Below, piece by piece: positions 1 through 64,000 of a stretch of 64,000 nucleotides of DNA (positions are counted from its first letter, which is position 1; each line of letters opens with the position of its first letter). Source of the DNA: Methylobacter sp. GTDB taxonomy: Bacteria; Pseudomonadota; Gammaproteobacteria; Methylococcales; Methylomonadaceae. The notes under the pieces are model-generated. The model saw only the letters and a list, made by a program, of their open reading frames with translations, did no database searches and was not told the origin of the DNA. A program made the position numbers and the translations under genes. The stretch is from NCBI GenBank assembly GCA_030679035.1, contig JAUXTH010000144.1, forward strand, positions 31,052-95,051. Reading direction: 5' to 3'.

Positions 1-96
1 GAAATGAAACAGGAAGCTAAACGGGAACAACTGGAGCAGGATGAGCGGGCATCCAGAATCGGGCGAAATAATTCAAATGGCATGGGAAATGCCTAG
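1..96 (+). CDS. fliJ: C-terminal fragment of probable FliJ flagellar export chaperone
   Basis: Frame 1 is open from the window edge to a TAG at 94-96 and encodes 31 residues rich in Lys, Gln, Glu and Arg (KQEAKREQLEQDERASRI). FliJ is a small coiled-coil protein of the flagellar export apparatus, and fliJ commonly lies just upstream of fliK, as here. Identification rests on this position and the charged helical composition; only the tail is visible, so it is an inference. Confidence 0.55.
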   Translation, partial: EMKQEAKREQLEQDERASRIGRNNSNGMGNA

Positions 97-125
97 TAAT
101 TTCTAAGGTTTCAGGAGAATTAATT

Positions 126-1739
126 ATGAACATTGAAAGTGCAAATTTATCATCTTTGGTATCAAGTAGTGTTACGGTTGAAAGCATGTTGCCGCCTGTG
201 GTCGACGCCGGGGTTATTTCCGAAGGCTTCTCCGATGCATTAGTTACGCAGATTCAGTTGTTGAGCAATGTTGCAACTGAGGATTTGTTGCCTTTGCAGG
301 TAACGGATATTGCCGGTTTGCAAACAATTACCGATCAGCAAGCCACTACCGACTTGTCGGTAGGCAAGGCTGATATGCAAGATTTTGCCGCTTTATTAGG
401 CAATGATTTGCCGTCGTCATACAAAACAAAAGACGACGTTGATCATGAGGCTGCCTTGGCCTTGGTAACGGACACCTTGAAATATATTGCCATGGGTACG
501 ACGGCTGGAGAAAAGGCGGCAGAGGCAGAGCAAAATATCAAAGATGTGATTGCAATGGCTGTTGTTCCTGCTGAGCAAAACATGGAAGACACGATTGCGG
601 TGGCTGTTCCTGCTGAGCAAAACATGGAAGATACGATTGCGGTGGCTGTTCCTGCCGAGCAAAACATGAAAGATGTGACTGCAATGGCCATACCTGCTGA
701 GCAAATCATCAAAGATACGATTGCAGTGGTAGCTCCGGTTGAGCAAAGTGCGACAGATGTGGTTGCTGAAACTGATCAAGGTATGAAAGATGCGGGGACT
801 CCGGTTCAAATGGATTTAGAGCAGGCAAAAGATAATAATAAAGCCGATAAAAAGCAGGGTGAAAGCGAAGCTCCACTAGCGAATGTTGAGGGCAGCCACG
901 GAGCTGAAGAGTTGGTTGCAACCATTACTTTTACTCCGGTAATGCCGATTGAGCAAGGAAAGTCAGTCAATAATTGGGTGCCTGCAAATGCCATTGAAGA
1001 GGGGGCTCTGTTGTCTTTTATAAAGCCGTCGACTGGAGATGCCAAATCGAACCAGCCTGCGAAAGCTCCTGATAATGTGTTGCACAGTGAAACCGTTTTT
1101 CGTCAGCCGGTTCAGGATAAGCAGGGCTTTAATTTAAAGTATTTTGACAATGCAGGGCAAGCTGAAAAGCCCGGACGCATTGAACAGCAAGTATTAGGTT
1201 TAGAGGGGGAAAAAACTTTGCCCCGTATTGGAACGGACATAACCGTGCTAAATAGGTCGATTGTTGAGAATAAAACGGATGTTCCGGCAATAACCAAGCC
1301 GCTATCGCATCCGGAATGGAACAAAGATCTGGGGGAGCGGATTGTGTGGATGAGTAGCAAGGCAATACCGTCGGCAGAAATCAGGCTGAACCCAGAGCAT
1401 CTTGGCCCCATATCGGTTCGTGTTAATGTGGCTGATGATCAGGCAACTGTCGTATTTACAGCGCAGCATGCGGCGACAAGAGAAGCTCTTGAAGCATCCA
1501 TTCCCAAGTTGCGGGAAATGATGGGCGCGCAGCAACTCAATCTGGTGGATGTGAATGTTTCCCAAAGCGCCGCTTCAGATCAGGGGCGTTCGCAAGCACA
1601 AAACTTTGCGCAAACAGCTGATGGTCGTGGGCAACAAGGCGCGGGGGGCGCTGCCGGCGATGGAGTCGATGATGTGGAACAAGAAATCGAAAGCGGACGA
1701 GCCGTGGTCAGCAAGGGCCTGTTGAGTCTATATGCATAG
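126..1739 (+). CDS. fliK: FliK, flagellar hook-length control protein
   Basis: 537 aa with a good upstream ribosome site (AGGAG) before ATG. The C-terminal part, about residues 400-490 (WMSSKAIPSAEIRLNPEHLGPISVRV..., then a helix REALEASIPKLREMM), matches the Flg_hook domain of FliK. This domain contacts FlhB and switches export from hook to filament subunits. The long N-terminal half is the low-complexity, export-competent ruler region and contains about four copies of a 14-15 residue repeat (VPAEQNMEDTIAVA). FliK length and middle region vary widely between species. It follows the fliJ tail, so the window begins at the end of a flagellar operon. The product is secreted through the flagellar export gate. 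Confidence 0.9.
   Translation: MNIESANLSSLVSSSVTVESMLPPVVDAGVISEGFSDALVTQIQLLSNVATEDLLPLQVTDIAGLQTITDQQATTDLSVGKADMQDFAALLGNDLPSSYKTKDDVDHEAALALVTDTLKYIAMGTTAGEKAAEAEQNIKDVIAMAVVPAEQNMEDTIAVAVPAEQNMEDTIAVAVPAEQNMKDVTAMAIPAEQIIKDTIAVVAPVEQSATDVVAETDQGMKDAGTPVQMDLEQAKDNNKADKKQGESEAPLANVEGSHGAEELVATITFTPVMPIEQGKSVNNWVPANAIEEGALLSFIKPSTGDAKSNQPAKAPDNVLHSETVFRQPVQDKQGFNLKYFDNAGQAEKPGRIEQQVLGLEGEKTLPRIGTDITVLNRSIVENKTDVPAITKPLSHPEWNKDLGERIVWMSSKAIPSAEIRLNPEHLGPISVRVNVADDQATVVFTAQHAATREALEASIPKLREMMGAQQLNLVDVNVSQSAASDQGRSQAQNFAQTADGRGQQGAGGAAGDGVDDVEQEIESGRAVVSKGLLSLYA
540..760 (+). repeat. Intragenic 42-45 bp repeats in fliK
   Basis: About four to five imperfect tandem copies with a core like GTTCCTGCTGAGCAAAACATG. 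Two adjacent copies are nearly identical and the outer ones diverge. The unit is a multiple of three, so copy changes would keep the frame and alter the length of the FliK ruler segment. Confidence 0.8.
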
Positions 1740-1834
1740 CGTTAAGCCGCTATTAGCGCTTTAAGCTCTCAGGATATTTTAATTATTTCTTCTGTGCGGG
1801 TGCAGGTGATAAGTGCTGTTTCCGAATGTCATGC

Positions 1835-1863
1835 TTTTCAAAGGCTAAAAAAACATCTATAAT
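1835..1863 (+). promoter_or_regulatory. Sigma70-type promoter of the rpsF operon
   Basis: TTTTCA (1835-1840), a 17-nt spacer, and a perfect TATAAT (1858-1863) lie about 85 nt upstream of rpsF. Position and spacing fit a strong housekeeping promoter. Confidence 0.65.
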
Positions 1864-1870
1864 GCGCGGT

Positions 1871-1948
1871 TCTTAGGGGCTGTCCGCTCCTCCTTGCTTT
1901 ACCATCTTTATAAGACAGAGGTGGGAGGCTTAACCGAAAGGAAAAAAC
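1871..1948 (+). promoter_or_regulatory. rpsF 5' leader, possible S6:S18 autoregulatory structure
   Basis: The leader between the predicted promoter and rpsF holds complementary segments (CTGTC at 1880-1884 with GACAG at 1914-1918; CTCCTCC with GGGAGG further in). It also carries CCG trinucleotides of the kind seen in the S6:S18 mRNA-binding motif of other bacteria. The exact fold cannot be computed here; the call rests on location and complementary arms. Confidence 0.4.
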
Positions 1949-2401
1949 ATGCGACATTATGAAATTGTCTTTTTAGTCCATCCTGACCAGAGTTCTCAGG
2001 TTCCAGCGATGATTGAGCGTTATAAATCAACCATCGAAACTGCATCCGGTAAAATCCATCGTTTGGAAGACTGGGGTCGTAGACACCTGGCGTATCCAAT
2101 CAAAAAAATTCATAAAGCGCATTATGTGCTGATGAATGTCGAGTGCGATCAGCCTACTTTGGACGAGTTAGAAAGCGGTTTCCGCTTTAATGATGCCATT
2201 TTGCGTAGCATGACTTTACTGCAAAAAGTGGCTATTACCGAACCATCTATCATCGCCACATCAACTGCTGAAGAAAATAAAGCGGCTGAATCAAGAGCCA
2301 AAGATGCGGCAGCCAGAGCGGCTGTGGCAGAAGCCGAGGACGAACTTGATTTAGATGATATCGACGAAGACTTTGATGCTGACGCACTCGCTTCTGAATA
2401 A
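1949..2401 (+). CDS. rpsF: 30S ribosomal protein S6
   Basis: 150 aa beginning [25 protein letters not shown], the classic S6 N-terminus. It continues with the conserved [22 protein letters not shown] segment. S6 binds 16S rRNA as a heterodimer with S18 in the platform of the small subunit. The C-terminal tail after about residue 105 is Ala/Glu/Asp-rich ([21 protein letters not shown]), longer than in E. coli; S6 tails of this type are targets of RimK glutamylation in enterics. A strong RBS (AACCGAAAGGA) precedes the ATG. It is first in the operon with rpsR, DUF2232 and rplI. Confidence 0.97.
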
Positions 2402-2433
2402 AACTTTCAACACTTGGATTTACGAGAATTATT

Positions 2434-2661
2434 ATGGCACGTAACATTAGACGCAAAAAATTCTGCCGATTCAGTGCAGAAGGTGGAACAGAGATCGACT
2501 ACAAGGATCTGGATTTGCTGAGTGATTATATTACTGAAACCGGTAAAATTGTCCCCAGCCGCATTACAGGAACCAGCGCCAAGTATCAAAGACAGTTAGG
2601 TGTTGCAATTAAACGTGCACGTTTTATTGCCTTGTTGCCTTTCTGCGACGCTCACAAATAA
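2434..2661 (+). CDS. rpsR: 30S ribosomal protein S18
   Basis: 75 aa: [70 protein letters not shown] is unmistakable S18 at full family length. It partners S6 on the 30S platform. It lies 32 bp downstream of rpsF, co-transcribed. The Cys near residue 11 is typical. Confidence 0.97.
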
Positions 2662-2676
2662 TACGCTGGACGATCA

Positions 2677-3585
2677 GTGGGCTTTTTAGCTGAGTACATT
2701 ATGCGGGGGAGAATGCAAGCCATGATAGTGGCTTCCACTCTCGCATTAGTGTCGCTGATCATGCCTCCAGTGAGTATAGTAAGTTCGGCCTCTGTTGCTC
2801 TCGTCACGTTAAGGCGGGGAGCTGTTGAGGGTTTAATCGTTTTGGGGTGTTCAACTGCGATAGCAGGGGCGCTAGGGTTTGTCCTGTTAGGTAATTATCA
2901 GTTTGTATTGCTTTATGGGATGGTGCTGTGGGCTCCTGTCTGGTTGATTTCAATCATCTTAAGAGAAGGGCGGTATTTATCTCTGGCGGTTGAAATTGCG
3001 GTATTGCTTGGTGTTTTGGGGGTTGTTGGTCTTTATCTCTATAATGCCGAATTGGCAGCGATGTGGAAGACTATTCTTTCACAAATGGTGCCCCCCAATG
3101 CTCCGGTTGAAGATATTCAGCATACGTTGGATGTGCTGTCCCATTACATGACGGGAATAGTTGCAGCTGCATCGGTATTCGGCTTGCTGTTCGGCCTGTT
3201 TCTTGGGCGCTGGTGGCAGGCTTTACTGTATAACCCTGGTGGATTCAGGCAAGAGTTTTTGTCATTAAATACGCATCCAAGGTTGGCAATAGGCAGTATT
3301 TTAGTGGTAGTTATTGCATCATTAAGTTCCGGTGTGATTTCTGAAGTTTCGTGGAATATCGCTATTTTACTGTTTGTGTTATACACATTTATCGGAACGG
3401 CAGTATTGCATACCGTATTTGCCGCGATGAAAATGGGTCGCTATATAGTGCCGATGTTTTATGTGACAATGTTTTTGATACCCCATGCCATGCTGCCGGT
3501 TGCTATAGTCGGACTGAGCGATGCCTGGATGAACTTACGAAAGAAAATTTCGAATCAACACACGCCTGATGGCGTAGAAAAATAG
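2677..3585 (+). CDS. DUF2232 integral membrane protein (YybS-like)
   Basis: 302 aa, strongly hydrophobic, with about eight predicted membrane helices and a short charged C-terminus (RKKISNQHTPDGVEK). A membrane protein of the DUF2232 family sits between rpsR and rplI in many gamma- and betaproteobacteria. Its biochemical function is unknown. The ORF-track start is a GTG at 2677 only 15 bp after rpsR; ATGs at 2701, 2713 and 2722 are alternatives and the RBS evidence does not decide. Family assignment relies on synteny plus topology. Confidence 0.75.
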   Translation: MGFLAEYIMRGRMQAMIVASTLALVSLIMPPVSIVSSASVALVTLRRGAVEGLIVLGCSTAIAGALGFVLLGNYQFVLLYGMVLWAPVWLISIILREGRYLSLAVEIAVLLGVLGVVGLYLYNAELAAMWKTILSQMVPPNAPVEDIQHTLDVLSHYMTGIVAAASVFGLLFGLFLGRWWQALLYNPGGFRQEFLSLNTHPRLAIGSILVVVIASLSSGVISEVSWNIAILLFVLYTFIGTAVLHTVFAAMKMGRYIVPMFYVTMFLIPHAMLPVAIVGLSDAWMNLRKKISNQHTPDGVEK

Positions 3586-3616
3586 CCGGATTAAATCCGA
3601 AATGAGGTCATAAAAA

Positions 3617-4066
3617 ATGGAAGTTATTCTTCTTGAAAAGATAGCAAACTTAGGTAACCTGGGCGATAAAGTCGTCATTAAATCAGGTTATGGCAGAAAC
3701 TATCTTGTGCCGTATGGTAAGGCCGTTGCTGCAACGCCTACTAAAATTGCTGAGTTTGAAGCGCGTCGCGCAGAACTTGAGAAAGCGGCGGCTGAAAAGC
3801 TGAGTGCGGCTCAAGCGCGTGCCAATGCATTGGGCAAGCTTCAGGTTGTTATTACCCACAAAGCTGGCGATGAAGGTAAGTTGTTCGGTTCAGTCGGTAC
3901 GCAAACTATTGCTGATGCCATTACTGAGGCTGGCGTTGCGGTTGAGAAACATGAAATTCGATTGCCTCAAGGTGTTATTCGTCAAATCGGCGAATACCAG
4001 ATCGACATTCATTGTCATACCGATGTTGTCGTAAAAATGCCTATTAAAATTGCTGCTGAAGCATAA
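3617..4066 (+). CDS. rplI: 50S ribosomal protein L9
   Basis: 149 aa starting [36 protein letters not shown], the conserved N-terminal rRNA-binding domain. A long connecting helix follows ([26 protein letters not shown]), then the C-terminal domain with [15 protein letters not shown]. Length equals that of E. coli L9 (149 aa). It is the last gene of the rpsF operon. Confidence 0.97.
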
Positions 4067-4092
4067 TAAATAAAGGTTTAAGGCGAAAAGGC

Positions 4093-4124
4093 AAAAGGCT
4101 GTGTTTGCAGTCTTGAGCCTTTTT
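4093..4124 (+). terminator. Probable intrinsic terminator after rplI
   Basis: Arms AAAAGGCT (4093-4100) and AGCCTTTT (4116-4123) pair perfectly around a 15-nt loop and end in a T run. It lies between rplI and waaA, so waaA would need its own promoter or read-through. Confidence 0.55.
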
Positions 4125-4128
4125 AACT

Positions 4129-5388
4129 ATGCGAGTTTTATACTCCTGTCTTTTTTATCTGTTAATTCCCTTCATACTGGTTCGCCTGATCTGGCGAAGT
4201 ATTAAAGCGCCGGCCTATCGACACAGATGGGGTGAGCGATTCGCTTTCTATAATCGAAAATTTGCCCGGAATGTCATTTGGTTTCACGCAGTTTCAGTAG
4301 GTGAGGCCGAGTCTTTATTTCCGCTGGTCAGGAAAATTCAACAGCAGCATCCCGATGCAAAGTTGTTGATTACGACCACAACACCCACAAGCTCGGCACG
4401 GGTTAAAGCAGTGATGCAGGAAAGTGTGGAACATGTCTACCTACCCTATGACATCCCCTGTGCGGTCAGCCGGTTTATGCAGAGCTTTAAGCCGAGAATA
4501 GCGGTCATCATGGAGACTGAAATCTGGCCCAATCTTTTTGCCTGTTGCGGTAGAAATGAAGTTCCTTTATACATCATCAATGCCCGCTTATCGGAAAATT
4601 CGGCAGGCGGTTATCAAAAAATTCCTGCCCTTATTTTCCCTGCTTTAGCTCAGGTCAAGTTGATTGCGACGCAAACACAGGATGATGCCCAGCGGTTTGT
4701 TGCTATAGGCGCCAAAACAGAAGCGGTCAGGACTCTCGGCAATATCAAGTTTGATGTTGAAGTTTCAATCGACATTATTGGACAGGGCTTGCGGTTAAAA
4801 GCCGATTTATTTGGCGGCCGATTTGTTTGGCTGATTGCCAGCACTCATACAGATGAAGAGGCGATATTTCTTGAAATCTATAAAGAAATAAAGCAGAAAA
4901 TTCCTGAATTATTGCTGGTTATTGTGCCAAGACATCCCGAGCGCTTTGGCGAAGTAAAAAAACTCTGTGAGCAGCATCAGCTGGCTGTGGTGATGCGTAC
5001 ATCCGGCGAAGCTTGTCATCAGCTTGTCGATGTTTATTTGGCCGATACCATGGGTGAGTTAAAGATGCTTTATGCGGCTTCTGATGCAACCTTTGTCGGC
5101 GGCAGCATGGTACCTGTCGGAGGGCACAACATTCTTGAGGCTTTGGCCGTTGGGACGCCGGTTTTGTTCGGCCCGTACATGGCGAATTTCAAAGAAATAG
5201 CCCAAGGAGTATTGCGGCATGAAGCGGCTAAACAATGTCAGGATAAAAACGAAATAATCAGTGCGATTGTTGAGTTGCATGCGGATGCTGCATACCGGCG
5301 ATCGATAGTCGAAAAGGGCAAAGCGTTTGTTCGGGAGAATCAAGGAGCGATCGTTAAAATCATTGACATTCTTAATCAAGACATTTGA
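4129..5388 (+). CDS. waaA: 3-deoxy-D-manno-octulosonic acid (Kdo) transferase
   Basis: 419 aa. A single N-terminal membrane anchor (LYSCLFYLLIPFILVRLIW) is followed by a GT-B glycosyltransferase of the GT30 family. Hallmarks are GERF, WFHAVSVGEAESLFPLV near residue 45-60, the METEIWPN segment, and the C-terminal nucleotide-sugar site VGGSMVPVGGHNILEALAVGTPVLFGPYMANF. The enzyme adds Kdo from CMP-Kdo to lipid IVA at the inner membrane, an essential step of lipopolysaccharide core synthesis. Full length for the family. It is preceded by a probable terminator. Confidence 0.95.
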   Translation: MRVLYSCLFYLLIPFILVRLIWRSIKAPAYRHRWGERFAFYNRKFARNVIWFHAVSVGEAESLFPLVRKIQQQHPDAKLLITTTTPTSSARVKAVMQESVEHVYLPYDIPCAVSRFMQSFKPRIAVIMETEIWPNLFACCGRNEVPLYIINARLSENSAGGYQKIPALIFPALAQVKLIATQTQDDAQRFVAIGAKTEAVRTLGNIKFDVEVSIDIIGQGLRLKADLFGGRFVWLIASTHTDEEAIFLEIYKEIKQKIPELLLVIVPRHPERFGEVKKLCEQHQLAVVMRTSGEACHQLVDVYLADTMGELKMLYAASDATFVGGSMVPVGGHNILEALAVGTPVLFGPYMANFKEIAQGVLRHEAAKQCQDKNEIISAIVELHADAAYRRSIVEKGKAFVRENQGAIVKIIDILNQDI

Positions 5389-5805
5389 TTTTAGTGCCTA
5401 ATATAAGCGGGCAATGCTTTTACTCCTCCACGCCACGCATTGCTCACGCCGCTTGCATCCATGCAGGCAAAAAAAACCTCCCAATGCCTTTGCGGCCGGA
5501 AGGTAAGCAAGCAGTGCATCATGAGGAATGGCTGCTTGCAGGGTCAACGCCAGGAGGCGGGCTGATCGTCTTGAGTTTGGCGTTTTTGAGTCATAACTTA
5601 TTTTTAGGATATTTGTAATAATAAACAATCATGTAGAGTTTATTTGTGTGTTATTGCACACTTTGCAGGTTTGCTGTAATGATGCGTGTTCGATTAGGTT
5701 TTTTGTTATTGCGTATAGCGAGCGCAGACAAAAATCCTATGTTGTAGTTTTCACTTTTTTATAAGCTTTACCATACCCCGCTGCATTGAGAAGAGACGTT
5801 GCGCC
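5389..5805 (+). other. Spacer between waaA and fchA, no convincing gene
   Basis: 417 bp. Overlapping ORFs on both strands (5385-5618 and 5398-5628) look like shadows of a GC-richer patch at about 5430-5585 set in AT-rich sequence. That patch contains an inverted repeat GCAAGCAG (5507-5514) / CTGCTTGC (5532-5539). It may be a dispersed repeat; nothing else is recognised. Confidence 0.4.
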
Positions 5806-6435
5806 ATGAATGAAATAAAAGATAAATCAGTTCAAGCCTTTATTGATGAGCTGGCCAGTAAAGCGCCTACCCCGGGCGGCGGCAGTGCTGCGGCGGTAAT
5901 GGGGGCTCAGGCCGCTGCTTTAATCAGCATGGTTTGTAATTTGACCATAGGCAAGCCCAAGTATGCTGAAGTTGAAGTCGAAATGCAGGCATTGTTGGAA
6001 AAATCAGAAGCGTTACGTGAAGCGCTGACAGGCATGATTAAAGCCGACGTTGAGGTCTTTGATCGATTAATGGCGACGTACGGCCTACCAAAAGATTCTG
6101 ATGAAGAAAAGGCGGGGCGTAGTGCGGCCATTCAGGCAGCATTAAAAGAAGCGACCGTTGTTCCTTTGACCTGCGCACGCGCTTGTGCAGAAACGATTAC
6201 ATTGAGCCGAATTGCCGCGGAGAAGGGCAATATCGGCGTGATTAGCGATGCAGGAGTAGCCGTAATGGCTGGTTATGGTGCGCTAAAAAGCGCTGCGTTA
6301 AATGTTTATATCAATGCAGGCGGCCTTAAAGACAGGGTTTTTGCCGATGAAAAATTAGCCGAGTTGGAATCGATTTTGAATGGCGCTGATGTTGCTGCGG
6401 AAGAAGTTTATCAAATCGTAAAAGCTAAACTGTAA
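5806..6435 (+). CDS. fchA: Methenyltetrahydrofolate cyclohydrolase / formiminotransferase-cyclodeaminase family
   Basis: 209 aa. The N-terminal motif FIDELASKAPTPGGGSAAAVMGAQAAALISMVCNLTIGK is the signature of the FTCD_C family, which includes the stand-alone cyclodeaminase and FchA. The remainder is helical and ends without an extra domain, so this is the free-standing form. FchA interconverts methenyl-H4F and formyl-H4F in the tetrahydrofolate C1 pathway of methylotrophs; the cyclodeaminase alternative acts in histidine breakdown, but no hut genes are nearby. The choice of FchA is inferred from the methylotroph-like setting. Monocistronic as far as seen. Confidence 0.8.
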   Translation: MNEIKDKSVQAFIDELASKAPTPGGGSAAAVMGAQAAALISMVCNLTIGKPKYAEVEVEMQALLEKSEALREALTGMIKADVEVFDRLMATYGLPKDSDEEKAGRSAAIQAALKEATVVPLTCARACAETITLSRIAAEKGNIGVISDAGVAVMAGYGALKSAALNVYINAGGLKDRVFADEKLAELESILNGADVAAEEVYQIVKAKL

Positions 6436-6575
6436 GCGCTAAGAATCACTTATATTATTAATTTAATTATGAAAAACATTGGCTTAAAGCGGATTATTAA
6501 GAATGCGTCAGGTCGATGTAAGCCGAGCGAATTGGTTGTCTTGATAAAATTCATCTTAATAACGCAAAAAAATTA

Positions 6576-6604
6576 TTGACGATACGGGGAAGTGTCGTTA
6601 TCAT
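6576..6604 (+). promoter_or_regulatory. Promoter of the tRNA cluster
   Basis: TTGACG (6576-6581), a 17-nt spacer and TATCAT (6599-6604), about 55 nt upstream of tRNA-Pro. Hexamers and spacing are near consensus. Confidence 0.65.
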
Positions 6605-6659
6605 AGACAGCTCTTCAAGGGTGGTTGGAAAGATTAACAAGCCATTAAAAGGAGATTAT

Positions 6660-6736
6660 CGGGGTATAGCGCAGTTTGGTAGCGCGCCTGCTTTGGGAGC
6701 AGGATGTCGGGAGTTCGAATCTCTCTACCCCGACCA
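6660..6736 (+). tRNA. tRNA-Pro (anticodon TGG)
   Basis: Acceptor arms CGGGGTA / TACCCCG pair, the anticodon stem is CCTGC-TTTGGGA-GCAGG with TGG in the loop, the T-arm contains GTTCGAATC, and CCA is encoded. First of three clustered tRNAs. Confidence 0.95.
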
Positions 6737-6741
6737 ATTTA

Positions 6742-6818
6742 GCGCTTGTAGCTCAACCGGATAGAGCACCGGCCTTCTAAGCCGGGGGTCGCAGGTTCGA
6801 GTCCTGCCAAGCGCACCA
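6742..6818 (+). tRNA. tRNA-Arg (anticodon TCT)
   Basis: Acceptor arms GCGCTTG / CAAGCGC pair, the anticodon arm is CCGGC-CTTCTAA-GCCGG with TCT, the T-loop is GGTTCGAGTCC, and ACCA is encoded. It lies 5 bp after tRNA-Pro. Confidence 0.95.
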
Positions 6819-6852
6819 TTCATAGAATATCCTCGTAACACCGCCATATTAT

Positions 6853-6929
6853 GGTGAGCGTAGCTCAGTTGGTAGAGTCCCGGATTGTGATTCCGGTTGT
6901 CGCGGGTTCGAGCCCCGTCGTTCACCCCA
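6853..6929 (+). tRNA. tRNA-His (anticodon GTG), probable ICE attachment gene
   Basis: Acceptor arms GTGAGCG / CGTTCAC pair. The extra G(-1) opposite discriminator C is present, as expected for tRNA-His. The anticodon loop is ATTGTGATT, the T-loop GGTTCGAGCCC, and CCA is encoded. An integrase gene lies 70 bp beyond its 3' end, pointing back toward it. That is the usual geometry of an element integrated at a tRNA 3' end, which leaves the tRNA intact. Confidence 0.93.
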
Positions 6930-6973
6930 TTAAATCAAGCAGTTAGCAAGTTACACCTCTTCAAAAAATCTAT

Positions 6974-6997
6974 CTGGTAACAAAGCTGGTAACAAAG
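6974..6997 (+). repeat. Tandem 12-bp direct repeat near the left element end
   Basis: CTGGTAACAAAG occurs twice head to tail (6974-6985 and 6986-6997), between tRNA-His and the integrase stop codon. Short direct repeats in this place are often integrase arm-type binding sites; that role is inferred. Confidence 0.6.
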
Positions 6998-7000
6998 CAG

Positions 7001-8110
7001 TTACTCGCCAGACGGGTCAACAGTCTTTAATTTCACGTCGTAAATATTCAACATCGAAGCCGTTCTGTGACCTGACGCATCAAGTTTATTTCCTGTCGTA
7101 TCACTCACACCTTTGCGTTTTAGATCGTGGAATGTGAAACGGGTCCATTGAATTCCAAGTCGATCTGCTTCTTGTTGCGCTGCGGTACCGATCCGGCCAA
7201 GAGCGGTTTTTAAGCTCGATACCTGAATGCGATCTCCTGTACGTTCTGAAATAAAAATATACCTGTCTTCGGCTTTGATTGGGTGAGGTTGTTTTCGATC
7301 CCGTAGTATTTTATTTCGAGTGTTGATGGCTGTTTGCCATTCTGTTCGTAATCGGTCGTTCCAAGCGGTGATGTTGTCCCTCGATCCTTTGCGTCGTTTG
7401 ATCAGCAAACCAGAGGGTAATTCGCTTGCATCAGACAAATCCAATACTTCAGACAGGCGCATACGGCATAGGTATGCGATTTCCATACATACAGGTACAT
7501 ACCAGTAGTTGGATGTGCGAGCGACATGCAGCATAAACTCATAGTCCTTGTCTTCAGCGTAATGCTGCCGGGCTTTTATCGTCAGCTTTTTAACGCCAAG
7601 CGTTGGGTTGGTTTTGATTTTTTCATATTCATACCCCCAGCTAAAAATCCGCTTGATGTAAGCAAGCTCTTTGTTGGCGCGACTGGCTGACGCTTCACCA
7701 CGGGCATCGCGGTATTTCCTAACCAGTCCGATGCTCCATTGGGTTATCGGCAAATCGCCCAAAAACCCATTGCTGGTGTTGCGCGTACAAATGGAATTGT
7801 GGCAATCAAGGTAGTCTCGCTGGGTCGAGATAGCCAGTTTACGCCAGATAGGGGTGGTCTGAAACTCCTGCGACACTGTTGCAAAAGTGGCTACCGATAC
7901 GGCGTTTAATGCCTCGAACGCTTGCCATATTTCAGACAGCGTAGAATCAGGCCCACAAAGACGCTTTCCTTTCCAGCGAGCGATAGCCTCGTCCTTGTAC
8001 TTCACCATCCATCGGCCTGCACCATCACCCTTCCAATAGACGCGAGTTGGTAATTTGGCGGCGATAATATGCCGTGGAATATCTGCTGATCTGGATGGGC
8101 CTTTAGTCAT
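7001..8110 (-). CDS. int: Tyrosine recombinase / ICE integrase
   Basis: 369 aa. A SAM-like core-binding domain (about 70-170) is followed by a catalytic domain. Visible motifs are the first Arg in YLCRMRLSEVLDLS, the Lys-bearing beta-turn (IKRRKGSRDN), the box II segment FTFHDLKRKGVSD, ASGHRTASMLNIYDVK and the nucleophilic Tyr within it. In the HxxR motif the fourth position is Lys (HDLK) rather than Arg; integrases of the group that travels with DUF4224 genes often show HDLK/HDIK. It should integrate and excise the element at tRNA-His by site-specific strand exchange. It ends 70 bp from the tRNA and is co-oriented with the DUF4224 gene 14 bp upstream. Confidence 0.92.
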   Translation of the reverse strand: MTKGPSRSADIPRHIIAAKLPTRVYWKGDGAGRWMVKYKDEAIARWKGKRLCGPDSTLSEIWQAFEALNAVSVATFATVSQEFQTTPIWRKLAISTQRDYLDCHNSICTRNTSNGFLGDLPITQWSIGLVRKYRDARGEASASRANKELAYIKRIFSWGYEYEKIKTNPTLGVKKLTIKARQHYAEDKDYEFMLHVARTSNYWYVPVCMEIAYLCRMRLSEVLDLSDASELPSGLLIKRRKGSRDNITAWNDRLRTEWQTAINTRNKILRDRKQPHPIKAEDRYIFISERTGDRIQVSSLKTALGRIGTAAQQEADRLGIQWTRFTFHDLKRKGVSDTTGNKLDASGHRTASMLNIYDVKLKTVDPSGE

Positions 8111-8121
8111 GATGATCTCCG

Positions 8122-8325
8122 CTAATCCAAAATTGTAATTTCGTCGTTTTCGGTTTGGGCTTTCAAGCCAAGCGCGGCGTTTATGGCGTCTATGGTGGTA
8201 AAGACCTCACCGTTTTTACCATAGAGTACCCGAACACCATTTTTCTTCAGGCACTTTTCAACGTCACCAGGTCTATCATAGCCGGTGGCCTTTTGTAGTT
8301 GTTCTGAGTTTACTATTGTCGTCAT
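8122..8325 (-). CDS. DUF4224 small protein, possible excision/directionality factor
   Basis: 67 aa from the preferred start MTTIVNSEQLQKATGYDRPGDVEKCLKKNGVRVLYGKNGEVFTTIDAINAALGL. This is the DUF4224 pattern, small proteins commonly encoded next to phage and ICE integrases. The ORF track begins 24 nt earlier, but the internal ATG at 8325 has a clean AGGGGG Shine-Dalgarno six nucleotides upstream. The winged-helix-like segment QLQKATGYDRPGDVEKCLKKNGV suggests DNA binding. A role as recombination directionality factor is inferred from position beside int. Confidence 0.7.
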   Translation of the reverse strand: MTTIVNSEQLQKATGYDRPGDVEKCLKKNGVRVLYGKNGEVFTTIDAINAALGLKAQTENDEITILD

Positions 8326-8740
8326 GTCCGTCCCCCTCATACATAGCATTTCGTAATTACTGGGCTAGATCTAAAGCATTTCATTATAAACCCGGCCTCA
8401 AAGGTTTTTTGTAAAGTCATTAAAGTTTTTATTGCGGCGTTCTTATTAAATTAAATTATTAAGGTTTCCAAGGGGGTCAAAAAACATCATTAATCTCGAC
8501 ATGCACACGAAACCCGTATTGTTATAGTCCAACTACTGAATATGGATGCCTGCCAAGTTCCAGCTATGGAATGGTCGCCAAACATTTCTATTAGAGGGAT
8601 TTAGTTTGGTGGGCAAGCCAGGGTTTAAATGTTGCACTTGGCTTGAGCAATGAAGCCTGAACTGAGATATGTTGTGAGACCGTCGGCTGTCTCCTAAATC
8701 CTCAATTACTTTTGCGCTATTTCTTCTAGCCATCAAAACA
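8326..8740. other. Non-coding spacer
   Basis: About 415 bp, AT-rich in its first half. An 85-codon minus-strand frame (8533-8790) overlaps the next gene's end and looks like chance. No RNA gene or clear repeat seen. It probably holds the int/DUF4224 promoter. Confidence 0.4.
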
Positions 8741-10117
8741 TTAACCTGAACCCTGATGTTGCCCTCGTAATTGCGATCTAAGTGCGGCAATATTTTTTTT
8801 GTATTCGTTTTCCCGTGGTTTCGCTTTTACTTCCTGTTGGCATTTTTCCATCAGGGTATGGCCTTGTTGCGACAAGGCCTGTTTATTGGCTACATCGACT
8901 TGCTGACGTTGCTGTTCCCGCTCACGTAATTGCCGATGCTTAATGCCTAGATTTGTTATGGGATAAATTCCATCACTTTGTAATTCCTTATTTGCCCATG
9001 CTAACCACCCAGCCGCGTTATTGATTTTTCTGGGACTGGAAGGAGCCATTCTAGCGGCGATTTCATCCAGCAAATCCTGGTGGAGTTCATGTGGGCACTT
9101 GCGCAACGATTGCCAGGCAATCCATCGTGCATCACCGGACAATTCGTTTGGCCAAATCAACGCAGGGTCTATTGGCTGTTTGGTAGATTTGTCGTGGTCA
9201 TGCAATTTTTTGTCAAACCGCTCAGCGGTTGTAGTAGTTTTAATATTAATATTATTTATATTAAAACTACTACAGTCAGTTTTTACCGGGTCTAATTTTT
9301 GAACTGAATAGCTAAGTGATTGTATTTTATTAATTTTACTGTCCAAGTCAAAAATTTGAACTGCGGTATTTTCCGAGTTCACTTTTTGGACTCGGGATAC
9401 CGCGTCTAAATGTTGAACTCGGTCATCATTTTGTTTATCTATTGGGTAGATCTCACTGACATTTTGAGTATTTGGCCTAAAGTTCAGGAACCGAGATATT
9501 GTTACGCCCTGGTGATAAGGCATTAGGTCAATAAGCTGTTCAGTCTCATCATCCTGGTTCAATTTTCTTCTGATAGTATCCAGGACAGCGTAGGCGACTT
9601 TGCGTACTTGGTGATGACCATGGTTTTTTTCCATATCTTCTAATGCCTCGATATAGCGGCCATCCAGTACCACGGTCTCCTCAATGCTCAATACTTCATC
9701 ATGAATGGCATAGACATTGCCCTTGAATCGCCCCGTGGTTTCATCGCGGAGGTTATTGCACAAGGTGATCCACCGGGTGGCACGAAGAATGTGCAGGCAT
9801 CGGGCAATGGTCCCACGGCTCAAACCCAGTAATCGTCCAATATCATCATAGCTAGGCATACGGATTGTGCCTTGGGCGGATAAATAGGTCCTTAGTAACA
9901 AATAGATACATTTATCGGTGGATTGCAGGATAGGATCGAGGACAAGTGCCCGAGGAATGGCATCATGCCAGTTCCCCATGAATAACAGGTTGTCGCCATT
10001 TGCATCTAATTGTTGTTCCGCCTGTTGGGCCTCGGTATCGGCCTTGATACGATCGCGCAGGCGTTCTGCGATGGAGGAGTTTGAAGTTGATTCAGGCATT
10101 GGGGAATACCTCGCCAT
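8741..10117 (-). CDS. STY4528-family ICE protein with helix-turn-helix domain
   Basis: 458 aa. The N-terminal part matches the STY4528 style of ICE/pathogenicity-island proteins: NLLFMGNWHDAIPRALVLDPILQSTDKCIYLLLRTYLSAQGTIRMPSYDDIGRLLGLSRGTIARCLHILRATRWITLC. The segment YDDIGRLLGLSRGTIARCLHILR (about 110-132) is a clear helix-turn-helix. The middle is low complexity (Asn/Asp/Ile), and the C-terminus is helical and basic (REREQQRQQVDVANKQALSQQG). Such proteins are found beside conjugation modules of genomic islands and have been labelled replication or regulatory proteins without firm proof. An alternative start at 10099 (MPESTSN) has a GAGG 8 nt upstream. Likely a DNA-binding regulator or initiator. 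Confidence 0.7.
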   Translation of the reverse strand: MARYSPMPESTSNSSIAERLRDRIKADTEAQQAEQQLDANGDNLLFMGNWHDAIPRALVLDPILQSTDKCIYLLLRTYLSAQGTIRMPSYDDIGRLLGLSRGTIARCLHILRATRWITLCNNLRDETTGRFKGNVYAIHDEVLSIEETVVLDGRYIEALEDMEKNHGHHQVRKVAYAVLDTIRRKLNQDDETEQLIDLMPYHQGVTISRFLNFRPNTQNVSEIYPIDKQNDDRVQHLDAVSRVQKVNSENTAVQIFDLDSKINKIQSLSYSVQKLDPVKTDCSSFNINNINIKTTTTAERFDKKLHDHDKSTKQPIDPALIWPNELSGDARWIAWQSLRKCPHELHQDLLDEIAARMAPSSPRKINNAAGWLAWANKELQSDGIYPITNLGIKHRQLREREQQRQQVDVANKQALSQQGHTLMEKCQQEVKAKPRENEYKKNIAALRSQLRGQHQGSG

Positions 10118-10196
10118 TTGTTAAGTTCCAAAGGATACGAAATTCACTGCTACTTTCTTATTTTGCATAATAATTGTGCTTTCATTACCAATATGA

Positions 10197-10802
10197 TCAA
10201 TAGTTTTCAATTAGGCGGGCGTGTTTAAATTGGAATAAATGGGCATTAACATTATCGAATCCCTTAACCCGAATTGGCGCTGAATAAGCGGTCAATTGTT
10301 GCTGGATTGGGATGGGTTTAACCCCTTGAAAAAATTGTCCGGTTGAAGTTGCAAGTTTATGAGCTAATTCACCTGTAATTTCTTTAATATCAGGTCGCGT
10401 TGCTATTTTCGTTGCCCTCTGCCGGAGCTTCTCCCGATAAAGCCGGTTGTAATAAGGTGTTCTGGAATGGTAATTCGCTGCCCGTTGCCACAAGTCGCCG
10501 GGGTCATTGGTGATATGACCTGCGATCCGCCATGCGGCTAGATAGTAAGGGTAACAGCCTTCGGCTAGCACATGATTTTCGTTAATGCCGTATGACCGTA
10601 AATCTGCCAGGGAAACCGTGTTAATTTGCATGGCCCCATAATCGTATGTGCCATTGCGATTGCGAGTCTTTTGTCCGGGTTTGCCGCCCTCTTGCTCGGC
10701 TACTGCCAGCATAATTAAGGGAGGAATATGGTAGTGGTTCGCGGCTTGTATGGAACATTCAACCCGTTCGTGGTAATAGTGAGTTGGACTATCGGCTAAC
10801 AT
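10197..10802 (-). CDS. trbN: TrbN/VirB1-like lytic transglycosylase
   Basis: About 201 aa from the preferred start MLADSPTHYYHERV; it is preceded by GGGG and begins 5 bp after trbL, whereas the ORF-track start lies inside trbL. The SLT fold is visible: IPPLIMLAVAEQEGGKPGQK with the catalytic Glu, YDYGAMQINTVSLADLRSYGI, and AAWRIAGHITNDPGDLWQRAANYHSRTPYYNRLYREKL. It cleaves peptidoglycan locally so that the type IV secretion channel can be built. No obvious signal peptide. TrbN is the last gene of the RP4 trb block, and this gene occupies that place. Confidence 0.85.
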   Translation of the reverse strand: MLADSPTHYYHERVECSIQAANHYHIPPLIMLAVAEQEGGKPGQKTRNRNGTYDYGAMQINTVSLADLRSYGINENHVLAEGCYPYYLAAWRIAGHITNDPGDLWQRAANYHSRTPYYNRLYREKLRQRATKIATRPDIKEITGELAHKLATSTGQFFQGVKPIPIQQQLTAYSAPIRVKGFDNVNAHLFQFKHARLIENY

Positions 10803-10807
10803 TGTAT

Positions 10808-12262
10808 TTACCCCATCTTGGTTTTTTTGTCGCAAAAGGCTGCGACTTCTGCAGTAAAGTCAGGCGTTTCTTTATTCGCCGTTATCCCTGACCGTTGTTG
10901 GGCTAGAGTCCCCGGATTTGCAATAGCCGTTGCCAATCGTCCGCCCAGCGTATTTTGACGAATGTGTTGCTGGGTTTGAGCGATTTTATCCTTCGCTAGT
11001 TCGCCGATGCCTCTGGCCAAAGCCTTGCCCATCGATTCACCGCCGCTGTTTTGACTGGAATCCGCTACGGGCGATTTTGAGTTACTGGGTTGCTGTTCCG
11101 GTTGGTTTTCACTGCTGGTATTACCCATTCCTCCAATACTGCCGACCGCATCGCCCATAGCCGCCGCGAGTGAATGGCTTCCCGAATTATTGCTATTGGT
11201 TCCGGTAGTGCCTAACATAGATGGCAGGTTGGACGCTGATGAGTTATTTCCGTTTGAACTCTTCATCGCAGCTTGCAGCGCCATTGCTCCACCTGAAAGG
11301 GACTGTGCTGTTGAAATGGCCGATTGAGCAGCTTGATTGGCCACCGCTGCCGCAGTGACTGCACCGGCGAGTAATGCGCCTGTACCGGCTTGGCCGATTT
11401 GGCCGGTATTAATATGTCCCGTGACGATGGAAGAAACCATCACGGGTACTTTATTCGCCAAGCTGTAAAGGGCTATTGTGGCAAGCAGGATAACTCCCAT
11501 TTCTTTTAAAACTACTTCGGCTGACATGGTATTGATTAGATCACTCAAGAATGTTTGGCCAATGCCAACCACTAAAATCATGACCATCAGTTGGGTGCCG
11601 ATCATTAATACAGTCTTGTAATAAGCAATCGCTATATCGGAAGTCCATCTTGAGCCGCCGAACCCTAAAAAGAAGATCCCCGCATAGGCTAAAATCCAGC
11701 CTGCTATTGTAAGTAACATCATGTTGACGGCAATCAAGCCAAACAGCACCAGAATGACAACTGCTATTGCGATTGCAACAATGGCTTGCGCTATTGATCC
11801 GATGGAGAAATCTGTGGCGTCTACTATTTTTGTGAAAAACTCCAGTGCCATATTAATGATCGCGCCCGGTGTTACGACACTGGATACATGTGCGGCTTCC
11901 CCGGCTATGCCTTTAAGAGAATTAATAAATGCCAGCGCCATCTGTGGGCCGCTATCGAGCAACCATAAATAGAATCCCGTGAAGCCTAAAAACCGGATCA
12001 GTTCGACAAAGAAATCCGAAATATCCGCTTTTTTTAGTGCCAGGATTCCAAACGTCCAAACCATACTTATGAGTGTTAAGCCCCAAAATAATTGGTAGGC
12101 GTGTTTTTTAATGGTGCTTTCCCAGCCGGTTGCTGCCGTTTGATATTTGGCCATCACCTGGTTAAAAGCATCGGCATCGAGAGTGGCGGCAAAAACCTCA
12201 TTCGCCAACAGGAATGATGTCCCTAATGCTAACAAAGTGCTGATGCATCTTTTGCTTATCAT
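10808..12262 (-). CDS. trbL: TrbL/VirB6 polytopic inner-membrane channel protein
   Basis: 484 aa. A signal peptide (MISKRCISTLLALGTSFLLANEVFA) is followed by about six membrane helices to residue 290. Conserved stretches include GWILAYAGIFFLGFGGSRWTSDIAIAYYKTVLMIGTQLM, typical of TrbL. The last third is Gly/Ser/Asn/Gln-rich and soluble (SSNGNNSSASNLPSMLGTTG...). TrbL forms the inner-membrane part of the IncP transfer channel. It is downstream of the trbK-position gene (10 bp gap) in the leftward trb operon. Confidence 0.92.
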   Translation of the reverse strand: MISKRCISTLLALGTSFLLANEVFAATLDADAFNQVMAKYQTAATGWESTIKKHAYQLFWGLTLISMVWTFGILALKKADISDFFVELIRFLGFTGFYLWLLDSGPQMALAFINSLKGIAGEAAHVSSVVTPGAIINMALEFFTKIVDATDFSIGSIAQAIVAIAIAVVILVLFGLIAVNMMLLTIAGWILAYAGIFFLGFGGSRWTSDIAIAYYKTVLMIGTQLMVMILVVGIGQTFLSDLINTMSAEVVLKEMGVILLATIALYSLANKVPVMVSSIVTGHINTGQIGQAGTGALLAGAVTAAAVANQAAQSAISTAQSLSGGAMALQAAMKSSNGNNSSASNLPSMLGTTGTNSNNSGSHSLAAAMGDAVGSIGGMGNTSSENQPEQQPSNSKSPVADSSQNSGGESMGKALARGIGELAKDKIAQTQQHIRQNTLGGRLATAIANPGTLAQQRSGITANKETPDFTAEVAAFCDKKTKMG

Positions 12263-12272
12263 GACATCTCAC

Positions 12273-12479
12273 CTAAAAACCGATTTCTTTTGCAGGCTTA
12301 TATGTGCCGCTTTTAAATTTATCCATCTTGGTGTTTTGTTCCGGTACGACTTGGCTTTGCAAATGATTTTGCTCACGCATTTTGTAAGTTATAACTACCG
12401 AAATGGCTAAAATACAAACCAGCAGTAAAACAATGCTTACCATTCGATGCTGTTGTAAAAATAGGATGATAGTTTTCAT
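12273..12479 (-). CDS. TrbK-position small membrane protein with TrbJ-like C-terminal tail
   Basis: 68 aa: one N-terminal membrane helix (MVSIVLLLVCILAISVVITY) and a short periplasmic tail. Size and location between trbJ and trbL match TrbK, the entry-exclusion protein of RP4 (about 69 aa). A lipobox is doubtful: LLVC has Val before Cys. The last 15 residues, KFKSGTYKPAKEIGF, almost repeat the last residues of the upstream TrbJ, KFKSGIYSPAKETGY, and the DNA is also clearly similar. Function as exclusion protein is inferred from synteny. Confidence 0.65.
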   Translation of the reverse strand: MKTIILFLQQHRMVSIVLLLVCILAISVVITYKMREQNHLQSQVVPEQNTKMDKFKSGTYKPAKEIGF

Positions 12480-12483
12480 AGTA

Positions 12484-13263
12484 TTAATACCCCGTTTCTT
12501 TTGCAGGTGAGTAGATACCGCTTTTGAACTTTTCCTCTAAAGCGATCGCTCGGGCTTCCTTGTCGTTTTGCACTTCCATTTGCGTGGCCAGAGCATTTTG
12601 TTGCGCCACCAGCAGTTCCCTGATTTGAAGCAATTGGTTGGTTTGCTCGCTGGCGAGTTCGTTGGCGGCTTGCAGGACTTGCATTCGCCCTGTCGAAGAT
12701 TGGGCATCCCGTTGTAAGGCTCGCAAATGCTCAGAGTCTTTTTGTAGCGTTTGCTGTTGCAGGTCGACACCTCTTAGTAAGGCATCGTTCGCCTTCTTTC
12801 GCGCTTCCGAGCTTAACCGGTCACTTTCGGCTATTTTTGCGCGGTCTGCAGCCGTGCAGGTGTCTGTGCCAACGCAGGGCAAATTCCGGTAATAGTCGAT
12901 AGCTTGGAATTTTCCGAGGAAGCTATCAAAACTGCCCAGCTGGTTTTTATATTGGTCAATGGTATTGGTCGCGCTTAGTAATTGCGCTAAGGTGCCTTGG
13001 GCATCATCCCAATTGAAATGTGTTAGCTGTTGGGTATTTTGTCGCATATCGTCAAGCTGTTGCTTTGCCACCATCAACTCTTTCAGTTGGGCGGTGTATT
13101 GTTCGACCTGTTTAAGTTCTTGTGTTACCTCGGAAACAGCACTGGTAATGTTTTGGATAAAGTTGGTCGGGTCATAGACAATGTCGCCCACGCCAAAAAT
13201 AGCGTGTGCCGGTGTTGTTATGGTTAAAATGCTCAATGTCATTAATAGGCGAAAGTGTTTCAT
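12484..13263 (-). CDS. trbJ: TrbJ/VirB5-like conjugative transfer protein
   Basis: 259 aa from start MKHFRLLMTLSILTITTPAHA, a cleavable signal peptide. The ORF-track start 114 nt upstream lies inside trbI and is rejected. The conserved TrbJ N-terminus follows: IFGVGDIVYDPTNFIQNITSAVSEVTQELKQVEQYTAQLKEL, then a long helical coiled region and two Cys in PCVGTDTC. VirB5/TrbJ is a minor pilus component at the tip, thought to contact recipients. The C-terminus (FKSGIYSPAKETGY) is mirrored in the next gene. Member of the leftward trb operon. Confidence 0.9.
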   Translation of the reverse strand: MKHFRLLMTLSILTITTPAHAIFGVGDIVYDPTNFIQNITSAVSEVTQELKQVEQYTAQLKELMVAKQQLDDMRQNTQQLTHFNWDDAQGTLAQLLSATNTIDQYKNQLGSFDSFLGKFQAIDYYRNLPCVGTDTCTAADRAKIAESDRLSSEARKKANDALLRGVDLQQQTLQKDSEHLRALQRDAQSSTGRMQVLQAANELASEQTNQLLQIRELLVAQQNALATQMEVQNDKEARAIALEEKFKSGIYSPAKETGY

Positions 13264-13267
13264 CGGT

Positions 13268-14620
13268 TCACTCCTGTATTGAATAATCGAAAGCCTTGTA
13301 GGGCTTAGTGAAAGTGAGGTCTTTAGTGACCACCACGTTAAACCGAAACCCGGGGCGAATTTCCAGGGTTGGGGCAATATTCAGGTTTTTAGCGATCATT
13401 TGCGCGGTGACTTGCCCGAGTTGCTGGCCTAAGGCTTGATTCAACGTTCCGGCTGTGGTCTGTTGGCCGTAATATCCCGTATTATTGCCGCCAGAATTAT
13501 TGTCGTTAAGCTGCGAGAGCGAGGTTGCGGCGACTACGGCAGACATCAGTAACGCTGAGCCGAACAGGCGTACCGAGTGATGATTGGTTAGGTCAGAAAA
13601 GCCGGAATAACCCGCGCTGTCGGCCCCCGGCATCGCCCCGATGTCCAGGGCTTTGCCGTCCGGGAAGACAATACGTTGCCAGGCGACCAATATCCGTTCC
13701 TGTCCATAGCCTATATCGCTGAAATAGCTGCCGACCAGTCGGGAGCCTTGGGGAATCAGCAAATGACGGCCTGTGGCGGTGTCGTACACATTTTGACCGA
13801 CTTGCGCCACGATTTGACCGGGACTATCCGAGTTTATGCCGCCTATTAACGTTCCAGGAATCACAAAACCTGCGCGTAATTGATACAGGGTTTCAGGTTG
13901 TTCCAATTGTGAGGATGACTTCCAGCGATTATTGCCGTCTTGGTTATCGAACGCTTGGTACCCCGTAAAGGTACTTCTACCGTTTTGTCCTTGTTGGCTT
14001 GGGATAATCCCGGCGGCTTTCAACTCATCGATGGTTTGTTTATAGTGCTCGATAGGGTTTTTCGATGAGGAACTGCTATCGGCTATGTTCGCCTCCAACG
14101 CGTGCAATTGTCTAGCCAGGCTCTGTTGTTGATTATTGTTTTGGCTAACATCCAAGGGTACAGGGGGCTTGGCAGTAATGGCTGCTTTGAACAGTTCCAG
14201 TTTGGCGGTGCGAAGTTCTTGCAACTCGGCCTCTAGCGCGGCTTGTTTTTCATCTCTACCCCCACCAGTTTCGCTGGCAGTTGCTGGCAAAGGCGGCGTG
14301 CCTGAATTTTCGGCAGCGGGTGGCGGTGGCAGGCGCTCGGGTATTGTCATTGCAGGCGTTGCAGCCTGGATAAAGCCGGTTCGATTCTTTCCCACGATTT
14401 GACTGGCCTGCTCGGTAGATTCGGTAGGGCGTTCCTGTTGCTCCTTTTCTTGCGTGATCCGGTTTTGGCTGCGATGCACTATCACTCCCATCATGGTCAG
14501 TACAAAGACCACAGAAACCGTGATCACAATGTACAGCGGCATATTATTCACCCGGCGAACACCGGTGCCTACTTCAAGGTCATCGTTTAGGTCGAAATCA
14601 TCTGGCATCGTGTTATTCAT
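13268..14620 (-). CDS. trbI: TrbI/VirB10-like core-complex protein
   Basis: 450 aa from ATG 14620, which overlaps the trbH stop as ATGA; the ORF track begins 15 nt earlier at a TTG. A cytoplasmic N-terminus precedes one membrane helix (MPLYIVITVSVVFVLTMMGVIV), then a Pro-rich periplasmic linker (PERLPPPPAAENSGTPPLPA), a coiled coil, and the C-terminal VirB10 beta-barrel domain. The latter includes YQLRAGFVIPGTLIGGINSDSPGQIVAQV, TGRHLLIPQGSRLVGSY, RILVAWQRIVFPDGKALDIGAMPGADSAGYSGFSD and LEIRPGFRFNVVVTKDL. It spans both membranes and forms the outer-membrane cap of the channel with TrbG and TrbH. Confidence 0.95.
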   Translation of the reverse strand: MNNTMPDDFDLNDDLEVGTGVRRVNNMPLYIVITVSVVFVLTMMGVIVHRSQNRITQEKEQQERPTESTEQASQIVGKNRTGFIQAATPAMTIPERLPPPPAAENSGTPPLPATASETGGGRDEKQAALEAELQELRTAKLELFKAAITAKPPVPLDVSQNNNQQQSLARQLHALEANIADSSSSSKNPIEHYKQTIDELKAAGIIPSQQGQNGRSTFTGYQAFDNQDGNNRWKSSSQLEQPETLYQLRAGFVIPGTLIGGINSDSPGQIVAQVGQNVYDTATGRHLLIPQGSRLVGSYFSDIGYGQERILVAWQRIVFPDGKALDIGAMPGADSAGYSGFSDLTNHHSVRLFGSALLMSAVVAATSLSQLNDNNSGGNNTGYYGQQTTAGTLNQALGQQLGQVTAQMIAKNLNIAPTLEIRPGFRFNVVVTKDLTFTKPYKAFDYSIQE

Positions 14621-15057
14621 TTGCGATACGACCAATAGTTTGGTTTCGTTAAGTTGTTGGCATCGTACAGTCGACTTAACTGAGCTTCGTCAACGCTGAG
14701 GGTCAAGCGATAATAGTTATAAAACGCCACATTAGTTAAGGCATCCAGCACATACGTTAACTGTTTAGCTTCTGTTTTTTCCGGTGCCGCCTCCGTGCTT
14801 TCATGGAGGGCATAGCCGCTATTTCTGAGCTGGCGCTTTACTGCATTATTAAATAAAGTGTTATCGTTGGCTTTAAGCACAAAATGCGTTTTAGCGGGCG
14901 TGTATAAAGTGGCTAGTTGTTTGGCTGCATCAGTGGCTATCTCGGTATAAGCCGTTTCTGGCAAGCCAGGCACCGTCGTTTGGTTGGCGCAGCCAGCACT
15001 GAACAGGGCTAAAATTCCCACTACTATTCCCGTTGCTGTTTGAATATTCGGCTTCAT
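14617..15057 (-). CDS. trbH: TrbH-like conjugal transfer lipoprotein
   Basis: 146 aa with a lipoprotein signal peptide (TGIVVGILALFSAGC, lipobox FSAGC). The mature part contains YTEIATDAAKQLATLYTPAKTHFVLKA and ALTNVAFYNYYRLTLSVDEAQLSRLYD. Position between trbG and trbI is that of RP4 trbH, an outer-membrane lipoprotein of the mating channel, functionally like VirB7. The start overlaps the trbG stop by 4 nt and the stop overlaps the trbI ATG, so translation is coupled. Confidence 0.85.
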   Translation of the reverse strand: MKPNIQTATGIVVGILALFSAGCANQTTVPGLPETAYTEIATDAAKQLATLYTPAKTHFVLKANDNTLFNNAVKRQLRNSGYALHESTEAAPEKTEAKQLTYVLDALTNVAFYNYYRLTLSVDEAQLSRLYDANNLTKPNYWSYRK

Positions 15058-15992
15058 GGTGTTTGCTCGCGTTCAATGGTGATTTTATCCTGGTCACTGC
15101 CAACACCTGCCACCAGGACAACCTTGTCGGGCAGGCCATCGACGATATACCGGTTCGACTGCACCCGGTAATTAACCAGGACTTGCTCATCGTCGGCAAA
15201 TAGGCCGGTTTTCTCACGGATCGCCAATAAGGTCGGCGCTTCGGTTTGCGATAGCGATTCCGGCATTTGAATCACCGTTTTTACGCCATCGTTGAAGACC
15301 CTTACCGGTTTCCAGGGCGCATTACCGCTCACGGTGTAGCCAAAATTAAGCTTGCCCAGATACTCGCCGGTTTCAGGGAGGGTTTGCTGATCCCGCTGGG
15401 TTTGGGTATGTGTTTGCAGGTGTTTCCACTTATTCAGGGCCTCCTCCGGGTACACGAACGAGACTTGCGCCATATACTCGTTCCGGTGCGACCGTAACCG
15501 GATGTTGTAGGTTCTACGATCCGTGGTGACGACCATGTTGGTATTCAGGTTAATGGCCAGCGGTTTAACGATAATATGCTGTATCGCGTTGTCGCCGCGT
15601 CCCGTTACTGCAGGTTCCAGCAGCCACCGTGCAGTATCGCCCATATTCACCCCCGAGATTTGCTCGCCGGGTTGCAAGGCAATATCGCAAACCTGAAGCA
15701 CCGCGCAGACTATCCGGGGTTGGGTCGCGCCGAACACAAACTGGATAAAGCCATTAGGCCCAGTCGTCGGCACCACGCTTTGGTTGGCTGAGGGTGACCG
15801 CCATTGATTGCCAATCGCCAGGGCTTGTTTTTCCAGGGGCGATAGCGCCGGGTTTTGTTCTCCCAGATACACATCGGGAAGCTTGCCATAATCGGTGACG
15901 GTCTGTGGCGGCAAGGGCGGCAGTCCAGGATCTTTTGCCATGGCAATTATGGATTTCAGCATCAGGACTGTTAGCAGGGTTAACTTAACCAT
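15054..15992 (-). CDS. trbG: TrbG/VirB9-like outer-membrane core protein
   Basis: 312 aa with an N-terminal signal peptide (LTLLTVLMLKSIIAMA). The conserved TrbG/VirB9 segments are present: GFIQFVFGATQPRIVCAVLQVCDIALQPGEQISGVNMGDTARWLLEPAVTG, ...MVVTTDRRTYNIRLRSHRNEYMAQVSFVYPEEA, and the C-terminal NFGYTVSGNAPWKPVRVFNDGVKTVIQMPESL. It builds the periplasmic ring with TrbI and TrbH. Start overlaps the trbF stop by one nucleotide. Confidence 0.95.
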   Translation of the reverse strand: MVKLTLLTVLMLKSIIAMAKDPGLPPLPPQTVTDYGKLPDVYLGEQNPALSPLEKQALAIGNQWRSPSANQSVVPTTGPNGFIQFVFGATQPRIVCAVLQVCDIALQPGEQISGVNMGDTARWLLEPAVTGRGDNAIQHIIVKPLAINLNTNMVVTTDRRTYNIRLRSHRNEYMAQVSFVYPEEALNKWKHLQTHTQTQRDQQTLPETGEYLGKLNFGYTVSGNAPWKPVRVFNDGVKTVIQMPESLSQTEAPTLLAIREKTGLFADDEQVLVNYRVQSNRYIVDGLPDKVVLVAGVGSDQDKITIEREQTP

Positions 15993-16729
15993 TAGGGTTG
16001 CCCTCCCAATTGTTTACTCCAGGAAACATCTTTAACATAAATCCCTAAAGGGTTTTTAAACAGCTGTTCCTCAGTCGTTTCATGGGTTGGCGATACCAGG
16101 TAAACGGTCACGAGCGCCCGCCATTTTTCCGGGGGCTTGACTTCAAATCCCTGTCGGTCGCGGGTGGTTTCCGTCCAATCGAGTTGCCAGGTTTCATCGC
16201 TCAGGGGGAGCGCCGAATCAATTTGTACCGATACCGTTTCCTTTTGCGCCCGAACAAAAGGCCTGGCTTGCTCGCTGCTGTTATACCAATGGTTCATTTT
16301 TTCCATCGCCGGATCACTCTGCGTAATCGAGGCATACACCCGATAGACGGCATCGGCCTGAACTTGCGAATCCGGTGTCACTATCCTGGCATCGCTGATG
16401 AAGGAGGCCAGTCGCGCCCGGACGACTAATTGTTTGTTGGCATTGTTAAGGCCCTCGGCAGGGCCGATGGCCAAGGCTTGGCCTAATTTATCGACCTGAA
16501 TAATATGCGGGACAAACTTGGTTTGGCTGCCGATGTAAGTCATTCCGCCAACGCCTGCCAAACCGACTAATAAAGCCAATAAGGCAAGCAGGATAAGGGT
16601 CTGTCGTTCCACGGCCAGCGCCTTAACATTATCGTTCCATGACCGCCGTGCATTGAAATAGGGATTGTCGGTCAGTTTATCCTTAGGTTGGTTAGCCGAT
16701 TTTGACGATTTATTTACAAAGTAGTTCAT
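15992..16729 (-). CDS. trbF: TrbF/VirB8-like inner-membrane assembly protein
   Basis: 245 aa. A cytoplasmic N-terminus with DNPYFNARRSWNDNVKALAVERQ precedes one membrane helix ([22 protein letters not shown]). The periplasmic VirB8 fold includes FVPHIIQVDKLGQALAIGPA and ...QLDWTETTRDRQGFEVKPPEKWRALVTVYLVSPTHETTEEQLFKNPLGIYVKDVSWSKQL. VirB8-type proteins nucleate assembly of the secretion channel. A run of 8-bp repeats separates it from trbE. Confidence 0.95.
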   Translation of the reverse strand: MNYFVNKSSKSANQPKDKLTDNPYFNARRSWNDNVKALAVERQTLILLALLALLVGLAGVGGMTYIGSQTKFVPHIIQVDKLGQALAIGPAEGLNNANKQLVVRARLASFISDARIVTPDSQVQADAVYRVYASITQSDPAMEKMNHWYNSSEQARPFVRAQKETVSVQIDSALPLSDETWQLDWTETTRDRQGFEVKPPEKWRALVTVYLVSPTHETTEEQLFKNPLGIYVKDVSWSKQLGGQP

Positions 16730-16748
16730 GGGGCAAACTCCTTCACGA

Positions 16749-16812
16749 GTAACTGATTAACTGATTAACTGATTAAGTGATTAAGTGATTAACTGATTAA
16801 CTGATTAAGTGC
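16749..16812 (+). repeat. 8-bp tandem repeat between trbF and trbE
   Basis: Eight head-to-tail octamers TTAACTGA/TTAAGTGA (first unit GTAACTGA, last TTAAGTGC). The last three units encode the trbE C-terminus (ALNQLIS-stop) on the minus strand, and the first five fill the gap before trbF. Eight is not a multiple of three, so slippage would change the reading frame of the trbE tail and the trbE-trbF spacing. Confidence 0.9.
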
Positions 16813-19350
16813 TGTCGATTGTTTTCGTTCCAGCCATTCAGCTATCCATTGTTTGCCATGCTTGGCTTCCAGTTGCTTAATGGCGGCCACCGACTCCTTA
16901 TCGGATGAGCCCACAAACGCCAGGGCGAAGGAGCCAAGAGCCAAGTCGTAGAGACGGCGGCCGGTTTCGGAAACAGTGTAGTATTGCCGTTTGGGGACGG
17001 CAGTCGCCAGAATTTCGATTTGGCGATTGTTTAAGCCCATGCGCCGATACAAGGCGCTGGTGTCCTCGTCCCTGGCATAAAGATTAGGCAAGAAAATCTT
17101 GGTGGCTGTCGCTTCCATAATGGCATCGAGAATGCCGGAGTTGGACGCATCGGTCAGGCTTTGTGTCGCCATCAATACCAGGCAGTTGGCTTTGCGCATA
17201 ACTTTGAGCCATTCCTGAATCTTGTTCCGAAATACCGGGTGACCTAACATGATCCAGGCTTCATCCAGAATAATGACGGCTGGCTGTCCGGTTAAGCTTT
17301 TCTCGATCCGACGAAATAAGTACAGCAGTACCGGCAACGCATAACGGTCGCCCAAACTCAGCAAGGTTTCGATTTCAAAAACGGTCAGATCGGATAGTTC
17401 CAAACCATCGGTTTCTGCATCCAGCAGTATGCCCATGCTGCCGTCTATCGTATATTGCGACAGGGTGGCACGGATTTGCTCGTCCTGAATGGTGACGGTA
17501 AATTCGGATAAGGTTTTAGAACCGCTTTGGTGCATGTTCAGAATGGCCAGGGCAATTTCATTGCGCTGGCTGGGCGTAGTATTGAGTCCGTTTAAGGCCA
17601 GCAGGTTGTCTATCCATTCCATCGCCCAAGCCCGGTCTCTTTTGCTGTCAAGAAATTGCAACGGACAGAAGGCTAAGGTTTCATGATCGGCGGCAATATC
17701 AAAATGCTTGCCGCTACTGCCGTGAGAGACCGCTCGAATGGCCGCTGTAAGAGGATAGAGGGATAGGCCCTTATCAAACGCAAATATCGTCATGCCTGGA
17801 TAGCGGCGCAGTTGTGCCACCAACAAGGCCAAATGGGTTGATTTACCGGAACCCGTCGGACCAAATAGGATGGTATGGCCGACATCCCGGACATGGAGAT
17901 TCAACCGGAACGGAGTGGAACCCTGGGTGACGCAGGACATCAACGGCGGAGAATCGGGCGGATACAGCGGGCAAGGGCAATGATTAAGGCCGGTCCAGAT
18001 GGAACTGCTCGGCATCAGGTCGGCCAGGTTCAACGAGTTGACGATGGGACGGCGCACATTTTCAACGCCATGACCCGGCAGGCTGCCGAAGAAGGCATCC
18101 ATCGCGTTAATCGTTTCAATGCGGGCGGAAAAGCCCAATTTATTGATCAGCTTTTCGGTCATGCGTTGATCTTTGAACAGTTGCTTGCGATCCTCGTTCA
18201 TCAACACAACCACGCTGGTATAGTAACCTTGACCCACCAGGCCGCTGTTAGTTTCGCCAATGGCGGCTTCGGCGTCGGCCACCATGGCTGCCGCATCCTG
18301 GTCGATATGGCCGGAGTTGAGGTTAAATACTTGATCAAAAAAACCGCGCACTTTTTGCCGCCATTTCTTGCGGTACTTTTCCAGATGCGCGACCGCTTCA
18401 TGGGCGTCCATGAAAATAAACCGGCTCGACCAGCGGTATTCCGAATTAATTTCCGTGAGCGCGTTCAACATGCCGGGTGTGGACTCAAAGGGGAAGCCGT
18501 CAATCGCCACAACCCCGATAAAGTGCTTGCCGATTTTGGGAGTCACGCCCATCCAGCATTCTTTGCCTCCGATTAGTTTATCCAGATAAATCGGGTTTTT
18601 CGGCAACTGAATGGGGTGGCTGAGTCCGGTCACGCAATAGTGCAGCCAACGTAAAAAATCATGTTCGATATGGATGCTGCCATTCTCTTGAGTTTCGTGT
18701 CGTCCTTTGAGTCGATTCAACGAAAAAGCCAGCGATAACCTTGATTCCAAGCTTTCGCAATCGTGCCTGAACGACTTGATCAAGTCCTGAGTGATGGCTG
18801 ATTTGCCGCTTTTTTTAGTATCGTCGTCAAACATCAGTTCGACGAACTTTTGCTGCGCCAGCAACGGTGGAAAATAAGTCGCCGTCAGCACAAAATAACC
18901 CTCATACAGCGTGCCAATGCTTTCGAACAGGCGGCGGCGTTCTTCATCAATGGCTTCGGTGATCGGGTCTGGGAAATGCGAGGCCGCTTTGTCCGAATAG
19001 TTGGTCGCTACACGTCGAACGGCATCAATATGTAACACCCAGCCGTTGCCGAGTTTGGCTAACGCGGTATTGATCCGGAGCCGCGCCGCTTCTTTTTGCT
19101 GGTCGGTGCTGCCGCCCGCGTCGGCGCATTGAAAAATCCAGGCCATCATGAAGGAACCGTTTTTACAAACTATCACATCGTCAGCAACCAAGGCTGAGTA
19201 GATCAGTAAATCGGCAACACCGGCTGTTTTGCCGCGATGCTTTTTTAGACCGACTTGACTGTTCATGTCATGCACTTGCTTGGTCAGGGTTGCCAGGAAA
19301 ATAAATCCCAAGACGGCAATGCTGATAATAAGCGGAATCATCTGTAGCAC
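16789..19350 (-). CDS. trbE: TrbE/VirB4 conjugation ATPase
   Basis: 853 aa. A hydrophobic N-terminus ([18 protein letters not shown]) is followed by the CagE/TrbE N-terminal domain with HRGKTAGVADLLIYSALVADDVIVCKNGSFMMAW. The C-terminal ATPase has Walker A GPTGSGKST (about 495), FAFDKGLSLYPLTAAIRAV, Walker B PAVIILDEAWIML and a MATQSLTDA motif. VirB4 ATPases energise pilus biogenesis and substrate transfer at the inner membrane. The C-terminal residues are encoded by the 8-bp repeats. It overlaps trbD by 13 nt. Confidence 0.95.
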   Translation of the reverse strand: MLQMIPLIISIAVLGFIFLATLTKQVHDMNSQVGLKKHRGKTAGVADLLIYSALVADDVIVCKNGSFMMAWIFQCADAGGSTDQQKEAARLRINTALAKLGNGWVLHIDAVRRVATNYSDKAASHFPDPITEAIDEERRRLFESIGTLYEGYFVLTATYFPPLLAQQKFVELMFDDDTKKSGKSAITQDLIKSFRHDCESLESRLSLAFSLNRLKGRHETQENGSIHIEHDFLRWLHYCVTGLSHPIQLPKNPIYLDKLIGGKECWMGVTPKIGKHFIGVVAIDGFPFESTPGMLNALTEINSEYRWSSRFIFMDAHEAVAHLEKYRKKWRQKVRGFFDQVFNLNSGHIDQDAAAMVADAEAAIGETNSGLVGQGYYTSVVVLMNEDRKQLFKDQRMTEKLINKLGFSARIETINAMDAFFGSLPGHGVENVRRPIVNSLNLADLMPSSSIWTGLNHCPCPLYPPDSPPLMSCVTQGSTPFRLNLHVRDVGHTILFGPTGSGKSTHLALLVAQLRRYPGMTIFAFDKGLSLYPLTAAIRAVSHGSSGKHFDIAADHETLAFCPLQFLDSKRDRAWAMEWIDNLLALNGLNTTPSQRNEIALAILNMHQSGSKTLSEFTVTIQDEQIRATLSQYTIDGSMGILLDAETDGLELSDLTVFEIETLLSLGDRYALPVLLYLFRRIEKSLTGQPAVIILDEAWIMLGHPVFRNKIQEWLKVMRKANCLVLMATQSLTDASNSGILDAIMEATATKIFLPNLYARDEDTSALYRRMGLNNRQIEILATAVPKRQYYTVSETGRRLYDLALGSFALAFVGSSDKESVAAIKQLEAKHGKQWIAEWLERKQSTALNQLIS

Positions 19351-19649
19351 CTTTCTTGGCTATCGGTGTTATTCCTGAAGGGTGTGCTATGGGATGGATA
19401 AAACCGTTTATAGCTGCGGTGTCGTAGATAAACCCAGCGTATTTTAGGATCGGCCTTGGCCATAATCCGGAGCGCAAAGATCGACCCAAACCAGATAAAG
19501 GTTCCCACAAAAAATGCCGTCCATTCTTGGGAGGTAATAATCAACGCAAAGGCGCATAAGCCCGAGAGCATTACCAATTCTCTGTCGCCACCCAGGAGCA
19601 GGTTGTCGCGGTTGCCACTTTTACGGATTGGAATTGGATTTAAAGCCAT
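19338..19649 (-). CDS. trbD: TrbD/VirB3-like protein
   Basis: About 103 aa from start [43 protein letters not shown]; the track's extra nine residues lie in trb[28 protein letters not shown] is the TrbD signature, followed by two membrane helices and [24 protein letters not shown]. VirB3-type proteins are short inner-membrane partners of VirB4. It overlaps trbE by 13 nt and trbC by 10 nt. Confidence 0.92.
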
Positions 19650-20065
19650 GTGTTGTTGCCTCCTGAAGCAACGCAAATATAAGCTGTAGATTGAAGTAAT
19701 AACGCATTTGGATCATTTAGATTGGGTGGCGGCGTAATTTCCGCACCCGCTTGCAGGGTTCGTAACGTATTGTCTGCCGCAACAATCAACGCTGTCACCA
19801 GAACGATAAAAATCAAGGTCCGGAAAAAGCCATTCAAATCACCGCCAAAAATTAACATGCCGCCGGAGACGATAATGCCAATTAACGATAAACTGTAGGC
19901 GACCGGACCTGAAGTCGAGGCCCTTAAGTTATCCAGCCAGGCGACATAGGGCATCGGTTTAGCGCCACCGGCGGTGCTTGCGAAAGCTTCCGGTAAACAC
20001 AAGGCGGACAGTGCCAGTAAGGCTAACAGGATAACAATTTTAATTTTCGTAGAGGAAAGTAGCAT
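19640..20065 (-). CDS. trbC: TrbC/VirB2-like conjugative pilin
   Basis: 141 aa from ATG 20065, preceded by a full Shine-Dalgarno AGGAGGTCT 7-9 nt upstream; the track start lies inside trbB. A long signal peptide ([30 protein letters not shown]) is followed by two membrane helices ([39 protein letters not shown]), as in TrbC. The extended C-terminus ([30 protein letters not shown]) is probably processed. RP4 TrbC is trimmed and cyclised with the help of TraF, and a traF homologue is present at 56.2 kb. Confidence 0.9.
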
Positions 20066-20087
20066 GATTTTAGACCTCCTTAAGGGG

Positions 20088-21080
20088 TTAAGGGTCAGAT
20101 AGGTTTCGGGTTTGATAGTGGGAACCGTTGTAGCCGGAAATTTCAATAATTTCGGTCACTTTCCGTCCCTGTGGAGTTTTTGCAATATGAACAACTAATT
20201 GCACCGCCTCACCGATTAAGGGTTCTATCGGTCTTGGCGAGTCCGGATTCATGCTGATCAGCAGCGCGAGCCGGTTCAGTCCGGCACGGGCATTGTTAGC
20301 GTGTATGGTTGCTGACCCACCTTCGTGACCGGTGTTCCAAGCCATTAACAAGTCTAGCGCCTCAGCTCCTCTTACTTCGCCCACCAAGATACGGTCGGGG
20401 CGGATTCTGAGGGTAGTTTTTAACAATAAGCTCATGTTGACATCAAGCGTGGTATGGAACTGGACGAAGTTTTCTGCCGCACATTGGATTTCACCGGTAT
20501 CTTCGATAATGACGATGCGCTCATTCGGATCATTAAGCACCATTTCCTGAATAATGGCGTTTATCAAGGTGGTTTTACCGGAACCGGTGCCGCCTGTTAC
20601 TAACAGGTTTTTATGGTTGCTTATGGCGGAGCTGATGATGTCCGCTTGTTTTTGCGTCATGATGCCGGAGGCGACATAATCGCTTAAGGTAAAAATGGCG
20701 GCTGCGCCGATCCGGACGGCAAATACCGGTGCCGGCACAACGGGCGGTAGCGATCCGGCAAAACGCGGCAGTGATCGGGATGCGGTTTTGATGGGCAACT
20801 CGCCTTCGATAACCGGTTTTAGTCGGGTGGCCTCTTTACTATGGTAGCCTGCAACCGTTTTGATAATGGCTTCTGACCTGGATGCGGGAAGCGTGCCGAT
20901 GCAAGCCATTGGTCTGCCGAGTCGTTCCTGCCATATTTTGCCATCCGCGTTCACCATCACCTCGATGGTGGTAGGTTCATGCAACGCTTTCATGATGACC
21001 GGACCTAGATCCCGCTCTAATTTAACAATGACCCTGTCTTTATAGCCTGGTTCCGATCCTATTGGTATAAGTTCGCTCAT
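20088..21080 (-). CDS. trbB: TrbB/VirB11 traffic ATPase
   Basis: 330 aa. N-terminal domain ([16 protein letters not shown]), Walker [17 protein letters not shown] (about 162), Asp box [11 protein letters not shown], Walker [42 protein letters not shown] with the conserved His box. A hexameric ATPase that drives pilus assembly and substrate switching at the inner face of the channel. First gene of the leftward trb operon, so the operon promoter should lie in 21081-21300. Confidence 0.96.
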
Positions 21081-21300
21081 ACGCTTAAAATCAGTTGATA
21101 ATGAGTGATGGTAATTGCATACATGTACTTTCCTAGGCAGAATTGGTAAAGTTGAATGCTTGAAAATAAAAATATCACTACTTTTATTTAAAGTACAGTA
21201 AAAAATTAAAAATAATTAATTAAAAAACAATAATTATTTATTTTACAAATAAAAACAATTAGTTATAAATACTATAATAATTAAATATAAATATATAGTA
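21081..21300. promoter_or_regulatory. AT-rich divergent regulatory region between trbB and the cargo operon
   Basis: 220 bp, extremely AT-rich over 21170-21300, between divergently transcribed trbB and the 21301 gene. It must contain both promoters; several TATAAT-like hexamers (for example in ACTATAATAATT) occur, so none can be singled out. Confidence 0.5.
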
Positions 21301-22248
21301 ATGCAAATATTATACGCTAACAGCGAACTGAACACCTCTCTAGCTGAGCTTTCCATGCAGGAATGGCTGGATATTAAGGAATCGGAGTTTTTCAATTTTA
21401 TTCAAAATGAAGAGGAAAATAATTGGCTGTATCTACAGCAGGCATCGTGTTTATCGAGTTTTTCAGCGCAGCTGGCTGTGGCAAAAATCGATGGTGAATT
21501 GTACAAACTCAATGGTCAGCAGCGGCTGCTTGCCTGGACATCCGGTAAGCTGCAAGCGCCTGAAAACGTGGTTGCCCAGATTATCGAGATCACTGCAGCG
21601 GATTTTTTAGCGTTAACGGAAGAAATCCAGGCAAAACGAAAAGCGTCATTGCCGGTTAATGAGTACGTTAAAGCTATTTATAAGGAACTGGGTTTATCGT
21701 TTAACTCCGCCCGGTTTAAGGAAGGGTTAATTAGCGAGGCGATAACGGTTGCGTTTAGAGGTCGGCCCCGCGCCTTACAAGATAAACGCTTTATCAAGGA
21801 ACGCGTAGAGCTCAATCTCAAAAAAGCCATTGAACTCTTCAGTGAGGAATTGCTGTTTATTGACGGTCTGAACCCTAAACCGGAACTGTTTTTAACCGGC
21901 GTATTGGCGGCAGCCTTGATCATGCTGGGCGGGACCAGTCCCAATACCGACATACGTGAGTTTTTAGTCCGACTCAATAACCATCAAGGTGAGATCAAAG
22001 ACGGTCTTGAAGATCCGGTGGCGGGCTTATTAAGAGTGCTGGAAGGTTACCGGATGAGCGACCGAAACGCACAGTCACATATGACTATAGACTTGTGTAA
22101 AAAAGTTATTCAGTCAATAACCCTTTGGCAGGAAGGTGCCGATTCGCCTAAATTCTGGCGGAAGAAATTGATCACCGGGATAGACCACATGCCTTACATC
22201 CGAAAACTGAAACATCAAAAGCAAGTCTATGAAGCCATGGATCTGTAG
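21301..22248 (+). CDS. ParB/DGQHR-like hypothetical protein
   Basis: 315 aa, not firmly recognised. KIDGELYKLNGQQRLLAWTSGKLQAPENVVAQII (about 62-96) resembles the ParB/Srx or DGQHR motif, with NGQQRL where D/NGHHRL or NGQHR is usual. The rest is helical and soluble; ...RFKEGLISEAITVAFRGRPRALQDKRFIKERVELNLKKAIELF has a basic patch. No Shine-Dalgarno is evident before the ATG. It overlaps the next gene by 20 nt, so it heads a small operon with the binding protein and kinase. Possible DNA-binding or nuclease activity is only suggested by the motif. Confidence 0.5.
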   Translation: MQILYANSELNTSLAELSMQEWLDIKESEFFNFIQNEEENNWLYLQQASCLSSFSAQLAVAKIDGELYKLNGQQRLLAWTSGKLQAPENVVAQIIEITAADFLALTEEIQAKRKASLPVNEYVKAIYKELGLSFNSARFKEGLISEAITVAFRGRPRALQDKRFIKERVELNLKKAIELFSEELLFIDGLNPKPELFLTGVLAAALIMLGGTSPNTDIREFLVRLNNHQGEIKDGLEDPVAGLLRVLEGYRMSDRNAQSHMTIDLCKKVIQSITLWQEGADSPKFWRKKLITGIDHMPYIRKLKHQKQVYEAMDL

Positions 22249-23098
22249 GCAACTGGGCGGGTTGTTTTTTTTAGTCTCGTGCAGCCTTTATGGACAAGCA
22301 TCCCCGGTATTAATTGTTTATCCGCAGGCCGAAGAACCGCTACACCGTATTTATGCGTCGATCATTCAAGGCATTGAGCACAAAGTCAGTAACACCGAGT
22401 TGCTGGAATTGCCGGAAGGCACCCATGACGCACAAAGTGAACTTGATCGGCATCATCCCAACAAAATCATTGCCCTAGGTAAAAGGGTCGCTGACACCAT
22501 CGGCCTTAGCTCATACCGAGGGCAAACCCTGGTAGGAATGGTTCACTCCAACCCATCCGACACTGTTGGGGTGAGTCTGGCACTGGACAGCCAGGACTTT
22601 GCCAAACGCTTGGTTCACCTAGCCCCCTCGATCAAACGAGTCTTTGCGGTACAAGAACACACGCACCCGGCCATAACCAGTAGTCCAGTTGGCTCAGTAT
22701 TGACACCAGCGATTATTATCAGGGAAGGTGGCGATATGACTGCCACTATCCGGTTGCTGGGGCATCTGGTGGAAGAAGAAGCAACAACCCTTGATGCCGT
22801 GCTTATTCCGGCAAACCTACCGAGCAACATCTTTTATGAAATCGCCAAGATCGCCTGGGATCGAAAAATCATCCTGTTATCAACCAATCTAGCTCACCTG
22901 GAAAGCGGGGTGTTGATGGCTTTTTACCCCGACCCGGAAGGTCTTGGTGAGCAACTGGGTACACTGGCTAATTCGGGCAAATTTGAATTCGAGAATCTCA
23001 ATGCGGTGACGGCGGGTTTAAATCAGCGGGTTGCCCAGCACCTTAACGTTGAGATTGAGGCCTCAAAGCTTAAGCTGTTTTCGGTAAAGCTAAAATGA
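22229..23098 (+). CDS. ABC-type periplasmic substrate-binding protein (ABC_sub_bind family)
   Basis: 289 aa with signal peptide (LGGLFFLVSCSLYGQASP). The body matches the PF04392-type binding protein: ...NKIIALGKRVADTIGLSSYRGQTLVGMVHSNP, HLAPSIKRVFAVQEHTHP and DAVLIPANLPSNIFYEIAKIAWDRKIILLSTNLAHLESGVLMAFYPDPEGLGEQLG. No permease or ATPase gene is near. Instead the stop overlaps the sensor kinase start (ATGA), so it most likely serves as a periplasmic sensory partner of that kinase. Ligand unknown. Confidence 0.75.
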   Translation: MKPWICRQLGGLFFLVSCSLYGQASPVLIVYPQAEEPLHRIYASIIQGIEHKVSNTELLELPEGTHDAQSELDRHHPNKIIALGKRVADTIGLSSYRGQTLVGMVHSNPSDTVGVSLALDSQDFAKRLVHLAPSIKRVFAVQEHTHPAITSSPVGSVLTPAIIIREGGDMTATIRLLGHLVEEEATTLDAVLIPANLPSNIFYEIAKIAWDRKIILLSTNLAHLESGVLMAFYPDPEGLGEQLGTLANSGKFEFENLNAVTAGLNQRVAQHLNVEIEASKLKLFSVKLK

Positions 23099-24603
23099 AA
23101 AGATTTTCACGGTTTGACTTGCGACAACGCTATAACCTCGCGTTATTGATGACGCTTGCCATTGCCAGTTATCTGTTGATTTTATGTTTGTATCTGGCGA
23201 TTAAGAGCTATGCCAACGAATATACCAGTCATTACTGGCAGGAACATACCGGAATATTCGCTGATTCCATCCAGTACAGTGTCACCATGGGTGCGAAAGC
23301 CCGTTCTGAAGCGATTGCGAACAATTTTGCTAATGACAAAAACGTGCTGAAAGCGGCTATCTACACCAGTCAGCAAAATTTGTTGGCAACAGCAGGTAAA
23401 GCAGGCAAGACGATTGACTGTAACAAGGGTCAGCAGTCATTCGGCCAGCCTTTTTTTATTGAGGCCAGTGACTATTGGTGTTTTTATGAGCCGGTATACC
23501 AAGATAGCCCTGCCGGGGCATTTGAACAAAAACTGGCAGGTGCTCAAGCGAGCAACTATTTAGGTTATGTTGAGCTGGTGGTGTCCAAAGCTGAAATGAC
23601 CGGGTTATTACAGCAAATCCTCACCGTGTCCGGTCTGATTGTGGGATTGATTTTAGTCGTCATTTACTTTGTGGTGCGGCGTTTTTCCGGAAACTTTACT
23701 GAGCCGATGGTCGAAATGGTTGCGGTGTTAAAGAATGTGGCTCAAGGCATTCCGGGCGGACGGGTTTCATTTACCGGTGCGCCGGATATAGTTTCAATGG
23801 GCGATACCTTTAACGAGATGCTGGCTCGGATCGAGATCAATGAGCAGATTTTGGCACAGAAAATAGAGGACAGAACCTTTGAATTGAAAACAGCCCTAGA
23901 CCGGAGTGAAGCGGCCAATGACTATAAAACGCATATTATCGCCACGGTCTCTCATGAAATGAAAACCCCTTTGCATGCGATTAGTGCGTATTTAGAGTTG
24001 ATTCATAACAACTTGCCGGAAGGGACTGATTACGATCTAAGTCGTGATTTTCATAGGCGAGCCATGACCAGGGCTGGGGAGTTGAACGAACTAATCGGTA
24101 ACATTCTTTTGCATGGCAAGTTGAATGCCAACAAGGTGGACGTCGTTCCAGCGTCGTTGACACTTCAAACCTTGATTAACGAATGTGTCGATAAAATCAC
24201 GCCAATCCTTGAGCGCAATCGAAACAGCATCAAGTTGTTGGGGCAAAATGTCTCAATCATTTCAGATGCCGAGGTGGTTAAACATATCATCAATAATCTC
24301 TTAAGCAATGCCGGTAAATTTACCCTGGCGGGCGACATCAAAGTAAATTGGTGGAAAGAGCAATCCGTCCTGGTGCTTAAAGTGACCGATACCGGTTGCG
24401 GAATTCCCCAGCAGTTCCATCAGAAAATATTCGATTCGTTTTGGCAGGTGGATATGAGCATGACCCGGGAATACGGCGGAACCGGCCTCGGTCTTGCCAT
24501 TACTAAACAATTTGTCGATCTATTGGACGGAGAAATTTCAGTCAGTTCTACTGTGGGTAAAGGCAGCGTTTTTACGGTCAGAATTCCAAGCCAGTCAAGT
24601 TAA
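23095..24603 (+). CDS. Membrane sensor histidine kinase
   Basis: 502 aa. Membrane helix 1 (LALLMTLAIASYLLILCLYLAI), a periplasmic domain of about 150 aa with several Cys (TIDCNKG, YWCFYEP), helix 2 (ILTVSGLIVGLILVVIYFVV), HAMP-like linker, coiled coil, then HisKA with ATVSHEMKTPLHAISAYLELI (phospho-His about 285). The HATPase_c domain has IINNLLSNAGKFT, VTDTGCGIPQQFHQKIF and GGTGLGLAITKQFVDLLDGEISVSS. It should autophosphorylate in response to a periplasmic signal. Its 3' end overlaps the convergent response-regulator gene by 26 bp. Confidence 0.92.
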   Translation: MKRFSRFDLRQRYNLALLMTLAIASYLLILCLYLAIKSYANEYTSHYWQEHTGIFADSIQYSVTMGAKARSEAIANNFANDKNVLKAAIYTSQQNLLATAGKAGKTIDCNKGQQSFGQPFFIEASDYWCFYEPVYQDSPAGAFEQKLAGAQASNYLGYVELVVSKAEMTGLLQQILTVSGLIVGLILVVIYFVVRRFSGNFTEPMVEMVAVLKNVAQGIPGGRVSFTGAPDIVSMGDTFNEMLARIEINEQILAQKIEDRTFELKTALDRSEAANDYKTHIIATVSHEMKTPLHAISAYLELIHNNLPEGTDYDLSRDFHRRAMTRAGELNELIGNILLHGKLNANKVDVVPASLTLQTLINECVDKITPILERNRNSIKLLGQNVSIISDAEVVKHIINNLLSNAGKFTLAGDIKVNWWKEQSVLVLKVTDTGCGIPQQFHQKIFDSFWQVDMSMTREYGGTGLGLAITKQFVDLLDGEISVSSTVGKGSVFTVRIPSQSS

Positions 24604-25528
24604 GCTGTTCATCTTCTGAGGGTTTGCCGGGGAGTAGAGTTTTTATCGCAGTCATGACGCGCTGCGCTTTATCTATATTTTTTTGAGCAAGAGCTTGATC
24701 CAAAGCCCACATCAGGTTTGTTAAGGTTTTGAGTTTAGTGCTTGTGTAATGCGCCTGGTAAATCAGTTTCGCCCGCATAAGAAGGGTCTGGCACTGTGTT
24801 TTAAGGGTGGACATGGAAAAAGGTTTACACAGATATTCACTGGCTCCATTGAGTAATAACTCTTTACTGTTATAGGCTCGGTCATGCCCCGTAATAATAA
24901 TCACCGGCTGCAGCTCATCAACTGCCATTATTTTACTCAGCACAACATCTCCATTCATGATTGGCAACATTAAATCCAATAACACCAAGTCGTGACGTTT
25001 GCTTTCCCAGAGCTTATAGCCGGACAGTCCATCTCTGACTATATCAATGGTATAACTGTCTTTGATGGCATGGAAGGCCGAATGAGCCGCATCTTCATCA
25101 TCTTCGATAATGAGTAAAGTGTGTTTATCCGGATTGATGCGTCCGCGTTCATAGCCAATGCTTAGGTTATCGTGATAGGCAGACGTTAGGGTTGTCCCAA
25201 GCTCGTTTAACGAGACCACTTTAAAGGAATGCTCCCTAGCCAGCTGGGTAGGAATTTCAAGTTCACAGGCTTCTTCTACCAGAAAAAGGGGAAGTGCATG
25301 GGCGGATAATGGCGAGGAGTTTATCAATTTGGCTAACTGCCAAATATCAGCGCCTTCTATCGCATAGTCAGCAATGATGAGATTGTAGGCATCGGTTTTT
25401 AATTTTTTAACAAAATTATCCACAGTGTTGACGAAAGTCAGTTGGTCGCCTTTGATGTCTACGGCAGCTAATTGGCTCTGGATTTCGGCTTTTATTTCAT
25501 CGAGACTTGAAGCGATTAATAATTTCAT
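24578..25528 (-). CDS. Two-REC-domain response regulator without DNA-binding domain
   Basis: 316 aa. The N-terminal receiver-like domain (1-120) has YNLIIADYAIEGADIW at the phospho-site but lacks the acidic pair near its start, so it may be degenerate. The second receiver (about 137-255) is complete: LLIIEDDEDAAHSAF, HDLVLLDLMLPIMNGDVVL, VIIITGHDRAYNSKELLLNGASEYLCKPFSM. The C-terminal 60 residues are helical with no HTH, so the output is probably protein-protein contact. Convergent with and adjacent to the sensor kinase, its likely partner, but in the opposite orientation. Confidence 0.85.
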   Translation of the reverse strand: MKLLIASSLDEIKAEIQSQLAAVDIKGDQLTFVNTVDNFVKKLKTDAYNLIIADYAIEGADIWQLAKLINSSPLSAHALPLFLVEEACELEIPTQLAREHSFKVVSLNELGTTLTSAYHDNLSIGYERGRINPDKHTLLIIEDDEDAAHSAFHAIKDSYTIDIVRDGLSGYKLWESKRHDLVLLDLMLPIMNGDVVLSKIMAVDELQPVIIITGHDRAYNSKELLLNGASEYLCKPFSMSTLKTQCQTLLMRAKLIYQAHYTSTKLKTLTNLMWALDQALAQKNIDKAQRVMTAIKTLLPGKPSEDEQLNLTGLEF

Positions 25529-25613
25529 TGGCTGTACTCCATGAAGGGATTTTTAGTGAAAATCCTACATGTCCATAGATAAAGCAAGCTAGATCCTTTA
25601 CCTGGACACTGTT

Positions 25614-26981
25614 TTAATTTGCGTTTTTACCTAATGGTTTTATTGAAAGAATCACATCCCGATCAGGCTTGAGCGTAATGCTGGCAGCTTCCTTGATGGT
25701 GTCATCGGTTTTAAAGGTAAATTCTCTTAACAGTGTGACTATGACGATCATCATTTCCAGTTCGGCGAAATGACGGCCTAAACAATTATGTAAGCCACCG
25801 CCAAACGGGTAGAAGGCATATTTATACAGTTCTGTTGTTAGCTGTGGATTTATAAAATGTTCAGGGTAGAATTCGTTGGGGCACTCCCATAACGCGGAAT
25901 GGCGATGGGTAACAAATAAACTAAGAAGGATGGTTGTGCCTTTTTTTATGTTATATCCACCCACTGTAATATCTTCAACAGCTAGGGATGTAATACCCCC
26001 TGATGGCGGGTATAGGCGTAACGTTTCATTGAGGGCAGCTTTGGTGTAAACGAGCTTTTCAAGGTTGGCGGTGGTTAATGCATCGTCCCTGAACTTCATG
26101 ATCTCGGCAGTTACTTTATTATGCACAGCCTGATTTTTGCCTAGCAGATAAAAAAACCAAGCTAACGTATTAATAGTGGTGTCTTGGCTTGCAAAAAATA
26201 AATTAACCATCTCATCTTGCAGCAACTCTTGGGGCATGGTGTAGCCTGACTTGCTATCGGTGGCTTGCATCATCTGTGATATAAGATCATGCCCAAGGTG
26301 CTCGCGTTTTAAAGCTATTTCTTGGCTAATAAAGTCAGCCAGTTTTAAAACAGCTTTTTGGTATTGCCATTTTTTGATAGGCATGAACCACATTAATTTA
26401 CCATTGCTTATGATTTGAGTGACAAGCTGCGGCAAAAGGCATTGACTGATTACATCAATCGTTTGTATCAGCGCTTCATTATTGGGGATAGTATCGGCTG
26501 AACGTCCCAATAACGTTTTGATAATTATTCGTTGAACCAATTTTTTGATCTCGCAAGATAGGTTAATTTCAGTGGCTGTTGTGGCTTTGAGCTTTTCTCT
26601 AGTGATTTCAGCCTCGTTGATAAAAATATTTTGCCATTGACTGATTGCTTCTCTAGTAAACAAAGGCTGCATTAACCGCCTTTGCTTCACCCAGGTTTCA
26701 GCTTTGCTATTGAACAGGCTATCGGCAAAAAACGATTTTTTTGCCTCATAAAGAAAATCCCTGTTTAACAATCCCTTAGCTTCCTGGATATATATCTCCT
26801 CGACATGATCTGGGTGGCAAATGCAAAGCATTTTTTTTGTAAAAAAACTGGCTAAGACTAAATCACCGTGCTTTTGATGCAAGGCGCTTAATGCTAAATG
26901 TGGTTTTCTGATTGATCGCAGAAAAGGAGCAATGATGAGTTGTTCCTTTAGCTGCTTGATGGGGGAGCTTAAAACGACCAT
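25614..26981 (-). CDS. Cytochrome P450
   Basis: 455 aa, full length. I-helix oxygen-binding region NLFFASQDTTINTLAWFFYLLG, ExxR in KAALNETLRLYPPSGG (about 310), and the heme-thiolate loop YPFGGGLHNCLGRHFAELEM with the axial Cys (about 400). No membrane anchor or signal peptide visible. It would need a ferredoxin/reductase, none of which is adjacent. Substrate unknown; bacterial P450s of this long form often hydroxylate fatty acids or terpenoids. Its start overlaps the end of the TonB receptor gene by 13 nt, indicating co-transcription. Confidence 0.93.
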   Translation of the reverse strand: MVVLSSPIKQLKEQLIIAPFLRSIRKPHLALSALHQKHGDLVLASFFTKKMLCICHPDHVEEIYIQEAKGLLNRDFLYEAKKSFFADSLFNSKAETWVKQRRLMQPLFTREAISQWQNIFINEAEITREKLKATTATEINLSCEIKKLVQRIIIKTLLGRSADTIPNNEALIQTIDVISQCLLPQLVTQIISNGKLMWFMPIKKWQYQKAVLKLADFISQEIALKREHLGHDLISQMMQATDSKSGYTMPQELLQDEMVNLFFASQDTTINTLAWFFYLLGKNQAVHNKVTAEIMKFRDDALTTANLEKLVYTKAALNETLRLYPPSGGITSLAVEDITVGGYNIKKGTTILLSLFVTHRHSALWECPNEFYPEHFINPQLTTELYKYAFYPFGGGLHNCLGRHFAELEMMIVIVTLLREFTFKTDDTIKEAASITLKPDRDVILSIKPLGKNAN

Positions 26982-29050
26982 TTAATTTGTCCTAATACTG
27001 AAAGATCATTGACCGGCAAGTCGCCCGGCAATAGAGTGGGAGCGACACTCGGTTCCTTGGCATTAGCACCGAAAACATTATTAACTCTTAGAGTGAGCTC
27101 CAAAGGCTTGGCAACCTTAGTTGAAAGGGTTACTCCAGCAATAAAGTAATTGCTAAGGTTTGGCCTTGGATCATTTGCCGGGCGTTTTCTTTCACCCACC
27201 CAACTCAATTGGCTACCGATCATCCAGTCTTTGGTAAATTTCCAGTCGATTAGCGCTTTTATCATGTGTTCTGGTAATAGACCGGTATTATCGCTTTGAC
27301 TTACGTGATGGTAGCTGTAGTTTAGGGACATATTTAAGTTGTCGTTGTAGGTAAAACGTCCTTCAACTTCGGTCCCCATTCCGTTTATCTTGCTTGCATT
27401 GGAAAACGCAGTAGGGAATGGTTGAACTGTGGTTAATATGGATTGGTTGGCAGATGTGATCAGGTTGTCCAGTTGAAACCAATAGGCGTTGGTTGAGGTG
27501 GTAAGTTGTGGTGACCATTTATTTTCAACCTGAAATTCGACCGTATCCATTATTTCTGGTTTAAGAATCGTGGTTGGAGTTGCGGTCAGATTTTTTTCTA
27601 AAAATGAAGGTGGCCGAAATGAACGGCTATAGAGCAACTTTGTGGTCAGGTTATTGTTAACGTTCCACACTAACGAGATACGTGGGCTAAAGCCATCGGT
27701 CGTATCAGAGTAAAAATCGTATCGTAGTCCCGTAGTCAGATAAAAGTCGGTCGCAAAATTCCATTCGTCCTGCAATAAAGCGTAAAAATTTGTTCGGTTT
27801 CTTGATTTTAAATTGGGGTCACTTCCAAGTGATGATAGCTCGGTAAAGAGGATTTGTTGGATAAAACCGGGCGTAATAAGGTAGTTAAGCTTATCGCTAA
27901 TATTATCTATCCAGTTGTAGATAATGCCGGTTCCGGAAGTCACGTTGTGAGCTTTAATGCCAGTGTAATTTAATTGGGTAGTAAGCCCTGTGGTACCCTG
28001 GAAATGAGTTGTTTGCACGTTGGCACCTTGTGGTAAAAATCCGCCCAAGGTACCTGGTGGCAACAAGCCCCAATTCCAACGGGTATCTTGACCCACAAAG
28101 TAAGCTTTTGATTCAGAAGTTAAGTTATCGTTAAATTTATGGTTGGCTGATAAGTCCAGGTTGTAAACATCCTCGTTGGTTGTTCCTGACCTATCTAATG
28201 CCAGAGCCGCACCTTGCCCGGTTTGAACATTATTAAAGCGTTGATATCCGGCTCTAAGCCGAAGCCAATCTTTATAGGCCACATCCACTCGGGCATCAAT
28301 GTCATCCCGTCCATTGTTGGTAAATCCAGGTGCATTGGACACCCGAGTTCCAAGCTGATTATCTAAAAATGACTGGGCATCGCGTTCTATACGACCTTGA
28401 CTGCCATTCGTCGTTCCACCTTGAGCGGAAAATGAATACTCCCAATCGTTATTTTTCTGGCCATATTGTGCCCAGCCTTCGTAGGTATTTTGACTGCCTA
28501 AAAAGCTACCGACATTGCCACCTTTAAGATCGTTACCCGTTTTAAGGATAATATTAATGACTCCGGTAATGGCATCACCCCCATAGAGCATGGAGCCAGG
28601 ACCCCTGATAACTTCGATGTGAGAAATATTTTTTACCGGCATAGTCCAGGCAAAAGGTTTACCTCCTATGAAGGTGTTTTTTTGTGGGACACCATTAATT
28701 AGGATTAGCACTTGCGAGTTTGCCTCTGAATAAATCCCCCTGAAGCCTATAACATTATTGGTGTTGCCTGCTCTGGCACTGCTCACATGCGCGCCAGGTA
28801 AGTATTCCAGAACATCCTCTAAACGCCTTGCACCAATTTTTTCAATGTCTTTACTGGTCATGACAGAGGTCACGCTGGGACTTAAGTTTTGCAAGATAGG
28901 GTGACCAGTTGCAATAGACAGCATTTTTTCATTGCCGTAAGTATCCTTTAAGTCATCCAACTCGGAGTCCTCAGCATGGGTTACTTGGGTTAATACCAAA
29001 AATAAAGCCAATAATTTTGGTAATTGAGTATGTTTTTTTGGATTGATCAA
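26969..29050 (-). CDS. TonB-dependent outer-membrane receptor
   Basis: 693 aa with signal peptide (LLALFLVLTQVTHA). The plug domain includes SPSVTSVMTSKDIEKIGARRLEDVLEYLPGAHVSSARAGNTNNVIGFRGIYSEANSQVLILINGVPQKN and HIEVIRGPGSMLYGGDAITGVINIILK. A 22-strand barrel follows and ends in a terminal aromatic (IKWSF). A canonical TonB box is not obvious. It imports a scarce large ligand (siderophore, heme or other) across the outer membrane; the ligand cannot be told. Transcribed leftward with the P450 gene, perhaps into the response regulator. Confidence 0.92.
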   Translation of the reverse strand: MINPKKHTQLPKLLALFLVLTQVTHAEDSELDDLKDTYGNEKMLSIATGHPILQNLSPSVTSVMTSKDIEKIGARRLEDVLEYLPGAHVSSARAGNTNNVIGFRGIYSEANSQVLILINGVPQKNTFIGGKPFAWTMPVKNISHIEVIRGPGSMLYGGDAITGVINIILKTGNDLKGGNVGSFLGSQNTYEGWAQYGQKNNDWEYSFSAQGGTTNGSQGRIERDAQSFLDNQLGTRVSNAPGFTNNGRDDIDARVDVAYKDWLRLRAGYQRFNNVQTGQGAALALDRSGTTNEDVYNLDLSANHKFNDNLTSESKAYFVGQDTRWNWGLLPPGTLGGFLPQGANVQTTHFQGTTGLTTQLNYTGIKAHNVTSGTGIIYNWIDNISDKLNYLITPGFIQQILFTELSSLGSDPNLKSRNRTNFYALLQDEWNFATDFYLTTGLRYDFYSDTTDGFSPRISLVWNVNNNLTTKLLYSRSFRPPSFLEKNLTATPTTILKPEIMDTVEFQVENKWSPQLTTSTNAYWFQLDNLITSANQSILTTVQPFPTAFSNASKINGMGTEVEGRFTYNDNLNMSLNYSYHHVSQSDNTGLLPEHMIKALIDWKFTKDWMIGSQLSWVGERKRPANDPRPNLSNYFIAGVTLSTKVAKPLELTLRVNNVFGANAKEPSVAPTLLPGDLPVNDLSVLGQIKWSF

Positions 29051-29325
29051 TTAATCCGCCTCTAGTCGCTATTATTAGCCGACAATGGGGTGTTTTACTT
29101 AAGGTGCATCTCAATTGTTAACGTTCATTTTAAATTACTCAATCTTAAATTTACGTTAAGAAAATAAGCCTGATTCAAGTTTTCTTTAAATTAGCGGCAA
29201 TTCCTCATCAGAAAAATTGGTTGTTGTATTTTTTTTTAACAGGTTAACCTTATAATGCCACACGCCTTGCAAGCAAAAGTTAAGGCTATTTTCTTTAATT
29301 TTATGACTAACCCGCAAAACCTGTT

Positions 29326-30489
29326 TTGAATACTCAAATTTATCTCGATTACGCTGCAACAACACCCATGGCACCCGAAGCGGCTAAAGCCATGGCGCAA
29401 TGCTTAACCATGGACGGGGTTTTCGCTAACCCTGCATCCTTGCAGCATGGTTTTGGTGAAGTAGCTGATGCCTTAGTCGAGCAATCCCGCACTGAAATCG
29501 CACATCTATTAAGTTGCAAAGCGAAGGATCTGGTTTTCACTTCAGGTGCGACTGAATCAAATAACCTGGCTCTTAAGGGAATTGCCTTAAGGTATCAAAG
29601 TAAAGGCAACCACATCATTACTTCAGCCAGCGAACATAAAGCGGTATTGGATACATGTAAATACATTGAGAGCATCGGTTTTAAGATCACTTATCTAAGA
29701 CCCGATTATGAGGGCCGCATAAGTCTTGATCGTATTTTGGATGCACTGACCGAAGAAACCATCCTTGTGTCCCTGATGCAGGTCAACAATGAGACAGGGT
29801 TTATCCAAGACATACAACAAATCGCACAAGCCCTAAAAGAAAAAGACTTGTTTTTCCATGTTGATGCCGCTCAAAGCGCTGGTAAGATAAAAATTGATCT
29901 GACTGAAACACCAATAGATTTGTTATCCCTGTCAGCCCATAAGTTTTATGGCCCGAAAGGCATTGGCTGCTTGTATGTTCGTAACAGAAGACAAACCAAT
30001 TTAACTCCCTTGATGCATGGCGGCGGACAAGAATACGGCCTGCGCCCTGGCACCTTAGCCACCCATCAAATAGTCGGCATGGCAACGGCATTTAAAATTG
30101 CACATAACTTAATGTTGACTGACTATCAATATGGCCTACGCCAGGCAAAAATGCTAACGGACCAACTCCAACAACTTGAAGGCGTTCATTTCAACGGCGA
30201 TCAAATCAATAAATTACCCAATATAATCAATGTCAGTTTTGGTCAGGTGGGCGCTGATTCTTTACTTATTGCCTTAAGAGATGAACTGGCGATAGCTTCT
30301 GGCTCAGCCTGTAATACGGGCACTATTGAGGCCTCGCATGTCCTTAGAGCCATGGGCATAGAAGGTGATCGCCTCTATGGCGCTGTGCGTATCAGTTTTG
30401 GACGTTACACGACTGAATCAGATATTCAACAAGCTGGGCAATGCATTTGTGCTGCAGTTACCCATTTAAGACAACTAGCATTGGCGTAA
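29326..30489 (+). CDS. dndA: Cysteine desulfurase, DndA-type
   Basis: 387 aa. The class V PLP fold starts IYLDYAATTPMAPEAAKAM. Visible motifs are FTSGATESNNLALKG, the PLP Lys in SLSAHKFYGPKGIGCLYV (about 207), LRPGT and the catalytic-Cys loop ASGSACNTGTIEASHVLRAMG (about 331). It supplies sulfur from cysteine for DNA phosphorothioation with DndC. The assignment to DndA rather than IscS rests on the adjacent phosphorothioation-associated methyltransferase and the dndC/dndD genes. Translation appears to begin with TTG; an ATG at 29303 is out of frame, and a Shine-Dalgarno is weak. A TATAAT at 29251 is a candidate -10. Confidence 0.85.
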   Translation: MNTQIYLDYAATTPMAPEAAKAMAQCLTMDGVFANPASLQHGFGEVADALVEQSRTEIAHLLSCKAKDLVFTSGATESNNLALKGIALRYQSKGNHIITSASEHKAVLDTCKYIESIGFKITYLRPDYEGRISLDRILDALTEETILVSLMQVNNETGFIQDIQQIAQALKEKDLFFHVDAAQSAGKIKIDLTETPIDLLSLSAHKFYGPKGIGCLYVRNRRQTNLTPLMHGGGQEYGLRPGTLATHQIVGMATAFKIAHNLMLTDYQYGLRQAKMLTDQLQQLEGVHFNGDQINKLPNIINVSFGQVGADSLLIALRDELAIASGSACNTGTIEASHVLRAMGIEGDRLYGAVRISFGRYTTESDIQQAGQCICAAVTHLRQLALA

Positions 30490-30498
30490 GGTATCAGT

Positions 30499-33030
30499 AT
30501 GCTTGGCAAAAAAGTGCTTAACAATGTGTATTGGCACAGCAGTTTAACCATTGCCCAAGCTGACGATGTGCAACAACAGATCGCCGCAGCAGAGACCTTG
30601 GCCAATTTGCAGGCAGGTACCGATTACAATGTTGTGAAATATGACGGTAAAAGTCAGGCACTGTCTTTATTGTGGTATCCAGGATTTTTTATTGATGCTT
30701 TTCCTGCCCTGGAAAAAAGTTATCGCATTGACCTGGACGCCCAACGTGTCGAAAAACGCAGCTATCAAGCCTCATTCAATCCTCCCATTCTGCACCGCAA
30801 AGAATTATTCCTTAGCCAAGACGATCCACACATCGCCCAGTTTAAAGAGCTGACAGCAACCGCCGAACAATTAGGCTTATTTGAAAATCCCATTCGTATC
30901 GGCTTTAAACAAGCTTGGGAAAATCTGATTGCCGAAAAAGGCTTTCAATTAGTTGACCATCAATTTGTACCGTTGGGTAATTTGGAAACCAATGATGATG
31001 ATCCGCTGGATTCCGAATCGTCAGCTGGCACGGCTATATCCAGACATTTAACCGCCCTGTCACGCAGTAATTTGTCGGCACCTATGCAATGTTTGGCGCG
31101 ACATGGTTTTTTAGACGGAGCCTTATCGGTCTTTGACTACGGTTGCGGTAAAGGTGACGATATTCGCAACTTAACCGTCAACTCCATTACCGTTTCAGGT
31201 TGGGACCCACACTATGCAGCCGATCAGCCCAAACAATCGGCAGATATTGTTAACTTGGGCTTTGTTATCAATGTCATCGAAAGTTATCAAGAGCGCCTTG
31301 AAGCCTTACGCGGCGCTTATCATTTAACTCAACAAGTCTTGGTGGTATCAGCGATGCTGCTTAATCAAAACGCGTTTAAAGGCCAAACGTTTAATGATGG
31401 TGTCATCACCCAGCGCAATACCTTCCAGAAATATTTTACCCAAACCGAATTAAAAGAATTTCTAAGCGATACATTAGACACGGAGGCGATTCCGGTTGCC
31501 CCAGGCATCTTCTTTATTTTTAAAGACACGGATGCCGAACAACGCTTTTTGCTCAATCGACAACGCAGTCACCGCAATGTATTACGCCTGTCGCAACGTT
31601 CCTCAAATCCTACCGTACCCAAGCTGTCGCGTAACGAGAAAAAATATCTTAGCTTCAAGCATCTGCTTGATCCGCTCTGGCAACAAACCCTGGAGCTGGG
31701 TCGCTTGCCGGAAAAAACTGAACTCAATAACCTGATAGAACTGACGGAAAGTTTTGGCTCTATCAGTAAAGCCCTGCACTTTATGCTGGCCCAGTTTGAT
31801 GAAGACCTTTTAGAGCAAGCACGACAAAACCGCATTGACGATTTGTTAACCTATTTTGCCTTACAGACTTTTTCTAAACGCAGGGCTTACAAACACCTGG
31901 AAACGGCGCTACAAAAAGACATCAAAGCTTTTTTTGGCGATTATAAAAATGCAATGGCAACCGCCCAAGCGGTGTTATTTCAAATCGGCAAAGCCGAGCT
32001 GATCGCAACGGCCTGTCTGCAAGCTAGTGAACAAGGCTTGGGCTATCTTGATGATGAGCAGGCTTTATATTTACATAGCCATGTCGTAGCACAGTTGCCC
32101 ACCGTGTTGCGCATTTATATTGGTTGCGCAACTGTTCTCTATGGCGATATAGAGCAAACCGATTTAATCAAAATCCACAGCCAGTCCGGCAAGCTCAGTT
32201 TAATGCGTTACGACGACTTTCAACAGCTGCCGTTACCGCGCTTACTGGAACGGGTTAAGGTCAACCTGCGTCAACAAAGCTTTGATCTGTATCAATATGG
32301 CGAAGAATTTGAGCCTACCTATTTGTATGTAAAATCGCGTTATATCAATGAAGAATTTCCCAACTATGCCGAACAACTCAGCTTTGATGAACACCTGCAA
32401 GCCTTGAATTTGTTCGACTTGAGCGGCTATGGTCCCAGGCCTGATGCTTTTCGCGACACACTGGCCAAAGCACGTTGGGCGATTGATGGTTTTAACTTGC
32501 TACGCAGCCAAACCATTCCTGCACTTGATGCGCCGTGTGGCCAAAACCTGACCTATCGACAACTGATCGAATGCGGCGAAACCCAACAGCGCCTCGGCCT
32601 GGCGAATTGTCCAAAACAGCCGGACAGTTATACCGCACTGTATGATTTAGCCTCGCACATTCTCGATCCGGTGATTGATTATTTCGGCATGATTAGTCTA
32701 ACTTATGGCTTTTGCTCACATGAGTTGGGCAAACTCATTAACAAGCGAGTCGCGCCTAAACTGGATCAACATGCCGCCCATGAACTCAACACCAAAAAGA
32801 ATCTGATCTGTCCACGCTTGGGTGCAGCAATTGATTTTATCGTCGACGATGAAAACATGCGAGAAGTCGCCGACTGGGTTGAAGAAAATACGCCATTTGA
32901 TCGGCTGTATTTTTATGGCGATGATCGTCCGATTCATGTCAGTTATGGCCCCGAACAGAAAGGCGAGTATATAGATTTGGTAATAACTGAAGCGGGACGG
33001 CAAGTTCCGAGAAAACGGAAACCTATCTAA
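30499..33030 (+). CDS. DNA phosphorothioation-associated putative methyltransferase
   Basis: 843 aa. The class I SAM methyltransferase motif I is SVFDYGCGKGDDIRNLTVNSITVSGWDPHYA (about 212-240), followed by DIVNLGFVINVIESYQERLEALRGAYHLTQQVLVVSAML. Large flanking regions carry conserved stretches such as ISRHLTALSRSNLSAPMQCLARHGFLDG and LSFDEHLQALNLFDLSGYGPRPDAFRDTLAKARWAIDGFNLLR. This arrangement matches the large methyltransferase family annotated as phosphorothioation-associated. The substrate is unproven. It lies 9 bp after dndA, clearly one operon. Confidence 0.85.
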   Translation: MLGKKVLNNVYWHSSLTIAQADDVQQQIAAAETLANLQAGTDYNVVKYDGKSQALSLLWYPGFFIDAFPALEKSYRIDLDAQRVEKRSYQASFNPPILHRKELFLSQDDPHIAQFKELTATAEQLGLFENPIRIGFKQAWENLIAEKGFQLVDHQFVPLGNLETNDDDPLDSESSAGTAISRHLTALSRSNLSAPMQCLARHGFLDGALSVFDYGCGKGDDIRNLTVNSITVSGWDPHYAADQPKQSADIVNLGFVINVIESYQERLEALRGAYHLTQQVLVVSAMLLNQNAFKGQTFNDGVITQRNTFQKYFTQTELKEFLSDTLDTEAIPVAPGIFFIFKDTDAEQRFLLNRQRSHRNVLRLSQRSSNPTVPKLSRNEKKYLSFKHLLDPLWQQTLELGRLPEKTELNNLIELTESFGSISKALHFMLAQFDEDLLEQARQNRIDDLLTYFALQTFSKRRAYKHLETALQKDIKAFFGDYKNAMATAQAVLFQIGKAELIATACLQASEQGLGYLDDEQALYLHSHVVAQLPTVLRIYIGCATVLYGDIEQTDLIKIHSQSGKLSLMRYDDFQQLPLPRLLERVKVNLRQQSFDLYQYGEEFEPTYLYVKSRYINEEFPNYAEQLSFDEHLQALNLFDLSGYGPRPDAFRDTLAKARWAIDGFNLLRSQTIPALDAPCGQNLTYRQLIECGETQQRLGLANCPKQPDSYTALYDLASHILDPVIDYFGMISLTYGFCSHELGKLINKRVAPKLDQHAAHELNTKKNLICPRLGAAIDFIVDDENMREVADWVEENTPFDRLYFYGDDRPIHVSYGPEQKGEYIDLVITEAGRQVPRKRKPI

Positions 33031-33055
33031 ATAACTAAAGCGACATCGTTTTTGT

Positions 33056-33454
33056 TTAGGATAAGTTATCTACCACTAATTTAAAACCTACAACACGATC
33101 AAAAGGTTTGGTATTACCTGTTGCTAAGTTTATGTTATTTCCTAATGCGGTCGCCGCTATCAATAAATCTTCAGATTCAATTAACAAACCTTTCTTTTTT
33201 AAATCCTGATAAATATTAGCCGAGTGTTCTGCGCAATTACTATAAAAATTCAGCACTGTCATGTTGCTAAACATGACATTCCAATAAGCATCTTCATCCT
33301 GATTATCACCATATTATAATTCATGAATGGTATTACTGGATACAGAAAATTGATACTATTTTGTCGTCAAGCAGTACAAAAATGTTTTGTCTTTATCTGC
33401 TTTCTTTGCTCGCTAGTGTGTAATCATTACATTCGTATCGAGTCCGATTATCTC
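33056..33454 (-). pseudogene. Decayed VapC-like PIN-domain toxin gene
   Basis: Reading leftward in one frame gives IIGLDTNVMITH-stop-RAKKADKDKTFLYCLTTK-stop-YQFSVSSNTIHEL-stop-YGDNQDEDAYWNVMFSNMTVL..., then the intact tail LIESEDLLIAATALGNNINLATGNTKPFDRVVGFKLVVDNLS. The LDTN start, ESEDLLIAA and GN-TKPF-RV-GFKL motifs are those of PIN ribonuclease toxins. Three in-frame stops and no start codon show that it is dead. The ORF track only sees the last 72 codons. Confidence 0.75.
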
Positions 33455-33765
33455 CGTAGGCGAAAATACCTTATTTTGTCTTCAATAGCTGTACATTCAT
33501 CATCTGACATTTCAGGACTATCAAGTAAAAACTTTTGAAATGTAGAGTATGATCCGCGATCATCAGTTTAAAAAACTGCTCAACGTTAATTTTAACACCA
33601 TTCCTTTCTAAAAATGCACATCAATCTGCTTGAACAATTCCTACGGATTTAATTCCAGTAACTGTGAACGCACGCGCGTCCTTAAGTCCATTACAGGATT
33701 AAATACATATTATTTATAATCGGCATGGTCAAGATTAATTAATAATAAGTTTGATGAGGAATGAT
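33455..33765 (-). pseudogene. Further coding debris upstream of the VapC remnant
   Basis: On the minus strand SFYLDSPEMSDDECTAIEDKIRYFRLRR-stop may be the tail of the partner antitoxin. Further up, MDLRTRVRSQLLELNP-stop-ELFKQIDVHF-stop looks like another degraded protein I cannot name. The stretch has no intact ORF, and the plus-strand 33323-33538 frame is a shadow. Confidence 0.35.
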
Positions 33766-34203
33766 CTAGAATTTTCTTATTTTAGTCAAAGATTCTACTT
33801 CACTCAATATAGCCCAAAGCGGCCTGTCCTCCGGATCATTTAGTACTTGAATTAAATGTGGCATTCCAGCATTGGCTAATTCTAAACAGTAATTAAATAC
33901 TTCCCTATGTTCAGATATTATTTCAAATCTTTCTGTTATACCAAGAACAGCTAATTGCATAAGACTTATTCGTTTGGCGTCAAGAATATGAGCTGCTGTT
34001 GCATTATATGTATCCAGATCTTTAACTGGATCTAATTTTTTATTAACTGCAATTAAAAATGCCATAAACCAAAAATCAACCTGTCTCTCAAAGGGTGCAG
34101 ATTCGGGAGTTTCTTTGTTACCTGTTCTACAGTATTTCTTTACAGATTCTTGATATTTTTTTGGTAGGTGTATTTCAAATGATGCAAATGGATTAGCGGA
34201 CAT
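33766..34203 (-). CDS. 145-aa protein at the dndE position of the phosphorothioation operon
   Basis: Starts MSANPFASFEIHLPKKYQESVKKYCRTGNKETPESAPFERQVDFWFMAFLIAVNKKL, soluble and largely helical. I do not see the compact basic pattern of canonical DndE. It is last in the leftward operon, 2 bp after the dndD-like gene, where dndE usually sits. It could be a divergent functional replacement of DndE (which binds nicked DNA) or a system-specific accessory protein. AT-rich like its neighbours. Confidence 0.55.
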   Translation of the reverse strand: MSANPFASFEIHLPKKYQESVKKYCRTGNKETPESAPFERQVDFWFMAFLIAVNKKLDPVKDLDTYNATAAHILDAKRISLMQLAVLGITERFEIISEHREVFNYCLELANAGMPHLIQVLNDPEDRPLWAILSEVESLTKIRKF

Positions 34204-34205
34204 GA

Positions 34206-36356
34206 TTAGCCTCGAATTTCTTCAATATTTTTTCTTTCACAAATTACACAGGATTGACGATGATTGCACGAACAGCGAATAATTCTTGCGTCGTCAATAG
34301 TTGGCTTATTAATTAACATACGTGGATAGTGTGCTGGATTCGAAAGGGTATATACCATTCCTGCCTTAACATCTAAGATAGATTCAACACCTTGAATTTC
34401 GTCATGCGTTAAAAAAAGAATTACTTGCGTTCCTTCTTCAAGAGTTTTCTTAAGTACTGATTGTTTAACATAGCCTGACATCATACCTAATGGGGTATCA
34501 ATTACATTTGGTGCTTTAACTTCACTTACTTTTGTTAAAGCTAAGATAAACGCCAAAGTAATTGCTCTTCTTGATGCACCATTCAAATCTTGATCAGGAT
34601 TGAGTTTATGTCCATGTGGCCCATAAACCAAAATATCAAAATCTTCGGTAAGTTCAGCTTTAGTAATCATAGTTAGATTATTAGCATCTGGATCAGAACC
34701 AATCATATCCAGAAATATTCTATTCATTTCATGACTTACATTTCTAACTTCATCTTTTCTTAGCCGATCAAATACCTGCTCAAAAACAGTTTTAGTGAGC
34801 CGAGATAACTTTAATTTATCGGTTGAATCATCTTTTTTGTCTAATTTACCTTCAACGGAATCACGTTCTTTTTTATAATCTGACTGCCTTTCTTTCCCAT
34901 CTTTAATTTGTTCCAACAACTGACCAACTTTAACACGAGCATCATTTAATTTTTTTATTAATGATGATTCACTTACGCGTAATTGTACAATTTGATCGTC
35001 TTTGATTAAATCAATTTCAGCATTTTTTATATCTAATTCGACTTTAAAATTTCTTGCATCAGTACTCCTATTCTCATAATCATTGAAGAATGAATCATAT
35101 TTTTTCATCCATACATCTGTTACTGAAGCATCAAAACTACTTGCTTTCTCACTATAAAATAAGCTGCTTGCAGCTTCTTGAAGTTCATCTGCACTGCGAC
35201 TACTTTCAATTTTCTGCTTAATTGACTGCTGCCTTTTAAGTCCTTCTGGAGATTCTTCAGTTAGTACTGCACCACAAAAGCAAGATGTTCGCGTTAAAAG
35301 CTCTTCAAGTATTGGAATGTTAACTTTAGGTAATTCTTTCTTTTTATGTAGCCTATCAAGAATTTCATATCCTTTATTTGCTGACGTAGCGATCATTGAA
35401 GCAGCAAGATCACCGTCTCTCAGCAATGAAGATAATTGTTGCAATGCTTTATCTGCTGCCTCGTTATTTCGATTAATGTGTGTTTCACAAATCTTAATAT
35501 CACTTACTAGCTTTGATTTATCACCTAGCTTTAAAATATTTTCAATTTTTTTCTTTGTTTGAATTAATGTAATTTCGCCATTTTGTATTTCACTTTCAAA
35601 ACCAATAAGTTTATCTTCCCATTCGGCGATATCTTCATCATAACCCTCGATTTTGTCATTTAGACTTTCTAGTTTATCACTATAATTTGTATTATCTATA
35701 CGAGCTGAAAATCTCTTAGCGGCTAAATCTAAGTGTTTAATGGTTGTTTCTAATACTTGCAAGCCTAACAACGCTTCTACTGCATCTCTTACGCGCTTCC
35801 TTTTTACTCCCTGAGTAGCAGCGGATTCAATAAATGACATCGCGCTATCACCATCAGTAAAATAAACATCTTTTAGTGCTACAGGAATGCTGTTTTCAAT
35901 GATTGATCTGACATTTGAGTCAAGTACCCTCTCTGATCCTTGTTTAGTTATTTCGTTTAACGTTAAAATTTCTGATTCTCGCTTTACATACTCATCAGAA
36001 GATGGATATTCAATACAGCTTCGTATAAGGCGGTAGTGAACTGTCTTTATTTCTTGCTTACCTTTTCCTATAGAAACTATTTGATCAGTTTCAAAGTCAA
36101 TTTCAACAGAAATCTCTACTTTTCGCTCTCCTCTTGATACTGCGTCAGATGGGTAAAGAGGGTATTTTTTACCCTTATTTGGAAGTGCTTTATCCGAACC
36201 ATAAAATCCCCAAATCAAAGCGGTTTCAGAAGTGGTTTTCCCAGATTCATTTGCTGCTCTGATAACGGTAAGAGGTTTATTAGTATCCGTTGAGAAATCA
36301 AGGGATAAGTCTTTTAAAAGACGAAAATTTTTAAACCGTGCGCTAATTAATTTCAT
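34206..36356 (-). CDS. dndD: DndD-like SMC/Rad50-type ATPase
   Basis: 716 aa. The N-terminal ABC half is KLISARFKNFRLLKDLSLDFSTDTNKPLTVIRAANESGKTTSETALIWGFYG, with Walker A AANESGKT. A long coiled coil (about 215-520) carries a hinge-like Cys pair (TSCFCGAV), and the C-terminal half has LNGASRRAITLAFILAL (signature-like), APNVIDTPLGMMSGY (Walker B region) and LFLTHDEI. DndD is the ATPase of the phosphorothioation complex, thought to expose or nick the DNA backbone. The end carries RIIRCSCNHRQSCVICERK, a likely zinc-binding tail. Start overlaps the preceding small gene by 4 nt. Confidence 0.85.
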   Translation of the reverse strand: MKLISARFKNFRLLKDLSLDFSTDTNKPLTVIRAANESGKTTSETALIWGFYGSDKALPNKGKKYPLYPSDAVSRGERKVEISVEIDFETDQIVSIGKGKQEIKTVHYRLIRSCIEYPSSDEYVKRESEILTLNEITKQGSERVLDSNVRSIIENSIPVALKDVYFTDGDSAMSFIESAATQGVKRKRVRDAVEALLGLQVLETTIKHLDLAAKRFSARIDNTNYSDKLESLNDKIEGYDEDIAEWEDKLIGFESEIQNGEITLIQTKKKIENILKLGDKSKLVSDIKICETHINRNNEAADKALQQLSSLLRDGDLAASMIATSANKGYEILDRLHKKKELPKVNIPILEELLTRTSCFCGAVLTEESPEGLKRQQSIKQKIESSRSADELQEAASSLFYSEKASSFDASVTDVWMKKYDSFFNDYENRSTDARNFKVELDIKNAEIDLIKDDQIVQLRVSESSLIKKLNDARVKVGQLLEQIKDGKERQSDYKKERDSVEGKLDKKDDSTDKLKLSRLTKTVFEQVFDRLRKDEVRNVSHEMNRIFLDMIGSDPDANNLTMITKAELTEDFDILVYGPHGHKLNPDQDLNGASRRAITLAFILALTKVSEVKAPNVIDTPLGMMSGYVKQSVLKKTLEEGTQVILFLTHDEIQGVESILDVKAGMVYTLSNPAHYPRMLINKPTIDDARIIRCSCNHRQSCVICERKNIEEIRG

Positions 36357-36577
36357 TCATTTACCTCATTACCTGAAATATCAGAAGAAGCCAAACTAAT
36401 TTCAGTCATGATTTCATCGACCATTTTTTGTGAACTGATAGCATCGATACTAGATTCTAATGTATATAACTTATTACTTAGTTTAGACAGTCTCTCTTTT
36501 TGAGAGTTTGACAAGACAGAAATTTTATTTACTTCCTGGTCAATTAAATCTGCCATTTTTTTATAATTAATACTCAT
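36353..36577 (-). CDS. Small coiled-coil protein in the phosphorothioation operon
   Basis: 74 aa: MSINYKKMADLIDQEVNKISVLSNSQKERLSKLSNKLYTLESSIDAISSQKMVDEIMTEI. Helical heptad pattern, acidic, no Cys, no signal peptide; not recognised. It is tightly coupled (2 bp after the helicase gene, 4-nt overlap with dndD), so it is probably a subunit or assembly partner of the DndD or helicase protein. Confidence 0.6.
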   Translation of the reverse strand: MSINYKKMADLIDQEVNKISVLSNSQKERLSKLSNKLYTLESSIDAISSQKMVDEIMTEISLASSDISGNEVNE

Positions 36578-36579
36578 CG

Positions 36580-38688
36580 TTACTCCATTAATTCCAATAG
36601 TTGTTCAACAATATCCGCAGTACCGCCCTTTTCTAAACCATTTTGACTGAGTGAATCAAAAAACTGCACTCGACTGAGTTCGCCTATAATTAAGCTTTTA
36701 AGATCAGAATCAATAACATCATTATGATGCGCAGGTATAACTACAAAATCATGTATAACGGCTTTAACTTTATTTGTTTTAGATGATTGTCGTAAAACAC
36801 GCCCCAAACGCTGGACCCATTGACGTCTAACTGTATTACTTGCGAGTAAAAATGCAGTTTCAGTTTGAGGAATATTAAATCCTTCATCTAATACTCGTTT
36901 AGAAGTTAAAACTTGTAATTCATCGGAATCAAACTCCTTAATAATATTTTTCAACTGTTTTTTATTTGCCGTTTCTTCAGCAGTAATTTGATGAAAACTT
37001 ATATGTCTATTAATTAAAAGTGCATTTACCGCATTAATTTGTTCAGGGTATTTGTCAGTACAAAAAATTAAAGTTCTTTTAACGGCATCTTTATTTTGTG
37101 GTAGTGCTGCAGCTAAAGCAGCTATTTTACCTCCGGCACTTTCAACTATTCTCCGCCGCTTTAAACAAAGAAGTTTCCATCGCTCCTTTTCATTTGTGCC
37201 GTCAGGTAATTCAAACGCATAACTTAATCGTCGTATTTCATAAGTTAATTCAGCCCATTCATTTTCTTCATTCTCATCAAGAGTCACTGAATGGACATGA
37301 TAATCAAAGGGGACTAAACAGACACCAATCGCATCTTTTAAGCCAAATTCATAAACGACAGGACCAAAATAATCTAATAAAAATTGTGTTCCTATTTCAT
37401 CAAATTGACGTATAAAGGTTGCAGAAAGTCCTAAGCGATATTTAAATATATCAGGTGCTGCATTCTGAAAACCGATGCTACCAAGGTTATGAACTTCATC
37501 TCCAATCAGCATTAACGCAGTACTCTTTTCAGCTTTTTCTAATAGACCAATAAATCGATTTGACTTTAACCCATCATGCGTAGCAATAAGTACTTCACAC
37601 TTGGCATTACCTAATCGTAAGCGTCTGACACAAGTGTTAACCTGCTGACCTAGTTGATTAGATGGCAGACTTTGAGAATTTACTGGATCAACACAAAATT
37701 TTCTAACATCATCAGACCACTGATCTAATAATGCTACTGTGGGAACCGCTATAATAATTAGTAGAGACTTTTCTTGATTAGCAACAATTGACGCCGCTAC
37801 TAAAGATGTTAATGTCTTCCCACCCCCAGTAGCAATTGATAAAATTCCGCGCCCATCATTAGCAAGCCAAGAATCTATGGCCTTTCCTTGGTGAGCAAAG
37901 TTCCCCGACGTGTAGTTAAGCCAATGAGGAATAATTAATTTTTGCTGCGAATAACTTGATAAATTTTCACTTTCTACAATACCGACTAATTGATTCATAA
38001 GAAGTGAATTTATGTCATCGGTATTATCTAATTGTTCGTATACAGTTAATAAGAAATCGATTGTCGACTTATTAAGCGAAATAGTTTCTAATCCTTTATA
38101 ATGACCGTCCCAAATTGTTTGAAAAGTACTTTTTATTTTATCAACAACGTTTTCTGATGAAGTATTTTCCCATGATTTATTAACTGCAATTTGTTCAAAA
38201 TTTCTTGAAATTCCGGATTGAGTTGCATTTACTGAGCCATGAATTGCTATAGTGCCAAGTGATGTTTCAAATAACCAGCATTTAGTATGAAACAAACCTT
38301 GATTTTGTATGGCTATTTTAAGTGTAAGTTTTTTTGTAGCTATTAAATAACTAAGGGCTTCCACTGTTTTGTATTTAAATGAATCTTCCGTTAATTCGAA
38401 GTCAGGAAATAAAATAGGAATAAAATTAGCATCGATATCTATTGCCTTTTTAATTGCTGCCAAATCTTGTTCTGAAAAATTTGGACTGACAATAAATTGA
38501 ATTTCTTCATTGACATTTGCATTCATGAAGTATATTAAAGACTGTGCCAATTCACTGAGAACGCTACTTGAGAAATAACCAGACATGCAGCGTATAGAAT
38601 TAGAACTTCGAGCAATTGGCATAAATAACTCTTTATCTAAATCATGCTCAGCTGAAAAATATATATTCTTTAATTCATTTAAATTCAT
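36580..38688 (-). CDS. PLD-domain plus superfamily 2 helicase, phosphorothioation-linked
   Basis: 702 aa. The N-terminal phospholipase-D-like region (1-200) includes QGLFHTKCWLFETSLGTIAIHGSVNATQSGISRNFEQ, close to an HxK...GSxN motif, a nuclease fold. The helicase core has Walker A SIATGGGKTLTSLVAAS (about 290), LMLIGDEVHNLGS (DEVH box), LGLSATFIRQFDE and motif VI VRRQWVQRLGRVLRQSS. Helicases of this PLD architecture accompany the DUF4007-type phosphorothioation systems described as DndCDEA-PbeABCD. It may act on unmodified invading DNA. It lies 99 bp downstream of the kinase gene. Confidence 0.82.
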   Translation of the reverse strand: MNLNELKNIYFSAEHDLDKELFMPIARSSNSIRCMSGYFSSSVLSELAQSLIYFMNANVNEEIQFIVSPNFSEQDLAAIKKAIDIDANFIPILFPDFELTEDSFKYKTVEALSYLIATKKLTLKIAIQNQGLFHTKCWLFETSLGTIAIHGSVNATQSGISRNFEQIAVNKSWENTSSENVVDKIKSTFQTIWDGHYKGLETISLNKSTIDFLLTVYEQLDNTDDINSLLMNQLVGIVESENLSSYSQQKLIIPHWLNYTSGNFAHQGKAIDSWLANDGRGILSIATGGGKTLTSLVAASIVANQEKSLLIIIAVPTVALLDQWSDDVRKFCVDPVNSQSLPSNQLGQQVNTCVRRLRLGNAKCEVLIATHDGLKSNRFIGLLEKAEKSTALMLIGDEVHNLGSIGFQNAAPDIFKYRLGLSATFIRQFDEIGTQFLLDYFGPVVYEFGLKDAIGVCLVPFDYHVHSVTLDENEENEWAELTYEIRRLSYAFELPDGTNEKERWKLLCLKRRRIVESAGGKIAALAAALPQNKDAVKRTLIFCTDKYPEQINAVNALLINRHISFHQITAEETANKKQLKNIIKEFDSDELQVLTSKRVLDEGFNIPQTETAFLLASNTVRRQWVQRLGRVLRQSSKTNKVKAVIHDFVVIPAHHNDVIDSDLKSLIIGELSRVQFFDSLSQNGLEKGGTADIVEQLLELME

Positions 38689-38787
38689 GCTTATTACAAT
38701 ATAAAAAATACATCATCATAGTTCGTTTCAATAATTAAAAAATTTAATACAATTATCGAAATTTTGTCATTTTTTATTTAATTAATT

Positions 38788-39651
38788 TTATAAATATATT
38801 GCATTTTCTATTTGTTTTGAAAACTCTAAACCATCTTTTGGGCGTATTTTTCTATCATAATGAAGTGCTTTGAATATCGGTTCAAATAAGTGTTCAGGCC
38901 CATGCCAATCATTTCTTGTTAATACACCCGTTGGATGGGTTTTATTAACAATAAACCAAAAAACTGCTGCTAATTGAAAAACATCCGATGATTTATCTAT
39001 TGCATCACTTTTACCAACACTACGATTATTTGCTTCTGGTGACATCCAAAATCTAGGGCCTACTGTTTCATATGTTTTAGTAAGTTGTTCGGTATCATCA
39101 TCTAAGAAAGTACATAAACCAAAATCACTTAACAACCATCGTTCACCTAAAATTAGAATATTATTAGGTTTAATATCACGATGAATAGCATATTGATGTA
39201 AATTAGCTAATGCCTTTGTTAGTCCATAAAACTGAGCAGAAAAAACCTCATTTCCTAGGTTATTATTTTTAATGTGATTATAAAGACTATCTTCTGCTAA
39301 TTCCATAATAACAAAAGGAATATTTACTGATGTTTTGTTCTTGTCTTTAATAGAATCTGCTTCAATTTCTCCATGATCTATATAGGTAATTGAATGTTCA
39401 TGCTGTAATGTCTCCAGGAGTTTTTGTTCCCGTAAAAAGCGTTTTAATCTATTACCTCTATTATCTAATTGAAATTTAATAGCATATTCATCGCCAGTAA
39501 TGCTATTAAGGCATTTATGTACAACACCATTGCCACCTGCGTTAATTCTATCGGTTATTTCATATTGATGGCCTGAGTTAGCCTCTAATGTATCACTAAC
39601 TGAACAATAATATTTACCTAATTCTTGTCCAAGAAATAAATCAATATTCAT
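38788..39651 (-). CDS. Hanks-type Ser/Thr protein kinase embedded in the defence operon
   Basis: 287 aa, single kinase domain, no membrane segment. Gly loop INAGGNGVVHKC (about 35), VAIK-type Lys in DEYAIKFQ, catalytic loop AIHRDIKPNNILIL, DFG in LLSDFGLCTF, and activation segment to VGPRFWMSPEAN with SSDVFQLAAVFWFIV. All key catalytic residues are present, so it should be active. Its start overlaps the DUF262 gene stop by 4 nt, so the two are co-translated and probably work together. Substrate unknown; the DUF262 protein or the DndD/helicase proteins are candidates. Confidence 0.85.
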   Translation of the reverse strand: MNIDLFLGQELGKYYCSVSDTLEANSGHQYEITDRINAGGNGVVHKCLNSITGDEYAIKFQLDNRGNRLKRFLREQKLLETLQHEHSITYIDHGEIEADSIKDKNKTSVNIPFVIMELAEDSLYNHIKNNNLGNEVFSAQFYGLTKALANLHQYAIHRDIKPNNILILGERWLLSDFGLCTFLDDDTEQLTKTYETVGPRFWMSPEANNRSVGKSDAIDKSSDVFQLAAVFWFIVNKTHPTGVLTRNDWHGPEHLFEPIFKALHYDRKIRPKDGLEFSKQIENAIYL

Positions 39652-40997
39652 AATTGTTCTTCATCATCAGTATTTTTAAACAAATCTTGCTGGTTTGAAT
39701 TTATAGATCGCTCTATAAAGTAGTCAGAATCTTCTTGGTAACACTTGGCATGTATCCATTCAGAATTGCTTATTTGAAACGCTGTAGTGCCAACTGGCCA
39801 AACAAGAATTAGCTCTTCCAAAGACGCATCTTCTATCTCATGGTCACAAACAGAACAGGTATAAACACCTGATGGACAACCAAAGAGACCACCCCCACTG
39901 GCAACAAAATCTAAATCAAGAGATATTGAAGCAAACGAATGTTCATCTTCATTTACGACAGGAGGTATGCTTTTATACGTTCCAGATAATATTTTCTTTA
40001 TAAAGTTCTGACGCCAAAGACGACTTGACCTTGAATTAGCGTCTGATAAACAACGTGTTGCATATTCTCTTAAAGGCCCTACAATTGAATGGGGTGCAAT
40101 ATTATTATCTAGCGACTTTAAATCTTCCTGTAGGTAAGATAAATCTTTACCATTTAATGAATAACCATCCTTATGTATTGAATCTATTGCCAAGAATAAA
40201 GAATAGAAGTCAGACTTTTGACGAAAACGTGTTTCGGCAATACCTTTTGTATTATTTGAAAATAATTTCTCTATATCATCGAGAATAAATAAAAACCTTT
40301 GTTTAACTGCATTTAAGTCAGAACTATCCCATTGTGCATAGTTTTGATAATAATCATCTAAGGTTTGTTTTTTATCCTGTGCGCTATTTATTAAGCCTGC
40401 TAATAATTCAGAAATATATTCTACATCACCTAGCCTTCTTAAATTAGCAAGAGAAAATATTTTTGTATTAGACCAATAGCTTTCTAAAGCTAGTTTTTCA
40501 GATAAATCTAAAAACTTACTACCATGAAAATCGGCTCTCCTTAGTTCTTGTTTATTCAATGAGACAGTATACTTATTAACTCTTAAATAAATTTCTCTAA
40601 GTTCAATATCTGAAAATCCTTTAAATTCATTAAAATCTATTGAGTAAGCAAAAAATTCATCTTTTATAGATAAAGGTAAATCTTTAAAAAAAGTATTTTT
40701 ATATTCACCTTCATACGGTAGTTTCAAGCAAAAATCATTACGTAAAAACCCAAGAATGGCACTAATTCTTTGTTGTCCATCAATAACAGTACGATAAGTG
40801 CGCTCTTCTTTAATGATATTAGAGACAAATATCTTAGGCATGGGTATGTTACCTAAAATAGTATCTATTAACATAACGCGAGCTGCTGGGCTCCAAACCT
40901 CTTTCCTCTGATAATCAGGCCGTAATATTAGTCTCTCATTTTCAAACCAATCTCTAATATCTGAAATAGGGTGAGGGCTTGAGTTCCATTTTTTCAT
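39648..40997 (-). CDS. DUF262 (ParB-like NTPase/nuclease fold) protein with C-terminal Cys motif
   Basis: 449 aa. The N-terminal DUF262 domain is plain: DIRDWFENERLILRPDYQRKEVWSPAARVMLIDTILGNIPMPKIFVSNI...YRTVIDGQQRISAILGFLRND, with the IDGQQR nucleotide-binding motif. DUF262 occurs in GmrSD and in SspE, a phosphorothioation-sensing defence effector. Unlike SspE, no DUF1524 HNH domain is visible. The C-terminus instead carries GVYTCSVCDHEIEDAS...SNSEWIHAKCY, a probable zinc finger or broken HNH. It lies 16 bp after dndC and 4-nt overlaps the kinase gene. Confidence 0.82.
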   Translation of the reverse strand: MKKWNSSPHPISDIRDWFENERLILRPDYQRKEVWSPAARVMLIDTILGNIPMPKIFVSNIIKEERTYRTVIDGQQRISAILGFLRNDFCLKLPYEGEYKNTFFKDLPLSIKDEFFAYSIDFNEFKGFSDIELREIYLRVNKYTVSLNKQELRRADFHGSKFLDLSEKLALESYWSNTKIFSLANLRRLGDVEYISELLAGLINSAQDKKQTLDDYYQNYAQWDSSDLNAVKQRFLFILDDIEKLFSNNTKGIAETRFRQKSDFYSLFLAIDSIHKDGYSLNGKDLSYLQEDLKSLDNNIAPHSIVGPLREYATRCLSDANSRSSRLWRQNFIKKILSGTYKSIPPVVNEDEHSFASISLDLDFVASGGGLFGCPSGVYTCSVCDHEIEDASLEELILVWPVGTTAFQISNSEWIHAKCYQEDSDYFIERSINSNQQDLFKNTDDEEQL

Positions 40998-41013
40998 ATT
41001 ATTAAGTCCATAG

Positions 41014-41811
41014 TCACAGCATACAAATCAGGCAGCCATCGTCTTTATCATCGTCATCGTCGTCCAAAACAGAATCCATTAAGTTTTTAGATTTTTTTAC
41101 TTTACTGTTGCTTAAAGCAAATTTTTCTTTTATTTCATCCTTACGCGCAAAAACTTCGTCTAAAGTTTCTCCTTGAGACCATGTGTAGCTCTTTCCTGTT
41201 GCCTCATCATATTTTTCAAACTTTTTAGCAGCTTCAAATAGTTCGGGATGATTTTCTTGTAACCCAATCCATTCAATTTTTCGTTGAAAAAAACAAAAAT
41301 AACAACCTGAACGACTTCTCCATTCATAATATTTAGGCAGTCCGAGACCTGATTCATTAAGAATATTAATAATATCCTCTCGTACTAATCCATCTTCTTT
41401 AAATGGGAAACGAGCTTGTATAGTTGGTTTACTGGATAGATAACCATCTCTTTGCGGCTCATCTGCACGAATTCCGACGTAGCTAATGACCTGATCGTCA
41501 CCAGCAAAGTCTTCAAATGGTTTAAGTTTTAAATTAATCGTACACCAACGTTGTTGGGCTGACGGCAAATAGTCTTTATGTAACTTTAAGTAATAATCAA
41601 AATCTCGCCCCGCATTAATACGGATGATTTCTTTACCTAAATAATCTTCCATCAAATTTACAAATGCTAATGTCTCAGGTAATTCAGCACCTGTATCTGC
41701 AAAAAAGTACTCCATTTCCGGTACTTTATCGCGCATATAAATAGCCAAGGCAGCACTATCTTTACCACCAGATATGCCTAATAAATGTCTTATTGGTTTA
41801 TTATTGTCCAT
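41014..41811 (-). CDS. dndC: Short DndC-like PAPS-reductase-family protein
   Basis: 265 aa. ATP-pyrophosphatase P-loop LLGISGGKDSAALAIYM, TGAELPETLAFVNLMEDYLG, YLPSAQQRWCTINLKLKPFEDF and RSGCYFCFFQRKIEWIGLQENHPELFEAAKKFE. The Cys residues at WCT, GCYFC and the C-terminal CLICML could bind an iron-sulfur cluster. DndC activates the DNA backbone for sulfur insertion, with sulfur from DndA. It is much shorter than the usual bacterial DndC (well over 400 aa) and has an odd acidic tail (DSVLDDDDDDKDDG). It begins 65 bp downstream of the giant ATPase gene. Confidence 0.8.
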   Translation of the reverse strand: MDNNKPIRHLLGISGGKDSAALAIYMRDKVPEMEYFFADTGAELPETLAFVNLMEDYLGKEIIRINAGRDFDYYLKLHKDYLPSAQQRWCTINLKLKPFEDFAGDDQVISYVGIRADEPQRDGYLSSKPTIQARFPFKEDGLVREDIINILNESGLGLPKYYEWRSRSGCYFCFFQRKIEWIGLQENHPELFEAAKKFEKYDEATGKSYTWSQGETLDEVFARKDEIKEKFALSNSKVKKSKNLMDSVLDDDDDDKDDGCLICML

Positions 41812-41876
41812 GGCTTTTTATACGTTTATTTTGAATGAAAGGCCTTATTATTTTTGAAAATAAGCTAACCACTAGG

Positions 41877-44800
41877 TTAACCAACTTCACTAAGGAGTTG
41901 GGCAATTATTGCCAGTTTTAATTGTTTGTCGGCCTGTTTAAAATCTTGCTGAGCTTTAACAATGGACCTCGCCTGCTCTCTAAGTTGCGGATTTAAATAC
42001 GCCACTTGATCAGTTTCTCCGTCTTTGTTGACTACCCTAAATACAGTGACTTGGGTGTCTGCATTAGCTTGCAATTGATGCGCACGAACCACTGCTAATT
42101 GCTCCAATCGGCCACACAAGTCGATAAGACGATATTCTGCCTCCAAGCTATTATTTTGCAGCCATTTATCAGGAGGCATTTTCCCCAGGAAAGCAGCAAC
42201 TGATTCCAGCCAAGCCTCGTCAGTTTCTTTGTTGTTCTGCAGCCTTAAGATAAAAGCTTTAAGGCCTTGCAAATCAACGGTGTATTTTTCTAATCCAACA
42301 TACTTTTGGGCTATCGTAGCTCGTAGTTCGGCAAGACTTAACTCAGTCGATTCTTTAAGCGCAACGGCAAGCTGGTCTTTAAAGTTTTTAAGGAGATTTT
42401 GATAAGCCTGGTTTAGAACATTTAGATGTCTGACCAATTCATTTAAAAAATCATTTGGATTGTTGTTAGCTAAGTCATTTCCAATATACGATGGATAGCC
42501 ACACGCCATCGGCAACGTTTCAAATAAGAGGGTCATGGGGCTTTGCGTACTCTGAAACGCATCACGTACCGCAATGGTTTGTGCATCCAGGGATTTTGTT
42601 GCAAGCGTGTATTGAGGTAACTGGCCAATAAACTTCGCCAGGGGCTTGACGATATCGAGCAAGGTACTTTCTTCAGGTACTTTCCCAATCAGTTTTTCCA
42701 GGTAGCTATTAAACAGGTCTGCCCTTATGCCTGTAAAGTCAAAAGCTTCAACAGAAAATAGTTCAGGCCGTTTAGCTAAAATCTCAAAAAGCTCTTGGCT
42801 AGCCAGTGGGCAAAATACGCCGCTTTCATACAGTGCTAACGATCTTTGATTAGCCAAATAGTAGGCGATAAAAATTAATGACGACACGCCTTTTTGGACT
42901 CCATATGGCGGCTTTTCCATAAGCGCATAGATATCCATCAGCGACGTTGGCGCAGAACTGCCCGCCAATAACTTTCTGATACGATCCCAGACCTTTACAA
43001 ATTGATATTTATTGTCATCAGACGGATTAACCAGCTGCCAGACATCGTTCTTTTTGATATGTATGCCTGGTTCTTTAAACACGGCACGGTAAATGGTTTT
43101 CTCAGCGGGATATTTGTTACTATCAAAGCCGAGATCTTCTAAATGGCTTTTGGATAATAATGCAGCTATCAGTTTATTTTTAGCGCCATTGGCTTGCCCT
43201 GAAACTTTGTTGCGATTTACAAGTTCATTTTTAACCCAGGGTGCTTGGTCATAAACCGTTTCTAACACTTTGGATAATTGATGTTGTAATGCGCGCCGTG
43301 TAGCTAACTTCAAACGCTTGCCTTGCCAAAACCATTGATTGGCTTCGGGTTCCTCAAGATATTGATTCAGTAATTCCAATTCGGTCTGCTTAATAGTGGC
43401 CAACCGATCTTTCAATTCCCTTTGTGCGACCGGATCAGATTTAATCTCTGCGCGTTCGGATTGAATGTTTTCTAAAGCAATAGCCTCAGTAACAATGGCT
43501 TTTAATTGAGCGGCGTTATCGCATAAAACGTAAATGCTTAATGGATTGCCATGTTCCTTTACTAAGCCCTCAAATTTGGCTTTATCGTCTTGGCTCTCAG
43601 ATAAGAAAAAGAGAATCCTGGGATGATCGGTATTTTTGTGAAAATCCTGCTTGCTTGCTGAGTCGATGTAAAAAGGACTAAACACTCGCAATGTGGCGTT
43701 TTGGATCGAATATTTCCTTGCGACTACAGGTGGCAACTTGTTTCGATGTGTAAGCGTATCCGCTAAATTGAAACGCCCTAACTGTTGAATGGTTTCTTGT
43801 AAGACTACTTCCAGGTCAAAATCACTACCTTCCCATATCCGATATTCGGAACTGAATTGTCGGTAGTTGATGATGGACTTGTTTTGTAGGTTAGTCAGCA
43901 GTTGATCAACATCAACGGACTTTGGAAAACACAAAGTTAATAATTCTTTACTCGCTTTGAACCCCGCCTGACTCCCTATAATATTAAACAGGCCTATGGT
44001 TTTTACCAGTTGGTTTTCTAAATCGTCTGCATCACCTAAGCGTTCTAAAGCGGTAATGACCTCCGCCCAGCGCCTGTGTGTAAGATGATCGGTAGTTGAT
44101 GAGGGTTGATTTTGAATGAAGTATTCAAAAATCTCCCAAGGAAAAACCCAATCGCCTACGGTTTTTAATCGTTGTATGCCGTGTTTAAATCCAAAGTATT
44201 CCTGGCTGCCCAAGTAGCTGAATAAGGTTCTTTCGTTTTGAGCAACTTTTTGGCAGAGTGTCGGTAAGATTAACGCAGCAATAGGATGCAACGGATAACA
44301 CTGGCTTAGAATTTCTATGGCGGGCAAAATATTAAGCCCAGGTAATAATGCATTTTGCTGATTTAAAATATCAACAATTCCGGTAGTTTGAAGTTTTATA
44401 TCTTGCAGCTGGTCTGTTGTTAACTGGTTACGAAACGCAGCAGCAATGACGCGTAAAGTTTGTTCTGCTGACTCAAGGAAGGGTACGCTCTCAAATCGAC
44501 CTTGTACTTTGACCCATTCATTTTTTAGATTGGCTCCCAAGCCTTTTGAATACTGCTCAAAGGCCTGATGCATCAATACCACTAAAAGAATATTCGCATC
44601 GCTACCGTCATAAGCAACTTCGGCAAGCGCTTGCAGTAAGAAAATATCGTTTGCCCCTAAATGTCGGGCTTCGTACTCCAAAAATTTGCCTAATTCATCA
44701 ATAACGATGAGTATGCCTTTACCTGATTTTTTACTAACCGCCAGTTGTAATTTTTTCAGCAACGTTATGATGATGGAGGTTGTTAATGGCTCAAGCCGCG

Positions 44801-45281
44801 CTTGCCCAATTTCTTCAACAATTGCAGGTGATTTTTTTCCTGCCCAATATCGAAGCGCCGCTTGATAAAGTGCATCAATAAAACGCTTGATTAAAGAATC
44901 GGGGCTACCTGTTAACAGTACGATGCAGTAGGCATTGGAACCCTTCGTATGTGCAGTAATTTTATCTGCAACCGACGGGTTATAGCGCTGCAAAATAGTT
45001 TCTGCCTTTAGATTAGTTTCAAGCTCTTGGTCTTCCAGCAAATGCGACAAAAAAACTGCAAAGGAAGATTTCCCCGACCCATAGGGACCTACCAGCGACC
45101 AGGCTCTTGGCGCAGATTTTTTATTGAAGGTTTCTGCAATCTTGTCAAGCGTTTGTATGGATCGTGAAGTTGGAATATAGGCGTTAAGGATGTCACTCGA
45201 ATCCGCATCTCTTTCCAAATTAATAGAGCGTGTGTAATGCGTATCCAGTTGAATTATCTTGTCCATCTCGTCAGTCTTCAT
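41877..45281 (-). CDS. Giant P-loop ATPase of the defence operon (BrxC/PglY-like)
   Basis: 1134 aa. N-terminal AAA-type ATPase: Walker A WSLVGPYGSGKSSFAVFLSHLL (about 60-80), Walker B GKGILIVIDELGKFLEYEARHLG (about 190), sensor-like NILLVVLMHQAFEQYSKGL. The remaining 800 residues are helical with no nuclease motif seen. The layout resembles the large ATPases of BREX (BrxC/PglY) and those next to DUF4007 genes in phosphorothioation-based systems. Likely a restriction- or replication-blocking component. Its start overlaps the DUF4007 stop by 4 nt. Base composition is closer to the host's than that of the dndC-downstream block. Confidence 0.75.
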   Translation of the reverse strand: MKTDEMDKIIQLDTHYTRSINLERDADSSDILNAYIPTSRSIQTLDKIAETFNKKSAPRAWSLVGPYGSGKSSFAVFLSHLLEDQELETNLKAETILQRYNPSVADKITAHTKGSNAYCIVLLTGSPDSLIKRFIDALYQAALRYWAGKKSPAIVEEIGQARLEPLTTSIIITLLKKLQLAVSKKSGKGILIVIDELGKFLEYEARHLGANDIFLLQALAEVAYDGSDANILLVVLMHQAFEQYSKGLGANLKNEWVKVQGRFESVPFLESAEQTLRVIAAAFRNQLTTDQLQDIKLQTTGIVDILNQQNALLPGLNILPAIEILSQCYPLHPIAALILPTLCQKVAQNERTLFSYLGSQEYFGFKHGIQRLKTVGDWVFPWEIFEYFIQNQPSSTTDHLTHRRWAEVITALERLGDADDLENQLVKTIGLFNIIGSQAGFKASKELLTLCFPKSVDVDQLLTNLQNKSIINYRQFSSEYRIWEGSDFDLEVVLQETIQQLGRFNLADTLTHRNKLPPVVARKYSIQNATLRVFSPFYIDSASKQDFHKNTDHPRILFFLSESQDDKAKFEGLVKEHGNPLSIYVLCDNAAQLKAIVTEAIALENIQSERAEIKSDPVAQRELKDRLATIKQTELELLNQYLEEPEANQWFWQGKRLKLATRRALQHQLSKVLETVYDQAPWVKNELVNRNKVSGQANGAKNKLIAALLSKSHLEDLGFDSNKYPAEKTIYRAVFKEPGIHIKKNDVWQLVNPSDDNKYQFVKVWDRIRKLLAGSSAPTSLMDIYALMEKPPYGVQKGVSSLIFIAYYLANQRSLALYESGVFCPLASQELFEILAKRPELFSVEAFDFTGIRADLFNSYLEKLIGKVPEESTLLDIVKPLAKFIGQLPQYTLATKSLDAQTIAVRDAFQSTQSPMTLLFETLPMACGYPSYIGNDLANNNPNDFLNELVRHLNVLNQAYQNLLKNFKDQLAVALKESTELSLAELRATIAQKYVGLEKYTVDLQGLKAFILRLQNNKETDEAWLESVAAFLGKMPPDKWLQNNSLEAEYRLIDLCGRLEQLAVVRAHQLQANADTQVTVFRVVNKDGETDQVAYLNPQLREQARSIVKAQQDFKQADKQLKLAIIAQLLSEVG

Positions 45282-46201
45282 ACCGTTGGTTGATAATGAT
45301 CACGTAAGAAATCTAACGATGAAACGCTATTATCAGTTCTAAACAATTGGTTAATGCCTGCTGTTTCGTTGATTTGAAATACGTTCGGATATGCTGCTAC
45401 CAGATTTTCCAGTTTTGCCAACAACGCGTTTTCTGTCAGTCTAAACACGCCGCCGATAGCAATACCATGAGCTTGTCCATACATCAAATCATAAATGGGA
45501 AGGGTTTCAACGCGTCGTTGATTAAACACTTCATTCGTTGCGTAGCCAATCAAACTTATCGGCAGATTAGCTTGTGTGCTTGCATAGGAGCGATATAGAT
45601 GTGATCCCTCAGCAGCCATAACCAAATTTAATGATGTTAAAGGTGCATCCAAGCCCTCTTCAAGCTGGGATTTTGCAGTTAACTTGGGTGGACAGTACAT
45701 TCTTAAAACCATTGCAATTTCTTGTTTAACGGTTTTTTCTGAATGTTTGCCCGATAAATTAATTCTGACAAAATCAGCTAACGCTTCTGAAGCTTCTTCG
45801 TTAGTGAATTCTGATTTATGAAAACAGTTAAAAAACCAATACCACGCGGTCGCTAATTCTGAGTTGGTAGCCAGTAACCAATGGATTAACCAAATAGTCG
45901 CTTCGTCTTCAAGATAAGGGTCCCAACCGTCCTCGGAAAAAATTGCGTTGCCGAGTGATGTGGTAATCAAACCATCAGAAGCATCTTTTAGTATTGTTGT
46001 TGCCCGCAACCAATATTTGATTGCGTTAACCATGTTTTTACCAACACCTAATTCAATCGTAGATTCATCTGATGAAAAAATAGCATGATTTTTATTAAAC
46101 GCCTGAAAACCCTTAGTAAGCCAAGAGTAGCGCAGCGCAAAGGTCTCATGACGACCAAATGAGGCTTTTTTTGGATTAAAAAATTTAAGTGAACTTTCCA
46201 T
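45278..46201 (-). CDS. DUF4007 protein of the phosphorothioation defence system
   Basis: 307 aa. The DUF4007 signature is clear: FGRHETFALRYSWLTKGFQAFNKNHAIFSSDESTIELGVGKNMVNAIKYWLRATTIL, followed by LGNAIFSEDGWDPYLEDEATIWLIHWLLATN. DUF4007 proteins are known from phosphorothioation gene clusters and are predicted to be DNA-binding. It is the first gene of the leftward operon, with a 335-bp AT-rich upstream region that should contain the promoter. Letter names of the Pbe set are not assigned because they cannot be checked here. Confidence 0.88.
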   Translation of the reverse strand: MESSLKFFNPKKASFGRHETFALRYSWLTKGFQAFNKNHAIFSSDESTIELGVGKNMVNAIKYWLRATTILKDASDGLITTSLGNAIFSEDGWDPYLEDEATIWLIHWLLATNSELATAWYWFFNCFHKSEFTNEEASEALADFVRINLSGKHSEKTVKQEIAMVLRMYCPPKLTAKSQLEEGLDAPLTSLNLVMAAEGSHLYRSYASTQANLPISLIGYATNEVFNQRRVETLPIYDLMYGQAHGIAIGGVFRLTENALLAKLENLVAAYPNVFQINETAGINQLFRTDNSVSSLDFLRDHYQPTV

Positions 46202-46536
46202 GTTTCCAATTGTGATAAGTTAGGAGATCAAAATGCTTCGGTATTAAAAATACCGAAGGAATATACAGTTATTTATTGAACTACGTATAAATACTTATTT
46301 ATTAAACGAAAATATCTATTTTCTTGTAAATATAAGCTTACATACTGTGACATTACAAATAAAGTAATAATCTTAAAATTTATAATACCCTTATGATCTT
46401 TAACATTTAAAAATAAAAATTAATTTTTTTATAAAATCTAAGCTCGGCCAATAAAGACGGCTTTCCGTTTCATAGGGATTCTCGCTGGACCTAGTTTACG
46501 ACACTTGTGTGACAATTCGTAAATTGTCACAATTTT
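46202..46536. promoter_or_regulatory. AT-rich promoter region of the DUF4007 operon
   Basis: 335 bp without a gene. The part nearest DUF4007 is highly AT-rich; the part near 46440-46500 is of mixed composition and holds nothing recognised. A 24-bp palindrome lies at its right end (separate entry). Confidence 0.5.
46508..46531. promoter_or_regulatory. 24-bp perfect palindrome, candidate operator
   Basis: TGTGACAATT-CGTA-AATTGTCACA: 10-bp perfect arms around 4 nt. It lies 5 bp beyond the stop of the HNH gene and about 307 bp upstream of DUF4007. A stem of this low GC content without a long T tract is a poor terminator. A dimeric regulator, perhaps the WYL protein nearby, is a plausible binder. 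Confidence 0.55.
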
Positions 46537-47370
46537 TCAGGCAAACATGCAATCCATCAGCAATGGATCAAATTCGACGCTATGAGCATTGATTGCCAAG
46601 ATGAATGACTGAACCCATTTATAGAGCTTAGGACTGTCATATAACACTTCGATATCAAAGTCAGCTCGATGGTAAATCCGCTTTTGTGTTAGCTTAGTGG
46701 CCTTTATCACCGCCGCTTTCCCGCTATATTTTTCTAGTTTTTTTAGAAAAGCTTTAGCCCGTTTTTCTTCATTTTTAAACAGCTGCATGAACACGATTTG
46801 ATCATACAAGGGTTGAGTGTCGGTTAAGAGGAGGCACATACACAAGGGTTTCAATATCTTCATTCTTTGATAATAAAAGCGTGCCATGCGCAATCTTTGT
46901 TTTGTGGACAACAAGTCGTCTGTTTTCGATTTGCCCAGAGCATTTTTAATGAGTCCCGCTAAATCCAAATCACTTTTTGCCTGATTGGCCAGCACTGACA
47001 CGATCACAATATTATCAGGGCAATAGCCGCAGGTATTGTCGATACGATCAATCGACCAGTCCGTGTCATTATTTTCTGCAAAGGTAAATGGCAGCTCGAT
47101 TATGGGGCAACAGCCGTTGGTTTGTGCCAGCTGAATTTTTAAATCTTTTGCCGTGATTGTCACTTCCAGTCCTTTAACCAGGGCCCGATCACGCAACATC
47201 ATCAATTTTCTTTCATAGAGATCTGGCTTTTTTTTGGTAACTTGCTGGTGTTTGGCCGCTTCGTAGCCATAGCGAATTTGCTGGCGGTGGTGATCCTGAA
47301 AGCGCGAAATATCTAAGGGTAAATCAAAACGGAAATGATCGAAACCAATTTCAAATGCTAAACCTGACAT
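46537..47370 (-). CDS. HNH-like endonuclease-fold protein
   Basis: 277 aa from the preferred start MSGLAFEIGFDHFRFDLPLDISRF (ATG at 47370 with GGGG upstream); the ORF track runs 44 codons further up into the divergent promoter region. The central segment NGCCPIIELPFTFAENNDTDWSIDRIDNTCGYCPDNIVIVSVLANQAKSDLDL (about 110-160) follows the HNH/His-Me pattern WSIDRIDNxxGYxxDNIVxxS..AN.AKSD. The first His is not evident, so catalysis is uncertain. Divergent from the WYL regulator gene. Possibly a defence nuclease or a homing-type enzyme. Confidence 0.6.
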   Translation of the reverse strand: MSGLAFEIGFDHFRFDLPLDISRFQDHHRQQIRYGYEAAKHQQVTKKKPDLYERKLMMLRDRALVKGLEVTITAKDLKIQLAQTNGCCPIIELPFTFAENNDTDWSIDRIDNTCGYCPDNIVIVSVLANQAKSDLDLAGLIKNALGKSKTDDLLSTKQRLRMARFYYQRMKILKPLCMCLLLTDTQPLYDQIVFMQLFKNEEKRAKAFLKKLEKYSGKAAVIKATKLTQKRIYHRADFDIEVLYDSPKLYKWVQSFILAINAHSVEFDPLLMDCMFA

Positions 47371-47551
47371 AAAAACCCCGTAGACTATTATAGGACTGCT
47401 TCCGTCAGACGTATTTTTTGCTGACTCCGGATTTAGTTTACCCAGCACCCTTACAGAATGTGTAAGGGTCAAATTATTAATAAATAGATTGACGGTAATC
47501 ATCAGTTTTTGCCCCCAACAAATTTGAAAGCTGTAATCAAGGAGATTTATT

Positions 47552-48619
47552 TTGTCTGATCAAAAATCACAAGCGATTGTTCAGCGCCGATTGTTGGCAT
47601 TGGAATCGATACGCCGTTTAAGTGGCCGCTCGGAACGCTGGGTTACCGTTGCCGATATTGTTCAGGATTTGAAGGATCAGGGTTATGCGGTTGAAGTTTA
47701 CAGCATCCGTCGAGACTTAAAGTCGTTACTGGAAACCCATCAACAGCTCGAATGTAACGACAATAGTAACCAGGCAGGAGATTCCATTAGTGGTTTAGCT
47801 CATGGTTACCGCTGGTCAGGCAAAGACAATCAGACTAACGGAGGAATAACTTTACCCGAAGCCTTATCCTTGGTTATGGTTGAGCGTTATCTCAGTCAAT
47901 CCTTACCGGTATTACTTACACGTTCGCTGCACGACATCTTTAACAAAGCGCATCAGACACTGGAGTTGCACAAAAAAAGCCAGGTCACTCAATGGCCGGA
48001 AAAGTTCTGTGTTATCCAACCCGCCCAACCTTTGATTCCGCCAGAACTCAGTCATGAAATCTTGGTGGTTGTACATGAAGCGTTATTAAACGAAAAGCAG
48101 TTGCAGGTAACTTACCTGGCTACGATTCGAGCGGACGCCAAACAAAAAGAGTATCGCCTGCACCCCCAAGGATTAATTCAGCGCGGCCCTGTCACTTATC
48201 TGGCGGCAATGACCAATGAGTATGAAGATGTGTATTTGTACGCATTACACCGAATGAAATCGGCTCAGATCTTGGAGCAAAAATGCCGCCATAAATCAGC
48301 GTTTAATTTGGCCGATTTTGCAGAAAAAAAAGGTCACTTTGGTTCTGCTGCGGCTATTCATTTTAAAGCACGGATTTGTGATCACCTGGCATTGATGTTG
48401 GAAGAAACACGTTTAAGCGAAAACCAGATAATAAGCCCAGTTGATGACTCTGGGTTTAGGAAGATTACTGCCGACATTACCAATACCTGGCAATTGCGCT
48501 GGTGGATTTTAGGAGAGGCTGATCGTATTGAAGTGCTTGAACCTGAAGAACTGAGACTTCAAATTACCGAGTCGCTTTCAAAGTCCTACCAACATTATCG
48601 TCCGGTAGATGATAAGTAA
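47552..48619 (+). CDS. WYL-domain transcriptional regulator
   Basis: 355 aa. An N-terminal winged helix (ALESIRRLSGRSERWVTVADIVQDLKDQGYAVEVYSIRRDLKSLL) is followed by a WYL domain (NEKQLQVTYLATIRADAKQKEYRLHPQGLIQRGPVTYLAAMTNEYEDVYLYALHRMKSAQIL) and a WCX-like C-terminus (WQLRWWILGEADRIEVLEPEELRLQI). Start is TTG at 47552 with AAGGAG 7 nt upstream. WYL proteins (for example BrxR) commonly repress phage-defence operons and sense nucleic acid ligands. Here it is divergent from the HNH gene and likely controls that gene, the DUF4007 operon or both. Confidence 0.88.
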   Translation: MSDQKSQAIVQRRLLALESIRRLSGRSERWVTVADIVQDLKDQGYAVEVYSIRRDLKSLLETHQQLECNDNSNQAGDSISGLAHGYRWSGKDNQTNGGITLPEALSLVMVERYLSQSLPVLLTRSLHDIFNKAHQTLELHKKSQVTQWPEKFCVIQPAQPLIPPELSHEILVVVHEALLNEKQLQVTYLATIRADAKQKEYRLHPQGLIQRGPVTYLAAMTNEYEDVYLYALHRMKSAQILEQKCRHKSAFNLADFAEKKGHFGSAAAIHFKARICDHLALMLEETRLSENQIISPVDDSGFRKITADITNTWQLRWWILGEADRIEVLEPEELRLQITESLSKSYQHYRPVDDK

Positions 48620-48700
48620 CTGATCAAATATTACCCAATCTAGCCCAACCAGTTAATTTTTTAAGGATTTAGGTCTATCAAAAAAGACAATTCCACAAGG

Positions 48701-48723
48701 TTATGCACAAAATCTGTGGATAA
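48701..48723. promoter_or_regulatory. Inverted pair of DnaA-box-like sequences
   Basis: TTATGCACA (48701-48709, + strand) and TGTGGATAA (48715-48723), whose complement TTATCCACA is the perfect DnaA-box consensus, are separated by 5 nt in an intergenic region with AT-rich flanks. Function (origin or regulation) is unproven. Confidence 0.45.
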
Positions 48724-48797
48724 CTTTTTGTATGGTGAAAAACGCTGGTTAAAAAAGGGTAAATGAGTTGGTAGTGATTATTAATAATAATTTCATT

Positions 48798-49337
48798 TTA
48801 TTGACCACCCCATGATTCTGTGGTTTTGGGAAGTCGGCTAAAGTCATCGATCACTCGAACGGCATTCGGTTCTGAATCAGACCAGTGCCATAAAACCAAG
48901 TTTTGGTTTTTGGTTGAACAACCGGACGCAAAACTGCGTACCAATATCCCGTTAACCTCAAGCACTTGCAATCGCTCTACTAGTCTCCATGTAGGTGGCT
49001 CCAGGTCTTGTGTCGCCAGATTTTCCCAGGCGCAGCCAAGTTCTTGTGACGAGCTGTCCATGTTCGCCAATAGTTTTTCATCATTAAGGTCGGCTATTTT
49101 CGCGCAATCAATCTCGTAAGCGACTAACGTCATCGGTTGCGGTTTAAAAGGGAAACCCTGCTGCGCTTCCATCCATGCCGTGGTCGGGTCAAGCGATAGA
49201 TAAAGTGCCGCACAGCCAGGCGGATTGAATCGCCCTCCATGTTTCTTGGCACCATTGCCCGATATGGGATCGTAAGACCACATGGGGTGATGTGCACGAT
49301 ATGCAATGCCGGTAAACCGGCTAATGCTTATCGTCAA
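48798..49337 (-). CDS. RES-domain toxin
   Basis: 179 aa. Key RES-family segments: ITGIAYRAHHPMWSYDPISGNGAKKHGGRFNPPGCAALYLSLDPTTAWMEAQQGFP (Arg, Tyr and Glu of the NAD site) and LVLWHWSDSEPNAVRVIDD at the end. RES toxins consume NAD+ and stop growth unless bound by the partner antitoxin. It is the second gene of the pair; its start overlaps the antitoxin stop by 4 nt. Confidence 0.88.
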   Translation of the reverse strand: MTISISRFTGIAYRAHHPMWSYDPISGNGAKKHGGRFNPPGCAALYLSLDPTTAWMEAQQGFPFKPQPMTLVAYEIDCAKIADLNDEKLLANMDSSSQELGCAWENLATQDLEPPTWRLVERLQVLEVNGILVRSFASGCSTKNQNLVLWHWSDSEPNAVRVIDDFSRLPKTTESWGGQ

Positions 49338-49699
49338 GCGTAACCACCGTCGGCGATTCGCGCTAGATAGGCTTTTACAGCCTCTGCGCGGCCTTCTTTG
49401 ACCAGATCTTCTGCGGTTTTATCACCAAATGACGGCAAAGGTTGCGAGCGAAACCAGGCAAATGCACGCCCTACTCCACCCGACCACTCTGATACTCGGT
49501 TGATGATTTCTACCGTATCCCTTAACCGTGCTTGCGTGGAGCGGCTTTTACACCGGGAACTCTTGGAAACCGAATCGCGGGACAAGCCGGTGACATCGGC
49601 AAGATCGCTTTGAGTGATGTGCAATACCTTGGCCAAGGTATTGGCAGCAATAAACCCCTCGTCGGAAATGACTTGATGCAGAAAACTGGTAGTAACCAT
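49334..49699 (-). CDS. Xre/MbcA/ParS-type antitoxin (DUF2384)
   Basis: 121 aa. The N-terminal helix-turn-helix region (LAKVLHITQSDLADVTGLSRDSVSKSSRC) is followed by the toxin-binding domain ending VSEWSGGVGRAFAWFRSQPLPSFGDKTAEDLVKEGRAEAVKAYLARIADGGYA, typical of RES antitoxins. It neutralises the RES toxin and probably autorepresses the operon. It may stabilise the ICE. Confidence 0.9.
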   Translation of the reverse strand: MVTTSFLHQVISDEGFIAANTLAKVLHITQSDLADVTGLSRDSVSKSSRCKSRSTQARLRDTVEIINRVSEWSGGVGRAFAWFRSQPLPSFGDKTAEDLVKEGRAEAVKAYLARIADGGYA

Positions 49700-49863
49700 A
49701 AATGCCTCCCTATTTAACCTTTTGTAGGTGCTAATTATAGGGCATATTAAATATCATGCATTATTTATCTACATGAAGGGGTAGTCTGATAGTTATGTGT
49801 ATGGAGTTGAAAGTCTTTTAAATTCATAAGTCTGCTTAATTTAAGATTAAGAGTGATTGTGTA

Positions 49864-50409
49864 TCACTTTATAAAAAGCCAAAGTATTAAAATGGCTGAG
49901 ACCAGCGCCATAATAGAAGCGGAAAAATTAACATAGAGCATTAACCTCATGGTTTTTAACAGGCTGTTCAATGATTTTATATTAGATAAAGATCTTTTTT
50001 GTTGTGCCATGGCTATATCGCCACTTTTATCCGCAATTGCCAGGGCAATGTTATCGATATGTTTTTCAATCAGCTCGCTGATCAGATGGCGATGACTGTT
50101 TTCCAAACCGCGTAGAATCTCATTAGCTTTAATTTCCATATTTTTGCTCCACACATCAGCAGTTTCCTCCAGATTAACCTTGAATTGATTGATTAAAGCT
50201 TCTTGTTTACTGGCAAATTCATCCATTAATAAACCGTTAATCGTATGCAACACCAGGATTGGGTCGTTGCGGCCGAGTGCAATGCCGTGCTTGACGGCAA
50301 CAGCACGAATGATAGCTTCCGCACTGTTGCCGGATTGATAGGCTTTGGCCTCAGTCGCTTGATTATCCAAGCCGCTGTTAGTGACCTGGTCTTGCGACTC
50401 ATCGCTCAT
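49864..50409 (-). CDS. traM: TraM-like conjugal transfer protein
   Basis: 181 aa: a variable N-terminus, KHGIALGRNDPILVLHTINGLLMDEFASKQEALINQFKVNLEETADVWSKNMEIKANEILRGLENSH, and a C-terminal membrane helix (MLYVNFSASIMALVSAILILWLFI). Size, tail anchor and position after traL fit the RP4 traK-traL-traM arrangement. RP4 TraM raises transfer efficiency. Start overlaps the traL stop by 4 nt. Last gene of the leftward unit. Confidence 0.65.
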   Translation of the reverse strand: MSDESQDQVTNSGLDNQATEAKAYQSGNSAEAIIRAVAVKHGIALGRNDPILVLHTINGLLMDEFASKQEALINQFKVNLEETADVWSKNMEIKANEILRGLENSHRHLISELIEKHIDNIALAIADKSGDIAMAQQKRSLSNIKSLNSLLKTMRLMLYVNFSASIMALVSAILILWLFIK

Positions 50410-51143
50410 AAAATAACCGCAGCATCTAAGCGCTTAAAAATATCATCTTGCATGATTTTCAATCGTTGCCGGGTCATGATGGTCTTTTCGGGATCGTTAA
50501 TGGCTTCCTTGAAGGTCAGGTTTTGATTCAGCATGGTGCTTAAGTCGTGGCCAAAGGTTTCTTGCTTATATTCCGGAATCTGAATCAGCGCGGTAATGGC
50601 CTCTTTATTGGTCTTGTAAACGGCCATTTGCTCAAAGGTTTTGCCGCCAGACTTGACTTCGCCCCAGTAGGGATTGAGCCAGACAATAAATTTGGTATTT
50701 CCGCTTAAGTGATTTGCCATTTGTGCAAAACCAACCAAGGTATCGTTCAGCGCCTGGCCTCCGGTAATGACTGTATGAATGATCAACTCATGGCCAAGGC
50801 TTTGTAATACTTCCGGTATGCCCATCTCCTTGATGTAAGTCGACAAGGCAATAAAAGAACTGGCGCCGTTATCAATGACGGTATCGCCTTTTGACTGCGC
50901 GATTATTTCAATGATTTCATCAAATTTGCGTTGATTGATTTCTTCGTTCTCTATGATGTCCAGCGCCTTAACTGGCAAGCGCTCATACCGGCTGAAGGTT
51001 TTATTGATGGGGTCGGTATCGATTAAAGTCAGCGGTTTTTTGGGGTCACTGCGCTTATGAAGTAAATATTGCGTGAGTAGGCTTGCGATCAATGATTTTC
51101 CAACGCCGCCTTTGCCTTGGAGAATAACATGTATTTTAGACAT
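50406..51143 (-). CDS. traL: TraL-like ParA/MinD-family ATPase
   Basis: 245 aa. Deviant Walker A HVILQGKGGVGKSLIASLLTQYLL at the N-terminus, LTLIDTDPINKTFSRYERL, DTVIDNGASSFIALSTYI, FIVWLNPYWGEV. This matches TraL/StbB-like ATPases of IncP-type transfer regions (RP4 TraL is about 241 aa). It probably helps position the relaxosome. Start overlaps the traK-like stop by one nucleotide (TAATG). Confidence 0.82.
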   Translation of the reverse strand: MSKIHVILQGKGGVGKSLIASLLTQYLLHKRSDPKKPLTLIDTDPINKTFSRYERLPVKALDIIENEEINQRKFDEIIEIIAQSKGDTVIDNGASSFIALSTYIKEMGIPEVLQSLGHELIIHTVITGGQALNDTLVGFAQMANHLSGNTKFIVWLNPYWGEVKSGGKTFEQMAVYKTNKEAITALIQIPEYKQETFGHDLSTMLNQNLTFKEAINDPEKTIMTRQRLKIMQDDIFKRLDAAVIL

Positions 51144-51550
51144 TAGATTAAATCCTTCGGGTTGATGTTGGGGTTATGCGACATACCCTCAGGAAGTTTT
51201 AATTTGACCGGTTCTTCCTTCAGGCTAGTGACAGTGTTGTTAGTTTGCTTAGCAGGTTCGATGATTTTGGTGTCTTTATCCTCCGCAGTCGTTGCATCAG
51301 TTTTAAGGTCCTTGATGGCTTGCTTGAGTTGATGCTTTTTTAGATATAAAGTGAAAGTGACGTAGGAAAACGAGATGATTTCCGCTTGAGTTAAGGATTT
51401 CCATATTGATTTAGCGGTATAGCCTTTATCCAGATAGGTCTTGATTAAGTCCAGGTTCGCTAAAAATGCCACGTAGTTAAGCTTGTCGGTGTCTTCTGCC
51501 AGCGACAACATTAACTTTTCGAATTCAGCTGCTTTCTTTTTGTCAGTCAT
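51143..51550 (-). CDS. traK: TraK-like oriT-binding protein
   Basis: 135 aa, essentially the size of RP4 TraK (134 aa). MTDKKKAAEFEKLMLSLAEDTDKLNYVAFLANLDLIKTYLDKGYTAKSIWKSLTQAEIISFSYVTFTLYLKKHQLKQAIKDL contains a helix-turn-helix-like segment (about 38-65) like that of TraK. In RP4 TraK wraps the intergenic oriT beside its own gene. AAGGTG precedes the ATG at a good distance. First gene of traK-L-M, divergent from traJ across oriT. Confidence 0.7.
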   Translation of the reverse strand: MTDKKKAAEFEKLMLSLAEDTDKLNYVAFLANLDLIKTYLDKGYTAKSIWKSLTQAEIISFSYVTFTLYLKKHQLKQAIKDLKTDATTAEDKDTKIIEPAKQTNNTVTSLKEEPVKLKLPEGMSHNPNINPKDLI

Positions 51551-51864
51551 TGGGGCACCTTATGGCTTCATAACGGCATCACTTGCGGGCATGATAATAA
51601 ATATCTTTAAAAATTTCTATAAAATTTATAATTATTTAATATTATAATTAATTCAATTAAATACAATTAAAGTTAAAAATAATTATATATTTGTTGTTGA
51701 AATTTCATGTGGTTTCGGTATAGTTTAATCCCAAAGGAGGGCAGGATAGGTGAAGTTGGCCAACCGTTTCACGGTTAGCCAACTTCACGGTTCTTATTCG
51801 CGCTTGCAGCGCTCAACGAACATCCTGCCCTGCGGGACAACGTCAGAGAATGGTCAGGTGGAAA
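51551..51864. other. oriT: oriT region between traK and traJ
   Basis: Minus strand reads CTTCACCTATCCTG^CCC, the IncP (RP4) nic context; predicted nic is between 51742 and 51741 on the minus strand. Next to it, 18-bp arms at 51750-51767 and 51771-51788 (GTGAAGTTGGCCAACCGT and its complement, one mismatch) flank a 3-nt loop, as expected for the relaxosome-accessory (TraJ) site. A second CATCCTG^C stands on the plus strand at 51821-51828. The traK-proximal half is very AT-rich, fitting TraK binding and strand opening. Confidence 0.88.
51750..51788. repeat. oriT inverted repeat
   Basis: 18-bp arms with one mismatch (TTGGCC versus TTAGCC complement) and loop TTC, immediately beside the nic sequence. 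It is probably bound by the TraJ-like protein and used for strand recircularisation. Confidence 0.9.
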
Positions 51865-52236
51865 ATGATTAATGACTCAAAACCCAACCGCAAAAACACC
51901 CCACCTATTAAGGTGTGTTGTACGCCGCTTGAACGGCAAACGATTTTCGAAAAAGCCGAGCAATGCGGTTTGTCGGCCTCAAATTATTTGCGGGCTATTG
52001 GCTTAGGGATGGGCGTTACCAGTGTTATCGATCATCGTAAGGTTGATGAACTGGTCAGAGTCAATGGCGATTTAGGCCGATTAGGTGGGTTATTAAAGCT
52101 TTGGTTAAGCAATGATGAAAAACTCCGTCTGGATAACAAGCAGCTCCTAAGAAATCAAATCCTGGACACGCTTGCTGAAATCAATAACAACCAGACCGCC
52201 ATAAAAACTATCATTCAGCGGGTGGTCAGATCATGA
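51865..52236 (+). CDS. traJ: TraJ/MobC-like relaxosome accessory protein
   Basis: 123 aa from ATG 51865 (AGGTGG just upstream; the track start is 15 nt earlier). KVCCTPLERQTIFEKAEQCGLSASNYLRAIGLGMGV is the ribbon-helix-helix DNA-binding region, and VNGDLGRLGGLLKLWLSNDEKL is the MobC/TraJ signature. It recognises the oriT inverted repeat and recruits the relaxase. Stop overlaps the traI start by 4 nt. Confidence 0.88.
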   Translation: MINDSKPNRKNTPPIKVCCTPLERQTIFEKAEQCGLSASNYLRAIGLGMGVTSVIDHRKVDELVRVNGDLGRLGGLLKLWLSNDEKLRLDNKQLLRNQILDTLAEINNNQTAIKTIIQRVVRS

Positions 52237-53903
52237 TCGCCAAAGCCATTGCCATGAAGGTCGCCGAAAAGAGCCATTTTTCTAAATTGGTGGCTTATAT
52301 GACCGATGCGCAGGACACGCCTTTTAGGCTTGGCCAAGTTTCTGTCACTAATTGCTACAGTGACGGCCACAACGATGCCGTCTACGAAGTCCTCAACACC
52401 CAGATGCAAAACCGCCGAGCGATCTCCGATAAAACCTACCACCTGATCGTTTCGTTCAGGGCCGGAGAGGACGTTAGTCCTGAAACCTTACAAGCGATTG
52501 AAGCCGAACTGTGTACCGGTTTAGGCTTTAAAGAACACCAACGCATCAGTGCCGTGCATCAAGATACCGAAAACCTGCATATCCATATTGCCATTAACAA
52601 AGTCCATCCCGTTAAACATACCATTTATAATCCTTATCGGGACTATAAGATATTGGCAAAACTGTGTGCGAAATTGGAACAGCAATACGGTCTGGAAGTC
52701 GACAACCACAGTAGCCAAAGAAATCATACTGCAGGCCGGGCAAGGGACATGGAACGGCATTCCGGGGTAGAAAGCCTGATCAGTTGGATACAACAAAAAG
52801 CTTTAGACAGCATCAAACAAGCTAGTACCTGGGCAGAGTTACATGCGGCATTGTATGAAAATAGCCTCAGCATAAAGCCTAGAGGTAATGGCCTTGCTCT
52901 CAGTACCCTGGATGAATCAATAGTTGTAAAAGCCAGTTCCGTTGCCCGCGAGTTATCCAAAGGAAAGCTTGAACAGCGCTTAGGCACATTCCAGCCAGCC
53001 AATGAACAAAGTCTTTCAACCTTAACGGTCAAACAACGTTACGACAGGGCTGTGCTCACCATCAATCCAGTATCACCGGAACAATCAAAACAATTGGAAC
53101 AACTAAAAAAACCACTAAAAATAACCAGCACTGACTTGTATAACCTCTATCAATCTGAACGGTTAGACAGCACGGTTATACGAGTCGAAGCCTTGCAAAG
53201 GGCAAGAACACAGCATCAAGCAGACATTCAACAAGCCAAAGACAAAGCTGCCGACAAACGGCGTTGGCTCAAGGCACTAATCCAGCCCGGCATTAACAAA
53301 AAACTCCTGCTCGCACTGACCGGGAAATCACTACAGGCTGACATAAAACGCATTAATGCCGATTACCGACAACAAAGACAAAGTCTGTATGCCCAACACC
53401 GGCGCTTTACCTGGCTGGATTGGTTGCAACAACAAGCGACGCAGGGCAACTTGAACGCATTGAAGATCTTGCGGCAACGGCAGAGCAAAGCCGAGGTGAA
53501 AGGCAATTACCTCGATGGGATTAAAACCCCGTCCGAGCATTTCGCACCGCAGCAGAGCACAGCCAAGGTCACCAAGAAAGGCACGGTATTTTATTTGCAC
53601 AATAAAGCCGTCATCAAGGATGACGGCAACCGTTTCCATGTTGCCGCCGATGCCGACCAAGCCGTATTAACGTCCGCCCTAATCTATGCAAAGAACCGGC
53701 ACGGCTACCAGCTTTCCATTCAAGGCAATGAGCTGTTTCAGGAAAATGTGGTGCGAGCCTCCGTCAAAGCCGGATTGAATATCAGCTTCGATCAAGAGCA
53801 ACTGGAACAGCGGCGGGTACAACTCAGTGCTGAAATGCTGTTGTTTGGGGACGGCGCAGTCAAGAATTTAACCGCCCAACAAAGTGTGGGCAGGAGGCGA
53901 TAA
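52233..53903 (+). CDS. traI: TraI relaxase, MOBP family
   Basis: 556 aa. Catalytic residues fall at the positions known for RP4 TraI: Tyr22 in FSKLVAYMTDAQ, Ser74 in TYHLIVSF, and His116/His118 in TENLHIHIAINKVHP. After the relaxase domain (1-260) comes a charged helical region and a C-terminal domain (STAKVTKKGTVFYLHNKAVIKDDGNRFHVAADADQAVLTSALIYAKNRHG) of the LPD7 kind. It cleaves nic, stays covalently bound to the 5' end and pilots the strand into the recipient. Shorter than RP4 TraI (732 aa). Confidence 0.95.
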   Translation: MIAKAIAMKVAEKSHFSKLVAYMTDAQDTPFRLGQVSVTNCYSDGHNDAVYEVLNTQMQNRRAISDKTYHLIVSFRAGEDVSPETLQAIEAELCTGLGFKEHQRISAVHQDTENLHIHIAINKVHPVKHTIYNPYRDYKILAKLCAKLEQQYGLEVDNHSSQRNHTAGRARDMERHSGVESLISWIQQKALDSIKQASTWAELHAALYENSLSIKPRGNGLALSTLDESIVVKASSVARELSKGKLEQRLGTFQPANEQSLSTLTVKQRYDRAVLTINPVSPEQSKQLEQLKKPLKITSTDLYNLYQSERLDSTVIRVEALQRARTQHQADIQQAKDKAADKRRWLKALIQPGINKKLLLALTGKSLQADIKRINADYRQQRQSLYAQHRRFTWLDWLQQQATQGNLNALKILRQRQSKAEVKGNYLDGIKTPSEHFAPQQSTAKVTKKGTVFYLHNKAVIKDDGNRFHVAADADQAVLTSALIYAKNRHGYQLSIQGNELFQENVVRASVKAGLNISFDQEQLEQRRVQLSAEMLLFGDGAVKNLTAQQSVGRRR

Positions 53904-54226
53904 TGAAAATCCTAACCGTCGTGCGAGGCCTATGTCTCGCCCCCCTTATTCTGGTTTATGGTGCATGGATGCTATTCAAGTTTACGTTGAGTTTAAGCGT
54001 TTTGTTATTGGGTGCTTGGTTGATTCATAAAATATTCGGGATTGCAGGCGATGTCATACTGGCGTTGCCGATCATTTATGTCCTGTCGTATTTGGTGCCG
54101 AATCCGCGAATGGGAAATATTGCCAACAAGTTAACTTTTAAAGGTATGCCAGATAGTAAATTGTCAGTAAATCCAAAAATGAAGATCGTGGATATAAAAT
54201 CCTATCGGCGCAGAGCAAAACAATGA
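53903..54226 (+). CDS. Small membrane protein between relaxase and coupling protein
   Basis: 107 aa: hydrophobic N-terminal two-thirds with two to three membrane helices (LAPLILVYGAWMLFKFTLSLSVLLLGAWLI; VILALPIIYVLSYLV) and a basic tail (KSYRRRAKQ). Not recognised. It starts on the last nucleotide of traI (TAATG) and overlaps traG by 4 nt, so it belongs to the tra operon and may assist the coupling protein at the membrane. Confidence 0.65.
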   Translation: MKILTVVRGLCLAPLILVYGAWMLFKFTLSLSVLLLGAWLIHKIFGIAGDVILALPIIYVLSYLVPNPRMGNIANKLTFKGMPDSKLSVNPKMKIVDIKSYRRRAKQ

Positions 54227-56103
54227 AGGACAAATTCAACAACTCGGTTGGCCCTCTGGCGCATAAATCGAAAGGCACTTCACATAAGGTTCTACGGGCG
54301 CTGATTGCCATCATGATTTTAATCATCGGATTGCAAACCGCAACCCAGACCTTTGCCTTTGAGTTCCAGTATCACCGTTTGTTGGGATTTAATGTATTCC
54401 ACCTATACCCACCCTGGGCGATTGTGGGCTGGTCGGTGAAATGGGCAGAAACCTACCCATCTTATCTGCTGCGCGCCGGTAATTACGGGATCATCGTGGC
54501 CGGGGTAGGATTGTTGTTGCAGACGATTGTTATCTTGGTTGTTGATAATTCGGCTAAGGCCAGTCTCTACCTGCACGGATCGGCACGTTGGACGAACCTG
54601 AAAGACCTGCGCTTAGCCGGATTATTGCCGCGTCCCAGAAGTTTCAGTGAATGGCTTGCGGGGGTAAAACGGCCAAAAAGCACCGGCGTGTTTGTCGGGG
54701 CTTGGCTGGACAAGCAGGGACACACCCATTATCTCAGACACAGCGGCGGGGAACATGTGTTATGTATCGCGCCTACCGGTTCAGGTAAAGGTGTCGGCTT
54801 GATTATTCCCACTTTAACTACTTGGGCTCAAAGCGCAGTCATTACCGATTTAAAAGGCGAGTTGTGGGGCGCTACCGCAGGCTGGCGACAACAACATGCC
54901 AACAACAAAGTGTTGCGCTTTGAACCGACAGCCACTGACTCGATACACTGGAACCCGTTGGATGAAATACGCGTGGGGACGCAATACGAAGTGGGTGATG
55001 TGCAGAACCTGGTCAACTTGATCGTAGATCCGGATGGCAAGAGTTTGGAAACCCATTGGCAAAAAACCGCCCATGCCTTGCTGGTCGGGGTCATGTTACA
55101 TGCCTTGTATCTTGCCAAGAAAACCGGAGTCACCGTCACTTTACAACAGGTTGATCGGATGCTATCCGACCCGCACAAATCATTATCCGAGTTATGGCAT
55201 GACATGCGATTCAACCTACACCGTAACGGCATGCCCCATGAATTGGTGTCGTCAGCGGCTATGGACATGATCACTCGGCCACTGGAAGAAGCGGGATCGG
55301 TGCTGTCAACCGCCAAATCGTATTTGTCACTCTATAGAGATCCCGTGGTGGCTGAGAATGTTGGCAGTTCGGATTTTAGCATCGGAGATTTGATGAATCA
55401 CGAGTCCCCCGTCAGTCTATATATTGTCACTCAGCCGAATGACAAAACCCGGCTACGCCCCTTGGTGCGCATCCTGATTAATATGATCATCAGATTGTCG
55501 GCGCAGGGTCTGACTATTAGCGACGGGATGCCCAAAGCGTCCTATAAACATCGTTTGCTGTTAATGCTCGATGAATTTCCGGCATTGGGCAAACTGGACA
55601 TCCTGCAAGAATCCTTGGCCTTTTTACGAGGCTACGGCATCAAGTGTTACTTGATCTGCCAGGATATTACCCAGTTGAAAAGCCGTGAAACCGGTTATGG
55701 CCCGGATGAATCGATCAGTTCCAACTGTGCCGTGGTGAACGCCTTTGCGCCCAACCGGATAGAAACCGCCGAACACTTATCCAAGCTGACCGGCCAAACG
55801 ACCATCGTCAAAGAGCAGATTACCACCAGCGGCCATCGTGCCAGTATGCTGCTGGGGAGTGTCTCACGGACTACCCATGAGGTGCAGCGACCGTTATTAA
55901 CCCCGGATGAATGCCTGAGAATGCAAGGGCCCATCAAAGACGATCACGGCATGATCGAACAGCCGGGCGATATGCTGGTGTTTGTCGCGGGCTACCCGGC
56001 AATCTATGGTGTCCAACCCTTATATTTTAAAGACCCGGTGTTAATGGCGCGGTCGCGCATACCGCCCCCGTATAAAAGCGATACTATAAAAAATCAGTTT
56101 TAA
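54223..56103 (+). CDS. traG: TraG/VirD4 type IV coupling protein
   Basis: 626 aa. Two N-terminal membrane helices (LRALIAIMILIIGLQTATQT; YGIIVAGVGLLLQTIVILVV), then HGSARWTNLKDLRLAGLL, Walker A CIAPTGSGKGVGLIIPTLTTW (about 187), VITDLKGELWGATAGWR and Walker B LLMLDEFPALGKLDILQESLAFLRGYGIKCYLICQDITQLK, with PNRIETAEHLSKLTGQTT. It links the TraI-DNA complex to the Trb channel. Length is near RP4 TraG (635 aa). Confidence 0.96.
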   Translation: MKDKFNNSVGPLAHKSKGTSHKVLRALIAIMILIIGLQTATQTFAFEFQYHRLLGFNVFHLYPPWAIVGWSVKWAETYPSYLLRAGNYGIIVAGVGLLLQTIVILVVDNSAKASLYLHGSARWTNLKDLRLAGLLPRPRSFSEWLAGVKRPKSTGVFVGAWLDKQGHTHYLRHSGGEHVLCIAPTGSGKGVGLIIPTLTTWAQSAVITDLKGELWGATAGWRQQHANNKVLRFEPTATDSIHWNPLDEIRVGTQYEVGDVQNLVNLIVDPDGKSLETHWQKTAHALLVGVMLHALYLAKKTGVTVTLQQVDRMLSDPHKSLSELWHDMRFNLHRNGMPHELVSSAAMDMITRPLEEAGSVLSTAKSYLSLYRDPVVAENVGSSDFSIGDLMNHESPVSLYIVTQPNDKTRLRPLVRILINMIIRLSAQGLTISDGMPKASYKHRLLLMLDEFPALGKLDILQESLAFLRGYGIKCYLICQDITQLKSRETGYGPDESISSNCAVVNAFAPNRIETAEHLSKLTGQTTIVKEQITTSGHRASMLLGSVSRTTHEVQRPLLTPDECLRMQGPIKDDHGMIEQPGDMLVFVAGYPAIYGVQPLYFKDPVLMARSRIPPPYKSDTIKNQF

Positions 56104-56228
56104 ATACAGTATTGCAAGCCTAACCGATGCAAAGCTTTTATCCAAAACCGTTGATGATAGAGGGTCGGAAATGGATACAGAACATGAATATGAATATGAA
56201 CCTTTCTTACAACGAGGAGAGAAAACCC

Positions 56229-56807
56229 ATGCACGCCCTTATAACAGAGCAAAATAAATCATCGCCAACCTGTTTGCGTTACCACCGGATCATTAATCGG
56301 TTAACAATAATGGTATTGCTAGGTTTCTCATGTGTATTTTTAAGCGATTGGTTGGGCTTACGCTTCAATACAACGCGCAGTGTCGATCCAGGTTTTTATT
56401 GGGTTATCAATAAACAACCGGAGAAAGGGGATTTTGTTTCATTTTGCCCAGCCGAGACCTCAATTTCACAAATGGCTTACCTGCGCGGTTACATCGGATT
56501 TGGCAACTGTCCGGGTCATTATCAGCGTCTACTTAAGATTGTTTATGGCATGGCGGGAGACGAAATTGAGTTTCAAGAGCATGGCATTTCTGTCAACGGA
56601 TCAGTATTGCCTCAGAGCGCTTTCCTGCCTCAAGACGGATTAGGCAGATCATTAATGCCGTTTAGCTCGAAGCCCATCGTATTAAACGCCGATGAACTCT
56701 GGGTGATGACAAATCACAATCCGCTATCTTTTGATAGCCGTTACTTTGGCCCGATTCGACTCGCTCAGGTCAGTAATGTAGTTAGACCTATATGGACATG
56801 GCAATAA
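56229..56807 (+). CDS. traF: TraF-like S26 peptidase, pilin maturation
   Basis: About 192 aa from ATG 56229 (GAGGAG upstream); the track's longer start (56127) adds a poor Met-Asn-rich leader. One membrane helix (LTIMVLLGFSCVFLSDWLGL) precedes the catalytic Ser region FNTTRSVDPGFYWVI, the Lys region YQRLLKIVYGMAGDEIEF and the final VMTNHNPLSFDSRYFGPI box. In RP4 TraF trims and cyclises the TrbC pilin and is essential for the pilus. It would act on the TrbC encoded 36 kb away in the same element. Confidence 0.88.
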   Translation: MHALITEQNKSSPTCLRYHRIINRLTIMVLLGFSCVFLSDWLGLRFNTTRSVDPGFYWVINKQPEKGDFVSFCPAETSISQMAYLRGYIGFGNCPGHYQRLLKIVYGMAGDEIEFQEHGISVNGSVLPQSAFLPQDGLGRSLMPFSSKPIVLNADELWVMTNHNPLSFDSRYFGPIRLAQVSNVVRPIWTWQ

Positions 56808-56889
56808 GCCAGCTGGGTGGTTAAGACCAAGCAAAGACATAAGTTCAATTTAAACTCAATAACGCAGTATTTTCCGAGAGGTGACAACA

Positions 56890-57117
56890 ATGAAACAACT
56901 GGATGACAGCTTGAAACAAAAAATAGTTCCTGATGCTTCGAATGATACGGCTAATGCCGATGCAGCATTAACCGAAAAGTTAAGCGATGCGATGATACCG
57001 GGGTTTGCAGCCGAGTTTGACCCGGAAGAGGCCGAACGCGCCGGTGCCTTTGATGAAGATGCGTTAAGCGAAGCCGATGCGCTAGACAGTTGCATTGATG
57101 CTGCTGACGAAGGATAG
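56890..57117 (+). CDS. Small acidic hypothetical protein
   Basis: 75 aa from ATG 56890 (GAGGTG upstream; the track starts at a GTG 9 nt earlier). [75 protein letters not shown] is very acidic, without recognised domain. It lies 6 bp before the giant fusion gene and is probably co-translated with it; it could be a chaperone-like or inhibitory partner. Confidence 0.6.
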
Positions 57118-57123
57118 GTTTTT

Positions 57124-60100
57124 ATGGCCAAAATCCCTAATCCGGCACAGTTAGATTTTTTCGATGATTGGCTTGTGGTTGAGGAAAATGCATCGCCTTC
57201 AAATAACTCGATTTCAACCATAGAAAAAGACGCTGAGGCAGCGATAGCGAATTTTGAAAAGTTCCGCTATCAACTCGCACTACGTTTGGCAGAGAAGTTA
57301 GACAAAGATGGCGAAATCACCATGAAGTTCTTAACTGATGAAGCCAATCGCGCTTTTGGCGGTACTCAGGCGGAAGGTGTTTACTCAACAAAAGATGCTT
57401 ACGACGCAATGGAAGCTGCCTTCAATATCCATCTTATCAATACTGAGACAACAGACTTTACGACTCAAAATGCGGCATGGGCCAGTGACAAGGCTTTAGA
57501 GCTAACAAAGCGCATCCAGAAATTACCGACGCAAACAAAGCGTGATCAAGAAATGGACGAGTTCCAGCAGTTCAGCACGCCGCCCGCCTTATCGTTTGTA
57601 GCTAATTGGGTGGCGAACGTTAAAGCCACGGATGTCATGATAGAACCGTCTGCCGGTACCGGAGATTTGGCGGTATGGTCGAAAATTGCGGGTGCCGAGG
57701 TTGTCTTGAATGAGTTATCTCCACGGCGACAGGTATTGCTAGCCGATCTGTTTCCACAAGCACGCTTATTCAAGGAAAACGCCGAACAACTGGATAACGT
57801 ACTACCTACCGATGTTGTGCCAACAATTGCGGTAATGAATCCGCCATTTTCTTCGACAGCCGGGAGAGTGCAAGGGCAACGTGACACCTCAAACGGTGCC
57901 AGACATATAGAACAGGCCTTAAAACGTTTGCAAGACGGTGGCCGGTTGGTTGCAATTGTCGGTCAGGGTATGGCGACAGATCGGCCCGCATTCAAGGCTT
58001 GGTGGAGAACTATCGAGAAGAAATACAATGTACGGGCAAACATAGGCATCTCCGGTAAAGACTATGCGAAGTATGGAACCACGTTTGATAATCAAATTTT
58101 GGTTATCGACAAAACCGGCGTTACGACTCAGCCGGTTTTGACGGGACATGTCGAGTCGGTTACCGATTTACCTAAATTATTGGAGGGCATAAAAAATGAT
58201 CGTCAACAAAGACAATCAATCATCAATAAACCAACAGTCGATGAAGATACTCAAAAGGTATCGGATACCGTTCAACCCGACAACAGAATTGGCGGCGCTG
58301 GTGCTGATACAGGCAGCATTGGAACGGAACCTGTTGGAAACGGCGGAGATACAGGAACCCGAATTATTGATAGCCAAACTGAGGGCGAATCCCCGGTTAG
58401 CAATGTCGTTAATGACGGGAGCGGAGCCGGGAGTGGAGTTGGCACTGGATCTACCGGACTCGTTGGCGGAAGCGGCGGCGATGATATTGGAGGAAATAGT
58501 GGCATCCTTGAAGGCCACAATGCCAACACCATTTCAATAGAGGCCAAGATAGGCGAAGTTACCGAGTTTTCTGACGCTGTTTTTTCCAATTACACCCCGC
58601 AACGCTTAAGCATACCCGGCGCACAACAGCATCCAGGAAGACTGGTGCAGTCTGCGGCAATGTCGGCGGTAGAACCGCCTCCCCCGACGTATGCGCCGGT
58701 GTTACCGGAAAATCTGATACAAGAGGGCTTGCTATCGATTGCGCAGCTTGAATGCTTGGTTTATGCAGGACAAGCACATTGCGATGTATTGCCGAATGGA
58801 TCGCGGAAAGGGTTTTTTATTGGTGATGGAACCGGCGTAGGAAAAGGTCGGGAAATATCCGGCATCATCCTGGATAACCAGATGCAGGGGCGTAAAAAGG
58901 CCGTTTGGGTTTCATTTAATGAAGGCTTGATTGAAGATGCTAAACGGGATTTTTCAGGTATTGGCGGCAATCCGGAGAAGATTTTCTTTCAAGGCAAAAC
59001 AAAAGCGGGCAACGCAATCTCGCAAATAGACGGCATCCTGTTTACGACCTATTCGACCTTACGCGGCGGCGAGAAGAAGCAAGCCACTGACCTGGGGCAG
59101 AAGACAGGTAAAACCCGCGCTCAACAGATTGTAGATTGGTTGGGCGATGGTTTCGACGGTGTGATTGCGTTTGATGAAGCGCATAGCATGGGCAATGCAA
59201 TTGGGATAAAGGGAAAACGCGGCGTTAGAAAACCATCACAACAAGCGTTAGCAGGGATCAACCTGCAACGTGAGTTACCGAATGCGCGTGTAGTGTATGT
59301 ATCTGCAACCGGCGCTACCGAGATTAGCAATTTAAGTTATGCAGATCGTTTGGGCTTATGGGGAGAAGGCACACCCTTTGCCGATGTGAATACCTTTATT
59401 ACCGGGGTATCAAAAGGTGGTATTGCTTCAATGGAGTTGATTAGCCGTGATATGAAAGCTATGGGTATGTATATTGCCCGATCTCTATCTTATGATGGTG
59501 TGAGTTACGAACGGTTGGAGCATACGCTTTCTGATTTGCAGGAAGATATTTACAATGAATTGGCAGGTGCTTGGCAAATCGTTTTAAACAATGTTGATGC
59601 GGCACTTGAGATTACTCAGGCGGGTAGCAACGGCAACGCGAAAAGTGCTGCAATGGCGCAATTTTGGGGCGCACATCAACGCTTTTTTAACCAAGTCATC
59701 ACGTCCATGCAAACGCCTCGGGTCATTGATGATATAAGGCGACAACTGGATGCCGGGAATGTTGCCGTCATCCAACTGGTCAATACCAATGAGGCCGCTC
59801 AGGAGCGCATCATTGCAGAAGCGACTGCTCAAGATGCGGCGCTTGAAGACCTTGATTTTACACCTCGTCAGATGCTGATGGATTACATTAGGAACGGGTT
59901 TCCGGTGGCGGCTTATCAAGAGTCCAAGGACGATAACGGCAACACTGTTTATGTGCCGGTTATGGATTTGGACTGGAATCAGGTATTTGACCGCGAAGCA
60001 ATTGCCTTACGTGATTCATTGTTGGAAACGCTGAACCAAATTCGTGTACCTGAAAATCCGTTAGATTCCATCATCAATGCTTTTGGTTCTGACCTGGTGG

Positions 60101-63100
60101 CTGAAGTCACTGGTCGTAGTCGTCGCTTTGTTCAGACCCGTGATGAAGATGGCCACTTGAAGATTATTGAAGAAAAACGCGGTAAACATTCATCAAGTGC
60201 TGACGCTCAGGCATTTCAAAACGACAAAAAGAAAATACTCGTATTTTCGGGTGCAGGCGGAACTGGTTACAGCTTCCATGCTGACAACACAGCCGAAAAT
60301 AAACACAAGCGCATTCATTACATTTTGCAACCGGGTTGGCGGGCAGATTCCGCCGTGCAAGGCTTCGGTCGTACCCATAGAACTAACCAAGCGCAAGAAC
60401 CGCATTATGTTCTGCCAACGACCAATCTGAAAGCGCAAAAGCGTTTTGTATCATCCATTGCGCGACGACTGGATCAGTTAGGTGCATTGACGCGTGGTCA
60501 GCGAGAAGCAACCGGCCAGGGCATGTTTACGGCAGCGGATAATCTTGAGAGCGATTATGCAACAACGGCCTTAAATATTTTCTTTGGCGACCTTTATCGT
60601 GGCACGACCGGTTTGTCCTTCCAGGATGTTACCAAGCAAATGGGCTTGAATTTATTTGATGCAAATGGCGCTTTTTCTGAGACCAAAATACCGGCTATCC
60701 CCCAGTTTTTGAATCGTTTGCTGTCGCTAAAAACCGATCAGCAAAACGCTGTTTTTGCTGAGTTCGAAAAAAGACTTGTTGAGACCGTTGAGTACGCAAA
60801 GCAACATGGCTTATATGACAGTGGTTTACAGACGTTGAAAGCGGTGAGCATCAAGAAAACCCGTGACGATGTTGCTTATGAAGATAAAACCTCCGGGGCG
60901 AAAACTCGCTATGTAGAGCTGGGTGTCACCAATGAACTCAGTTATTACGACTGGACGGATGCCCTGCAAATAGCCGGTAAACGCCTACTTATTGCAAATG
61001 AGTTAAGCGGGTGGTTTGTGTCCGAGTTCGGCAAGAATAAAGGCGAAGTTTTCTTCCTTAAAGATATTGGTGAAAGGCTGAATTCGGAGGGTAAGCCCGT
61101 TCGTCGGGGAGTCATTTATACCATCCAAAAGGACAACCATAGATATATCGATAATGCAGATGTTGTCAGTCGTGGCTGGGATTATAAAACCGTATCGGTT
61201 AATGGTGTGAACAGTTACCAGAAAGTCATCCTGTCCAGGGCGATTACTGAGGCCGAGGCCGAAATGCTTTGGACTGTACAAGTAGAGCATGCACCGAAGA
61301 CGGAAACTAAGACCACGAGAATGATCGTCGGAGTGATCCTGCCTATCTGGGATCGTGTCGAGGGCTCTGAAAGGATTTATCGCTTGCAGACCGATGAAGG
61401 CGAGATGCTGCTGGGTCGCCTGGTGAGTTCAAAGTCTGCTAAACAGACGCTTAAGAATCTGGGGCTGGAATCCAGTTTGTCCAAAATGACCGCCGTTGAG
61501 TTATTTATAGCCATGAAAAATGGCAGTAAGGCCATTCTTTCCAATGGTTGGGAAATTGCAATAGCGAAGGTCAACCATGAAGATCGTATTGAGATTAAGG
61601 GACGCGGTTATCTGAGCGAAGCCGAAAAACGTGTTCTTAAAGATCAAGGTGTCTTTATTGAGCGTATCAATTGGCAAGAAAGAGTTTTTATCCCCACCGG
61701 CGGAACAGGTTTAGAGATTTTCGAGCGCATCACCCAATCGAAACCCGTCGTCGATTTAATCGAGAAGAACCGGAATCAGGAAGCCAACGAAGTTGAGCAA
61801 GAATATGGAATTCCTCAAATACCAACAACCGAGACTGCCATTTTTGAAACCAATGGCAAGCCAGCCACCGAAATTGTAACTACTGCCTTATCGCACAGTG
61901 ATAGCCAAAAGGAGGTTATTCCCATGAATCAAACGAAGAAACCATTCCATGAAACAGTCGCTGAAAATTTAATCAAGCAACTAGAGCAAGGCACTGCGCC
62001 TTGGCAACGCCCCTGGGAACCCGGTGGTCCCGGTTCGTTTGTCCCCATTAATCCTTTAACCGGCAAGCGCTATAAAGGCATCAATGCCTTACAGCTCATG
62101 TCACAGGAGCGTGGCGATCAACGGTGGCTGACCTATAAGCAATCGGCGGGGCTTGGCGGACAAGTTCGCCGAGGCGAAAAAGGGACAAGCATTCAATACT
62201 GGAAATTTACCGATGAACAGTTGAAGAAAGACGACCAGGGCAAGGCTGTATTGGACGAGGAAGGGAAGCCGGTTAAGGTAACGGTCAAGCTGGAACGACC
62301 GCGGGTGTTTTACGCTACGGTGTTTAACGCCGAACAGATCGAGGGCTTGCCACCGCTGCAGAAAAAACAGCAAACGTGGGATGCTATAGAACGTGCCGAA
62401 AACATGTTAACCGCATCAGCTGCGGTGATAAATTATACCGCTGGTGATAAGGCATTTTACCGACCCTCATCCGACAGTATTCATTTGCCGGAAAGGGGCC
62501 AGTTCCCGAGCGCGGATAAATTTTATGCTACGGCACTGCATGAACTCGGGCATTGGACTGGTCACCCGTCACGATTGTATCGTGATTTGGCTCACCCGTT
62601 TGGCAGTGAGGGGTATGCGAGGGAAGAATTACGTGCCGAAATATCAAGTATGCTGTTAGGTGATGCGTTAGGCATCGGCCATGATCCTGGGCAACATGCC
62701 GCGTATGTGGGGTCCTGGATCAAAGCGTTACAAGAAGATCCCCTTGAAATTTTTAGAGCGGCGGCTGACGCTGAACGGATACAAGGCTTCTTGTTAGCTC
62801 TTGAGCAAAAACAAGAACAAGACCTGCTGGATAATCCAAACACTTTGGCGAGTGACAATGCCGTGGTCAGGGAATTTAGAGAAACGGAAGATTTAGCGGC
62901 TAACCAATCACAGACTTCTAAAATCGAGCAGCAGCAAACCCAAACGGACTATGAACAAGCGCCGGATAAAAGTGTGGCTTTAGGCCGGGAGGATAAAACC
63001 TATATTCAGGTTCCATACCCGGAAAAGAACCAGGCTAAGGCACTGGGTGCAAAGTGGGATCGAGGGCTACAGTCTTGGTATGTTCCGGCTAATGTGGATT

Positions 63101-63897
63101 TAGACTTGTTTGTTAAATGGCCGCAAACGACGGATATGTCTAAGACGGAGCGCCACTATCTCGTCGTACCGTATACGGAACGGAATAGTGCCAAGAATGC
63201 CGGGGCCCTGTGGGATAAAAAAGCGAAATCTTGGTATGCGGAAAAAAATGCCGACATGGATATTTTGAAGCAGTGGTTGCCGGAAAATGTCAAAGACCAG
63301 CAAGCGCCCTCTATGGCACCACGAGAGGAATTTTCCGAAGCACTGGCTTCGTTGGGTTGTCTCATCACGGGCGACCATCCGATTATGGATGGTCAAACCC
63401 ACAGAATTGCGACCGTAGGAGACAAGTCAGGTGAACGGGCGGGGTTCTATGTTGCCTATCTTGACGAACATCCAGCCGGTTACATCCAAAACAATAGAAC
63501 CGGCGATACCATGAAATGGAAATCAAAAGGCTATTCGCTGAGTGAAGCAGAAAAAGCGCAGTTAAAAGCCAATAACGCCACTAAGTTACAAGAACGCGAC
63601 GCTGCGCATAAAGCCCAACAACTTAAAGTTGCAGAATCTATTCGTGAATTGTTGAAAGTTGCGCCGCCTGCGCCTGCTGATCATCCCTATTTGCAATTGA
63701 AGCAAGCCAGACCGGGCAGTTTGCGTGTGGTGCCGGAAGATATAAGTGCGTTACCAACAGATGCCAATATTATTATTGGTAAGAACTGGAAAGAGTCTAT
63801 GAAATTGCGGAAGGCCAATCCGGATAAACTGGTTTTTACAGCCGGGGATTTGTTATTGCCCCCCCTGCGTCAGAATAGTTGTCGCCTCAAATTTTAA
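57124..63897 (+). CDS. Giant methylase / Strawberry-notch helicase / ArdC fusion, 3' end truncated by an IS
   Basis: 2257 aa. A Rossmann methylase-like domain (about 130-350) has VMIEPSAGTGDLAVWS and VMNPPFSS. A Gly/Ser/Thr linker (about 360-465) follows. The helicase (about 500-1160) has GDGTGVGKGREISGIILDN, DGVIAFDEAHSMGNA, VYVSATGATEISNLSYADRLGLWG and QGFGRTHRTNQAQEP, the Strawberry-notch layout. The ArdC part (1601 on) is FHETVAENLIKQLEQGTAPWQRPW with metal site LHELGHWTGHPSRL. Two DUF5710 repeats (VPYPEKNQAKALGAKWD; VPYTERNSAKNAGALWD) follow. Such proteins on conjugative elements probably shield incoming DNA from host restriction. The last residues (PPLRQNSCRLKF) come from the inserted element. 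Confidence 0.88.
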   Translation: MAKIPNPAQLDFFDDWLVVEENASPSNNSISTIEKDAEAAIANFEKFRYQLALRLAEKLDKDGEITMKFLTDEANRAFGGTQAEGVYSTKDAYDAMEAAFNIHLINTETTDFTTQNAAWASDKALELTKRIQKLPTQTKRDQEMDEFQQFSTPPALSFVANWVANVKATDVMIEPSAGTGDLAVWSKIAGAEVVLNELSPRRQVLLADLFPQARLFKENAEQLDNVLPTDVVPTIAVMNPPFSSTAGRVQGQRDTSNGARHIEQALKRLQDGGRLVAIVGQGMATDRPAFKAWWRTIEKKYNVRANIGISGKDYAKYGTTFDNQILVIDKTGVTTQPVLTGHVESVTDLPKLLEGIKNDRQQRQSIINKPTVDEDTQKVSDTVQPDNRIGGAGADTGSIGTEPVGNGGDTGTRIIDSQTEGESPVSNVVNDGSGAGSGVGTGSTGLVGGSGGDDIGGNSGILEGHNANTISIEAKIGEVTEFSDAVFSNYTPQRLSIPGAQQHPGRLVQSAAMSAVEPPPPTYAPVLPENLIQEGLLSIAQLECLVYAGQAHCDVLPNGSRKGFFIGDGTGVGKGREISGIILDNQMQGRKKAVWVSFNEGLIEDAKRDFSGIGGNPEKIFFQGKTKAGNAISQIDGILFTTYSTLRGGEKKQATDLGQKTGKTRAQQIVDWLGDGFDGVIAFDEAHSMGNAIGIKGKRGVRKPSQQALAGINLQRELPNARVVYVSATGATEISNLSYADRLGLWGEGTPFADVNTFITGVSKGGIASMELISRDMKAMGMYIARSLSYDGVSYERLEHTLSDLQEDIYNELAGAWQIVLNNVDAALEITQAGSNGNAKSAAMAQFWGAHQRFFNQVITSMQTPRVIDDIRRQLDAGNVAVIQLVNTNEAAQERIIAEATAQDAALEDLDFTPRQMLMDYIRNGFPVAAYQESKDDNGNTVYVPVMDLDWNQVFDREAIALRDSLLETLNQIRVPENPLDSIINAFGSDLVAEVTGRSRRFVQTRDEDGHLKIIEEKRGKHSSSADAQAFQNDKKKILVFSGAGGTGYSFHADNTAENKHKRIHYILQPGWRADSAVQGFGRTHRTNQAQEPHYVLPTTNLKAQKRFVSSIARRLDQLGALTRGQREATGQGMFTAADNLESDYATTALNIFFGDLYRGTTGLSFQDVTKQMGLNLFDANGAFSETKIPAIPQFLNRLLSLKTDQQNAVFAEFEKRLVETVEYAKQHGLYDSGLQTLKAVSIKKTRDDVAYEDKTSGAKTRYVELGVTNELSYYDWTDALQIAGKRLLIANELSGWFVSEFGKNKGEVFFLKDIGERLNSEGKPVRRGVIYTIQKDNHRYIDNADVVSRGWDYKTVSVNGVNSYQKVILSRAITEAEAEMLWTVQVEHAPKTETKTTRMIVGVILPIWDRVEGSERIYRLQTDEGEMLLGRLVSSKSAKQTLKNLGLESSLSKMTAVELFIAMKNGSKAILSNGWEIAIAKVNHEDRIEIKGRGYLSEAEKRVLKDQGVFIERINWQERVFIPTGGTGLEIFERITQSKPVVDLIEKNRNQEANEVEQEYGIPQIPTTETAIFETNGKPATEIVTTALSHSDSQKEVIPMNQTKKPFHETVAENLIKQLEQGTAPWQRPWEPGGPGSFVPINPLTGKRYKGINALQLMSQERGDQRWLTYKQSAGLGGQVRRGEKGTSIQYWKFTDEQLKKDDQGKAVLDEEGKPVKVTVKLERPRVFYATVFNAEQIEGLPPLQKKQQTWDAIERAENMLTASAAVINYTAGDKAFYRPSSDSIHLPERGQFPSADKFYATALHELGHWTGHPSRLYRDLAHPFGSEGYAREELRAEISSMLLGDALGIGHDPGQHAAYVGSWIKALQEDPLEIFRAAADAERIQGFLLALEQKQEQDLLDNPNTLASDNAVVREFRETEDLAANQSQTSKIEQQQTQTDYEQAPDKSVALGREDKTYIQVPYPEKNQAKALGAKWDRGLQSWYVPANVDLDLFVKWPQTTDMSKTERHYLVVPYTERNSAKNAGALWDKKAKSWYAEKNADMDILKQWLPENVKDQQAPSMAPREEFSEALASLGCLITGDHPIMDGQTHRIATVGDKSGERAGFYVAYLDEHPAGYIQNNRTGDTMKWKSKGYSLSEAEKAQLKANNATKLQERDAAHKAQQLKVAESIRELLKVAPPAPADHPYLQLKQARPGSLRVVPEDISALPTDANIIIGKNWKESMKLRKANPDKLVFTAGDLLLPPLRQNSCRLKF
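58196..58540 (+). CDS. Possible overlapping gene inside the linker of the giant ORF
   Basis: A 114-codon +1 frame with GGAGG at 58182-58186, 9 nt before its ATG. Its product (ILKRYRIPFNPTTELAALVLIQAALERNLLETAEIQEPELLIAKLRANPRLAMSLMTG...) reads like a compact helical protein, while the main frame here is Gly/Ser linker. Antisense frames are also open here, so composition alone could explain it. Confidence 0.3.
   Translation: MIVNKDNQSSINQQSMKILKRYRIPFNPTTELAALVLIQAALERNLLETAEIQEPELLIAKLRANPRLAMSLMTGAEPGVELALDLPDSLAEAAAMILEEIVASLKATMPTPFQ
61924..63897 (+). CDS. Internal in-frame start for a stand-alone ArdC/DUF5710 product
   Basis: An AAGGAGG motif stands 7-8 nt before ATG 61924, which is codon 1601 of the giant ORF and precisely precedes the ArdC N-terminus (MNQTKKPFHETVAENL). 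Translation from here would give a 657-codon ArdC-like protein (ssDNA-binding domain plus zinc metalloprotease, then DUF5710 repeats). ArdC proteins normally begin just like this. The 3' end is truncated as for the long form. Confidence 0.55.
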   Translation: MNQTKKPFHETVAENLIKQLEQGTAPWQRPWEPGGPGSFVPINPLTGKRYKGINALQLMSQERGDQRWLTYKQSAGLGGQVRRGEKGTSIQYWKFTDEQLKKDDQGKAVLDEEGKPVKVTVKLERPRVFYATVFNAEQIEGLPPLQKKQQTWDAIERAENMLTASAAVINYTAGDKAFYRPSSDSIHLPERGQFPSADKFYATALHELGHWTGHPSRLYRDLAHPFGSEGYAREELRAEISSMLLGDALGIGHDPGQHAAYVGSWIKALQEDPLEIFRAAADAERIQGFLLALEQKQEQDLLDNPNTLASDNAVVREFRETEDLAANQSQTSKIEQQQTQTDYEQAPDKSVALGREDKTYIQVPYPEKNQAKALGAKWDRGLQSWYVPANVDLDLFVKWPQTTDMSKTERHYLVVPYTERNSAKNAGALWDKKAKSWYAEKNADMDILKQWLPENVKDQQAPSMAPREEFSEALASLGCLITGDHPIMDGQTHRIATVGDKSGERAGFYVAYLDEHPAGYIQNNRTGDTMKWKSKGYSLSEAEKAQLKANNATKLQERDAAHKAQQLKVAESIRELLKVAPPAPADHPYLQLKQARPGSLRVVPEDISALPTDANIIIGKNWKESMKLRKANPDKLVFTAGDLLLPPLRQNSCRLKF

Positions 63898-64000
63898 GAA
63901 AAAATAAAATTTGAGATTAGAAATGAAAAAATATAAAAGGTATTCCGCAGGCTTCAAAGAGCAGGCATTGGTAAAAGTTTACAGTCGTGGCAATGACCAA
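63860..64000 (+). mobile_element. Insertion sequence, left end only
   Basis: The giant ORF breaks after ...AGDLLL near 63858. Following sequence (CCCCCCTGCGTCAGAATAG...) is unlike coding sequence and leads into a transposase-like ORF. The exact junction is uncertain by several bases and the right end is outside the window. Confidence 0.7.
63924..64000 (+). CDS. Transposase OrfA-like protein, N-terminal fragment
   Basis: MKKYKRYSAGFKEQALVKVYSRGND begins the HTH domain seen at the start of IS3/IS911-type OrfA proteins (YS.EFK.QAL..V..RG). The frame is open to the window edge. Family is tentative from 25 residues. Confidence 0.6.

Follow-up and report, generated by a model that had tools for sequence, protein, structure and literature searches.

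The window analyzed here is a 64,000-nucleotide stretch of a Methylobacter sp. genome that forms the end of one contig (C70) of a 4.8 Mb draft assembly, and every feature described below lies on its forward strand. It carries, in this order, genes for a NikA/TraJ-like relaxosome protein (51850..52236), a traI-like relaxase (52233..53903), a traG-like coupling protein containing a T4SS-DNA_transf domain (54223..56103), a traF-like signal peptidase (Peptidase_S26; 56127..56807) and a traD-like protein (56890..57117). Directly 3' of traD is a single open reading frame (ORF) of 2257 residues (57124..63897) that combines a methylase-like region, a strawberry-notch (SBNO) helicase, an ArdC protein, two DUF5710 repeats and the beginning of a primase. 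Like a polyvalent protein, it unites several conflict-related domains within a single chain encoded by a conjugative element.

These domains were delimited with Pfam and by comparison with relatives; an NCBIfam scan gave no useful match. The methylase-like region (residues 71-400; 57334..58323), which includes an NPPF motif, has no significant Pfam match but is conserved at 66-83% in most intact relatives. The SBNO helicase (58627..60831) is assigned from AAA_34 (residues 502-812, E 2e-119) and Helicase_C_4 (residues 978-1236, E 4e-87), and its conserved C-terminal part stops at approximately residue 1560. A variable linker follows (61804..61923), whose length of about 40 residues had been given correctly in the first-pass annotation of this DNA; in relatives it reaches up to ~370 residues. 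The ArdC part consists of an ArdcN domain (residues 1608-1721; 61945..62286; E 8e-31) and an MPTase-PolyVal zincin metallopeptidase domain with an HELGH motif (residues 1756-1881; 62389..62766; E 1e-45). Beyond the DUF5710 repeats (62986..63282), comparison with relatives reveals the N-terminal part of a TraC-type primase module (63310..63858). Relatives carry the full primase module; Pfam detects Toprim there only weakly and below threshold, in L034.

The primase module is interrupted by an IS3-type insertion sequence, the left end of which occupies the remainder of the window (63861..64000; orfA from 63923) and contributes the last ~12 codons of the ORF. The probable target is TTGCC (63856-63860), the genome contains three or more copies of the element, and the contig ends within it. 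We located the remaining primase in a second contig (C43), directly after an IS copy and with TTGCC on both sides. The right flank of this copy continues the primase and its left flank is unrelated, a mismatch that points to a switch made during assembly or else to a rearrangement mediated by the IS. The gene is therefore interrupted in its primase part, and 2257 residues is not its native length; intact relatives have about 2400-3350 codons. The earlier description of a 2200-residue fusion took the IS-interrupted length for that of the protein. Products of the window copy may no longer work.

Within this ORF, at the junction between linker and ArdC, lies a sequence with the layout of a bacterial translation start. 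Window positions 61907-61926 read AAAAGGAGGTTATTCCCATG, in which a Shine-Dalgarno (SD) sequence, AAGGAGGT (61909-61916), is complementary to the 16S tail over 8 bases and is separated by 7 bases from an in-frame ATG (61924..61926). This ATG is codon 1601 of the ORF and precedes the ArdcN domain by 7 residues; we propose it as the start of a TraC1-like short product, which in the interrupted window copy would comprise 657 codons. We measured SD strength as the duplex energy, in kcal/mol, with the 16S tail ACCUCCUUA. By this measure the site scores -12.3 and ranks first of the 35 in-frame ATGs (median for ATG, -1.5); it also tops all 115 in-frame ATG, GTG and TTG codons, and an equally good SD is found at only 0.09% of the in-frame positions of the ORF. 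Our analysis thus bears out the initial observation of AAGGAGG and an in-frame ATG at the ArdC boundary, and the window copy contains the strong SD, proper spacing and in-frame start expected of a two-start gene.

Gene order indicates which gene this start would belong to. Annotated plasmid-borne relatives in Methylomonas sp. LL1 and M. alcaliphilum 20Z have the order traI-traG-traF-topo III-traD-fusion, and the IncP plasmid PB5, with which our IncP comparison was made, carries traI-traG-traF-traE(topo)-traD-traC1/traC2-traB-traA. The window shares this order with its annotated relatives and with IncP, so that the fusion, directly after traD, stands where traC would be. The ArdC part of the fusion and PB5 TraC1 have 70% identity over ~340 residues (E 1e-167), and PB5 traC1 starts behind gacgggaggtaattggct-ATG, a layout that matches the internal site of the window. 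The upstream partner is a predicted adenine-methylase-like/SBNO helicase module placed between traD and traC1. The topoisomerase III gene that separates traF from traD in LL1, 20Z and IncP is missing from the window (56807-56890); it is likewise absent from L034-L037, L046, L082 and L084, and it is present in several other relatives.

The likeness to the IncP genes extends to their use of a single frame. In RP4, for which the traC1/traC2 pair is also annotated (PMC7314908), and in PB5, TraC1 and TraC2 share with the gene described here the place after traD, an N-terminal ArdC, a C-terminal primase (probable for the gene here, given the module that begins in the window), and one frame with two starts (the internal one proposed here) and a common stop. 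The position of the internal start differs. In IncP it is that of TraC2 (codon 316 in PB5, behind cagggggcaact-ATG), which drops ArdC and leaves the primase, whereas here it corresponds to the start of traC1 itself and removes a methylase-SBNO prefix that IncP is without.

In every fusion read as far as the ArdC junction (21/21), the linker contains an SD-like site followed by an in-frame start. The first 18 of these have an ATG at the ArdC boundary that is preceded by an SD of -5.8 to -12.3 (weakest in L046, -5.8, and L043, -6.5) and ranks between first and fourth among the 24-49 in-frame ATGs of its own gene. The other three, which are more divergent, vary in their details: L128 has GGAGG and an ATG 14 residues further upstream (-9.5), L131 has AAGGAGGAGG and an ATG about 90 residues upstream of the site in other fusions (-12.1), and L132 has a GTG behind AAGGGGGAAACT (-10.5), where the encoded residues are wholly different and the SD AAGGGGG is kept. 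A start codon at proper spacing is therefore common to all, as ATG in 20 fusions and as GTG in L132. L131, from a metagenome-assembled genome labelled Deltaproteobacteria, also has about 590 extra codons before its methylase part, and its AAGGAGG+ATG, perfect in sequence, lies about 90 residues ahead of ArdC.

This conservation stands out from its surroundings. When 13 representatives are aligned at the start codon, the frequency of the most common base is 0.69-1.0 at positions -14 to -9, compared with a mean of 0.44 at -90 to -25, and at fourfold-degenerate sites of the ArdC part relatives are only 24-50% identical to the window. By these measures synonymous sites are near saturation and the linker is otherwise diverged. 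The residues preceding the start vary (QKEVIP, QEGVS, QGVIQ, QGDIS, SGGIS, QDGTP, VKGET), and the purine run persists.

Could the run be a by-product of the peptide it encodes, with a conserved QEV-x-x-M that happens to spell an SD? QEV codons do form one fairly often (P_syn 0.05-0.4), which is also why a synonymous test of each gene, conditioned on its encoded residues, is mostly non-significant alone (P 0.02-0.55). As a control, we compared all 24 methionine columns that 12 or more of 15 fusions have in common. Among them, the ArdC start has the strongest SD on average (-9.4) and is preceded by the least conserved residues (0.48), and it alone is strongly shifted toward an SD at synonymous positions (z -1.6; the others range from -0.76 to +0.65). 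The runner-up owes its SD (-7.4) to a conserved peptide (0.91), with no synonymous shift. Sequences related by descent are not independent, so these figures are not true probabilities. Local mRNA structure at the start is mildly weaker than background in most fusions, and L042 and L086 show none of this trend. The SD and start codon are, as judged from these comparisons, conserved beyond protein constraint. Chance or protein constraint has a probability close to negligible: the purine run outlasts the peptide, and the same DNA recurs outside the fusion frame, 5' of free genes, as described below.

A purine-rich run at this place might instead serve to pause the ribosome between the two halves of a giant protein, aiding co-translational folding without initiating translation. 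Its position exactly at a domain boundary fits such a role, and internal SD sequences have been suggested, if controversially, to slow ribosomes (PMC5100845). Against it, a start codon at proper spacing is also kept, and the same sequence serves as the ribosome-binding site (RBS) of free genes; we regard this explanation as highly unlikely. According to the same study, highly expressed genes are depleted of SD sequences within their coding regions (PMC5100845), which means that keeping a perfect SD inside a gene is not the default.

The free genes provide a natural test of the site. The locus behind traD exists in two states. In the fused state, methylase, SBNO, ArdC and primase form one open frame (L036-L044, L046, L047, L049, L082-L086, L128, L131 and L132), an arrangement common to plasmids of many genera; in the free state, ArdC-primase stands alone (L034, L035, L051, L087, L048, L088, L089 and L090). 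In Mesorhizobium, ArdC, ParB-like, SBNO and Toprim proteins are encoded by separate genes. Four of the free genes (L034, L035, L051 and L087) nest among fused genes in the ArdC tree and are separated from the traD stop by 46-49 bp, which contain the same SD block as the fusions; compare CGTAATAACCTTCAGGAGGTTATGACC-ATG in the free L034 with CGTGATAACCCACAGGAGGTTATGCCA-ATG in the fused L036. In these four no fusion frame runs through the block and no other RBS is plausible, so the block very probably works as one. They are the split homologues with the same RBS whose existence the first-pass annotation had proposed as a check.

The trees also speak to the history of the prefix. Outlying ArdC genes and IncP lack it, and the fused state is therefore probably derived. 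In the ArdC tree, the free L034 adjoins the gene of the window (84/95), both fall inside a group with the fused L036, L037 and L044 (100/99), and the free L035, L051 and L087 lie near the fused L082 and L046. A single fused clade is rejected (AU p 0.0095), which leaves one gain followed by two losses, or several gains. Since the main groups of the SBNO tree agree with those of the ArdC tree, we tentatively read the fusion as old, with the prefix lost at least twice later; repeated gain is the alternative. The earlier suggestion that a stop between two ancestral genes had been lost does not hold in the sense of a recent accident: the fusion occurs in many genera, and the internal site is kept throughout.

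Several gains would also accommodate a passive relic, in which the ancestral RBS of traC1 sits idle in the fusion and survives only because time has been short or prefixes have been added recently and repeatedly, each in front of an intact RBS. The rejection of a single fused clade is compatible with this. The agreement of the two trees, however, indicates that the halves have travelled together within groups; synonymous sites are near saturation, yet the SD and start are retained in 21/21 fusions; and in L132 both the residues and the start codon were exchanged while the SD stayed. An idle relic is in our judgment unlikely.

Other copies of the locus depart from these two states. On the M. 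alcaliphilum 20Z plasmid (L038/L108), an in-frame TAG near codon 136 detaches the methylase end, and the gene is annotated as two coding sequences; a near relative, L039, is open at the same place. On Thioflavicoccus mobilis pTHIMO01 (L106), ArdC copies flank methylase-SBNO on both sides, the second broken by an IS66 element, and this arrangement may record the placing of the prefix before ArdC. Viral contigs from IMG/VR (L136, L138-L141, L143-L145) also contain methylase-SBNO regions, within open frames 3200 to 4400 codons long. These have no recognizable ArdC in the stretch read and have no bearing on the start.

The reading we favor is that the internal start is used in translation and has been maintained by selection, in a traC1 gene that gained a prefix and would now yield two in-frame products; we put the probability of this reading at about 0.8. 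An RP4-type traC1 gene (ArdC plus primase) behind traD would have gained an in-frame N-terminal prefix of adenine-methylase-like and SBNO parts while retaining its own RBS and start codon. Translation of the mRNA would then begin at two points of one frame: at 57124, yielding a long polyvalent protein (methylase-SBNO-ArdC-primase), and at 61924, yielding a TraC1-like ArdC-primase, with entry at the second start by free ribosomes or by reinitiation. There is precedent for the latter, as SogS is described as arising by reinitiation in the sog frame (PMC6112013). That ribosomes initiate at this site in fused genes, and that both products are made, we infer from conservation. The suggestion that the locus might make both a fusion and a free ArdC fares well as to the number of products, two being likely, and less well as to the identity of the shorter one, which would be ArdC-DUF5710-primase, the equivalent of TraC1.

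Proteolytic cleavage, perhaps by the zincin domain, could also produce a short form, leaving the RBS-like sequence incidental. Autoproteolysis by the MPTase domains of polyvalent proteins has been proposed, although the same paper describes TraC1 and ArdC as transferred at full length (PMC5512222). Cleavage could occur in addition to internal initiation, but it leaves the nucleotide conservation unexplained, and we consider it extremely unlikely as the source of the pattern.

The presumed roles of the two products in transfer are carried over by homology. TraC1 and Sog primases pass into recipients (PMC7213743; PMC5512222), and ArdC of R388 counters recipient restriction (PMC7213743). The strand being transferred is probably what both products work on: the ArdC part would shield incoming DNA from restriction, the primase would start the second strand, and the long form would add modification or remodelling.

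Some copies may encode a third product. In Methylomonas-type copies, a second SD and ATG (e.g., GAAGGAGGCGTTATG) occurs about 200 residues before DUF5710, with energies of -10.8 to -11.8 (codons 2225 in L040, 2224 in L083, 2597 in L042, 2486 in L043, 2227 in L047 and 2595 in L085). It lies between ArdC and primase, broadly at the position of the IncP TraC2 start, and is suggestive of a TraC2-like start; the close copies that carry it share an EGGV peptide. We found no such start in the window copy (best -3.3), where the region itself is absent. We speculate, with rather less than even confidence, that on methanotroph conjugative plasmids one frame encodes a nested transferred set (methylase-SBNO-ArdC-primase, TraC1-like ArdC-primase and, in some copies, TraC2-like primase alone), that internal ribosome sites set the mix, and that loss of the prefix leaves the rest working, as the internal start takes over.

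Several known systems resemble this arrangement. SogL/SogS of IncI1 are likewise long and short in-frame products of a transferred primase gene, but with another domain order: Toprim is N-terminal, ArdC is lacking, and the shared part is C-terminal. ArdC of pSa/R388 shares the ArdcN and zincin domains and antirestriction and differs in standing alone, without primase or helicase (PMC7213743). Phage endolysins also yield two products from one frame through an internal start, shown experimentally in that different protein class (PMC9430671). In the polyvalent proteins of plasmids and phages, which are multidomain like the one here, methylase-helicase domains occur together with ArdC, MPTase and Toprim primase (Iyer et al. 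2017, PMC5512222); the part of that account cited here names a Methylomonas SBNO member (WP_020485828.1) among them and does not discuss internal starts. Giant polyvalent proteins with such domains and two-start primase genes are thus both already known. A literature text search, mostly of papers available without subscription, returned none that pairs 'polyvalent protein' with 'internal start', which is no proof of novelty, and no description of a polyvalent fusion that keeps traC1's own start and falls back on it when the prefix is lost.

The reading proposed here recasts a 'fused' giant protein as a two-product gene, the short form of which annotations of such giant genes overlook. As carriers include the culturable methanotrophs M. 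alcaliphilum 20Z and M. buryatense 5G, it is directly testable. It suggests how polyvalent plasmid proteins can be extended at the N terminus and still keep the old product, and that an upstream module can be gained or dropped while the gene's own ribosome site stays inside.
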